Assembly: GCA_016235425.1 (NCBI GenBank)
Contig: JACRLC010000100.1
Location: 1 to 35,560, forward strand
Direction: 5' to 3'
Origin: Chloroflexota bacterium
GTDB taxonomy: Bacteria; Chloroflexota; Anaerolineae; Anaerolineales; Villigracilaceae
Length of the DNA: 35,560 nucleotides
The notes beneath the pieces were generated by a model. That model saw only the letters and a list, made by a program, of their open reading frames with translations. It searched no databases and was not told where the DNA came from. Positions 1 through 35,560 of the stretch are shown here, piece by piece (within the stretch, counting starts at the first letter, position 1; each line of letters starts with the position of its first letter). The position numbers and the translations under genes are program-made.

Positions 1-420
1 TGAAGCATTGAGAACAATTTCACCTAGCTTTGCAGGTTTTGTATCCCATCGAACATTTTGTTCGTAATTTGCCCATTCTGGGAAATTATTTGTAAGTGCC
101 TGGTTTAGTTCTTCCTCTGTTACTCCCCAGGCAAAGATTTCATCACTGCTTAGGACATACAGTTTCCCATCTTCGTTGACAATCGTGCAACCGGGCGGGG
201 TGCCAGGTTCAGGAGTGGCGGTAAGGGTGTTCGTCTGTGTCGGTGTAATCGTATTGGGGATAGACGGCGTGACAGCAACAGTAGGCGTCATGGGAGTCAA
301 GGTGAAGTATGGGGTGTAATTGGGGGACGCGGTCGGTTGAATCCCACCTTGCCCGATGCAGGAGGTCGCGTTAAGAAGAATTAGTACAAGAAATGCAAAG
401 AGCAGGAGCTTGCGGTTCAT
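1..420 (-). CDS. Lipoprotein of unknown function (3' end outside window)
   Basis: The minus strand is open from an ATG at 420 to the left edge, giving 140 residues without a stop, so the C-terminus is missing. The start has a good Shine-Dalgarno (GGAGAAGGA, about 4 bases before the ATG). Residues 1-21 form a lipoprotein signal: MNRK, a hydrophobic core, then NATSC with the lipid-accepting Cys at residue 21. A Thr/Pro-rich linker (about residues 27-75) follows, then a more ordered part with the motif VNEDGKLYVLSSDEIFAWGV. It should be exported and anchored on the outer face of the membrane. I do not recognise the C-terminal domain, and no function is assigned. Confidence 0.7.
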   Translation of the reverse strand, partial: MNRKLLLFAFLVLILLNATSCIGQGGIQPTASPNYTPYFTLTPMTPTVAVTPSIPNTITPTQTNTLTATPEPGTPPGCTIVNEDGKLYVLSSDEIFAWGVTEEELNQALTNNFPEWANYEQNVRWDTKPAKLGEIVLNAS

Positions 421-759
421 ACATCCTTCTCCGGTAATTGTAAATATCTGTCTATTAGCAGTACTTAATTCTGCCCACCCGCACAACTTACCCACCGCGT
501 AAACTTTACCTGAAATGATTGTAGCAAAAAAAACGTCTGTGTCAACATAAATTACAATATTGAAAAGCGAGTAGTGCAGTGTATGCTTACGGCAAATCAT
601 CTTGAAATCGCAATCTCGTTTCAATTCGCCTGATGCGCAAGGCATTGAGATAAGCGAATGTAGATTACTCGACGAGTGTTCGCAATGATATACAACAGTC
701 GACAGCCTCGTGATAGGAAATGAGACTTTCGGCTTGTCATTTTATTAGCGGAGGTCAAC
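421..759. other. Intergenic region, divergent promoters expected
   Basis: This 339-base gap lies between two divergently read genes. It is AT-richer than its surroundings (for example around 520-560) and must contain promoters for both, but I cannot pick a convincing -35/-10 pair. A 75-codon minus-strand frame at 621-848 overlaps the next gene, is rich in Arg and Ser, and is not believable. No RNA gene or repeat was seen. Confidence 0.4.
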
Positions 760-1257
760 ATGACAAACAAATCAGCATTACAACGACGGATTCGATTCCT
801 GCTTCTCTTTTTTGCCTTTGCTCTCACTGTGAGCGGACTGACAGCCATTCCTTTGCGGTGGGAACTTGATTTGCTCGATCAATGGTTTGGAGTAAATTCA
901 TTCATGTCACAGATATGGCCGTCCATGGCGGAATGGATCAGCCGCGTGAATAACAGCGTTCAGAATGGCTATGGACAATATCCATTGCTTGCGTATGGCA
1001 CAGATTGGCTTGCTTTTGAACATGTGGTCATTGCGGTTGCGTTTATTGGGCCATTGCGTGATCCCGTGAAAAACATCTGGGTGATTGAGTTTGGGATGGT
1101 TGCCTGCATCCTCATCATTCCCTGGGCGCTGATATTTGGAGTGGTGCGCGACATTCCTCTGTTTTGGACATTGATTGATATGTCTTTTGGGATTTTCGGC
1201 TTCATTCCGTTGTGGTTGGTTCGAAAAGATATTCTTCGTTTGCAAACAATGACCTAG
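760..1257 (+). CDS. Hypothetical polytopic membrane protein
   Basis: A 165-residue protein starting at an ATG preceded by GCGGAGG with 5-6 bases of spacing. The N-terminus is basic (MTNKSALQRRIR), followed by a first membrane segment (about residues 12-32), a soluble loop rich in Trp (residues 33-80), and about three hydrophobic segments between residues 88 and 155 (WLAFEHVVIAVAFIG, VIEFGMVACILIIPWALIFG, WTLIDMSFGIFGFIPLWLV). It ends in a short basic tail. I do not recognise the family. It stands alone, with a divergent lipoprotein on the left and the ferredoxin gene about 125 bases downstream. The length and segment pattern make a real integral membrane protein likely. Confidence 0.65.
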   Translation: MTNKSALQRRIRFLLLFFAFALTVSGLTAIPLRWELDLLDQWFGVNSFMSQIWPSMAEWISRVNNSVQNGYGQYPLLAYGTDWLAFEHVVIAVAFIGPLRDPVKNIWVIEFGMVACILIIPWALIFGVVRDIPLFWTLIDMSFGIFGFIPLWLVRKDILRLQTMT

Positions 1258-1382
1258 ACCAAAATCATCCGCTTTTTTATTACAAAATTTGCCAAACATA
1301 AGACGATAGTCAATTGACGCGCAAAATGCGAGGGAGTACCTTAAGCACGCAAAATCTCAAGCTTCAAAAAGGAACACATCCC

Positions 1383-1577
1383 ATGTCAATGAAGATCCTG
1401 GAAGAGTGCATCGCCTGCGGCGCGTGCATGCCCGAATGCCCCACTGAGTCCATCAGCGAAGGCGATGGCATTCTCTATGTGATTGATCAGGCCACCTGCG
1501 TCGAATGCGTCGGTCACAACGACTCGCCCAAGTGCGTTTCGGTTTGCCCGGTGGAGTGCATTGTAAAGGCTGAATAG
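1383..1577 (+). CDS. 2[4Fe-4S] ferredoxin, YfhL/Alvin type
   Basis: A 64-residue bacterial-type ferredoxin, a soluble low-potential electron carrier. The first cluster motif is CIACGACMPEC (C-x2-C-x2-C-x3-C). The second is C-x2-C-x8-C-x3-C (CVEC...CVSVC), whose eight-residue insertion between the second and third Cys marks the YfhL/Allochromatium subtype. I chose the ATG at 1383 because AAAAAGGAA lies about 10 bases upstream and family members begin right before the first cluster; the longer frame from 1314 adds 23 unrelated residues. The ATG at 1389 is an alternative. The redox partner cannot be read from the window. The promoter of the following riboswitch overlaps the 3' end of this gene. 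Confidence 0.93.
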   Translation: MSMKILEECIACGACMPECPTESISEGDGILYVIDQATCVECVGHNDSPKCVSVCPVECIVKAE

Positions 1578-1590
1578 TCTGCGGTATAAT
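1561..1590 (+). promoter_or_regulatory. Probable sigma70-type promoter for the riboswitch transcript
   Basis: TTGTAA (1561-1566) and a perfect TATAAT (1585-1590) are separated by 18 bases. Transcription would start near 1597, just before the riboswitch. The -35 element overlaps the last codons of the ferredoxin gene. Confidence 0.6.
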
Positions 1591-1609
1591 TTTTGACAAT
1601 CGAATATTT

Positions 1610-1764
1610 ACCTTCGGGGCAGGGTGAAATTCCCGATCGGTGGTAAAGCCCACGAGCCTCTTTGGGCAGTGACAGTTTCCTTTTTGGGAAACAGGCGCCG
1701 CATAAAGCAAGCATGACCCGGTGAAACTCCGGGGCCGACAGTGATAGTCTGGATAGAAGAAGGT
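1610..1764 (+). ncRNA. FMN riboswitch (RFN element)
   Basis: The conserved RFN core is recognisable: closing stem P1 ACCTTC (1610-1615) with GAAGGT (1759-1764), followed by GGGGCAGGGTGAAATTCCC, then CGGTGGTAAAGCCCACGAGC, and on the 3' side CCGGTGAAACTCCGGGGCCG and ACAGTGATAGTCTGGAT. The variable arm contains its own hairpin (GTTTCC / GGGAAAC, about 1675-1695). These blocks match the established FMN-binding aptamer. An intrinsic terminator follows 45 bases later, so control is probably by premature transcription termination when FMN is bound. The regulated genes are the NMT1/THI5-type ABC importer at 1981-4664, consistent with riboflavin uptake. Confidence 0.96.
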
Positions 1765-1808
1765 TCCTTTGGCTGGCCGTGTGTTCACGCGGACAGGCTG
1801 TTTTGACG

Positions 1809-1840
1809 CCCCGAAAACGAACGTTGTTTTCGGGGTTTTT
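1809..1840 (+). terminator. Intrinsic terminator of the FMN riboswitch
   Basis: A perfect 10-bp stem CCCCGAAAAC (1809-1818) / GTTTTCGGGG (1826-1835), a 7-base loop, and TTTTT (1836-1840). It lies between the aptamer and the first importer gene, the usual place for the expression platform. I did not work out a clear antiterminator pairing. Confidence 0.85.
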
Positions 1841-1918
1841 CGTCTCAGCCGCCTCACGCGTGACCTGTGGCCTGTCCTCACGCCCCGCGGTTTAATCTCT
1901 GCGAGGCGATTTTTTTTC

Positions 1919-1969
1919 GGAGTCCAACGACTCCTGTCGTTGGTGCAAAGTCGGGAGACTTTGCACTCC
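1919..1969 (+). repeat. Twin-hairpin dispersed repeat, copy 1
   Basis: The outer arms GGAGT (1919-1923) and ACTCC (1965-1969) enclose two perfect 7-bp hairpins: CCAACGA-CTCCTG-TCGTTGG (1924-1943) and GCAAAGT-CGGGAG-ACTTTGC (1945-1964). The hexamer loops are complementary to each other, allowing one G-U pair. The same architecture with different stem sequences occurs at 24909-24963 and 26731-26784, both inverted relative to this copy. Here the element ends 11 bases before the permease start and takes the place where a Shine-Dalgarno would be expected. Confidence 0.85.
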
Positions 1970-1980
1970 AAACAACCAAC

Positions 1981-2769
1981 ATGACATCACCTACCCTCCG
2001 TAACCTCCCGCGCGTTGCCAGCAAGAATCGTCACTGGCTGGGGCTTGGTTCCCTGCTTCTCGGTTTGTTTTGCTGGTGGCTGGCCGCGCGTGTTTCCGGC
2101 CTGCCCGCCTTCATTCTGCCATCCCCATCGGATGTGTGGACGCGCTTCATCAAGGCTTTGCTGGATGGCAGTCTGTTCGTCCATACGGGGGTGACGTTGC
2201 TTGAGATCCTGCTGGGGTTGGGGACGGGTGTTTTTCTCGCGACGGTTTTAGGTTATCTTGTAGCCAAGTCGCGGGCACTGGAACGCGCGCTTTCGCCGTA
2301 TCTTGTGGCGAGTCAGGCGGTGCCGCTGGTGGCGATTGCTCCGTTGCTCGTCATCTGGTTTGGGCCGGGGATGTTCTCGAAGATGTTGATCTGCGCGTTG
2401 ATTGTGTTCTTTCCCGTTTTGGTCAATACGGTTGTGGGTGTTCGCGCTGTGCCGCCAGCCCTGCATGACTTGATGCGTTCGTTACGCGCCTCGCGGCGTG
2501 AGATTTTGATCAAACTCGAAGTGCCTGCGGCTTTGCCTGTATTCCTTGGCGGGCTTCGCATCGGTGCGACACTTTCGGTCATCGGCGCGGTGGTAGGCGA
2601 GCTCGTCGGCGCAGATAGCGGACTTGGATTTCTCATCAACGTGGGACGCGGTCAATACGACACGGCGCTGGTCTTTGTAGCGGTGTTCACGCTGATTGCA
2701 CTGGCGTTGATGTTGTATGGCTTTGTGATTCTGTTGGAGAAGAAGTTTTTGAATTGGCAGGAGCGTTGA
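1981..2769 (+). CDS. ribX: Riboflavin ABC importer, permease subunit (RibX-like)
   Basis: A 262-residue inner-membrane permease of the binding-protein-dependent transport family related to SsuC, TauC and ThiX. About six hydrophobic segments are visible; the first is GLGSLLLGLFCWWLAARVSG near residue 20. The ATPase-contacting EAA loop is around EVPAALPVFLGGLRIGA (about residues 180-197). The ATG at 1981 fits the family N-terminus; the frame is open back to a GTG at 1867, but the extra residues are encoded by the repeat. There is no Shine-Dalgarno before 1981. Being first behind an FMN riboswitch and followed by a THI5-like binding protein and an ATPase matches the described RibXY riboflavin importer of Chloroflexi. 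The substrate is inferred from regulation, not from binding residues. Confidence 0.88.
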   Translation: MTSPTLRNLPRVASKNRHWLGLGSLLLGLFCWWLAARVSGLPAFILPSPSDVWTRFIKALLDGSLFVHTGVTLLEILLGLGTGVFLATVLGYLVAKSRALERALSPYLVASQAVPLVAIAPLLVIWFGPGMFSKMLICALIVFFPVLVNTVVGVRAVPPALHDLMRSLRASRREILIKLEVPAALPVFLGGLRIGATLSVIGAVVGELVGADSGLGFLINVGRGQYDTALVFVAVFTLIALALMLYGFVILLEKKFLNWQER

Positions 2770-2818
2770 ACGTCAAATGTTCAATGTTAAACATTCAACA
2801 CATCAAAGGAGATTCATT

Positions 2819-3799
2819 ATGTTACGCAAGTTGGTTTTGATCATGCTTGGGATGGCACTCTTTCTTTCGGCCTGTGGCAGTTCACAGTCCGGGAATGAAG
2901 CGGGGAACTTGGTCCACATTAAACTGCCGCTTGGATATATCCCGAATGTGCAGTTCGCACCGTTGTATGTCGGAGTCGAAAAAGGATATTTCAAGGACGA
3001 GGGGATTGAGATCGAGTTTGATTATTCGTTCGAGACCGATGCGATGGCGCTGGTGGGCGCAGGTGAGTTGCAATTCGCGGTGGTTTCGGGCGAGCAGATT
3101 TTGCTGGCGCGCGCGCAAGAGCTGCCCGTGGTGTATGTGGCGGCGTGGTATCAGCAATATCCTGTGGCGGTGGTATCGAAAGCCGAGCAGGGAATCCTGA
3201 CGCCCGCAGATTTGAAGGATAAAAAGATCGGCCTGCCCGGTTTGTTTGGCGCGAATTACATTGGGTTGGATGCGCTGCTGTTTTCCGCGGGTCTGACGGA
3301 AGCGGACGTGACGCTCGACTCGATTGGTTTCAATCAAGTGGAAGCGCTGGCAACAGACCAGGAGCAGGCGGTTTCGGTGTATGCCGCGAATGAGCCGGTG
3401 CAGTTGCGCGCGCAGGGTTATGAGATCAATGAAATCCTTGTGGCCGATCATGTGCAGTTGGCGTCAAACGGCTTGATCACGAATGAAAAGACGATTGCTG
3501 AAAATCCCGAACTCGTGAAGAGCATGGTCGCGGCGCTGGTGAAGGCGTTGGAATATACGATTACGAATCCGGATGACGCGTATGAGTTGAGCAAGGCGCA
3601 CGTGGAAGGTCTTGCCGATGCGGACGAGGCCGTGCAAAAGGAAGTGCTGGCGCGTTCGATTGAGTTGTGGCAGGCCGAGCGTGTGGGTTTGTCGGATATG
3701 CAAGCGTGGGAGAATATGCAGGATACGCTGCTCAAGATGGGGCTGCTCACTGAGGCGTTGGATTTGAGCAAGGCGTTTACGAACGAGTTTGTGCCGTAG
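2819..3799 (+). CDS. ribY: Riboflavin ABC importer, substrate-binding lipoprotein (RibY-like)
   Basis: A 326-residue NMT1/THI5-like solute-binding protein. Residues 1-19 are a lipoprotein signal ending in LSAC, so the mature protein should be tethered outside the membrane and hand ligand to the permease. The motif LPLGYIPNVQFAPLYVGVEK, followed by GYFKDEGIEIEF, is the typical N-terminal lobe of this family; GLPGLFGANYIGLDALL lies in the usual ligand-cleft region. The ATG at 2819 was chosen because AAAGGAG precedes it by 7 bases and it starts the signal peptide; an upstream in-frame ATG at 2777 has no such site. The gene lies about 50 bases after the permease and shares its riboswitch. Riboflavin as ligand is inferred from the FMN riboswitch; a thiamine-precursor ligand would be the alternative for this fold. 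Confidence 0.88.
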   Translation: MLRKLVLIMLGMALFLSACGSSQSGNEAGNLVHIKLPLGYIPNVQFAPLYVGVEKGYFKDEGIEIEFDYSFETDAMALVGAGELQFAVVSGEQILLARAQELPVVYVAAWYQQYPVAVVSKAEQGILTPADLKDKKIGLPGLFGANYIGLDALLFSAGLTEADVTLDSIGFNQVEALATDQEQAVSVYAANEPVQLRAQGYEINEILVADHVQLASNGLITNEKTIAENPELVKSMVAALVKALEYTITNPDDAYELSKAHVEGLADADEAVQKEVLARSIELWQAERVGLSDMQAWENMQDTLLKMGLLTEALDLSKAFTNEFVP

Positions 3800-3809
3800 T
3801 TACGTGTGG

Positions 3810-3852
3810 CGTGTTGCGTGTTCCGTTTATGTGTTACGGAACACGCAACACG
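3810..3852. repeat. Intercistronic 17-bp hairpin
   Basis: A perfect 17-bp stem, CGTGTTGCGTGTTCCGT (3810-3826) / ACGGAACACGCAACACG (3836-3852), with a 9-base loop, between the binding-protein and ATPase genes. No T-run follows, so it is more likely an mRNA-stabilising hairpin or repeat than a terminator. Confidence 0.75.
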
Positions 3853-3890
3853 AATTAAGTATGGCGCGTATTTTACGCAGGTTTATTGAG

Positions 3891-4664
3891 ATGACAGTTT
3901 CCAAATTCCCCATCCTCACAGTTCAGGATTTATCCGTTGTCTTCCCGGATAACAACGGCGGATTGAACGCGCTGGATGACGTTTCGTTTGAGGTTTGTCC
4001 GCAGGAGTTCATTTGTTTTCTCGGGCCGTCGGGTTCGGGCAAGACGACGCTCCTGCGAATCCTCGCGGGGCTTTTGCGACCCACTGAGGGACAGGTGCAT
4101 TTTGTCCGCAGTCAGCAGCCGAAGATTGGCATGGTCTTTCAGCAGTCCAATCTCATGCCGTGGCGCACGGTGATGGACAACATCAAGCTTCCTCTTGAAC
4201 TGGAGGGGATGGGTGAATCGAAGGCGCGCGTCCGCGCGCAGGAAATGATCGAATTGGTTGGACTTCAAGGCTTTGAGGACAACTGGCCCCGGGATTTGTC
4301 CGGTGGGATGGCGCAACGCGTGGCCCTGGCCCGGGCGCTCATCCATGACCCTGACCTGCTCCTGCTCGATGAGCCTTTTGGGTCGCTGGATGCGATCACC
4401 CGCGAACGCATGTGGACGGAGTTATCCCGCATCTGGCAGGCGCGCCAGCCCGTCACAGACGGGCCAGGAAAGACGGTCATCATGGTGACACATTCGATCA
4501 ATGAGTCGCTGTTTCTGGCGGACCGTGTGCTGGTGCTGACGCAGAGACCGGGCAGGGTCAAACTGGATTTGAAAGTTGATCTACCGCGTCCGCGCAAGGA
4601 GGATATTCGTTACACCCCGCATTTTGGGAAACTGGCGCGGAAGTTGAGAGAGGCGATTGAGTAA
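3891..4664 (+). CDS. Riboflavin ABC importer, ATPase subunit
   Basis: A 257-residue ABC ATPase of the nitrate/sulfonate/taurine (SsuB/TauB) type that would power the RibXY-like importer. Visible motifs are Walker A GPSGSGKTT, the Q-loop region MVFQQSNLMPW, signature LSGGMAQRVALARAL, Walker B LLLLDEPFGSLD and the H-loop VTHS. I prefer the ATG at 3891 (MTVSKFPILTV) as it best fits the family N-terminus; the in-frame ATG at 3861 is possible, and neither has a strong Shine-Dalgarno. It is the third gene of the riboswitch-controlled unit and is followed by a terminator at 4672-4711. Confidence 0.9.
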   Translation: MTVSKFPILTVQDLSVVFPDNNGGLNALDDVSFEVCPQEFICFLGPSGSGKTTLLRILAGLLRPTEGQVHFVRSQQPKIGMVFQQSNLMPWRTVMDNIKLPLELEGMGESKARVRAQEMIELVGLQGFEDNWPRDLSGGMAQRVALARALIHDPDLLLLDEPFGSLDAITRERMWTELSRIWQARQPVTDGPGKTVIMVTHSINESLFLADRVLVLTQRPGRVKLDLKVDLPRPRKEDIRYTPHFGKLARKLREAIE

Positions 4665-4671
4665 AGTATCA

Positions 4672-4711
4672 GCCCTGCAAAGATTCGTGACTTTGCAGGG
4701 CCGATTATTTT
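4672..4711 (+). terminator. Intrinsic terminator after the importer operon
   Basis: GCCCTGCAAAG (4672-4682) pairs perfectly with CTTTGCAGGGC (4691-4701), followed by a T-rich tract ending in ATTTT (to 4711). It lies 8 bases after the ATPase stop. The following 200 bases up to 4915 contain no convincing gene. Confidence 0.75.
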
Positions 4712-4915
4712 ATGGTACAACCACTTCAATGGATGGAACAGGAATCGGGGAAAGCATTTGATCCATTGGTAGTAGAAGCGTTTTCAACAATTGCAGATGG
4801 TTTTTGATATTCGAGTAACAATGCAGGCGGTAAGACCCGGAGAACAAATTCACGTATAAATGGTGTATAAACGCGAACGAACTCAACGATGATGCTTACG
4901 AAACGGGAGTAGTCA

Positions 4916-5860
4916 ATGAACAACCTGTCTGCTATTGAGGTCCTGGGCCTGCACAAATCCTTCGGGGAGAATCGAGCTGTGCAGGGCGTCAGTTTTGATG
5001 TACAGCAAGGCGAGATTTTCAGCCTGCTTGGTCCGAATGGCGCGGGCAAGACAACCACGATTTCCATGTTGTGCTGTCTGTTGCGCCCGGACGATGGCGA
5101 CGCGCGCGTGATGGGGCACTCCATCCGGGAAGATGCCATGGGAGTCAAGTCTGTGCTGGGGGTGGTTCCTCAGGATCTGGCGTTGTACGAGGACCTGACG
5201 GCGCGTGAGAACCTGGCTTTCTGGGGGAAAATGTATGGGTTACGCGGATCAGCCCTCAGGTCACGCGTGAACGAGGTGTTGGATGTCATCGGCCTGAGTG
5301 ACCGGGCCAATGAACGGGTGGGCAAATATTCGGGCGGAATGAAGCGGCGTGTCAACATCGGTGTGGCGCTTTTGCACAAACCAAAAGTCATTTACATGGA
5401 TGAGCCGACAGTCGGAATTGATCCGCAGTCGCGGCGCAACATTCTTGATAGCGTCGTCGCGTTGAAGGATCAGGGGATGACCGTGCTTTACACCACTCAT
5501 TACATGGAGGAAGCCCAGGAACTTTCCGACCACATTGCCATCATGGATCACGGCAAGATGATCGCCTGCGGCACGCACGATGAACTGGTGAGACTGGTGG
5601 GCCACCAGACGCGCATTGACCTGACGCTGAATGTGGAGGCCGGAAGTGTGATGGTTGAATGGCGGGCCCTGGAAGGAGTGGAGCGCGTCATCGCTGAGGA
5701 GGACAGGATCAGCGTGCTTGTGGAAGACAGCAACCGCGTCCTGCCGCGTTTGTTCGAGGCGGCCACGCGCCGATCCGCCCGCATCACCTCCGTGGATATC
5801 CGCGAGCCAAACCTGGAAGCCGTGTTCCTGCACCTGACCGGCCGCGCCCTGCGCGATTGA
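4916..5860 (+). CDS. ABC-2 type exporter ATPase
   Basis: A 314-residue ATPase of the DrrA/CcmA-like class that energises ABC-2 exporters. Motifs: Walker A GPNGAGKTT (about residues 39-47), Q-loop GVVPQDLALYEDLT, signature YSGGMKRRVNIGVALLHKP, Walker B VIYMDEPTVGID, H-loop TTHYMEE. The C-terminal 85 residues match the extension of this class, ending LEAVFLHLTGRALRD. The ATG is preceded by GGGAG at suitable distance. Two ABC-2 permeases lie downstream on the same strand, so the three probably form one efflux or export pump. The cargo cannot be read from sequence. Confidence 0.93.
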   Translation: MNNLSAIEVLGLHKSFGENRAVQGVSFDVQQGEIFSLLGPNGAGKTTTISMLCCLLRPDDGDARVMGHSIREDAMGVKSVLGVVPQDLALYEDLTARENLAFWGKMYGLRGSALRSRVNEVLDVIGLSDRANERVGKYSGGMKRRVNIGVALLHKPKVIYMDEPTVGIDPQSRRNILDSVVALKDQGMTVLYTTHYMEEAQELSDHIAIMDHGKMIACGTHDELVRLVGHQTRIDLTLNVEAGSVMVEWRALEGVERVIAEEDRISVLVEDSNRVLPRLFEAATRRSARITSVDIREPNLEAVFLHLTGRALRD

Positions 5861-5862
5861 TT

Positions 5863-5942
5863 CCGTCATTGCGAGCGAAGCGAAGCAATCTCATGTTTCG
5901 CGGAGATTGCTTTGTCGCAGCGAACGCTTCTCGCAATGACGG
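5863..5942. repeat. Palindromic dispersed repeat (GTCATTGCGAG type)
   Basis: The outer arms CCGTCATTGCGAG (5863-5875) and CTCGCAATGACGG (5930-5942) are perfectly inverted. The inner arms GAAGCAATCTC (5882-5892) and GAGATTGCTT (5903-5912) are also complementary. This is a MITE/REP-like sequence known from many bacterial genomes. It fills the gap between the ATPase and the first permease. A degenerate relative lies at 19965-20065. Confidence 0.85.
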
Positions 5943-5955
5943 TTGAAAGATAATT

Positions 5956-7263
5956 ATGAAAATCATTGACATCGCTCTTAAAGACCTGACGCGTTCCTTT
6001 CGCAGTGCGTTCGCAGTCATCTTCATGTTCGGGATTCCACTGCTGGTGACGGGCATGTTCTATTTCATGTTCGGCAGCATTGCCAGCAATGGCGGGTTCA
6101 ACCTTCCAAAGACAAAAGTCGTAATTGCCAACCTCGATGAAGGCGGGCCCAAGTTCCAGGTCAACCCGAAAAATATCCCCGGCGGCAAGGAAGCGGAGAC
6201 GATGGGCGACCTGGTCGTCAGCATCCTGCAAAGCGAGGAAATGGCGGACCTGATCGAGGTCTCGTTCGCGCCGGACGCCGAGGCGGCTCGCGCGTCCGTG
6301 GACAGCCAGGCCTCCCAGGTTGCGATCATCATCCCGCCGGATTTTTCCGAACAGTTCGCGGACCTGGAAGAAGGGGAGGCGGTCATCGAGTTTTATCAGG
6401 ATCCCACACTGACCATCGGGCCGGCCATCATGCGTTCCATCCTCAATCGCTTCATGGACGGGATGGCGGGCGTCAAAATTGCCGTAAACGTGTTCCTCGA
6501 TGAAGCCGACACAAGCGACTACGCCCTGACCAGCCTCGTTGTCCAGCAATATCTTGATACCTCCCTGGCGCTGACGGAGGACTTGGAAGGGGAACTGCTG
6601 GATGTGCGCGCCCCGTCCAGCACACCACAGAGCGAATCGGCTAACAGCCAGAATCTTCTGCTTGGCATCATCAGTCCCATCATGGGCGGGATGATGGTCT
6701 TCTACGCCTTCTTCACCGGCACCTCCACCGCCGAAAGCATCCTCAAAGAGGAGGAAGAGCACACCCTGCCGCGCCTGTTCACCACCCCCACATCCCAAGC
6801 GACCATCCTGAGCGGCAAACTCCTGTCCGTGTTCCTGACCGTGTCCGTGCAAGTCGTCGTGCTGATTGTCGCCGCGCGCTTGATCTTCGGAATCCAATGG
6901 GGAGACTTCCTGCACGTGGCTTTGATGGCCGCGGGAATAATTTTTGGCGCATCCTCGTTCGGCATCTTCGTCAATTCTTTTCTGAAAAACACCAGACAGG
7001 GCGGTGTAATTTTTGGCGGAGTACTGACCGTGACCGGCATGGTCGGCATGATCAGCATCTTCGCCATGAACTCGCCAAATGCCGCGCGCATGGGAGATAC
7101 CGTCTCGTTGCTGGTGCCTCAAGGCTGGGCCATACGCGGCTTGATGCAGGCAATGAACGGACAGCCGTTCAGCAGTGTGTTGATCAACACACTGATCCTG
7201 TTTGTGTGGAGCGCGGCCTTCTTCGCCATCGGCGTATGGCGCTTCAATAGGCGATATGTGTAA
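5956..7263 (+). CDS. ABC-2 type exporter permease 1
   Basis: A 435-residue membrane subunit of the ABC2_membrane_3 class. One membrane segment is near the N-terminus (residues 15-36). A large extracytoplasmic domain follows (about 37-230, with IANLDEGGPKF and VAIIIPPDFSEQFADLEEGE, typical of this fold). The C-terminal half has about five segments with the family-type block ILKEEEEHTLPRLFTTP. The protein ends close to the membrane after NRRYV. It follows the ATPase by 95 bases, most of them repeat. It probably pairs with the second permease as a heterodimer; the substrate is unknown. Confidence 0.9.
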   Translation: MKIIDIALKDLTRSFRSAFAVIFMFGIPLLVTGMFYFMFGSIASNGGFNLPKTKVVIANLDEGGPKFQVNPKNIPGGKEAETMGDLVVSILQSEEMADLIEVSFAPDAEAARASVDSQASQVAIIIPPDFSEQFADLEEGEAVIEFYQDPTLTIGPAIMRSILNRFMDGMAGVKIAVNVFLDEADTSDYALTSLVVQQYLDTSLALTEDLEGELLDVRAPSSTPQSESANSQNLLLGIISPIMGGMMVFYAFFTGTSTAESILKEEEEHTLPRLFTTPTSQATILSGKLLSVFLTVSVQVVVLIVAARLIFGIQWGDFLHVALMAAGIIFGASSFGIFVNSFLKNTRQGGVIFGGVLTVTGMVGMISIFAMNSPNAARMGDTVSLLVPQGWAIRGLMQAMNGQPFSSVLINTLILFVWSAAFFAIGVWRFNRRYV

Positions 7264-7300
7264 AAAAGAGATTTAGCACTTCCCATTTCCACCAGTAATC

Positions 7301-7455
7301 GGCGGTCGAGCAGCCCGAAGCGTTCTTCCCTGCACCGAACGCAGGACGGTGTGCTGAGGGCGTATCGAGACCACCACTTTCAAGCAAGGAATTTTTCGTT
7401 TTCTTGCAGCTTGGTGGTCTCGATACGGCGGACGAACACCGCCTACTCGACCACC
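7301..7455. repeat. Nested inverted repeat between exporter permeases
   Basis: CGTATCGAGACCACCA (7361-7376) is the exact reverse complement of TGGTGGTCTCGATACG (7412-7427). Outer copies of GGTCGAG / CTCGACC (7304-7310 and 7448-7454) extend the symmetry. It fills most of the 220-base gap between the two permease genes and could fold as a long hairpin in the mRNA. Confidence 0.8.
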
Positions 7456-7483
7456 GGAAAATGATAAGAATTAAGAGAACACC

Positions 7484-8683
7484 ATGATCCGCATCCTCGA
7501 CATCGCGTTCAAAGACCTTCTGCAATTATCACGTGACTTCAAGACCTTCATGTTCCTGATCATCATGCCGATCATCTTCACGTTCCTCTTCGGCTATGCC
7601 TTCGGCGGGTTTGGCGGCGGGGATTCGGATTCGCGCTTGCCGGTCGGATATCTGTCCCAGGATGACAGTTGGGTAACTGATGCGTTACACGATCTGCTTG
7701 CAGAGTCAGACGTGATCCGCCTCGATGAAAACGTATTCCGCTCAGCATCCGATTTGGAGAAGCTGGTCGCGGACGATGAACTGGCGGCGGCCATCATCGT
7801 CCCGGACGGGTATGGAAAAGCCGTCCTGAAGGACAAAACCGCTCGTCTCACCCTGATAGCTGATACCGGTTCATCCGCATGGACGACAATCCAGGCTGAC
7901 ATCCTGGCAACCGCCAGCCGGTTGGACAGTGCCGTCCGCACAGCGGCGATCATGGATGAACTCGCCGGGGAGCGGACGCCATTCAAGTACGCCTTCAAAC
8001 AAGCCCTCTCCGCATGGGATGAACCACCAATCGCAGTGACCGAAACGACGAGTCCTGCCATCAAAAAGACAAGCAGTCAGGGCATGTCGCTGGCGCACAC
8101 ATCCCCGGGCATGATGCTTCAATTTGCCATCGCCGGGCTGTTAACTGCCGCGCAGATCATCGTCACCGAACGAAAGTCGCGTACCCTGCAACGCCTGCTG
8201 ACGACGGCCACGCGCCGGGTCCACATCCTGTTCGGCCACTACCTGGCGATCTTCATCCTGATCTTTGCCCAATTCACACTATTGATTACTTTCGGCCAGT
8301 TCATCCTGAAAGTGGATTACCTGCGCGTGCCCAACGCGGCTTTGCTGGTGGCGTTCAGTGCGGCCCTGTGCATCTCAGCCATGGGCCTGCTGATCGGCAT
8401 TCTGGCTCGCACCGAAGAACAGGCCATCATCTTTTCGCTTATCCCCATGTTCGTGCTCTCCGGTTTGGGCGGAGCATGGGTTCCACTGGAATTTACCGGC
8501 GCAACCTTCCAGATTATCGGGCACCTCTCACCGGTGGCCTGGGGCATGGATGGATTCGAAAACATCTGTGTACGAGGCCTGGGATTTGAATCGGTATTGC
8601 TCCCAGCCGGGGCACTGGCAGGCTATGCAGTACTGTTCTTCATCCTGGCCGCATGGAGGTTGGGCGCGGCCGAGGAAAAATAA
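7484..8683 (+). CDS. ABC-2 type exporter permease 2
   Basis: A 399-residue paralogue of the preceding permease with the same plan. An N-terminal segment (about residues 20-40, FLIIMPIIFTFLFGYAFGG) leads into a long extracytoplasmic domain to about residue 200 (IIVPDGYGKAVLKDKTARL). About five C-terminal membrane segments follow, with the block VTERKSRTLQRLLTTATRR, as in ABC-2 subunits. The first six residues, MIRILD, resemble MKIIDI of permease 1, which supports an ancient duplication. The start has only a weak purine-rich site (AAGAGAA). It closes the exporter cluster. Confidence 0.9.
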   Translation: MIRILDIAFKDLLQLSRDFKTFMFLIIMPIIFTFLFGYAFGGFGGGDSDSRLPVGYLSQDDSWVTDALHDLLAESDVIRLDENVFRSASDLEKLVADDELAAAIIVPDGYGKAVLKDKTARLTLIADTGSSAWTTIQADILATASRLDSAVRTAAIMDELAGERTPFKYAFKQALSAWDEPPIAVTETTSPAIKKTSSQGMSLAHTSPGMMLQFAIAGLLTAAQIIVTERKSRTLQRLLTTATRRVHILFGHYLAIFILIFAQFTLLITFGQFILKVDYLRVPNAALLVAFSAALCISAMGLLIGILARTEEQAIIFSLIPMFVLSGLGGAWVPLEFTGATFQIIGHLSPVAWGMDGFENICVRGLGFESVLLPAGALAGYAVLFFILAAWRLGAAEEK

Positions 8684-8770
8684 ACCTCATCAAAGCCCTG
8701 TCACCCGCAAATCCCAAGGCTTGACTAATCATCTCACAAGCCTGAGAATCCGTTGAAAGGAGATTTCCCC

Positions 8771-9208
8771 ATGACCATGGATCGTTCTTTTATCGAACTC
8801 AACCGCGCATCCACCGGGCGCATCCGCGCACTGGCCGCGCGCCTGTCCGATGAGGAAATGCAGCACCCGGTCGGCGAGCACTGGACCGTGGCAATTACCC
8901 TGGCTCATCTGGCCTTCTGGGACAGGCGTACGATGTACGTCCTGGATATGACCGAACGCGGCGGCAAACTGTTCATCCCGGAAATCGATATTTTTGTGAA
9001 CGACCTGTCCCTGCCGCTGTGGGCCGCCATCCCGCCGCGCGAGGCCGCGCGGATCGCCATCGAAACCGCCGAGACACTGGATAAACGGCTGGAAGACTTT
9101 CCGCCCGCGTTGCTCGAGGAAATCCATACGTACAACAAGCGCTGGGTCGTGCGCGCCTTGCATCGCGGCGAACACCTGGATGAAGCCGAGTCTGCATTGA
9201 AAAGTTGA
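8771..9208 (+). CDS. DinB/YfiT-like four-helix protein
   Basis: A 145-residue protein resembling the DinB superfamily, small four-helix bundles that often bind a divalent metal through three His and may act as thiol-dependent transferases. Typical signs are GEHWTVAITLAHLAFWDRR in the second helix, carrying candidate metal His residues, and a C-terminal HRGEHLDEAES with a final His pair. The ATG at 8771 is preceded by AAAGGAGA with 8 bases of spacing; the frame opens earlier at 8753. It follows the exporter by 87 bases and may be read with it. Substrate and function are unknown. Confidence 0.75.
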   Translation: MTMDRSFIELNRASTGRIRALAARLSDEEMQHPVGEHWTVAITLAHLAFWDRRTMYVLDMTERGGKLFIPEIDIFVNDLSLPLWAAIPPREAARIAIETAETLDKRLEDFPPALLEEIHTYNKRWVVRALHRGEHLDEAESALKS

Positions 9209-9403
9209 ACCTCGCTCCAATAACTTACCCCACAAACCAACAATCGCCGCGAAGAGGCGGATGAATTTATTTTAAAATTGATTTAGCGGCAAAGTTGTCA
9301 CTCACTCAAAGTGACCGTCATTCAATGGGAGCAAAGTACCCTTTTCCCCCACGACTCCGATGCTAAAATCGCCCCCACACTAACCAATTCGAGGAGATAA
9401 GAA

Positions 9404-10057
9404 ATGAGAAAGTCCAGTTGGCAATTCATTGTTTCGATTTTCAGCCTGGCCTCGTTAATGCTGGCTTGCAGTTCATTTTCCATTCCGGGGGTGGGCGGCG
9501 GGGATAACGCCATCCTACGCGACGATTTTTCGAACAGCCTCACCGGCACCTGGGGAACCGGCACAGACGCCGATAGCTCGGTGGAATACGCAAACGGCGG
9601 CTTGCAGTTCATCGTGTATTCGGAGCGTTATATTACGTGGTCAAACCCCGACAGCGAGACGTACGAAAACGTCCACGTGGAAGTGACCGCGAAGAACGAC
9701 AGCACCGACCGCCTCGCCGTGTACGGCATCATCTGCGATGAGCAGGTCACGCAATCCTTCTACTACATCGGCGTAGCATCCGACGGCTATTACACCATCT
9801 CCAAGTCCGCAGTGGCGCAGGATGACGTGAGCCTCACCAGCGGAACCAGCACACTCGTTCCTGCGGACAGCACACCCTTCACCATCGGCGCAGACTGCGG
9901 CAACGGCACGATCACCATGTACATCAACGGACAGCAGGTGGCCTCGGTGCAGGATTCGACCTACACCAACGGCAAAGTCGGTTTGTTCGCCGGAAGCAAC
10001 GACACACCGAATTCCGTCAACGTGACGTTCGACGATTTTGTCGTCACTGCTCTGTAA
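9404..10057 (+). CDS. Lipoprotein with concanavalin A-like (LamG/DUF1080-type) domain
   Basis: A 217-residue lipoprotein. The signal peptide ends at LMLAC (Cys 22). The remainder looks like one beta-sandwich domain: it begins with DDFSNSLTGTWGTGTD, has regular beta-strand patterning and ends in VNVTFDDFVVTAL, which is typical of LamG/3-keto-disaccharide-hydrolase-like lectin folds in Chloroflexi lipoproteins. GAGGAGATAAGAA gives a good Shine-Dalgarno. A TAAAAT at 9364-9369 could be the -10 element. It may bind a carbohydrate at the cell surface; no catalytic residues were recognised. Confidence 0.8.
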   Translation: MRKSSWQFIVSIFSLASLMLACSSFSIPGVGGGDNAILRDDFSNSLTGTWGTGTDADSSVEYANGGLQFIVYSERYITWSNPDSETYENVHVEVTAKNDSTDRLAVYGIICDEQVTQSFYYIGVASDGYYTISKSAVAQDDVSLTSGTSTLVPADSTPFTIGADCGNGTITMYINGQQVASVQDSTYTNGKVGLFAGSNDTPNSVNVTFDDFVVTAL

Positions 10058-10066
10058 TATACTTGG

Positions 10067-10190
10067 CACGGTCACAAATTGCGGTTTTGAGAATCGGCGA
10101 AATTAAACCGCGAAGCCCGCAAAGAACACGCATTTCCTTCGCGCTCTTTGCGATCTTAGCGGTAAATTAAAAGCGCAGAAAGTGACCGTG
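10067..10190. repeat. MITE-like element with 9-bp terminal inverted repeats
   Basis: The ends CACGGTCAC (10067-10075) and GTGACCGTG (10182-10190) are perfectly inverted. An internal imperfect palindrome CCGCGAAG..CGCAAAGA / TCTTTGCG..CTTAGCGG (about 10111-10162) makes the whole 124-base stretch foldable. It lies just after the lipoprotein stop. Confidence 0.65.
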
Positions 10191-10202
10191 TTCAGTATAA
10201 CA

Positions 10203-10217
10203 GAGACTTCGGACTCC
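10203..10217 (-). repeat. Truncated piece of the twin-hairpin repeat
   Basis: Read on the minus strand this is GGAGTCCGAAGTCTC, identical to the first 15 bases of the copy at 26731. The rest of the element is absent. A 15-base identity is suggestive only. Confidence 0.45.
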
Positions 10218-10225
10218 GAAACCCG

Positions 10226-10256
10226 CCCCTGCGCCCGCGATGAGCGCAGGGGTTTT
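10226..10256 (+). terminator. Intrinsic terminator
   Basis: CCCCTGCGC (10226-10234) / GCGCAGGGG (10244-10252), 9-base loop, then TTTT. It probably ends the lectin-fold lipoprotein transcript and lies just before the next TATAAT. Confidence 0.7.
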
Positions 10257-10265
10257 GATTGGGGG

Positions 10266-10271
10266 TATAAT
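10266..10271 (+). promoter_or_regulatory. -10 element (TATAAT) for the S51-like gene
   Basis: A perfect TATAAT directly after a terminator and about 140 bases upstream of the peptidase start. The predicted leader (about 10278-10411) contains a 26-codon ORF with a good Shine-Dalgarno. The -35 element is unclear. Confidence 0.5.
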
Positions 10272-10328
10272 GCCCGCAATCAAAACGTAAGTTGGAATGG
10301 CAATTTTTACCGGTAGGAGAGAGCCGCC

Positions 10329-10409
10329 ATGCCCGACAACCCGATCCCCCCAAACAACTGCGCAAGAATTGCTCAAGCCGCGCCCCGAGGCGTTGGGAGC
10401 AAAGTATAA
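10329..10409 (+). CDS. Possible 26-codon upstream ORF
   Basis: ATG at 10329 preceded by GGTAGGAGAG; it encodes MPDNPIPPNNCARIAQAAPR plus six residues and stops at TAA (10407-10409), two bases before the ATG of the peptidase gene at 10412. The spacing would allow translational coupling, and the downstream gene has only a weak site of its own. It could equally be an untranslated leader or the relic of an N-terminal extension. Confidence 0.35.
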   Translation: MPDNPIPPNNCARIAQAAPRGVGSKV

Positions 10410-10411
10410 AC

Positions 10412-11098
10412 ATGGGCCATCTTCTTCTTGAAGGCGGCGCGGAATTCGGCGGACAAATGTCCGGGCCGGATCTGCGCGCCATCGAACTGGCAGGCGGGTT
10501 CGACGCGCCCATCTGCATCATCCCAGCCGCGGCCGCGCCGGATCGCAACCACAAACGCGCCGGAGGCAGCGGTGTGCGCTGGTTCAAATCGCTGGGAGCG
10601 CGGGACGTGGAATCTGTAGACATCATCGACCGCGCCACTGCGAACGACCCGGCCTTCTCCGCTTCCATTCGGACCTCGAAACTGATCTACCTTCTCGGAG
10701 GCTTTCCGCGGCATCTGGGAGAGACTCTCGCGAACAGCCGCGCCTGGCAGGCCGCGTTGGAAGCCTGGGAGGAAGGTGCGGTGATTGCCGGCTCCAGTGC
10801 GGGCGCGATGGTTTTGTGCGAGCATTATTACGATCCTTATGAAAAGAAATTATTGCGCGGCCTGAACCTGGTCCCAAATGCCTGCGTTCTGCCGCATCAC
10901 AACAGCGCCGGGAAGACGTGGGCCAAGCAGTTGGCCGCGCTTTTGCCGAATTCCCTGTTGATCGGCATTGACGAAGGGACGGGAATGATCAACTCTGCGG
11001 ATGGCGGGTGGGTGGTATCCGGCGCGGGGGAGGTCACACTTTATAGAAACGGCGGCCAGATTGAGGTCCACGCGAGAGGCGATGATTTTGTCCTGTAA
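10412..11098 (+). CDS. Cyanophycinase-like serine peptidase (S51 family)
   Basis: A 228-residue protein of the class I glutamine amidotransferase-like fold used by peptidase E and cyanophycinases. The nucleophile elbow is IAGSSAGAM with Ser129 as the likely catalytic serine. GGFPR (residues 96-100) occupies the GGDQ position of cyanophycinases, and PHHNS (161-165) and GIDEGTG (185-191) are at the usual family sites. I start at the ATG at 10412 because the fold begins with MGHLLLEGGAEFGG; the frame is open to 10292 but those 40 residues look non-protein. The family cleaves Asp-X dipeptides or cyanophycin. The GGFP variant makes the substrate uncertain, and no cyanophycin synthetase is in view. 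Confidence 0.85.
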   Translation: MGHLLLEGGAEFGGQMSGPDLRAIELAGGFDAPICIIPAAAAPDRNHKRAGGSGVRWFKSLGARDVESVDIIDRATANDPAFSASIRTSKLIYLLGGFPRHLGETLANSRAWQAALEAWEEGAVIAGSSAGAMVLCEHYYDPYEKKLLRGLNLVPNACVLPHHNSAGKTWAKQLAALLPNSLLIGIDEGTGMINSADGGWVVSGAGEVTLYRNGGQIEVHARGDDFVL

Positions 11099-11158
11099 TC
11101 CGCGTCTGTGAAACGCGTTTTTATCCTTATCAGTAGATCACGAAACGACGAGGAGAAG

Positions 11159-11211
11159 CCCGAAAACAGGGGTGCGGGCGCACGGCGTACGCCCGCACCC
11201 CTGTTTTCGGG
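11159..11211. repeat. Perfect 22-bp hairpin
   Basis: The 22 bases at 11159-11180 (starting CCCGAAAACAGGGG) are the exact reverse complement of 11190-11211, with a 9-base loop CACGGCGTA. No T-run follows, although it sits between the peptidase stop and the STAS gene where a terminator is expected. Confidence 0.85.
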
Positions 11212-11259
11212 AACTCTTTCAATTTTCGTGAAGTACTGCTTATAAAATGGAGGTCAATC

Positions 11260-11637
11260 ATGGAAGTCGGTTTGAAGATCACGAGTGAGGAAATTCAGGG
11301 CAAGGTTCCGGTGACGGTCTTTCACCTGCGCGGCTGGCTGGATGCCCATAGCGAGGAGCAATTGCTGGCCGCCGCCCGCGACGCGTATGATGGCGGCTCG
11401 CGCCATCTCCTGCTCGATCTGGCGGATATGGATACGTTGACCAGCGCCGGGATGCGTGCCATCCAAAAAGTGTATAAAATGTTCTCGCCCGCGGGTGAAC
11501 ATTCCGAAGTGGAGCGCGTCAAGATATGCAACGCGCCGCCGCAGATCTATCACATCCTGGGTGTGACGGGCTTCCTGCAAAACATTCCGAACTACGAAAG
11601 CATGCAGGCCGCCCTTGATTCTTTTGAAAACATTTGA
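11260..11637 (+). CDS. STAS-domain anti-sigma factor antagonist
   Basis: A 125-residue single STAS domain of the SpoIIAA/RsbV type. Hallmarks are VTVFHLRGWLDAHSEEQLLAA near residues 19-39, the LLLDLADMDTLTSAGMRAI block with Ser near residue 63 as the probable phosphorylated residue, and the C-terminal helix ending in AALDSFENI. Such proteins bind or release a partner serine kinase/anti-sigma factor depending on phosphorylation. GGAGG lies 6-7 bases before the ATG. No anti-sigma kinase is adjacent, so the partner must be elsewhere. The gene converges on ccdA with a 6-base gap. Confidence 0.9.
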   Translation: MEVGLKITSEEIQGKVPVTVFHLRGWLDAHSEEQLLAAARDAYDGGSRHLLLDLADMDTLTSAGMRAIQKVYKMFSPAGEHSEVERVKICNAPPQIYHILGVTGFLQNIPNYESMQAALDSFENI

Positions 11638-11643
11638 ACACAA

Positions 11644-12312
11644 TTAAAAATATATGGCAATCAACGGCCAGTTGACTGTCAGATCGTAAATTCCGACACT
11701 CAACAATAACAATCCACTTGCCAGATTGATCAACCGCGCCCGCATCGCGAACTGGCGCGTGATCCATCTTTGAGCCGCGCCGGAGAGAAATGACAATACG
11801 AGAAGCGGCATCCCAAAGCCCAAACCAAACCACAGGAAAATGTTGAGTTTGCTCAATGCTTCCGCGGCAGTAAGGGAGATCGCAAAAATACTGACCACAA
11901 GCGGGCCTGAACAGGGTAGCGCAATCGGCCCATACAACAATCCGTACACGAACGCGTTGATAAACGGGTGAGACAGCACAGGCACTCGCACCTGGGGAAG
12001 TTGTTTGAACGGATTGATGTTCAGCAACAGCAATACGCCCAGCGTGATGATGGTCAGGTCGGCTAGGGGGAGAACGAACGAGAGCGCCTTTCCGATTGAA
12101 ACCGAGAGCAAAGCGATCACGCCGCCGAGCGCGAGCATCATCGTCAGCACGCCGGCAAGGACGAAGAACCCAAGCATATAGCGGCCAGGCTTGCCTTGCA
12201 GACCTTCCTGCCCGCCGCTGATGTAGGCAAGATAACCGGGATAGAGCGGCAGTACACAGGGACTGGTCGTTGCCAACAAGCCAAGAGAAAGTGAAGTGAT
12301 GATGATTTCCAT
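11644..12312 (-). CDS. ccdA: Cytochrome c biogenesis/thiol reductant carrier CcdA
   Basis: A 222-residue CcdA/DsbD-transmembrane-type protein that carries reducing equivalents from cytoplasmic thioredoxin across the membrane. It has six hydrophobic segments. The first Cys motif is SPCVLPLYPGYLAYISG (segment 1), with the second in the ALPCSGPLVVSIF segment; these are the paired membrane cysteines of the family. It follows the TlpA-like lipoprotein gene on the minus strand after a hairpin-containing 56-base gap, so that lipoprotein is the obvious acceptor. Other acceptors could be the UxxC redoxin and DsbA-like protein encoded within 7 kb. The ATG at 12312 lacks a strong Shine-Dalgarno. Confidence 0.93.
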   Translation of the reverse strand: MEIIITSLSLGLLATTSPCVLPLYPGYLAYISGGQEGLQGKPGRYMLGFFVLAGVLTMMLALGGVIALLSVSIGKALSFVLPLADLTIITLGVLLLLNINPFKQLPQVRVPVLSHPFINAFVYGLLYGPIALPCSGPLVVSIFAISLTAAEALSKLNIFLWFGLGFGMPLLVLSFLSGAAQRWITRQFAMRARLINLASGLLLLSVGIYDLTVNWPLIAIYF

Positions 12313-12316
12313 TTTT

Positions 12317-12364
12317 TTAAACAGGCGACAATCACTTCCGAAGTGACTGTCACCTGTTTTTTTT
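12317..12364. repeat. Hairpin between the TlpA-like gene and ccdA
   Basis: Imperfect inverted arms AAACAGGCGACAATCACTT and AAGTGACTGTCACCTGTTT with a CCG loop; two positions are not complementary. On the plus strand it is followed by a T-run (to 12364), on the coding strand by A-tracts. It may tune the relative expression of the two genes or be a mobile repeat, since similar GTGAC/GTCAC motifs occur at 9311 and 10067-10190. Confidence 0.6.
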
Positions 12365-12368
12365 CCTT

Positions 12369-13070
12369 TTACATACCTTCATCCAGATACGGCTGGATGG
12401 CTTTCATCAAATCGTCCGCGCTCTTGAGACCGAAAGGCAGGGGATGAGCCGCGCCGTGCCTGTCAACCACAAGGATTGGTGTGAACGGAGGATTAAGGAA
12501 TTGATCACCGTACAACGCCGCGATCTCATGCGAAACATCTGCGGATGCGATTGCATACAGCCAGTCGAAGCCTGTGCGATTTACGTAATCGTTTAATGTC
12601 TCCGCGCTTTCATTTGGGTCAATGTCAATCGTAAGGCTCACAAGGTCATCGCGGCTTCCGAGCACTTCATGATAGGCCTTGATCTGTTCCTGCTGGGACA
12701 GGCAGTTCGAGCACCAGACGGCCATTGTCTCCACCAGCACCACCTTGCCCTTGAAGTTATTGACCGTGAATGCCTGGCCCGTGCGCGCGTCGGTCAAGGA
12801 GGCCGAAAACCAGTCCGGGCTTTCCATCATCGCTTCCGGCATGGCGGTTGCCTCGTCCATCATCGCGTCAGCAGACGGGGTTTCGTGCGGCATCATCGCA
12901 TCGGGTGTTGGGGTCTCGTCCGGCATCATGGCATCGGTAGTGGAGGTCCCGTCCGGCATCATGGCATCGGGTTTGTCCATCATTGCGTCGGGGGTGGGGG
13001 TTCCTCCGCAGGCAGTGAGAATGACTGCCATCAAGATCATTATGCTGAATAGTGTGTTTTTTGTTTTCAT
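12369..13070 (-). CDS. TlpA-like thioredoxin lipoprotein with Met-doublet linker
   Basis: A 233-residue lipoprotein: signal peptide with lipid Cys21 (ILTAC), a low-complexity linker (about residues 22-84), then a thioredoxin/TlpA fold. The active site is AVWCSNC (Cys120 and Cys123), and the cis-Pro region is PPFTPILVVD. The linker holds six Met-Met pairs at residues 30, 37, 48, 59, 70 and 81, mostly 11 residues apart, each in a (A/D)AMM context. AAGGATTCCC before the ATG gives a good ribosome site. As first gene of a two-gene unit with ccdA, it is probably reduced by CcdA at the outer face of the membrane. The Met array could bind Cu(I) or act as an oxidant sink. Confidence 0.9.
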   Translation of the reverse strand: MKTKNTLFSIMILMAVILTACGGTPTPDAMMDKPDAMMPDGTSTTDAMMPDETPTPDAMMPHETPSADAMMDEATAMPEAMMESPDWFSASLTDARTGQAFTVNNFKGKVVLVETMAVWCSNCLSQQEQIKAYHEVLGSRDDLVSLTIDIDPNESAETLNDYVNRTGFDWLYAIASADVSHEIAALYGDQFLNPPFTPILVVDRHGAAHPLPFGLKSADDLMKAIQPYLDEGM

Positions 13071-13217
13071 GGGAATCCTTTTCTGAATGTTGGTGACACG
13101 ATGGTAGCAAAGCCTTCTTACAAAAGCCCTGCCAAATCCTTACGAAAGTATGAAATCTCCGCCCGGCCGTAATAATTTATTAATCACTGTCATCCAGGAA
13201 TCAAGTATGATTTGATC

Positions 13218-13907
13218 ATGGATAAACGCATCCTCGTGGTTGAAGACGAACCGAGCCTCGCAGAAGTGGTCAGCCTATATTTGAAGCGCGCCGGCTATCA
13301 AGTGCAGACCGCCTCCAACGGCAAACAGGCCATATCCTTTTTGGAGAAACAGATCCCGGACTTTGTGATCCTGGATATCATGCTCCCCGAAATGGACGGT
13401 CTCTCCTTGACGCGCTGGCTGCGCGACCGTTCCGACGTGCCGATCATCATGGTCACCGCGCGCCGCGAGGAGATAGACCGCATTGCTGGCCTCGAAATGG
13501 GCGCGGACGATTATGTGGTCAAGCCGTTCAGTCCGCAGGAGTTGGTGAGTCGTGTTCGGGCGGTGCTGAGGCGCACTGGACGGGATCAGGCTGGGGCGGA
13601 GTCTGATCGGGCGCTGTCCTTCGATGGTTTGGCAATCGACCCGCGTACGCGCGTCGTGACGGTAAAGGAATCAGAGGTGGATTTAACCGCCAAGGAATTC
13701 GACATGCTCTATCTTCTGGCACATTATCCGAAGCAGGTCTTTACGCGCGATCAACTATTGGAACGCGTGTGGGGAGGTGCGGAATATATTGACCCCGGCA
13801 CAGTGACCGTGCACGTGCGCCGCCTGCGTGAAAAAATAGAAGAAGATCCATCCAACCCCAAACACTTATTGACCGTCTGGGGCGTTGGTTACAAGTTCGA
13901 ACCGTGA
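13218..13907 (+). CDS. OmpR-family response regulator
   Basis: A 229-residue two-component transcription factor. The receiver domain (residues 3-115) has the acidic pair VVEDE, phospho-acceptor Asp53 in ILDIMLPEMDG, Thr80 and Lys102 (VVKPF). The C-terminal winged-helix DNA-binding domain (about 130-229) ends in TVWGVGYKFEP, typical of OmpR/PhoB proteins. I start at the ATG at 13218; a TTG two codons earlier is possible. The kinase gene overlaps by 4 bases (GTGA), so both are translated together. The gene is divergent from the TlpA-like/ccdA unit and upstream of the redoxin-msrPQ genes, which makes these the best candidate targets. Confidence 0.93.
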   Translation: MDKRILVVEDEPSLAEVVSLYLKRAGYQVQTASNGKQAISFLEKQIPDFVILDIMLPEMDGLSLTRWLRDRSDVPIIMVTARREEIDRIAGLEMGADDYVVKPFSPQELVSRVRAVLRRTGRDQAGAESDRALSFDGLAIDPRTRVVTVKESEVDLTAKEFDMLYLLAHYPKQVFTRDQLLERVWGGAEYIDPGTVTVHVRRLREKIEEDPSNPKHLLTVWGVGYKFEP

Positions 13908-15139
13908 AATCATCCATCTCTCCCATTCCTGTGATCACACGCTTCGCGTTGGGCGTTTTGCTCATCGTTGCGATTTCGCTTGCCATATTCAAAATGGTAA
14001 TGGCGCCGCCACTGGCCGAGTTGGGGCTGATGGCCTTGTTCCTCGGCATCACGGCGCTCGTTTCTGCGCTGATCGGATACGGTGCGTACCGCCTCGGCTG
14101 GATAAATCTTTCCCCGACATTGCGCTGGTCTCTGCTCGGTGGGTACGCGCTTTCGAGCATCCTCACATTCTTTAACGTCTGGTTCTCCGCCCAATTGATG
14201 TTTGTCAGCGAACACGATCTTTTGCTCGCAATCGTGCTGCTCGTGTTTGCAGGCGGCATGGCCATGGCATTAGGATATTTCCTTTCAACCACCGTCACCG
14301 ACCGCATCCACCTGCTCAAAGGCGCGGCGGAAAAACTGGCCGGGGGCGATCTAAAAACGCGCGTGCCTGTGCAGGGACGCGACGAAGTGGCCGCGCTGGC
14401 GCGCGCTTTCAATCAAATGGCGAAACAACTCGAAGCGGCAGACAATAGACAACGCGCACTCGAGCGCCTGCGCGCGGACCTCATCACCTGGGTCAGCCAC
14501 GATCTGCAAACGCCGCTGGCATCCATCCGCGCCATCCTTGAAGCGCTGGAGGATGGCATGGTGGACGATCCCGAAACGGTCAGGCGTTACCTGAACACCG
14601 CGCAACGCGATGTGAGATCGCTTTCCGCGTTGATTGACGATCTCTTCCAAATGGCGCAACTCAACGCGGGCGGGATTCCTCTCGACCGCGCGCAGTCCTC
14701 ACTTGCCGATCTCATTTCAGATACGCTTGAATCATTCTCCGAGCTGGCCTCGCGGCAGGGTGTCAAACTCGAGGGCAGTGTCGAATCAAACATCGATCCC
14801 GTTACCATGGACACCCAGCGCATCGGGCGCGTGCTCAACAACCTGATCGGCAATGCCCTGCGGCATACTCCCACCCAGGGGGAAGTAAAAGTCCATGCGC
14901 GGCGGACAGGTTCGGGCGTCGAAGTGACCGTTTCCGATACCGGGGAAGGCATCCGCGCCGATGATCTTCCGCACGTCTTCGAAAGTTTTTACCGGGGCGA
15001 AAAGTCGCGCAGCCGCGTCACGGGCGGCGCAGGGCTTGGGCTTGCGATCTCGCGCGGCATCATACAGGCGCACGGCGGTGAGATCAAAGTCCAAAGCGAA
15101 CCGGGGCGCGGCAGTCAATTCACGATCGTCCTGCCTTAA
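13904..15139 (+). CDS. Sensor histidine kinase (HAMP, HisKA, HATPase)
   Basis: A 411-residue membrane kinase starting at a GTG that overlaps the regulator stop. About four hydrophobic segments occupy residues 12-128, with short loops and no large extracytoplasmic sensor domain, so it probably senses within or next to the membrane. A HAMP domain (about 125-180) precedes the H-box WVSHDLQTPL with phospho-His199. The ATPase domain has the N-box NLIGNALRHTP, G1 DTGEGI, an F-box-like FESFYRGEKS and G2 GGAGLGLAIS. It phosphorylates the adjacent OmpR-type regulator. The signal is unknown; its place next to MsrP/MsrQ genes suggests envelope oxidation, by analogy with HprS. Confidence 0.93.
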   Translation: MKSSISPIPVITRFALGVLLIVAISLAIFKMVMAPPLAELGLMALFLGITALVSALIGYGAYRLGWINLSPTLRWSLLGGYALSSILTFFNVWFSAQLMFVSEHDLLLAIVLLVFAGGMAMALGYFLSTTVTDRIHLLKGAAEKLAGGDLKTRVPVQGRDEVAALARAFNQMAKQLEAADNRQRALERLRADLITWVSHDLQTPLASIRAILEALEDGMVDDPETVRRYLNTAQRDVRSLSALIDDLFQMAQLNAGGIPLDRAQSSLADLISDTLESFSELASRQGVKLEGSVESNIDPVTMDTQRIGRVLNNLIGNALRHTPTQGEVKVHARRTGSGVEVTVSDTGEGIRADDLPHVFESFYRGEKSRSRVTGGAGLGLAISRGIIQAHGGEIKVQSEPGRGSQFTIVLP

Positions 15140-15209
15140 CAAAACTCTCACTCCCACGTAATCTTTTCGTAAGGAAGTTTTTTTAGAATGAGGGCATCAA
15201 GGAGACCGT

Positions 15210-15755
15210 ATGCAGCGCCTCTTACTGATTGGATTATTTTTGACCCTGACCGCCTGCGCATCTGCACCCCAACCCATGAATACCCCTTCTTCGATCCCCG
15301 CCGCCCTTTCGGACCTCGGGCCTGCTCCCGAACTAACGAGCGACACCTGGCTGAATGTAGATTCACCCCTGCGCCTCACAGATTTGCGTGGCAAAGTCGT
15401 TGCCATTGACATGTGGACGTTTGGCTGAATCAACTGCCAGCATGTGATTCCTTCATTGAAGGAATGGGACCAAAAATACCGCGAACAGGGGCTCGTCATC
15501 ATCGGCAATCATTATCCCGAATTTGATTACGAAGCCAGCCTGGATAATCTCAAGGATGCAGTTGCGCGTTATGAAATCCAATACGCTGTGGCCCAGGATA
15601 ATGAAGGATTAACCTGGCGCGCGTACAATAACCGTTACTGGCCCACGCTTTACCTGGTTGACAAGCGCGGCCGCATCCGTTACGTCCGCATTGGTGAAGG
15701 CGCTTACGCTCAAACAGAAGCCGCAATCCAGGCCTTGCTTGCGGAAAAATATTAG
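15210..15755 (+). CDS. Thioredoxin-like lipoprotein, candidate selenoprotein (UxxC, in-frame UGA)
   Basis: One reading frame of 181 residues interrupted only by a TGA at 15426-15428. Read through, it is a TlpA/redoxin protein: lipoprotein signal with Cys16 (LTAC), then DLRGKVVAIDMWTFG-U-INC, where family members have W-T-x-x-C-I-N-C. Thus the UGA sits exactly at the first catalytic Cys (residue 73) and Cys76 is intact. The rest is conserved in type (KEWDQKYREQGLVIIG; cis-Pro in YWPTLYLVDKRGRIRY) and ends at TAG. A hairpin suited to a bacterial SECIS lies just downstream of the UGA. AAGGAGA precedes the ATG. MsrP starts 15 bases after the stop, so the two are surely co-transcribed. The alternative is a nonsense mutation at that codon. 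Confidence 0.82.
15447..15465 (+). promoter_or_regulatory. Candidate bacterial SECIS hairpin
   Basis: ATTCCTT (15447-15453) pairs perfectly with AAGGAAT (15459-15465), leaving loop CATTG. The stem starts 19 bases and the loop about 26 bases after the UGA, within the range for bacterial SECIS elements. Against it, the tightest fold has no G in the first two loop positions, which most described bacterial SECIS loops have. Confidence 0.45.
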
Positions 15756-15770
15756 AATAGGAGCATCTTA

Positions 15771-16724
15771 ATGGGTACAACTTATAAATCAGCCAGGATA
15801 AAGCCGTCTGAGATCACACCGAAGCATCACTATCTCTCGCGCCGCGATTTCATCAAAGCCGCGGGACTCGCTGCGGGTTCGGCTTTGCTTGCCGCCTGTG
15901 CCCCAAAAGCGGAGGGATCGTCCATGTCAACGCCCGACCCCGCCACCAGCGGCAAGACCGACGAACTGGGCAACCCGGTCAACTCTTTTGAAGACATCAC
16001 CAACTACAACAACTACTACGAGTTCAGCACGGATAAACGATCCGTCGCACCGGAATCAACAGGATTCACAACCCATCCCTGGACGGTGGAAGTGACCGGT
16101 CTCGTCAACAAACCCAAGACCTACGCCATCGAAGACCTGCTCAAGAGATTCCCGCAGGAGGAGCGCATCTACCGCCTGCGTTGTGTGGAAGCCTGGAGCA
16201 TGGTCATCCCGTGGACGGGCTTCCCGCTCGCCAGCCTGCTCAACGAAGTGGAACCCACCTCGAACGCGAAGTACGTCCGCTTCGAGACCGTTTACCGTCC
16301 CGAGGAAATGCCCGGGCAAAAGAATCCGCTTTATCCCTGGCCGTATCAGGAAGGCCTGCGAATTGACGAAGCCATGAATGACCTCGCCATCCTCGGCACG
16401 GGACTCTACGGCGAAGCGCTCCCCATGCAGGATGGCGCACCCATTCGCATCATCGTCCCGTGGAAGTACGGGTTCAAATCCATCAAGTCCATCGTCAAGA
16501 TCGAACTCACAGGCGAGGAACCGTCAACGTTATGGTCAGCCATCCAGCCGAACGAATACGGCTTCTACGCCAACGTCAACCCGAACGTGGATCACCCGCG
16601 CTGGTCGCAGTCCTCCGAGCGCCGCATCGGCGAGCTTGGCCGCCGCGCCACGCTCATGTTCAACGGCTACGAAGAACAGGTTGCCTATCTTTATAAAGGA
16701 ATGGATTTGGCAAAGAACTATTAG
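15771..16724 (+). CDS. msrP: Methionine sulfoxide reductase catalytic subunit MsrP (YedY)
   Basis: A 317-residue molybdopterin oxidoreductase that reduces protein methionine sulfoxide outside the cytoplasm. The Tat signal is SRRDFIKAAG (residues 23-32), followed by a lipobox LAAC (Cys43), so the enzyme is probably a Tat-exported lipoprotein. The molybdenum ligand is Cys138 in YRLRCVEAWSMVIPW, nearly identical to E. coli MsrP. The GFPLASLL and IRIIVPWKYGFKSIKSI blocks are also typical. TAGGAG lies 8-10 bases before the ATG. It is encoded directly behind the UxxC redoxin; the membrane partner MsrQ follows after a repeat-filled 261-base gap. Confidence 0.96.
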   Translation: MGTTYKSARIKPSEITPKHHYLSRRDFIKAAGLAAGSALLAACAPKAEGSSMSTPDPATSGKTDELGNPVNSFEDITNYNNYYEFSTDKRSVAPESTGFTTHPWTVEVTGLVNKPKTYAIEDLLKRFPQEERIYRLRCVEAWSMVIPWTGFPLASLLNEVEPTSNAKYVRFETVYRPEEMPGQKNPLYPWPYQEGLRIDEAMNDLAILGTGLYGEALPMQDGAPIRIIVPWKYGFKSIKSIVKIELTGEEPSTLWSAIQPNEYGFYANVNPNVDHPRWSQSSERRIGELGRRATLMFNGYEEQVAYLYKGMDLAKNY

Positions 16725-16744
16725 CCCAACCAAGCTTCAGAAAT

Positions 16745-16900
16745 CTTTCCAATCCTCCCGTTTTAGGCGAGGTTGCATCACGAAAAACATTTCTTCGCCG
16801 CGGATTACGCGAATTTTCGCGAATTCGATCTAAAATCCGTGTGAATTCGCCTGCACCCTGGACTGTCCGTCCAGGCCAGGGTGAAATCTGTGGCTAAAGG
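16745..16900. repeat. CGCGAATT-type composite repeat, copy A (msrP-msrQ gap)
   Basis: Contains GTTGCATCACGAA, CGCCGCGGATTACGCGAA, TTCGCGAATTCG and AATCTGTGGCTAAA, with a nested palindrome around CCCTGGACTGTCCGTCCAGG. A related arrangement in the same order occurs at 32500-32700, and a reversed, diverged one at 18240-18345. The element occupies most of the gap between msrP and msrQ. Confidence 0.65.
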
Positions 16901-16985
16901 GTTTTGAGCTTCCTGCAAAAACGGTAGAGCATCTCTCGTAAAGGTTTCCGATGCAGGGCAAAATAAAAGGACTTCCAAAGTCTCC

Positions 16986-17660
16986 ATGAAAAAAACTCCC
17001 TACACTCCCCTCCAAATTATCATTCACCTCTTCGCATGGTCGGTTCTCGCGCACCTGCTCTTCGACGCCATCACAGGCAGTCTCTCCCCCAATTTCATCC
17101 AGGATCTCGAACAGCGCACAGGCCGTCACGCCATCACATTGCTCGTCCTCTCGCTGGCCTGCACACCGCTGAACAGTCTCTTCGGTTGGCGCGAACTCCT
17201 CAAGCGACGCCGCACCCTTGGCCTCTACGCCTTCATGTACGCCGCCATCCACGTGCTCATCTTCGTGGAACTCGATTACGGCCTCGCCTGGAGTCTCATC
17301 GTCCAGACCATCTTCGAGAAGCCGTACATCATCGTCGGCGTCACCACATTTCTTCTGCTGATTCCGCTCGCCGTCACATCGTTCGACATTTGGAAAGTCC
17401 GCCTCGGCAAAAACTGGAAACGCCTGCACCGGGTTGTTTACTTCATCGGCCCGCTCGCCATCCTGCACTTTGCCTGGAGCAAAAAAGGTGACATCTTCAG
17501 CCTGCAAGGTGACATCATCCGGCCTTTGATTTATGGACTCGTTCTCTTGATTCTGCTGACTCTCCGCATTTCCCCGATAAAAAAAGCTCTCGCCTCCCTC
17601 CGGACCCGCGTCCGGCCGCCGTTACCCAAACAGAATCCCCAACCAGGCACCAACCCTTAA
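16986..17660 (+). CDS. msrQ: MsrQ heme-binding membrane subunit (YedZ)
   Basis: A 224-residue ferric-reductase-like membrane protein that passes electrons from the quinone pool or flavin reductase to MsrP. Six hydrophobic segments are visible; likely heme His residues lie in IIHLFAWSVLAHLLFD, YAAIHVLIF, LHRVVYFIG and AILHFAW, the usual positions. The block LSLACTPLNSLFGWRELLKRRRTLGLYAF is the family signature between segments 2 and 3. The ATG at 16986 has only a distant AAGGA. It belongs with msrP functionally although a repeat separates them. A bidirectional terminator follows the stop. Confidence 0.94.
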   Translation: MKKTPYTPLQIIIHLFAWSVLAHLLFDAITGSLSPNFIQDLEQRTGRHAITLLVLSLACTPLNSLFGWRELLKRRRTLGLYAFMYAAIHVLIFVELDYGLAWSLIVQTIFEKPYIIVGVTTFLLLIPLAVTSFDIWKVRLGKNWKRLHRVVYFIGPLAILHFAWSKKGDIFSLQGDIIRPLIYGLVLLILLTLRISPIKKALASLRTRVRPPLPKQNPQPGTNP

Positions 17661-17665
17661 AATGC

Positions 17666-17696
17666 GTTGCATCCGCAGTTGAACTGCGGATGCAAC
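17666..17696. terminator. Bidirectional terminator between convergent genes
   Basis: GTTGCATCCGCAG (17666-17678) / CTGCGGATGCAAC (17684-17696), 13 bp perfect, loop TTGAA. A CTTTT follows on the plus strand and, beyond GC, an ATTTTAA tract follows on the minus strand. It separates msrQ from the small membrane-protein gene on the opposite strand. Confidence 0.75.
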
Positions 17697-17704
17697 CCGG
17701 GCTT

Positions 17705-17932
17705 TTAGAAAAGCCCTTTCAGGAACAGCAACAAACCGACGATTGCGAGGGGGACGCCCACAATCGCACCGATGATCGTCAGGCTCACGATCATACCGAC
17801 CACGATAAACACAATGCCAAGCACCATTGCCACGAAGCGGCCGGTCAGCTCCACGATCATCGCCAGTAAACGCCAAAGGGCCGCGAACGGCCACAGGAAC
17901 CACGGTATATGATGTTTTGTTTGAGTTGTCAT
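17705..17932 (-). CDS. Small two-segment membrane protein
   Basis: A 75-residue protein starting at the ATG at 17932, which has a near-ideal GGAGG 6 bases upstream; a TTG six codons earlier would place the ribosome site inside the gene. After a polar start (MTTQTKHH) come a Trp-rich amphipathic stretch and two long hydrophobic segments (about residues 28-48 and 52-72), ending LLLFLKGLF. Gly and Val abundance suggests a tight helical hairpin. I do not recognise a named family. Its proximity to msrPQ may be accidental because it is convergently encoded and separated by a terminator. Confidence 0.7.
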   Translation of the reverse strand: MTTQTKHHIPWFLWPFAALWRLLAMIVELTGRFVAMVLGIVFIVVGMIVSLTIIGAIVGVPLAIVGLLLFLKGLF

Positions 17933-18181
17933 TCGTACCTCCGTATTCAATATACGACATTAATTCGTCAGCAGTTGCACGCGAATACTTTTAATTTTCC
18001 CGGATTATCAAATGGGTGTGTTTCATTTCAGTTGAAACAACCGTCCCGCCCCGTCCTGGCCCGGACGGGACAGGGAAGGTTTGAAAAACGGCCAAAATCT
18101 CTTGAGAAAACCTTCGGGACGTTCTTCCCTTCAACTCATTTGAAATGCACCCTTATCAAATCCAGCGAAGAACATCGTCAG

Positions 18182-18403
18182 ATGTCTCCTGGTGATTACC
18201 CACATCTTTTGCGTCCGCCCATTCAGAGAAGAAAGCAAAACCTCAGCCGCGAATTTCGCCCTGGCCTATCCGCCAGGACAGGCTAATTCACGCTGATTTT
18301 TAAAACCAATTCGCGGCAATTAGCGAAATTCGCGGCAAAATGCCCTGGCTTTGAGGTTTTGAATGACGGATACGGACTTGTGGGTAATCACCACATGTCT
18401 CCT
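18182..18403. mobile_element. Putative MITE with 14-bp inverted ends
   Basis: GGTGATTACCCACA (18191-18204) and TGTGGGTAATCACC (18379-18392) are perfectly inverted. The 9-base direct repeat ATGTCTCCT flanks them (18182-18190, immediately adjacent on the left; 18395-18403, two bases away on the right), as left by target duplication. The inside (about 175 bases) has no gene but holds the reversed CGCGAATT-type repeat. The remaining 250 bases on the left side (17951-18181) contain a GC-rich palindromic stretch at 18044-18076 and GAGAAAACCTTCGGGACG (18104-18121), which is repeated inverted at 34508-34525. Confidence 0.55.
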
Positions 18404-18426
18404 CTTCCCAATTCCTTCAAATAAAC

Positions 18427-18432
18427 TATAAT
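18427..18432 (+). promoter_or_regulatory. TATAAT of a leaderless transcript (DsbA-like gene)
   Basis: A perfect TATAAT ends 7 bases before the ATG at 18440, so transcription should begin at or within a base of the start codon. No Shine-Dalgarno exists. The -35 region is weak. Confidence 0.55.
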
Positions 18433-18439
18433 CCCGCCC

Positions 18440-19222
18440 ATGAACGAAAACCCTAATCCCACCCTACAAGAAGAAACAGTCACATTCAAACGCAGTCACT
18501 TTTACTCGGTACTGGTCGTGCTGGCCTTTGCGGTTGGCGTGCTGGTCGGGTACGTGGCATGGGGACGCCCCTCGCAGGCCGCGCCCGTCGCGGCGGCCCC
18601 CGCGGTTCAGCCCGCCGCGCAGACCCCGCAGGCTACTCCCGAACCGCGCATCTACGAGATCGAGACTGAAGGCTATCCCAGCCTCGGCCCGGAAGATGCG
18701 CCGATCACCATCGTCGAATTCAGCGATTACCAGTGTCCGTTCTGCTATCGCTGGCACGTACAGGTTTACGACGCGCTCCTGGCGGCGTATCCCGGACAAA
18801 TCCGCTTTGTCTATCGCAACTTCCCGCTTAACTTCCACCAGAATGCTTTTGCCTCAGCCGAAGCCGCCCTATGCGCCGGAGACCAGGACGCCTATTGGCA
18901 GTTCCACGATCTCATGTTCGACAAGCAGGCCGTACTGAACGACCAGGCAGGGACCATCCTCGACCAACCCGCCTACAATCAGTTTGCGTCCGAGCTTGAA
19001 TTGGATGTCACCGCCTTTGAAGAGTGCATGACCGCTCACAAGTACCAGCAATTCATCCTTGACGATATGTCCTATGCCAGCAATCTCCCCTACGACTCGA
19101 ACGGTGAGGCCGCGGTGGGAGGCACGCCCACGTTCTTCGTCAATGGTCATCGCCTCGGCGGCGCGTACCCGATCGAATATTTCAAACAGATCATCGATGC
19201 CGAACTGGCAAAGACCAATTAA
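18440..19222 (+). CDS. DsbA-like thiol-disulfide oxidoreductase, membrane-anchored
   Basis: A 260-residue protein of the DsbA/BdbD-like thioredoxin family. One N-terminal membrane anchor (about residues 20-40, FYSVLVVLAFAVGVLVGYVA), an Ala/Pro linker (44-68), then the domain with active site CPFC (Cys99, Cys102) in SDYQCPFCYRWH. The cis-Pro loop is GGTPTFFVNG. Two extra Cys (in AALCAGDQDA and FEECMTAHK) may form a second disulfide. It probably oxidises or isomerises exported protein thiols and complements the reductive proteins encoded just upstream. Translation appears leaderless. Confidence 0.93.
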   Translation: MNENPNPTLQEETVTFKRSHFYSVLVVLAFAVGVLVGYVAWGRPSQAAPVAAAPAVQPAAQTPQATPEPRIYEIETEGYPSLGPEDAPITIVEFSDYQCPFCYRWHVQVYDALLAAYPGQIRFVYRNFPLNFHQNAFASAEAALCAGDQDAYWQFHDLMFDKQAVLNDQAGTILDQPAYNQFASELELDVTAFEECMTAHKYQQFILDDMSYASNLPYDSNGEAAVGGTPTFFVNGHRLGGAYPIEYFKQIIDAELAKTN

Positions 19223-19236
19223 TCAATCACAAGAGA

Positions 19237-19263
19237 CCCTAAAGGATTTTTAAACCTTTAGGG
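19237..19263. repeat. Short hairpin before the kinase gene
   Basis: CCCTAAAGG (19237-19245) and CCTTTAGGG (19255-19263) pair perfectly around ATTTTTAAA. It follows the DsbA-like stop by 14 bases and precedes the next ATG by 20. It lacks a clear T-run, so attenuator, terminator or small repeat are all possible. Confidence 0.6.
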
Positions 19264-19283
19264 CCTTCACCTGGAGAGGGATT

Positions 19284-19949
19284 ATGAAGAAATTTGTTGC
19301 AATCGCCGGAAACATCGGTGTTGGAAAATCCACGCTCGTAAAAATGCTGTGCGATGAAATGGAATGGGAGCCGTTCTACGAACCCGTGACTGAGAACCCC
19401 TACCTCGCAGACTTTTACAAGGATATGTCCGCCTGGTCGTTTCATTCGCAGGTCTTTTTCCTCACGCATCGCCTCCGCTCGCACTTCCAGCTCGCATCAC
19501 ATCCAAACTCGGTGATCCAGGATCGCAGTGTCTACGAGGACGCGGAAATCTTCGCGCAGAACCTGTTCCGGCAGGGACACATCACCCCGCGCGATTACCA
19601 GACCTATCGCGAACTCTACGAGACCGCCGTGCAATTCCTGCCGCCGCCCGATCTCGTCATCTACCTGCGCGCATCCGTGCCGACCCTTCTGAATCGCATC
19701 ACCCGCCGCGGACGCGACTACGAGCGCAAAATCGCGCCGGAATATCTCAACAGCTTGAACAACCTGTACGAAAGCTGGATCGAGAATTTCACGCTTTGCC
19801 CCGTTCTCGCTGTCCCAGCCGATGACCTGGATTACGTGGAACACCCCGGTCACTTGCGATTGATCGTGGCAAAGGTCAATGATAAGTTGACGGGAAAAGA
19901 GGAAGTCGTCTTCGAGCCGGAGGAAGTAGCCAGGGCGGCTGAGGATTAA
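19284..19949 (+). CDS. Deoxynucleoside kinase 1
   Basis: A 221-residue dNK-family kinase (dGK/dCK-like) that phosphorylates deoxynucleosides for salvage. The P-loop is GNIGVGKST (residues 9-17), the DRS motif is in IQDRSVYEDAEIFA, and the lid region has RRGRDYER with the usual Arg residues. EPVTENPYLADFYKD carries the substrate-facing Glu. The length is normal. CTGGAGAGG gives a good ribosome site. A second paralogue at 24966-25601 suggests division of labour between purine and pyrimidine substrates, as with dgk/dck in Bacillus. Which is which cannot be settled by eye. Confidence 0.92.
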   Translation: MKKFVAIAGNIGVGKSTLVKMLCDEMEWEPFYEPVTENPYLADFYKDMSAWSFHSQVFFLTHRLRSHFQLASHPNSVIQDRSVYEDAEIFAQNLFRQGHITPRDYQTYRELYETAVQFLPPPDLVIYLRASVPTLLNRITRRGRDYERKIAPEYLNSLNNLYESWIENFTLCPVLAVPADDLDYVEHPGHLRLIVAKVNDKLTGKEEVVFEPEEVARAAED

Positions 19950-19964
19950 CCGGGACATGTCATT

Positions 19965-20065
19965 GCCCCGCCAAATTACGGCGGGATTCCGAGGAGGCCG
20001 TAGGCCGACGAAGCAATCTCCACTAAACTGGGGGACTGCTTCGGGGGAAACGCCCTCGCAGTGAC
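19965..20065. repeat. Degenerate GTCATTGCGAG-type repeat
   Basis: Contains GAAGCAATCTCCA, GGACTGCTTCG and CGCAGTGACG in the order of the repeat at 5863-5942, but with mismatches and an inserted small palindrome (CCCGCC / GGCGGG). It lies between convergent genes and may serve as terminator for both. Confidence 0.55.
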
Positions 20066-20075
20066 GTGATTATTT

Positions 20076-22910
20076 TCACTCCACAAACGACGGCCACTTG
20101 CTTGTATTTTCGGGCACGAAATTATCGCCCTGCCAGCCTTTTTCATCCCAATACATCGAACGCCACATATTTGCCCCATAGCCGTGACATTCCGCAACCA
20201 AGAAGTCTGCGGGCAGGGTATCGGGCAGGTTGCAGATCGCGGGCTGCAATCCATTTCCCGGCGGCATGGCGGGAACTTCCCCTTCCCGTGAATTGACCAT
20301 ATTCGGCGTCGGCAGGCAATCTTCGAACCACGAACCGTAGCCATCCGGCAGGCGGCACACCGATTTGTCCGTTTCCTTCACAATCGAATAGGTGTGCGCA
20401 TCCCATACCTGGCCGTTGGAGTTCAACAAGCGGACCGTGTCCCCGCCGTCGCTCAACAGGATGTTCGTCTCCAATCCGTAAAACAGGAGGTGCTGTCCCG
20501 GCTTCAAGGTGACATCCGGCAGGGTGAACGGACTCGAGCCGATGCCCGCCTCGTCGTCCAGTTTCCAGCCGCTTATGCTGATGTCCACCGGCCCAACATT
20601 GGTGATCTCGATAAATTCATCGAAGACATCAATTGTGCCATCCTGGTTCCAGTCAAAGCCGGGGCGAGGCAGGTATTCGTTGATGATCGGGCGGCCAACC
20701 GGTTTGGGTGTGGCCGTTCTAACGCGGGTGGGGGAGACAGCGGTGGAGGTAGGCGTGATGATAGTCGTCCAGTTTCTCGCCTTCGGCGTGCCATTGATGG
20801 CATTCCCTTTCGCGTCTTTCCCATTCTGGTATGAGCTTGTTCCAAAAAAGGTTACCCACGAGGTGGGACTATCCAGGGTGCTGGAGCGTCTCTCCATGCT
20901 GCGCTGATTGGTGGCGCTTCCGGCCGGCCAGGAACCGCCGTCAATGTTGGCCGTATCCACCCTTTCGCCCACGGCGTTATATAAAATCAGTATCTCGCCG
21001 GCATCCAGGAGGTCACCCGTATAAATTTGGTCCGCGGTGATATTTGAAACAGTGGTTTCGTCCGTGCGCTCGAGCAGGAAATAACCGCCCGGAGGGATCG
21101 TGCCAGTCAGGTTGATAACCGGATCGGGAGATGAATCGGGGGCATTCCCCTTTAATTGCCAGCCGGAAAGATCAACGGCAGTCGTACCGGGATTGCACAG
21201 CTCGATCCATTCATCGGATGAAGATGCCCCAGTGCCGGCCCAGGCCACTTCGTTGATGGCAACTTTAAGGCTGGAAACGCAGGCGGTTACCGGGGTGGCT
21301 GTTCGGGTGATGGTTGGGGTGGGGGTTGAACTTGTTGGAGTGGGTGTTAAGGTGGGTATTGGAGTATACGAGACCGTATCTGTGCTTGTGCCAGCAGTGT
21401 TGTCATTTCCTGCCAAATCTGTTAAAAGATTTACGGCAATGGAAGGTTTTAATGTTCCACTTCCCGCAACCGCTGTAGCAGACAGGGTGAAGTTCGTTTG
21501 ATCACCTGAATCTGTAATGCTCCAAGTATTGACTGTTGCCGTTCCATCCTGCGTGATGTCAGCCGATGTGAATGAACTGACACTGATGGGTTCGGAGAAA
21601 ACAACCGCAAAATTGATTGGCAATGTGCTCGCCGGGTTGGCCTGCCCACTGGCCTTATTGATAGTTACAGTTGGGGCAGTATTGTCCACGGTATAAACCT
21701 CATCAGTGGACGGTTCGGCCTTGACAAAGCTATTGCCCGCCGTGTCGGTGATATTCGGCGATGCAGAAAAATCCAGCCCCACATCATCGTTGAGACCAGA
21801 AAGATTTCCACCGGAGATCGTCACATCGTACACACTGCCGATACCGCTCGCACTCGTTACTGTGGCAGTCGTAGTGCCATTCACAGCGAAGTCACCTGCA
21901 TCAACGTTGCTCACATTTTCGTTGAAGGTGACACGAAAGACAAGCGTATCAGCATTGGTGGGACTTGTGGCAGGAGTTTGGCGTGTAAAGGAATTAATGA
22001 GTGGGGCAGTAGTATCCTTTGTAACAGAGCTAGTGGCAGAACCAGTATTTGTTAATGCGTCAGTCACACACACACGGAGTGTATTCGCCCCCTCTGCAAG
22101 ATCATTAGCGAGAATAGTGAAAGAGGCTGTATTTGGGCTGGTTAAATAGGTTCCGCTATTAACCACTGCACCATTGGTGCAATTTGTACTTCCAACGCGT
22201 AGTTCGTAATCACCATTATCATAAGCGTGCCAAGTAATAGTAGTTCCCGCAGTGGTCAGATTGGGAACTACACTATCAATCGTCACCATAGGTACACAAT
22301 AAAAAACAACATTATCCAATCTCAATGTACCAGTGCCACCCCCAGATAAATATCCATAAAGTTTGAATTTAGCGTTGGGGTTGTCATTTAGCGCGCTAAC
22401 TGCACTTAAGTCAAAAATTGTTGAATACCAGGTTGAATCCTGTGGCACAGATAAGGTTAAACCGGATGAGCTAAAATTTGTCCCGTCTGTGGAGTAATAT
22501 AATTCAAGAACTGCCGGTCCTGTAGGTGAAGCTCTGTAATCAAAACCGAGTGATATTGAACTTTGTCCAACGGTACTAACATCGAATTCAATATAATCAT
22601 TTATATCTAGGGAAGTATTTGTCCAGCCGGTAAAACTGATTGAAACATCCGGAGAACCTAACGACCCGACAGGAAAGGTCGGACCGGTTAAACCGGTCCC
22701 GTTAGACAATGTCCCACTTCCTGTTGACGGCGTTTGTACACTCCCGTCAAAAGTCCACTCTGTAATGGTTGTACCAGAAGAACACAATGGCCCCTGCATC
22801 ACTGGTGCCGCCTGCGCGGACGTTAATCTCGGCCCTGCCAGTCCGCCAGAAAGGCCGGACAACAAGGCCAATAACAGTAAACTGCGTGCGATGCGGGTTG
22901 ATGGTTGCAT
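20076..22910 (-). CDS. Large secreted protein with Ig-like and two lamin-tail domains
   Basis: A 944-residue exported protein. A Sec signal peptide occupies about residues 1-35 (cleavage near SAQAA). Residues 45-205 form a beta-sandwich-like region. Two Ig-like repeats follow (about 300-400 and 410-515, each opening with a DxTAP motif). After a Thr/Pro linker (515-545) come two lamin-tail domains (about 547-690, INEVAWAGTGASSSDEWIEL; and 740-875, INEYLPRP with DEFIEITN). The second carries an EF-hand-like loop DWNQDGTIDVFDEF that could bind calcium. No cell-wall sorting signal or membrane anchor is visible at the C-terminus. A role at the cell surface or in the matrix is likely; no enzyme motif was found. 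Start: TATACT lies 5 bases before the ATG. Confidence 0.9.
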   Translation of the reverse strand: MQPSTRIARSLLLLALLSGLSGGLAGPRLTSAQAAPVMQGPLCSSGTTITEWTFDGSVQTPSTGSGTLSNGTGLTGPTFPVGSLGSPDVSISFTGWTNTSLDINDYIEFDVSTVGQSSISLGFDYRASPTGPAVLELYYSTDGTNFSSSGLTLSVPQDSTWYSTIFDLSAVSALNDNPNAKFKLYGYLSGGGTGTLRLDNVVFYCVPMVTIDSVVPNLTTAGTTITWHAYDNGDYELRVGSTNCTNGAVVNSGTYLTSPNTASFTILANDLAEGANTLRVCVTDALTNTGSATSSVTKDTTAPLINSFTRQTPATSPTNADTLVFRVTFNENVSNVDAGDFAVNGTTTATVTSASGIGSVYDVTISGGNLSGLNDDVGLDFSASPNITDTAGNSFVKAEPSTDEVYTVDNTAPTVTINKASGQANPASTLPINFAVVFSEPISVSSFTSADITQDGTATVNTWSITDSGDQTNFTLSATAVAGSGTLKPSIAVNLLTDLAGNDNTAGTSTDTVSYTPIPTLTPTPTSSTPTPTITRTATPVTACVSSLKVAINEVAWAGTGASSSDEWIELCNPGTTAVDLSGWQLKGNAPDSSPDPVINLTGTIPPGGYFLLERTDETTVSNITADQIYTGDLLDAGEILILYNAVGERVDTANIDGGSWPAGSATNQRSMERRSSTLDSPTSWVTFFGTSSYQNGKDAKGNAINGTPKARNWTTIITPTSTAVSPTRVRTATPKPVGRPIINEYLPRPGFDWNQDGTIDVFDEFIEITNVGPVDISISGWKLDDEAGIGSSPFTLPDVTLKPGQHLLFYGLETNILLSDGGDTVRLLNSNGQVWDAHTYSIVKETDKSVCRLPDGYGSWFEDCLPTPNMVNSREGEVPAMPPGNGLQPAICNLPDTLPADFLVAECHGYGANMWRSMYWDEKGWQGDNFVPENTSKWPSFVE

Positions 22911-22915
22911 GTGTC

Positions 22916-22921
22916 AGTATA
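22916..22921 (-). promoter_or_regulatory. TATACT of a probable leaderless transcript
   Basis: On the minus strand TATACT ends 5 bases before the ATG at 22910 of the lamin-tail protein, with no Shine-Dalgarno. This repeats the arrangement seen at 18427 and 25701. Confidence 0.45.
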
Positions 22922-23098
22922 AAAAATATCATCGAGGCGGAATCAAACACAACGGTCCGGGTTGAAGCGAAAAGCCCGACGGTTCGATTATAACGCCGCC
23001 CAGGTTCAATTGGTCAAACGGGGTGAGAAAAGCGCCGATCCGCTCGTGCGGGCGAAAAACCGTTAAATCAATGCTCGCCCGAGTTCACAGTCTCATTT

Positions 23099-23359
23099 CT
23101 AGCGCGGTTCGATCACCATTTTGACTGCTGTGCGCACCTTATCCTCAATCTCCACGTCCACAAACTCCGGGACGCAAACGACGTTGATGCCGTCGTTCCT
23201 GAGGTAACCGGTGGCCAGCACCAGCGCCTTCACGGCCTGGTTCACAGCTCCTGCGCCGATGGCTTGCACTTCTGCCCGTTTATGTTCGCGAATTACTCCC
23301 GCGATCGCCCCAGCGACGGCAGACGTACGGGAGTTGGCAGAAACTTTGATCATCTCCAT
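23099..23359 (-). CDS. spoVS: Stage V sporulation protein S homologue
   Basis: An 86-residue SpoVS, a small dimeric nucleic-acid-binding protein of the Alba-like fold. The sequence MEMIKVSANSRTSAVAGAIA, followed by a conserved middle (VQAIGAGAVNQAVKALVLAT) and IEDKVRTAVKMVIEPR, is near full-length to the family. The ATG at 23359 has GGGAGG 5 bases upstream; the frame extends 11 codons further without reason. SpoVS occurs widely outside spore formers, including Chloroflexi, so it does not prove sporulation. It lies beside the DnaA-box cluster, which may be meaningful for a DNA-binding protein. Confidence 0.95.
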   Translation of the reverse strand: MEMIKVSANSRTSAVAGAIAGVIREHKRAEVQAIGAGAVNQAVKALVLATGYLRNDGINVVCVPEFVDVEIEDKVRTAVKMVIEPR

Positions 23360-23419
23360 AGCAACCTCCCAGGTTGGCAAAGAAGGGGGCACGATCTCTC
23401 TAGTGCGATTGTACAGGAT

Positions 23420-23840
23420 TCAGACCATATATTCAAGCATTATATTTAAGTTTTTATTGGGATTCGTAATAATAGTAGGGACTGTGGATAAGTGGATAAC
23501 CCCGCTCACACACCATAGACAGGATGACCTCTCCCGCGTCCCCCCAGACTTGTGCCTGGTCCCATTTTCAAACAGACTCACACTTGTGGATAAATTCCGA
23601 AAAAAAGATGCGGCTCACGGGAAAGTTATCCACAGTTCTCCACAGCTTCCACATTTAGGATTTGTCCCACGCGCGTACCCATATATGGGGGTGGGCGTTT
23701 TGGAGTTTTTATGAGATTTCTCGAACAATTGTGCCGATTCTCCACAGGCAGAGGCTGTTATCCACAGATAATCGCGGGTTATCCACAGGCAGGAGCTCAT
23801 TTAGGCTAGACTCGACTAGACAACCACCCCTAAATGTGGG
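23420..23840. other. Candidate replication origin (oriC): DnaA-box cluster
   Basis: Five perfect DnaA boxes (TTATCCACA or its complement) lie at 23483-23491, 23585-23593, 23626-23634, 23758-23766 and 23779-23787. One-mismatch boxes are at 23491-23499, 23636-23644 and 23738-23746. An AT-rich stretch that could be the unwinding element precedes them (about 23425-23475). The 11-base inverted pair CCACATTTAGG (23649-23659) / CCTAAATGTGG (23829-23839) spans the right half. No gene is present in this 512-base gap. The dnaA gene is not in the window; neighbours are spoVS and a nucleotidyltransferase. Confidence 0.8.
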
Positions 23841-23871
23841 GAATCAGCAATCAAAAATCAACAATCTAAAA

Positions 23872-24885
23872 TCAAAAATCCCCAATTCCGTTCTCCTTCG
23901 CAATCTCCTCCAGCAAAATATCGATCTCATCCAGGTACTGGTCAAGCCCCTGCACGTGTTCCTCGAAGACCGTGCCCAACAACCCCAGTTTTTCACAAGC
24001 CTTCTGCCAGAATTGCACCTGGTCACCCTCCAGCACTTCCACAGACAGAGTCCATGTGTGCAAAAGCGGCCAGAGCGCGGCCAGGGGCGTCTCGCCTTCC
24101 AGCATGAACTTGACGGCCTTCTCGTAATAATTGACCCGCGCCGGGTGCACGCGCAGATCCGCGCCGGTTTTCTCGCTCGCGCTCACAAAAGCGGACTTCC
24201 AATCTCCCACCCAGCTTTTGATTTCATCCGCCGTTACATTGTTGGCGCCGATCAAACCGAATGCCCCCGCGGCCATCCCTGGCTTTTGCGCCGCTTCCGC
24301 GCGTGCCGGAAATTCCAGCATGAGGCGGCGCTCCTGGATCGGCGGCCCGCTCAACTCGGCAATGACATTAATCGCATGATACAGCGACTTGAAATACTGT
24401 CTCAGTTCCTTCGGCCCGGCCTTGTCGCCGACCTCGGTTAAATTCATCCAAATCTGGCGGCCATGCGAATATAACTTGCGGCAGCGCTGGAGCATGAGCG
24501 GCGGCTGCTCGAACTCGAACCCGGCGCGCAGGCTGGCTTGAACGAAATCAAAAAACTTCTCGCGTTCGTACAACAGCATTGGGTCGTACATCTCGTAGCC
24601 GAGCCACGGATCGCCGCGCAGTTCACGCGGCGTTTTGAATTCGTCTTTTGCGCGGTGACTGATATCCAAATGGAAATCGGGCGTCAGCTTGACGAACTCG
24701 CGTCCCTTCGCCGGTTTGATCTTGTGGACGAAGACCAGATCAATATCCGCTGTTCCGCCGAGCATTGGTTCCTCGGCAAGCAGGGAACCGGTCAGGTACG
24801 CCGCGACGATGTCTTTGTCGTTGTAGACGCGCTGCTGTACGGTCTCTTTGGCAATGCGGATGAGGGAGTCGCGTGTTACTCGCAT
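23872..24885 (-). CDS. Nucleotidyltransferase-domain protein
   Basis: A 337-residue protein with an N-terminal polymerase-beta-type nucleotidyltransferase fold: AAYLTGSLLAEE (Gly-Ser), then GGTADIDLVFVH with the metal-binding Asp-x-Asp pair, and a possible third Asp in FHLDISHR. The remaining 230 residues are helical and unrecognised, perhaps a substrate-binding region. Its last codons are encoded by a low-complexity AATCAAAAATC-type repeat at 23848-23882. It probably transfers a nucleotide to a small molecule or nucleic acid; the target is unknown. It is followed upstream by the second deoxynucleoside kinase gene on the same strand, separated by repeat copy 3. Confidence 0.8.
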   Translation of the reverse strand: MRVTRDSLIRIAKETVQQRVYNDKDIVAAYLTGSLLAEEPMLGGTADIDLVFVHKIKPAKGREFVKLTPDFHLDISHRAKDEFKTPRELRGDPWLGYEMYDPMLLYEREKFFDFVQASLRAGFEFEQPPLMLQRCRKLYSHGRQIWMNLTEVGDKAGPKELRQYFKSLYHAINVIAELSGPPIQERRLMLEFPARAEAAQKPGMAAGAFGLIGANNVTADEIKSWVGDWKSAFVSASEKTGADLRVHPARVNYYEKAVKFMLEGETPLAALWPLLHTWTLSVEVLEGDQVQFWQKACEKLGLLGTVFEEHVQGLDQYLDEIDILLEEIAKENGIGDF

Positions 24886-24908
24886 GGTGATTTCCTTTGG
24901 TCGGTATC

Positions 24909-24963
24909 GGAGTCGAAAATCTCCCGATTTTCGAAGTTCAAACGTCAGGAGACGTTTGAGTCC
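24909..24963 (-). repeat. Twin-hairpin dispersed repeat, copy 3
   Basis: Plus-strand order: GGAGT, hairpin CGAAAAT-CTCCCG-ATTTTCG (24914-24933), AAGTT, hairpin CAAACGT-CAGGAG-ACGTTTG (24939-24958), AGTCC. Both stems are perfect 7-bp pairs. It fills the gap between the kinase stop (2 bases away) and the nucleotidyltransferase start. One base of the outer arm deviates. Confidence 0.85.
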
Positions 24964-24965
24964 GT

Positions 24966-25601
24966 TTACGTTAATGGCAATGCCGGTTGGAACGGGTGCA
25001 GGCCCAAAGTCTCGCGGATGCGGTTCTCGATCAGCTTGAGATGCTCGGGGTTCTGGACGATGTTCAGTCCGTTCGTGTCAATTTTCAAAACGGGCGTATG
25101 GTCATAAGGCTTCGAGAAGAAAGCCTCGTATGCCTTGTTCAGTTCGTCAATGTACTCGCGTTCCATCTGGCGTTCGTACGAACGGTCGCGCAATGCGATG
25201 CGTCCCATCAGCACGTCGGTGCTGGCCCGCAAATAAACCAGCAGGTCCGGTTTCACGATCTTCTCGCCCAGCGCCTCATGGACTTTATGATACATATTCA
25301 ATTCATCGCCGCTCAAGTTGATGCCTGCAAACAGCGCGTCCTTCGCAAAGGTGTAATCGGAAAGCAGGTTCTTCCCCGCAGCCAAAATCTGCGGCACGGC
25401 GTTGTTCTGCTGGCGGTAGCGGCTGAGCAAAAAAAAGATCTGCGTCTGAAAAGCGTAACGCGCACGGTCTGCGTAGAAATCCGAAAGGAACGGGTTCTCC
25501 TCGAAGATCTCGAGCAATACTTCGGCTGAAAAAACGGGTTGCAGTAAGCGGGCCAGGGTTGTCTTGCCGACGCCGATGACCCCTTCGATGGCTACGTACA
25601 T
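24966..25601 (-). CDS. Deoxynucleoside kinase 2
   Basis: A 211-residue dNK paralogue of the gene at 19284. P-loop GVIGVGKTT (residues 8-16); the DRS motif is replaced by SDYTFAKDALFA; the lid has ALRDRSYERQ; EIFEENPFLSDFYAD carries the catalytic Glu. The DYT variant and the QTQIFFLLSRYRQ helix resemble Bacillus dGK/dCK-type enzymes. The first codon ATG at 25601 follows a modest GGAG-like site. It probably supplies dNMPs by salvage. Gene order (kinase, repeat, nucleotidyltransferase) suggests a two-gene unit. Confidence 0.92.
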   Translation of the reverse strand: MYVAIEGVIGVGKTTLARLLQPVFSAEVLLEIFEENPFLSDFYADRARYAFQTQIFFLLSRYRQQNNAVPQILAAGKNLLSDYTFAKDALFAGINLSGDELNMYHKVHEALGEKIVKPDLLVYLRASTDVLMGRIALRDRSYERQMEREYIDELNKAYEAFFSKPYDHTPVLKIDTNGLNIVQNPEHLKLIENRIRETLGLHPFQPALPLT

Positions 25602-25636
25602 TCACAAGCTCCGATGGTGAGGTTGGCTAAGGATAC

Positions 25637-25698
25637 CATAATCCCCTCCCCCTTTGGGAGTCCCACAGGGATGCTTCGCGAAGGGTTAGGGTGAGGGC
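25637..25698. repeat. CCCTCACCC/GGGTGAGGG-type repeat
   Basis: C-rich and G-rich halves (CCCCTCCCCC and AGGGTTAGGGTGAGGG) around a small inner palindrome TTCGCGAA. The same repeat type, much more regular, is embedded in frame in the glycosyltransferase gene at about 29031-29081. This copy ends just before a TATAAT. Confidence 0.6.
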
Positions 25699-25700
25699 GT

Positions 25701-25706
25701 TATAAT
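25701..25706 (+). promoter_or_regulatory. TATAAT of a leaderless transcript (glycosyltransferase)
   Basis: A perfect TATAAT ends 6 bases before the ATG at 25713; no Shine-Dalgarno. Transcription should start at the start codon. Confidence 0.55.
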
Positions 25707-25712
25707 AATCTT

Positions 25713-26729
25713 ATGACTCGTATCTGCATTGTTCCCCGCGTGGAAGGCTTGGCAGGCGTGGCTTCCTTTCGACTCAAATTTGAAAACGGACTCCGCTCCC
25801 GCGGCATTGACATCACCTACGACCCCTCCGCGTTATCAGACGCCACCCTCGTTCTCGCGGGGACCCGAAACCTGCTTCCGCTATGGACAGCCCGCCGCCG
25901 CGGACAGAGGATCGTGCAGCGCCTCGACGGCATCAACTGGGTGCATCGAAAACGCAAAACGGGACTCAAACATTACCTGCGCGCGGAATACGGCAACTTT
26001 ATTTTGTCATTCATCCGCTCACGTATGGCAGCGAAAATCATCTACCAAAGCGAATTCTCCCGCAACTGGTGGAACGATTGGTACGGGACAATGCCTGTTC
26101 CATCCGCCGTGATCCACAATGGCATTGACTTGAACGCGTATTCTGCCCGCCCTGAGCGCAGTCGAAGGGCCGGCCCTCCATTCAAGCTCCTCCTCGTCGA
26201 AGGCAGTCTCGGCGGCGGCTACGAAATGGGACTCGACAACGCGATTGAACTGGCCGAAACGCTCAAGGAAAAACACAGCCTGCCGATTGAATTAACCGTC
26301 GTTGGCAAGATCACAGACGAGCACCGCGCCCGCGTTGATTCCCGCGCCCGCATCCCCATCGAATGGCTGGGAAGCCAGCCGCGCGAACGCATCCCTGAGA
26401 TCATGCAGTCCGCGCACCTTTTCTTCTCGTCAGATCTGCATCCCGCCTGCCCCAACTCCGTCATCGAAGCGCTGGCTTGCGGACTGCCTGTGGTTGCATT
26501 CGATACGGGGGCGTTGAAGGAATTGGTCATTGGTAATTCCGGGAGGATCGTGCCTTACGGAAGCGACTCATGGAAAATCGAAAAGCCGGATATCCCCGCG
26601 CTTGCCGAAGCCGCGGTCGAAATCCTGAAAGACCAGCCTCGTTTTCGGAGCGGAGCGCGCGCCCAGGCCGAGTCCGTGTTGGGGTTGGATAAAATGGCGG
26701 ATGATTATTTGAAAATCTTGCTAGGGTGA
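25713..26729 (+). CDS. GT4-like glycosyltransferase 1
   Basis: A 338-residue retaining glycosyltransferase of GT-B fold. The C-terminal half has the GT4 pattern: SLGGGYEMGLDNAIELAETL, then IEWLGSQPRERIPEIMQSAH, FFSSDLHPACPNSVIEALAC and GLPVVAFDTGALKELV with the conserved acidic/Glu region. The N-terminal half includes QRLDGINWVHRK and ends at IHNGIDLNAYS. Directly after that a palindromic repeat is inserted in frame (26145-26175), adding roughly ARPERSRRAG in the linker between the two domains, where it is tolerated. It probably builds surface polysaccharide or glycolipid. The gene is likely leaderless. Confidence 0.88.
   Translation: MTRICIVPRVEGLAGVASFRLKFENGLRSRGIDITYDPSALSDATLVLAGTRNLLPLWTARRRGQRIVQRLDGINWVHRKRKTGLKHYLRAEYGNFILSFIRSRMAAKIIYQSEFSRNWWNDWYGTMPVPSAVIHNGIDLNAYSARPERSRRAGPPFKLLLVEGSLGGGYEMGLDNAIELAETLKEKHSLPIELTVVGKITDEHRARVDSRARIPIEWLGSQPRERIPEIMQSAHLFFSSDLHPACPNSVIEALACGLPVVAFDTGALKELVIGNSGRIVPYGSDSWKIEKPDIPALAEAAVEILKDQPRFRSGARAQAESVLGLDKMADDYLKILLG
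26145..26175. repeat. In-frame palindromic repeat inside a glycosyltransferase
   Basis: GCCCGCCCTGAGCGCAGTCG, followed by AAGGGCCGGC, is a copy of the widespread CCTGAGCGnAGTCGAAGGG repeat. It encodes about 10 residues at the domain boundary and keeps the frame. A relative (CCTGAGC TTGTCGAAGG) is at 32660-32680. Confidence 0.7.
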
Positions 26730-26730
26730 T

Positions 26731-26784
26731 GGAGTCCGAAGTCTCCCGACTTCGGATTTCCGACGACAGGAGTCGTCGGACTCC
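26731..26784 (-). repeat. Twin-hairpin dispersed repeat, copy 2
   Basis: GGAGT (26731-26735), hairpin CCGAAGT-CTCCCG-ACTTCGG, ATTT, hairpin CCGACGA-CAGGAG-TCGTCGG, ACTCC (26780-26784). All three stems are perfect. It fills the gap between glycosyltransferase 1 and the NTF2-like gene. Confidence 0.9.
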
Positions 26785-26799
26785 AAGAGAAGAGGATAA

Positions 26800-27231
26800 A
26801 TGGACAACGAAATTCGCGACTTTCTGCTGAAACATCTCAAAGGCATTCTCGAAAACGACATCGCCTCCTATCACGAAACGACCGCCAAAGACCTCACACT
26901 CTACGAATGGTGGGTCACGCCGCACAGGTTGGACGGCCTGCCCTTCCACGAATTCATGATGACCGCCAACGACACGCGCGGCTCCGTCTTTGGCGCGGAG
27001 GATCAGGGACAGAAGGCCCGGTCCCGTTTCGACCTCTCCAACCTGCGCATCCAGCGTTACGGCGATACAGCCATTGCCAGTTACACACTGCTCATCAGCA
27101 CAGCTCTGTCCACGGGTGTGACGGTGGCCGCACACAACGAAAGCCGTGTGATGGTGAAACTGGACGGCGCGTGGAAGGTCGTGCACGTACACAAGTCACC
27201 GGCATGGCAGGCGCCGCACGTGCAAAGCTAA
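26800..27231 (+). CDS. NTF2/SnoaL-like protein (DUF4440/CaMKII-AD type)
   Basis: A 143-residue single-domain protein resembling the NTF2-like superfamily. The N-terminal helices contain LLKHLKGILENDIASYHETT, the middle has DLSNLRIQRYGDTAIASYTL, and the end WKVVHVHKSPAW is the typical last strand with His-x-His. AGAGGATAA precedes the ATG. Members range from enzymes to association domains, and no catalytic set is evident here. It is followed 3 bases later by a membrane-protein gene, so the two are co-transcribed. Confidence 0.8.
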   Translation: MDNEIRDFLLKHLKGILENDIASYHETTAKDLTLYEWWVTPHRLDGLPFHEFMMTANDTRGSVFGAEDQGQKARSRFDLSNLRIQRYGDTAIASYTLLISTALSTGVTVAAHNESRVMVKLDGAWKVVHVHKSPAWQAPHVQS

Positions 27232-27234
27232 ACG

Positions 27235-28662
27235 ATGAATCATTCTTCCCGATCTTATGATTTCCTGTGGTTAAGCCTTGCGCTCCTGCCGCTGATTGCC
27301 ATATCGTTCCTGCTTGCCGTTCAACCGCAGGATTTCTGGTGGGTCCTGCGTGTGGGACAGGATACGGTTCAAAATGGAGCGGTGCCTGTCATTGACACCA
27401 TCAGCTTGAGTCAGTATGGAAAGCCGATCGTGTATCAGCCCTGGCTTGCGGGAGTCGTTTTTTGGCTCATCTACAAATTGGGCGGCATCTCGCTCACCTT
27501 TCTACTGCGCGCCGTCTTGATCCTGGTTACTTATGGTTTGATCTGGATAATGGCGCGTGAGGTTTCAAATTCGCGGCTCGCCGCCATCCTTGTCGTTGTC
27601 TTTGGGCTTGCGAGTGCGAACAATTGGTCGGTGCGGACACAACTTTTTGCGTACCCGCTTTTTGTCTTATGTCTATGGAGTTTGTTTCGCTGGCAAAGCG
27701 GCAATAACAAATATTTGTGGGTTTTGCCTCTCTGCACGTTCCTCTGGGCAAATTTACACGGGTCTTTCATTTTGCCGTTGATCCTTGCGGGGACGGCCCT
27801 TCTCTTTGGAAGAGGTGAGCGCAGGCTAATGCTGATCACTTTTGGCATTATGCTCCTCTCCACATTACTGAATCCACGCGGCTTTGGCGTGTGGCAATAC
27901 TTTGTCTTCATGCTCAATTCACCGTCCGATCAGCTCTTCGCATTTGAATGGGCGCCGCCCACCAACGAAGGCTGGCAGATGAATATTTTCTTTGCGTCCA
28001 TGCTCACGTTTGGCGCACTGGCCGCGTATTCACCGCGCAAGCTGTCTCTGATGGAATGGGTCTGGTTCATTGGCTTTGGCTGGCTGGCGCTCACAGGACT
28101 TCGGTATGTGATCTGGTTCCTCTTTATTGTTACGATTCTCATTGCCGCCCTTCTCGCCGGGTGGACAAGAATAAAAACACAGACCAGCCATCTCCGTCCG
28201 GCGATCAATTACGTGACGGGGGTTTTTATCATCAGCCTCTCGCTCATCTTTTTGCCGGGACTTCGCAGTGAAAACCTTGCGAATCAATTTCCTCCCATCT
28301 ACGAAATGGAAACGACGCCTCTCGCGGCGACCGAATGGCTGTCCCATCATCCTGAATTACACGGTCCCTTGTGGACTGAATATGCCTTTGGCGGCTACAT
28401 CTCCTTTGCCCTGCAATCACGCCAACCCTGGATGGACAGCCGCTTTAACGCATATCCTTCAAAGCAGTGGGAGGAATACGTACAGGTCCACCGCGCCGAA
28501 AAATGGCAGGAAATGTTCGACCGCGCGGGGATCAACCTGCTCATGCTCTCCACCTCTTCCCAGCAAAAATTGATTGAGGCCGTTTCATCCAGTGATGTTT
28601 GGTGTGAGGAATACCGCGATGATTATGCCGTCATCTTTTCGCGCTGTGAGGCCAGGCCGTGA
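27235..28662 (+). CDS. Polytopic membrane protein, possible GT-C glycosyltransferase
   Basis: A 475-residue membrane protein with about ten hydrophobic segments up to residue 340 and a soluble C-terminal domain of about 135 residues. The first loop after segment 1 has PQDFWWVLRVGQDTVQNG, with an acidic residue in the position used by GT-C enzymes (Asp-Phe/Trp). The conserved-looking YQPWLAGVVFWLIYKLGG comes next. The C-terminal part (WTEYAFGGYISFALQSRQPW, MDSRFNAYP) resembles the soluble domain of bacterial oligosaccharyltransferase/mannosyltransferase-like proteins. The neighbours are glycosyltransferases. The start ATG lies 3 bases after the preceding stop. A lipid-sugar transferase is likely but not proven. 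Confidence 0.78.
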   Translation: MNHSSRSYDFLWLSLALLPLIAISFLLAVQPQDFWWVLRVGQDTVQNGAVPVIDTISLSQYGKPIVYQPWLAGVVFWLIYKLGGISLTFLLRAVLILVTYGLIWIMAREVSNSRLAAILVVVFGLASANNWSVRTQLFAYPLFVLCLWSLFRWQSGNNKYLWVLPLCTFLWANLHGSFILPLILAGTALLFGRGERRLMLITFGIMLLSTLLNPRGFGVWQYFVFMLNSPSDQLFAFEWAPPTNEGWQMNIFFASMLTFGALAAYSPRKLSLMEWVWFIGFGWLALTGLRYVIWFLFIVTILIAALLAGWTRIKTQTSHLRPAINYVTGVFIISLSLIFLPGLRSENLANQFPPIYEMETTPLAATEWLSHHPELHGPLWTEYAFGGYISFALQSRQPWMDSRFNAYPSKQWEEYVQVHRAEKWQEMFDRAGINLLMLSTSSQQKLIEAVSSSDVWCEEYRDDYAVIFSRCEARP

Positions 28663-29765
28663 TGAATTTCCCCGGACGCCTCGCGGTGCAGCAGCGCGTC
28701 CTGCCCAATTACCGCGCCCCGTTTTTTGAATTGCTCGCCTCTTCCTGTGGCGAGGGCCTGACCCTGTTTACCGGTCTGCCTCGTCCCGCGGAAGGAATCA
28801 CTCCTGCAAATAAATTACAAATTGCGAATTACAAATTAGGGAAAAATATTCATCTTTTTCGCGGCCCGCTATATCTTTGTTACCAACGCGGAGTCGTCAA
28901 CTGGCTCAACGAATGGAATCCCGACGCGTTGATTGTGGAAGCGAACCCGCGCTGCATCTCGACTCCCTCTGCTGTGAAATGGATGCGCGCACGCGGGCGC
29001 AAAGTCATCGGCTGGGGATTGGGTGCGCCCCCCCTCACCCCAACCCCTCTCCCGCTGGGAGAGGGACTAAGGGTGAGGGGCTGGTCGCGCTTCCTCAACC
29101 AATTCGACGCGCTCATCGCGTACAGTCAGCGCGGCGCGGACGAGTATGCCGCGCTCGGTTTCCCGCGCGAGAAAATTTTCGTCGCACATAATTCTGTCTC
29201 ACCGCGTCCCGCTTTTCCTCCTCCGATACGACCTTCGACCTTCGGCCTTCGGCCCTGCATTTTATTCGTAGGAAGGTTGCAGGCGCGCAAGCGCGTTGAT
29301 TCACTTCTGCGTGCATGTGCTGAAATGGACTCAACCCCAAGACTGATAATCATTGGCGATGGGCCGGAGCGCGCAAATTTAGAGTCGCTGGCACAGCAGG
29401 TGTATCCGTCGGCGGAGTTTATCGGGGCAAAGCATGGGGCGGAGCTAAAACCCTATTTCACGGAAGCAGACCTCTTCGTCCTGCCCGGAACCGGGGGGTT
29501 GGCGGTGCAGGAGGCGATGAGTTACAGCCTGCCTGTCATTGTCGCAAAGGGGGATGGGACCCAGGATGACCTTGTCCGCGAAGGGAACGGGTGGCAGATC
29601 CCGCCGGATGATTTCGATGCGCTTGTTGCCACAATGAAAAACGCGTTATCTGACATAACGCGTTTGAGAAAGATGGGGAACGAATCCTATCGAATTGTGG
29701 CGGAGGAGATCAACCTGGATAAGATGGTGGAAGTTTTTGTGCGGGCGTTGAACAGCATCAATTGA
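28662..29765 (+). CDS. GT4-like glycosyltransferase 2 with in-frame repeats
   Basis: A 367-residue GT-B glycosyltransferase. Start ATG overlaps the previous stop (TGATG); a GTG one codon earlier is also open. The C-terminal half shows ILFVGRLQARKRVDSLLRAC, then LIIIGDGPERANLESLA, EADLFVLPGTGGLAVQEAMS and LPVIVAKGDGTQDDLV, the GT4 donor-binding pattern with the catalytic Glu region. The N-terminal half has LAVQQRVLPNYRAPFFELLA. Three low-complexity repeats are inserted in frame (about 28799-28850, 29031-29081, 29217-29256), together nearly 50 residues. The active-site half is intact, so the enzyme may still work. The 3' end overlaps the opposite gene by 8 bases. Confidence 0.87.
   Translation: MNFPGRLAVQQRVLPNYRAPFFELLASSCGEGLTLFTGLPRPAEGITPANKLQIANYKLGKNIHLFRGPLYLCYQRGVVNWLNEWNPDALIVEANPRCISTPSAVKWMRARGRKVIGWGLGAPPLTPTPLPLGEGLRVRGWSRFLNQFDALIAYSQRGADEYAALGFPREKIFVAHNSVSPRPAFPPPIRPSTFGLRPCILFVGRLQARKRVDSLLRACAEMDSTPRLIIIGDGPERANLESLAQQVYPSAEFIGAKHGAELKPYFTEADLFVLPGTGGLAVQEAMSYSLPVIVAKGDGTQDDLVREGNGWQIPPDDFDALVATMKNALSDITRLRKMGNESYRIVAEEINLDKMVEVFVRALNSIN
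29031..29081. repeat. In-frame CCCTCACCC/GGGTGAGGG palindrome
   Basis: CCCCTCACCCCAACCCCTCT and AGAGGGACTAAGGGTGAGGG are nearly inverted around CCCGCTGGG. The stretch encodes PLTPTPLPLGEGLRVRG, a peptide typical of such repeat insertions, between two conserved parts of glycosyltransferase 2. Confidence 0.75.
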
Positions 29766-30453
29766 CAACCACCGAAGTTGGGAAATGTTTTCTGAATTCA
29801 TCCATATCTGTAGGGACGAGCAGGACTTCCTTTATCTGCCTGGAAAAACCGTCGAGGCTTTTGGGGTTGAGCAGGAGGCCGCGGGTCACTTTGCGGACGG
29901 GCGTGATCACGCTCCACGTGATGGGGACCTTCTCGATTTTGTCCTTGCGGGTGACGTTGAGGATTTCGTCGTAGCGGAAGAACAGGCGATAATCAATGTG
30001 GCCGGGGACGTAGCGAATGGCAATCCCTTTGTTGGTCACGAGGTACACCGTGGATGCGCCCAGCAGGAGCGCGTCTTTGTACAGGAACATGATCCCAGCC
30101 AGAAGCAGGAACCATTGCAGGCCGGTAAAGCCCAGACGTCCGTCGAAGAGAAAACCAATGGCCGCGCTCGCCGCGCAAACCAAAGCCGCGTTGCGGATTT
30201 GATATGACAGCGGCGCGCGCGGTTCGTCGCGGTACAGTACGCGGTATTCGCGTCTGATCATTGCTTCCCAGGCGCGTTGCTGCACGGCCATGAAGAACAA
30301 GCCGATCAGGATGATGGCGGTGATAATGCCGGAGACCACCGGCGGCCAGGCCCAAAACATGACGACAAACACCCAGGCGTAGGGTATCTTTTTCAGGAAC
30401 AGGTAGGGAATGGCAAGGACAAAATCTTCGAGAAACTTCATGGCTTTTCTCAC
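29758..30453 (-). CDS. Membrane protein with PH-like domain
   Basis: A 231-residue membrane protein: one or two hydrophobic segments near residues 20-55, another pair at about 90-130 (IGFLFDGRLGFTGLQWFLLLAGIMFLY), then a soluble tail with VYLVTNKGIAIRYVPG, YRLFFRYDEILNVTRKDKIE, a strand pattern like bacterial PH domains (bPH). Start GTG at 30453 overlaps the upstream stop by 4 bases (GTGA); the ATG at 30441 is an alternative. It is the last gene of a three-gene minus-strand unit. Function unknown; such domains often sit in membrane-stress proteins. Confidence 0.7.
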   Translation of the reverse strand: MRKAMKFLEDFVLAIPYLFLKKIPYAWVFVVMFWAWPPVVSGIITAIILIGLFFMAVQQRAWEAMIRREYRVLYRDEPRAPLSYQIRNAALVCAASAAIGFLFDGRLGFTGLQWFLLLAGIMFLYKDALLLGASTVYLVTNKGIAIRYVPGHIDYRLFFRYDEILNVTRKDKIEKVPITWSVITPVRKVTRGLLLNPKSLDGFSRQIKEVLLVPTDMDEFRKHFPTSVVVN

Positions 30454-31067
30454 GGATGGGGATACAAGGCGTTGTTCTCCGGCGCATCCGGCAGGTACAA
30501 CACATAAGCGGACTTACCGCCCTGGATGGATAAGTTCGGTTTTTCCAGCGTCGTGACCTGGCCCTCGTAATTATTTCCGGCGGCTTGAAACGCGTATTTG
30601 ATGGTCCACGGGTGGCGGCCGTTGACGCGCACCGCGAAGTTCATTTCCACGCTGTTGATCTGGCCGAGCACGGATTGCCCCTCGCGCAAAACCTTGACCG
30701 TGGTACGCGCCTTCTTGAAACCCTTGTTGAAGATGACGCCACCGGCGGCGAGGAAGATGAGTCCCAATCCCAAAAAGGGAAACCCGACAAATGACGTGAT
30801 GATGCCGAGTGTCAACGGGATGCCTGTGAGCGTGAATATGCCGCCAAGCAGGAGGAACACAAGCGATGCGACCGTCCAGGCATCGGAGAGGGCGAGTTTC
30901 CAGGCGTAGTTATCCGCGAAGGGACGCGGCGCGGGCGGCGGGGGCGGGGAGATTCTGGCCCCGGCATTGAGGGGCGTCGTTACGGGCGGCGGGATCGGGC
31001 CGCCGCATTTCTGGCAACTCGATTGGAACAAGGTATAGGATGTATTGCACCAGGGGCAGGTAATCAT
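30450..31067 (-). CDS. Zinc-ribbon membrane protein
   Basis: A 205-residue protein with an N-terminal zinc ribbon (CPWC at residues 4-7 and CQKC near 18-21), a Pro-rich linker (23-48), two hydrophobic segments (about 60-110) and a soluble C-terminal domain beginning VLREGQSVLGQINSVEMNFA and ending YVLYLPDAPENNALYPHP, reminiscent of DUF3592-like domains. The stop overlaps the next gene's start and its own start overlaps the GT87-like gene (ATGA), so the three are translationally coupled. The function is not known. Confidence 0.75.
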   Translation of the reverse strand: MITCPWCNTSYTLFQSSCQKCGGPIPPPVTTPLNAGARISPPPPPAPRPFADNYAWKLALSDAWTVASLVFLLLGGIFTLTGIPLTLGIITSFVGFPFLGLGLIFLAAGGVIFNKGFKKARTTVKVLREGQSVLGQINSVEMNFAVRVNGRHPWTIKYAFQAAGNNYEGQVTTLEKPNLSIQGGKSAYVLYLPDAPENNALYPHP

Positions 31068-32440
31068 GTGGATACCTCTTTGTTGAGATTAATGAACAAG
31101 GCCGATGGTTCAGCCCGCCGTGAGGCGCGCCAGGTCAGCCATAGGATGATGAGCGGGGCAAGGAGCCGTCCATAGGAAAAGGGGAAGAAGTCAAACGTGG
31201 GCAAAATGAACTCGAGGAAATATGCCGCGCCGAACCAGAGCCAGTCGGGGGTTGAGTCGAGTCGTTTCAGCAGGAGCAGGAAGGATAGGCTCAGGAAAAT
31301 TCCGTGATGCTCCCACACAACCGGCGCGGAGAGGGTCATCAGGATAAACAGAAGGGGAAGTGAATTGAAGAGGGCAGGCGAGTCGGATTTGGAATCGAAG
31401 ACGCGTCGCTTGAGGGCGCTGATCATGCCGATGAGGGTGAAGCAGGCTAAGGTCAGTTTGGAGGCGTAGACCATGATCTTGATCGGGAGCGGGTTGAGGT
31501 CCAGAAAAAGGCCGATTGCGGCGAAGAATCCGTCGAAGGAATTGTCACGAAAACTGACCTCGTGGGGAGCGGTCAAAAGGACGGCGTTGTGGAGGAAGTT
31601 GGCGTAGGGGCCGAAGCCGTCGAGGGCGAGGGTGGGGATGGAAACCAATAAAAGCGAGATGCCGAAGTAGACGATCCAGCGGATGTCTTTTTCGAGCAGG
31701 AAGGCAAGCACAAGCACCGCGGGCGAGGCTTTGAGATGCACTGCGAGCGCAAGAAAAAACGCGGAGAGAAATGGGCGCCTGCGAAAGAGCAGGAGACTGA
31801 GCAGGATGAAGTTCAGCGTGTGCAGGTTGACTTGCATGTAAACGAGCGTCCGCACGAGCGGCGTGTTGACGAGCAGGAAGCCGGTGGTGACGAGCGCGGC
31901 GAGGCGCGGCGAAAACTCGTAGCGCCGGAGCGCAGCCGTGAGCAGGAAATAAAACACGAATAAGCCAAATAGATTCGCCATCCAAACAATGACGAAGATG
32001 GCCGTCTCGCCGAGCGGCACGAGTGGTTCGAGCAGTGTTGCCCACAGCGGCGGGTAAAGATATTCGGGCGGGAGCGGCTGGTTATTGTAAAGGTGCGCGG
32101 CGGCCTGGATGTAATATTCGATGTCGCCGTAATCGGGACGTTCGCGCAGGAAGTTCAGGTAAACAAAGGCAACGAGGTAAAACCCTGCAATCGTGAAAAC
32201 ATTCGATGCGTTGATTCGTTTCGCCGCAAGCAGGTAAAGAAGCGATCCGGCCAGTAACCACGCAACTGCGACGGATGACAGCGTGACCGGCAGGCTGCTG
32301 AACGGCCCGGTCTGGATGGCAGCGTCGAAGCCTTCTGCGCCGCGCAGGAGATAAATTCCAATCACTGCTGCGATAACGAGCAGGCTGGCGATTCCCCAAA
32401 GGAGCAGGGCGGTTTTGAAAGGCGTGTTCCCGTTTTTCAT
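31064..32440 (-). CDS. GT87-like mannosyltransferase (DUF2029)
   Basis: A 458-residue polytopic membrane protein with about eleven segments. The loop after segment 3 has RERPDYGDIEYYIQAAAHLY with the Asp residues at the position of GT-C catalytic acids. PPEYLYPPLWATLLEPLVPL is typical of DUF2029/GT87 (PimE-like) enzymes, and HLKASPAVLVLAFLLEKD and the later block VVWEHHGIFLSLSFLLLLKR are also family features. It probably uses polyprenyl-phosphate sugar outside the membrane. A TAAAAT ends 8 bases before the ATG, so the transcript may be leaderless. First gene of a three-gene overlapping unit. Confidence 0.85.
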   Translation of the reverse strand: MKNGNTPFKTALLLWGIASLLVIAAVIGIYLLRGAEGFDAAIQTGPFSSLPVTLSSVAVAWLLAGSLLYLLAAKRINASNVFTIAGFYLVAFVYLNFLRERPDYGDIEYYIQAAAHLYNNQPLPPEYLYPPLWATLLEPLVPLGETAIFVIVWMANLFGLFVFYFLLTAALRRYEFSPRLAALVTTGFLLVNTPLVRTLVYMQVNLHTLNFILLSLLLFRRRPFLSAFFLALAVHLKASPAVLVLAFLLEKDIRWIVYFGISLLLVSIPTLALDGFGPYANFLHNAVLLTAPHEVSFRDNSFDGFFAAIGLFLDLNPLPIKIMVYASKLTLACFTLIGMISALKRRVFDSKSDSPALFNSLPLLFILMTLSAPVVWEHHGIFLSLSFLLLLKRLDSTPDWLWFGAAYFLEFILPTFDFFPFSYGRLLAPLIILWLTWRASRRAEPSALFINLNKEVST

Positions 32441-32754
32441 GCGAATGATTTTACCGTCAGTTCAGTTAGTGACCGGGGCAACTGGCTCTTCCGCTTTGAG
32501 CGAGATTGCATCACGAAGAGCAAAATCTTTGCCGCAGATTACGCGGACCCTTCGACAAGGTTTCCCTGGCCCGAACACCAGGACGGGCGACAGGCTCAAC
32601 CCAACGGCTCAGGGCAGGTTTTCGCGAATTGGTTAAAAATCCGCGCACATTCGCGAAACCTGTCCTGAGCTTGTCGAAGGATCCGCGGCTAAAGTTTGTG
32701 TTTTTCCCGTAAAACGTGCCGCATAAAAAACTCTGTGACTCTGTGTCTCCGCGG
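32441..32754. repeat. CGCGAATT-type composite repeat, copy C, with nested insert
   Basis: This 314-base gap is almost fully repeat. GATTGCATCACGAAGAGC and GCCGCAGATTACGCGGA match copy A (16745-16900). It continues to TTCGCGAATTGG, AAAATCCGCGCACATTCGCG and ATCCGCGGCTAAA. Nested inside are CCTTCGACAAGGTTTCCCTG and CCTGTCCTGAGCTTGTCGAA, arms of another widespread palindrome. No gene is credible here. Confidence 0.7.
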
Positions 32755-33201
32755 CTAAACTCGTTTCACCTGGCATCCAACCTGATAGGCTTCGCGCAGG
32801 TATTCCTTCATCGTCTTGTCCAGTTGCGATTCGTCGGTGAGACGAAAATAATAAATGTAGTCGCGCGCGGTGATTTTTTCCACGCGATGGAATCGCTCAT
32901 CCTTTACCTGGCGTTTCAACCAGAACGCGCACTCCACCCAATTCTTGCGAATGACCGCGCCTGCGAATCGCACGCGCACTTGAAAGCTGATGCGCGTCTT
33001 TTGCGGGATGACGGTCACTTCGCCGAATTGCAGTACGAAGTCCGACCACGCGTCGAACAACTTGCGCACGCGCGCGGGCTTGTCTTTGAAATGGTCTTCG
33101 AGCTTATGTTTGGAACACGAATGCCACGAGTTGCTCGTCACAAAACGATGGCCGCAATGCGGGCACGTCCAAAGCGGGGTGGTGGCGTCGGCGAAACGCA
33201 T
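32755..33201 (-). CDS. DUF5655-like protein with zinc finger
   Basis: A 148-residue cytoplasmic protein. The N-terminus has a CPHCGHRF zinc ligand pair followed by WHSCSKHKLEDHFKDKP, where Cys and His complete the site. The remaining domain (VRKLFDAWSDFVLQFGEVTV, then KTRISFQVRVRFAGAVIRKN) matches DUF5655, a family of unknown function. It starts one base into the stop of the upstream C39-like gene (TGATG), so the two are coupled. Confidence 0.8.
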   Translation of the reverse strand: MRFADATTPLWTCPHCGHRFVTSNSWHSCSKHKLEDHFKDKPARVRKLFDAWSDFVLQFGEVTVIPQKTRISFQVRVRFAGAVIRKNWVECAFWLKRQVKDERFHRVEKITARDYIYYFRLTDESQLDKTMKEYLREAYQVGCQVKRV

Positions 33202-34328
33202 CAGGCCTCTCTCACCCTCCCTGCATCCACGAAGCCGCGCTTGCCGTTCGACGCCTTCACGTTCAGCCAGCTTCCCGCCTGCCCAATTTTCTCCCTCGCC
33301 TTCGACGCGGCTTCGACCACCACCAGCCTCGCGCCGGATTTTTCGGTGGAGACGACCGCGCTTTTCGACGAAGCCGTTTTGTAGACTTTCGCTCCCGTGG
33401 ATTTAACCCGCACGATTAACTTTTCCGGCTCCGAGGGAGGAGTGGGCGTTGGAACAGGCGCTTCCGGTTCGGGACTTGGAGTTGGTTCCGGTGTTGGAAC
33501 AGGTTCGGCCTCCGGGACTTTTTCCAAATACCACGCCGCGCAGAAGCCTTCCCTGCCTCCGGGTTCACGGACGCGTATCCATTGGTTGATCGCGCCGATG
33601 TTGTTCAAGCCGTCTGAATCCAGGACGAGCAGTTGCGTTCCTGCGGGGGCTACAGCCACGATATTCTTCTTGCTGGATGTGTCGGTGCTGGAGCGGATGT
33701 TGAGTCCCCAAGTCACGTCTGCTTTGACTCGGGCGTAGACTCCTGAAATGGGATCAGTTACCGGCGGAGTCGGAGGCGTGTCCGATGTCGTAGTGTAGCA
33801 TTCGTACAGGATCACGTGCGAGATGGCGCGTTTGAGATTCCTGCCCTGTGCATAGCGCGGCATGAGCAATGTTTCCTGGGTGACATCGGTTTGATAAGGC
33901 CAGGGATCGAGCATGAGATAGTCATTGCCTTTGCGGGCATAAAGCACAACCCAGTGAGTCTGGATGCCCTGCACGGGTGAACTGTCCACTTGAACGATGG
34001 CCGGCTGGCCCGCCGCGAGGGACGCGTCGATCTGCGCCAGCGGCGCGTCGCTGTTGTTGCAGGGGATGAATGCCTTGAGACTCACCTGGGGATAAATTTG
34101 ACTGAGCGCGCCCCAAACAATTGCCGCACTTGCAAAGCCGCCCACATTCTTGAGTTTTTGGTTGAGGGTCCTGGGAGTTTCGGTGTATCCATGCCCGCAG
34201 ATGAGCATCGCCACGCTGGTCAGCGCGCAGCCGAGGTAGCCGATGGTATCGCCGGGGTCGCCGAAACCAAGGATTTCATTCTTCCATTGCTTATCCTGCT
34301 GGGAATAGTAGACGAGCTTGAAAGGCAT
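33201..34328 (-). CDS. C39-like peptidase with two SH3-like domains
   Basis: A 375-residue protein. Residues 1-190 match the C39-like papain fold: catalytic Cys34 in IGYLGCALTSVAMLI, His125 in GIQTHWVVLYARKG and Asp141 in LMLDPWPYQ. A Pro/Thr/Glu linker (about 278-302) separates two bacterial SH3-type domains (about 205-275, with WGLNIRSSTDTSSKKN; and 305-372). The N-terminus MPFKLVYYSQQDKQW is the fold itself, without signal peptide or anchor, which is odd for a wall-binding architecture. CCTGGAGGTAACC precedes the ATG. Substrate is unknown; peptidoglycan or a bacteriocin-like leader are the usual family targets. Confidence 0.82.
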   Translation of the reverse strand: MPFKLVYYSQQDKQWKNEILGFGDPGDTIGYLGCALTSVAMLICGHGYTETPRTLNQKLKNVGGFASAAIVWGALSQIYPQVSLKAFIPCNNSDAPLAQIDASLAAGQPAIVQVDSSPVQGIQTHWVVLYARKGNDYLMLDPWPYQTDVTQETLLMPRYAQGRNLKRAISHVILYECYTTTSDTPPTPPVTDPISGVYARVKADVTWGLNIRSSTDTSSKKNIVAVAPAGTQLLVLDSDGLNNIGAINQWIRVREPGGREGFCAAWYLEKVPEAEPVPTPEPTPSPEPEAPVPTPTPPSEPEKLIVRVKSTGAKVYKTASSKSAVVSTEKSGARLVVVEAASKAREKIGQAGSWLNVKASNGKRGFVDAGRVREA

Positions 34329-34388
34329 GGGTTACCTCCAGGTTGGGGAATGGACTTTGTTGCGGCGATTATACACTTTGGCAGTTGA

Positions 34389-34490
34389 TCATGCTGGGTT
34401 ACCGGTCTGATTACACTTAACGCTATTGTTGGGGATGGAGGCGGGAGAGCATGGCCTTAAAATTGCCATGCTCTCGCCAAGGTTATTCAT
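34389..34490 (-). CDS. Mini-ORF 2 of a tandem repeat (33 codons)
   Basis: MNNLGESMAILRPCSPASIP plus 13 residues, starting behind AAGGAGAGAAT. Its first eight codons and ribosome site repeat those of mini-ORF 1. Part of it forms a hairpin (GCATGGC...GCCATGC). A real peptide is uncertain; it may be part of a structured repeat. Confidence 0.3.
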   Translation of the reverse strand: MNNLGESMAILRPCSPASIPNNSVKCNQTGNPA

Positions 34491-34593
34491 ATTCTCTCCT
34501 TACGCACCGTCCCGAAGGTTTTCTCGTAAGCCCCTGCTGATTCAGCCGAACCTTCGGGACGTTCTGCGTCATGATCCCGCCAGGGTTATTCAT
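34483..34593 (-). CDS. Mini-ORF 1 of a tandem repeat (36 codons)
   Basis: MNNPGGIMTQNVPKVRLNQQ plus 16 residues, behind GGAGGAGAGAAT, an excellent ribosome site, 27 bases after the HAD stop. Its stop TAA overlaps the start of mini-ORF 2. The centre contains a 13-bp inverted repeat CGTCCCGAAGGTT / AACCTTCGGGACG (34508-34520, 34549-34561), part of a dispersed repeat also found at 18104-18121. Confidence 0.35.
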   Translation of the reverse strand: MNNPGGIMTQNVPKVRLNQQGLTRKPSGRCVRREYE

Positions 34594-34619
34594 ATTCTCT
34601 CCTCCGTGCCTTCCACAGA

Positions 34620-35333
34620 CTATTTGTTTTGGCGCTCAAGTCCTTTCAAGAGCACCGGTAACTGTCCTGTGTGTTCGAGCGGATAGTATCCTGCGTGACC
34701 GTCTGCTGGCGGTTCGGCCCTTTCGTGCAGCCACGTTAACTCGTATGGAATGTAAACCGCACTCGCGCCCAACTCCAGTATCGGCAAAATATCGGACTTG
34801 AGCGAATTCCCGATCATCATGAATCGCGCCGGCGCGATGGAATATCTTTTCAGCACCCGCTCATAGCTCTCGCGCGTTTTGTGGCTGACGACTTCGATAT
34901 GCTGGAAATATCCTTCCAGCCCGGAGCGCAGGATTTTTGTCTCCTGGTCGAGCAGGTCGCCTTTCGTGATGACCATCAGGCGGTAATCGTTTGCCAGTTG
35001 CGGTATCGTTTCGCTCACGTGATCCAGCAGTTGAACGTCGGCGCTCAACATTTCCTTTGCCAGATTAATGACTGCTTGAATGTCCCGTCCCGAAATGCGG
35101 CCTTCGGTAAGCTCCACGGCGGTCTCGATCATCGAGAGTGCGAATGCTTTTATGCCATAGCCAAAATGCTGGATGTTGCGCGTCTCGGTCTGGTAGAGAC
35201 GGTCCTGCACCCACTCCGGTTTATGGTAATGACTGAGAAGCCCTGCAAACCTGGCCTGCGCGTCGGCGTACAACCGCTCGTTGTGCCAGAGGGTATCGTC
35301 TGCGTCGAATGCGATAAAGTCAAAGTTGGACAT
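34620..35333 (-). CDS. HAD-superfamily hydrolase
   Basis: A 237-residue cytoplasmic phosphatase-like enzyme. Motif I is FIAFDADDTLWHNE with nucleophile Asp near residue 9 and acid/base two residues later; motif II Thr/Ser is in LMVITKGD; motif III Lys in VVSHKTRESYERVL; motif IV in FMMIGNSLKSDILPILELGA, where the usual Asp pair is reduced to one Asp. A helical cap lies between about residues 20 and 100. The ATG at 35333 has GAGG 7-8 bases upstream and starts the core directly. It probably dephosphorylates a small metabolite. Confidence 0.88.
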   Translation of the reverse strand: MSNFDFIAFDADDTLWHNERLYADAQARFAGLLSHYHKPEWVQDRLYQTETRNIQHFGYGIKAFALSMIETAVELTEGRISGRDIQAVINLAKEMLSADVQLLDHVSETIPQLANDYRLMVITKGDLLDQETKILRSGLEGYFQHIEVVSHKTRESYERVLKRYSIAPARFMMIGNSLKSDILPILELGASAVYIPYELTWLHERAEPPADGHAGYYPLEHTGQLPVLLKGLERQNK

Positions 35334-35525
35334 CACATGCACCTCGTTAATGGTTTGGCTATCAGAGACGGAAATCGGGGGAATTATACAATTTTATTGA
35401 ATCTGCAAGATATCAGTTATGTAACTCGACTTTTGCAGCACATTACCAGCCAAATACTCCAACAACCAGACAAAAAGGGGGAGCAGTTGTACAATTCGTA
35501 ACGATCCCGATTCTGGAGGTGCAAC

Positions 35526-35560
35526 ATGCTACCTTTGGTGGAATTTCCTGAACTGGTGCA
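35526..35560 (+). CDS. 5' end of a gene cut by the window edge, possibly a transposase
   Basis: ATG at 35526 with GGAGG 6-7 bases upstream begins MLPLVEFPELV before the edge. The start resembles the first residues of some DDE transposases of the IS701/IS4 type found in Chloroflexi. The AT-rich leader has CTGCAA (35402-35407) and TTTTGCAG (35431-35438) inverted near one another, which might belong to an element end. Eleven residues cannot decide it. Confidence 0.35.
   Translation, partial: MLPLVEFPELV

Follow-up and report, generated by a model that had tools for sequence, protein, structure and literature searches.

In Escherichia coli, the msrPQ genes are under HprSR, a two-component system, and MsrP serves to repair periplasmic proteins in which methionine has been oxidised to the sulfoxide (PMC10151825). 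A 2026 review counts more than 110 prokaryotic selenoprotein families, including UxxC redoxin, TlpA-like and Prx-like proteins (PMC13188914). Its Table 1 lists a 'Redoxin family protein' (PF08534, UxxC), a 'Thiol-disulfide isomerase-like protein' (cd02966, UxxC) and a 'Prx-like thiol:disulfide oxidoreductase' (PF00578, UxxC or UxxU). UxxC redoxin selenoproteins are already known, and a member of the clade described here may have been listed before: that table gives no operon or lineage for its UxxC families, our comparison is with the table entries alone, and one of the examples may belong to this clade. In the titles and abstract openings searched, a scope that leaves aside subscription papers and supplementary tables, there was no report of a DipZ-type, msrPQ-linked selenocysteine (Sec) clade; passages of PMC5736913, PMC8674449 and PMC9751293, three of the papers listed, deal with formate dehydrogenase or glycine reductase.

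We analysed a 35,560-nucleotide stretch of Chloroflexota DNA (contig JACRLC010000100.1), hereafter the window, in which a candidate Sec-redoxin gene stands beside msrPQ (see the table). The TGA at codon 73 is the sole in-frame stop of this gene (context ...DMWTFGUINCQHV...). According to the original prediction, it lies on the first catalytic Cys codon, and this was borne out: the same column holds TGA in 30 other close orthologues and Cys in 20. The second Cys was also said to be kept, and C76 is intact, as is Cys16 of the lipobox-like pattern (judged by eye). Read by eye, residues 1-16 would form a lipoprotein signal ending at Cys16, and 49 of the 51 family copies of the redoxin contain a lipobox-like pattern. 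Further frame damage, named beforehand as a ground for rejecting the selenoprotein reading, was looked for in 15210-15755 and none was found.

Features of the candidate Sec-redoxin locus (window coordinates)
Feature	Position	Strand	Remarks
Response regulator, winged-helix output domain	13212..13907	+	within 2.1 kb upstream in 38/51 family loci
Sensor histidine kinase	13904..15139	+	within 0.8 kb upstream of the active-site codon in 39/51 family loci
Candidate Sec-redoxin gene	15210..15755	+	181 residues, U73, DipZ/TlpA-type thioredoxin fold, lipobox-like Cys16
In-frame UGA, predicted Sec codon	15426..15428	+	first active-site position of UINC
TGC codon	15435..15437	+	second active-site Cys (C76)
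SECIS-type hairpin	15447..15465	+	8 bp, loop AUU 15455-15457
msrP, molybdopterin methionine sulfoxide reductase catalytic subunit	15771..16724	+	NF003767 E 5.2e-140, over cut-off; PDB 1xdq E 1.3e-98
msrQ, haem membrane subunit	16986..17660	+	NF003831 over cut-off

The window redoxin scored over the cut-offs of Pfam AhpC-TSA, Thioredoxin_8 and Redoxin and passed none among the NCBIfam models. As far as table entries allow the comparison, it resembles the UxxC redoxin, TlpA-like and Prx-like selenoproteins of PMC13188914 in its thioredoxin fold, in the predicted Sec at the first position of the redox motif and in these AhpC-TSA and Redoxin matches. A 33-row family profile matched the thioredoxin-like domain of DipZ (2hyx, E 7.3e-51; 5cyy, E 8e-51), with SOQ1 and NHLRC2 ranked next, and since the DipZ match reaches E 7.3e-51 we consider the fold to be settled. 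The alignment covers nearly the full domain and places U73 on the first Cys of the DipZ CINC motif; with a thioredoxin-like domain found by profile and a CxxC-type active site, here UINC, the protein belongs to the DipZ/TlpA-type redoxins. The DipZ sequences shown have Cys at the first position, whereas the window redoxin would have Sec; moreover, the window protein ends with the domain at 181 residues, and the solved DipZ chains reach 352 and 360 residues.

The active-site codon was then read in relatives. In 152 genomes of the family, 51 close orthologues were recovered, all at E 3.4e-64 or lower, with 31 TGA, 10 TGT and 10 TGC codons; a 44% identical Cys paralogue (L094 in G099, TGC) was left out of the 51-locus counts. 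At the order level, 82 of 400 genomes matched. Of these, 42 loci lay outside the family, and with G379 and G206 left out the codon was read in 40, giving 27 TGA and 13 Cys. The class search matched 78 of 396 genomes and the phylum search 68 of 400; the 40 loci fetched at these levels (35 + 5), 33 of which were rows with a reported stop, again comprised 27 TGA and 13 Cys. Together, the 131 loci fetched across all these levels have UGA in 85 cases and Cys in 46, which is not a population ratio, the class and phylum loci having been hand-picked. The non-UGA codon was Cys in every case (46/46). UGA thus alternates with Cys at one column in many species, the pattern that an alignment of homologues had been expected to reveal if the gene encodes a selenoprotein.

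On a quick tree of the 131 rows, built with the active-site column masked, Sec and Cys changed state at least 20 times (mean with shuffled labels, 38), and the starred branches force 6 of these changes. Close pairs can differ: G011 has TGA and G019 TGT, and the window has TGA where its genus mate G058 has TGC. Contigs of named organisms were scanned with two peptide patterns, one of them containing the active-site Cys, a choice that may favour Cys copies. Among the matches listed, the best named relatives were Anaerolineales, Anaerolineae and other Chloroflexota MAGs, and lower down came about 47-58% identical proteins of Burkholderiaceae and others.

Two kinds of apparent stop were set aside in these counts. 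Some class-level rows were reported with TAG or TAA 'stops inside', and the five fetched loci without a reported TGA that were checked (G524, G714, G610, G609 and G666) gave no hint of Sec at UAG or UAA, all of them having TGT or TGC at the active-site codon. Reported TGAs also fell outside the column in G215 (48 codons upstream), G293 (a Trp codon) and G630 (no TGA within 60 codons upstream of the active-site codon), and these copies were counted as Cys. In the Cys-type copy of G293 (L206), the TGA occupies a conserved Trp codon four positions before the active-site Cys and is likely a nonsense change or an error, not a Sec site; therefore, not every in-frame TGA among these loci is Sec.

We next considered the RNA that follows the UGA. 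In the window, 18 nt separate the UGA from a stem in which 15447-15454 pairs with 15458-15465 around a 3-nt loop. The hairpin announced by the original prediction is therefore present, with a stem of 8 bp and not of 7. Folded singly, it gave z-scores of -0.13, -1.29 and -0.37 for three stretches against same-base shuffles; its stability being no better than that of the shuffles, single-sequence folding was rejected as evidence for a SECIS. An Rfam scan of the window at gathering scores returned no SECIS family, only an FMN riboswitch.

Comparison among relatives was more informative. Across the family, the hairpin (8 bp, 3-nt loop) sits at one fixed offset after the UGA, and all 8 pairs are standard in 27/31 UGA copies versus 2/20 Cys copies. 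Over all loci, the inner 5 bp are standard in 70/85 UGA and 3/46 Cys copies, and the inner stems of the UGA copies vary in sequence (CCCTC/GAGGG in 44, CCTTC/GAAGG in 22, CCCTG/CAGGG in 2, CCCGC/GCGGG and CCTGC/GCAGG in 1 each). With shuffles that ignore relatedness, the observed pairing was reached by 0/1000 for the UGA copies and by 51/1000 for the Cys copies. In 33 chosen UGA rows, 4 of the 8 pairs had changed on both sides, covariation was 0.244 versus 0.112 when shuffled (reached in 0/500), and sliding the hairpin by 1-3 columns gave 47-64% pairing versus 91% in place. Coding constraint does not explain the hairpin, because the Cys copies encode nearly the same peptide and are mostly without it. 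A SECIS model built from 33 rows (R1) found the window at E 1.1e-12, a score that is partly by construction as the window is itself one of the rows. The model was also used to look for another gene of the genome that carries this SECIS; the next-best match (E 0.024), the one inspected, has no usable frame around a TGA.

These comparisons weigh on two other accounts of the TGA. It could have arisen in a Cys-type redoxin through an ordinary nonsense mutation or a sequencing error, for which one base change from TGC or TGT suffices; the nearest genus relative indeed has TGC, and L206 is a Cys copy with a stray TGA. We nevertheless hold this to be very improbable, given the 84 other copies with UGA at the same column, the paired hairpin that is mostly absent from Cys copies, and the distance between the R1 score of the window, even if partly built in, and the next-best match. 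Nor is it credible, in our estimation, that the UGA is read as another amino acid through a code change or near-cognate readthrough: TGA terminates 12 of the 29 main window ORFs among those listed and is therefore a stop elsewhere in the window, relatives without UGA invariably have Cys, and the hairpin accompanies most UGA copies. Since dozens of relatives share the recoded stop and the RNA hairpin while others have Cys, the window redoxin very probably carries selenium in its active site, and the redoxin family is almost certainly one of selenoproteins.

At the fixed offset, the inner 5 bp are missing from 15 of the 85 UGA copies. In six of them (L048, L232, L235, L236, L238 and L245), a weaker or shifted GUU hairpin is possible by eye; in the other nine (L175-L177, L184, L187 and L224-L227), no version of the hairpin was placed by eye. 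L175, L176 and L177 (G312, G297 and G235) form a separate DipZ-like subfamily with UINC or UIKC motifs and frames of 375-396 residues. The usual offset holds no hairpin in them, and they may be a second Sec subfamily that uses a SECIS of another kind. L224-L227, of the phylum-level family f91, are UGA copies that read WTYGUINC at the motif. Their downstream RNA is different (ATCCCCGGTCTGGTGGAT or a near variant), and by eye it can be folded to give a GGUC loop.

A Sec codon requires the corresponding machinery, and the search for selA, selB, selC and selD that had been recommended found all four in the assembly of the window (5.0 Mb, 99.57% complete). The genome encodes a tRNA-Sec with anticodon UCA (70 bits, over cut-off), SelA (547 bits) and SelB (333 bits), both over curated cut-offs, and SelD (353 bits, over cut-off), which has one in-frame TGA of its own, read SACAGUASKL. 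Because these components are present and SelD carries its own TGA, it is very probable that this organism reads UGA as Sec. For the 31 family genomes with a UGA copy, the tallies are 26 with tRNA-Sec, 29 with SelA and 28 with a SelB above cut-off, and 7 of the 10 misses fall in assemblies that are less than 90% complete. tRNA-Sec was also detected in 131 of the 152 family genomes and in 19 of the 20 genomes with a Cys copy. A Cys copy therefore does not reflect lost Sec decoding, and the machinery is so near to universal in the family that its presence does not separate Sec from Cys copies.

The loop of the window hairpin is where this copy stands apart. In the bacterial SECIS model, a G is required in the first two loop positions, and the consensus has an upper stem of 4-16 bp, a loop of 3-9 nt, a UGA-to-loop distance of 16-37 nt and an MFE of -7.5 kcal/mol or lower (PMC13188914); in epsilonproteobacteria, the loop guanosine is described as invariant (PMC4607533). 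With 8 bp, a 3-nt loop, 26-nt spacing and -9.2 kcal/mol, the window agrees in stem, loop size, spacing and energy; the loop G is absent (AUU). That the loop lacks the usual G had been conceded at the outset as a weak point, rightly so, and the lack is special to the window: the loops of the 70 UGA copies with the hairpin are GUU in 55, GGU in 14 and AUU in the window only, and all 30 other UGA copies of the family have GUU. The site is the third position of a Ser codon, which is TCG in 65/85 UGA copies and TCA in the window only.

This base raises the question whether a selenoprotein by descent has just lost its decoding here, the change from G to A disabling the SECIS so that translation would stop at the UGA and leave a very young pseudogene. 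The window is alone in lacking the loop G (1/70 of the hairpin-bearing UGA copies; 1/31 in the family), its Ser codon is equally singular, and the Cys of genus mate G058 suggests that the active-site position is in flux in this group. Moreover, visual inspection of selD in the same genome suggests a hairpin of 7 bp after its UGA, with a GUU loop at 33 nt (this piece alone folds at -9.4 kcal/mol; the fold of a longer stretch differs). Against these points stand an undamaged frame and a perfectly kept stem, and the loop base may be an assembly error. Over the 108 codons after the UGA, comparison with six relatives gave pN of 0.11-0.18 and pS of 0.64-0.94, with synonymous sites near saturation, close to the values between other relatives; pN before the UGA was lower (0.035-0.081), a difference also seen between other pairs of relatives. 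In the part after the UGA, 2 of the columns conserved at 90% show a departure in the window, within a range of 0-8 among the 51 loci. The codons after the UGA thus still look to be under purifying selection, and for this reason the loop A is one of three things: a recent change, a change tolerated by SelB, or an assembly or sequence error. All in all, we judge a loss of decoding to be unlikely and retain the reading of the UGA as Sec.

The response regulator, sensor kinase, redoxin, msrP and msrQ genes follow one another in this order and in one direction, with msrP starting 15 nt past the redoxin stop codon. The claim that the redoxin is directly upstream of msrP withstood scrutiny, both subunit models scoring over cut-off: msrP is downstream in 50/51 family loci (not in G112; tblastn alignments begin 3-272 nt off), and msrQ comes next in 47/51, several contigs ending early. 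Outside the family, msrP was found downstream in 15/40 order-level loci (2-kb flanks, some cut by contig ends) and in 3/40 class and phylum loci (3-kb flanks, some cut). The Sec-redoxin and msrPQ are therefore linked in the lineage of the window and not always elsewhere. Two-component genes beside msrPQ recall the HprSR-MsrPQ arrangement of E. coli, which is not known to include a redoxin. HprR is outscored by many other OmpR-class models on the window regulator, and no cut-off was passed by the regulator or the kinase among the 25 models listed for each. Among the distant redoxins, L234, L240, L243 and L244, together with the Cys copy L253, have no msrP nearby and have a response regulator and a kinase directly downstream.

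All together, we find it likely that the whole arrangement works as follows: UGA is decoded as Sec through SelA, SelB, SelC and SelD with the hairpin as SECIS, and the product is an exported UxxC lipoprotein co-expressed with MsrPQ. The basis for this is the Sec/Cys alternation, the covariation of the hairpin, the Sec machinery, purifying selection after the UGA and synteny, all read from sequence. Ribosomes would read UGA 15426-15428 as Sec, with the hairpin 15447-15465 serving as SECIS, and the lipoprotein, of DipZ/TlpA-type fold with a UxxC active site, would be anchored outside the cytoplasmic membrane. There it would probably reduce disulfides or sulfenic acids, U73 attacking these and C76 resolving. 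A CcdA/DsbD-type membrane protein could re-reduce the Sec-redoxin, a candidate being the product of 11644-12312, next to the gene of a second redoxin. This second redoxin lipoprotein (CSNC) and the CcdA/DsbD_TM membrane protein form a divergent pair at 11644-13070 (-), both matched in 21/51 family loci, and are a possible electron supply. MsrPQ, which is fed by quinols, would repair methionine sulfoxide in parallel. We infer that selenium is inserted, that the protein is exported and acts as a thiol reductase, and that it is regulated together with MsrPQ and works as its partner; the mechanism proposed follows from family membership and gene position.

More tentatively, the locus might be a Sec-dependent extracytoplasmic repair operon: the two-component system would control both the Sec-redoxin, which would remove disulfides and sulfenic acids or regenerate partners that have become oxidised, and MsrPQ, which acts on methionine sulfoxide, with SelB in the lineage of the window accepting a loop without G. 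Taken in all its parts, this proposal is doubtful.

A widespread and strongly supported UxxC selenoprotein clade is thereby added in Chloroflexota, whose genes standard gene calling would truncate at the UGA. In the family of the window, this clade is tied to the molybdenum-dependent repair of oxidised methionine. Since Sec and Cys have repeatedly taken each other's place in organisms nearly all of which retain the Sec machinery, the clade offers a natural experiment on the benefit of selenium to an extracytoplasmic thiol reductase, and the window copy departs from the loop-G rule for bacterial SECIS elements in a way that can be tested.

Other genes of the window deserve mention. Downstream of msrQ, 18440-19222 (+) encodes a DsbA-like protein that matches NF041057, 'Rcas_1661 family thioredoxin-like (seleno)lipoprotein', below cut-off (128 bits, cut-off 190). 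Its motif is CPFC, and alignments for the 35/51 family loci in which this gene was found showed no in-frame stop, TGA included; among the neighbour alignments, stops occurred in those of one histidine kinase and of four peptidase S51-like proteins. At the other end of the window, the FMN riboswitch (RF00050, 102.9 bits) occupies 1606-1768 (+), ahead of an ABC transporter set at 1867-4664 whose permease, ATPase and binding protein resemble, below cut-off in each case, the SaoP/TauC, SaoA and SsuA models.
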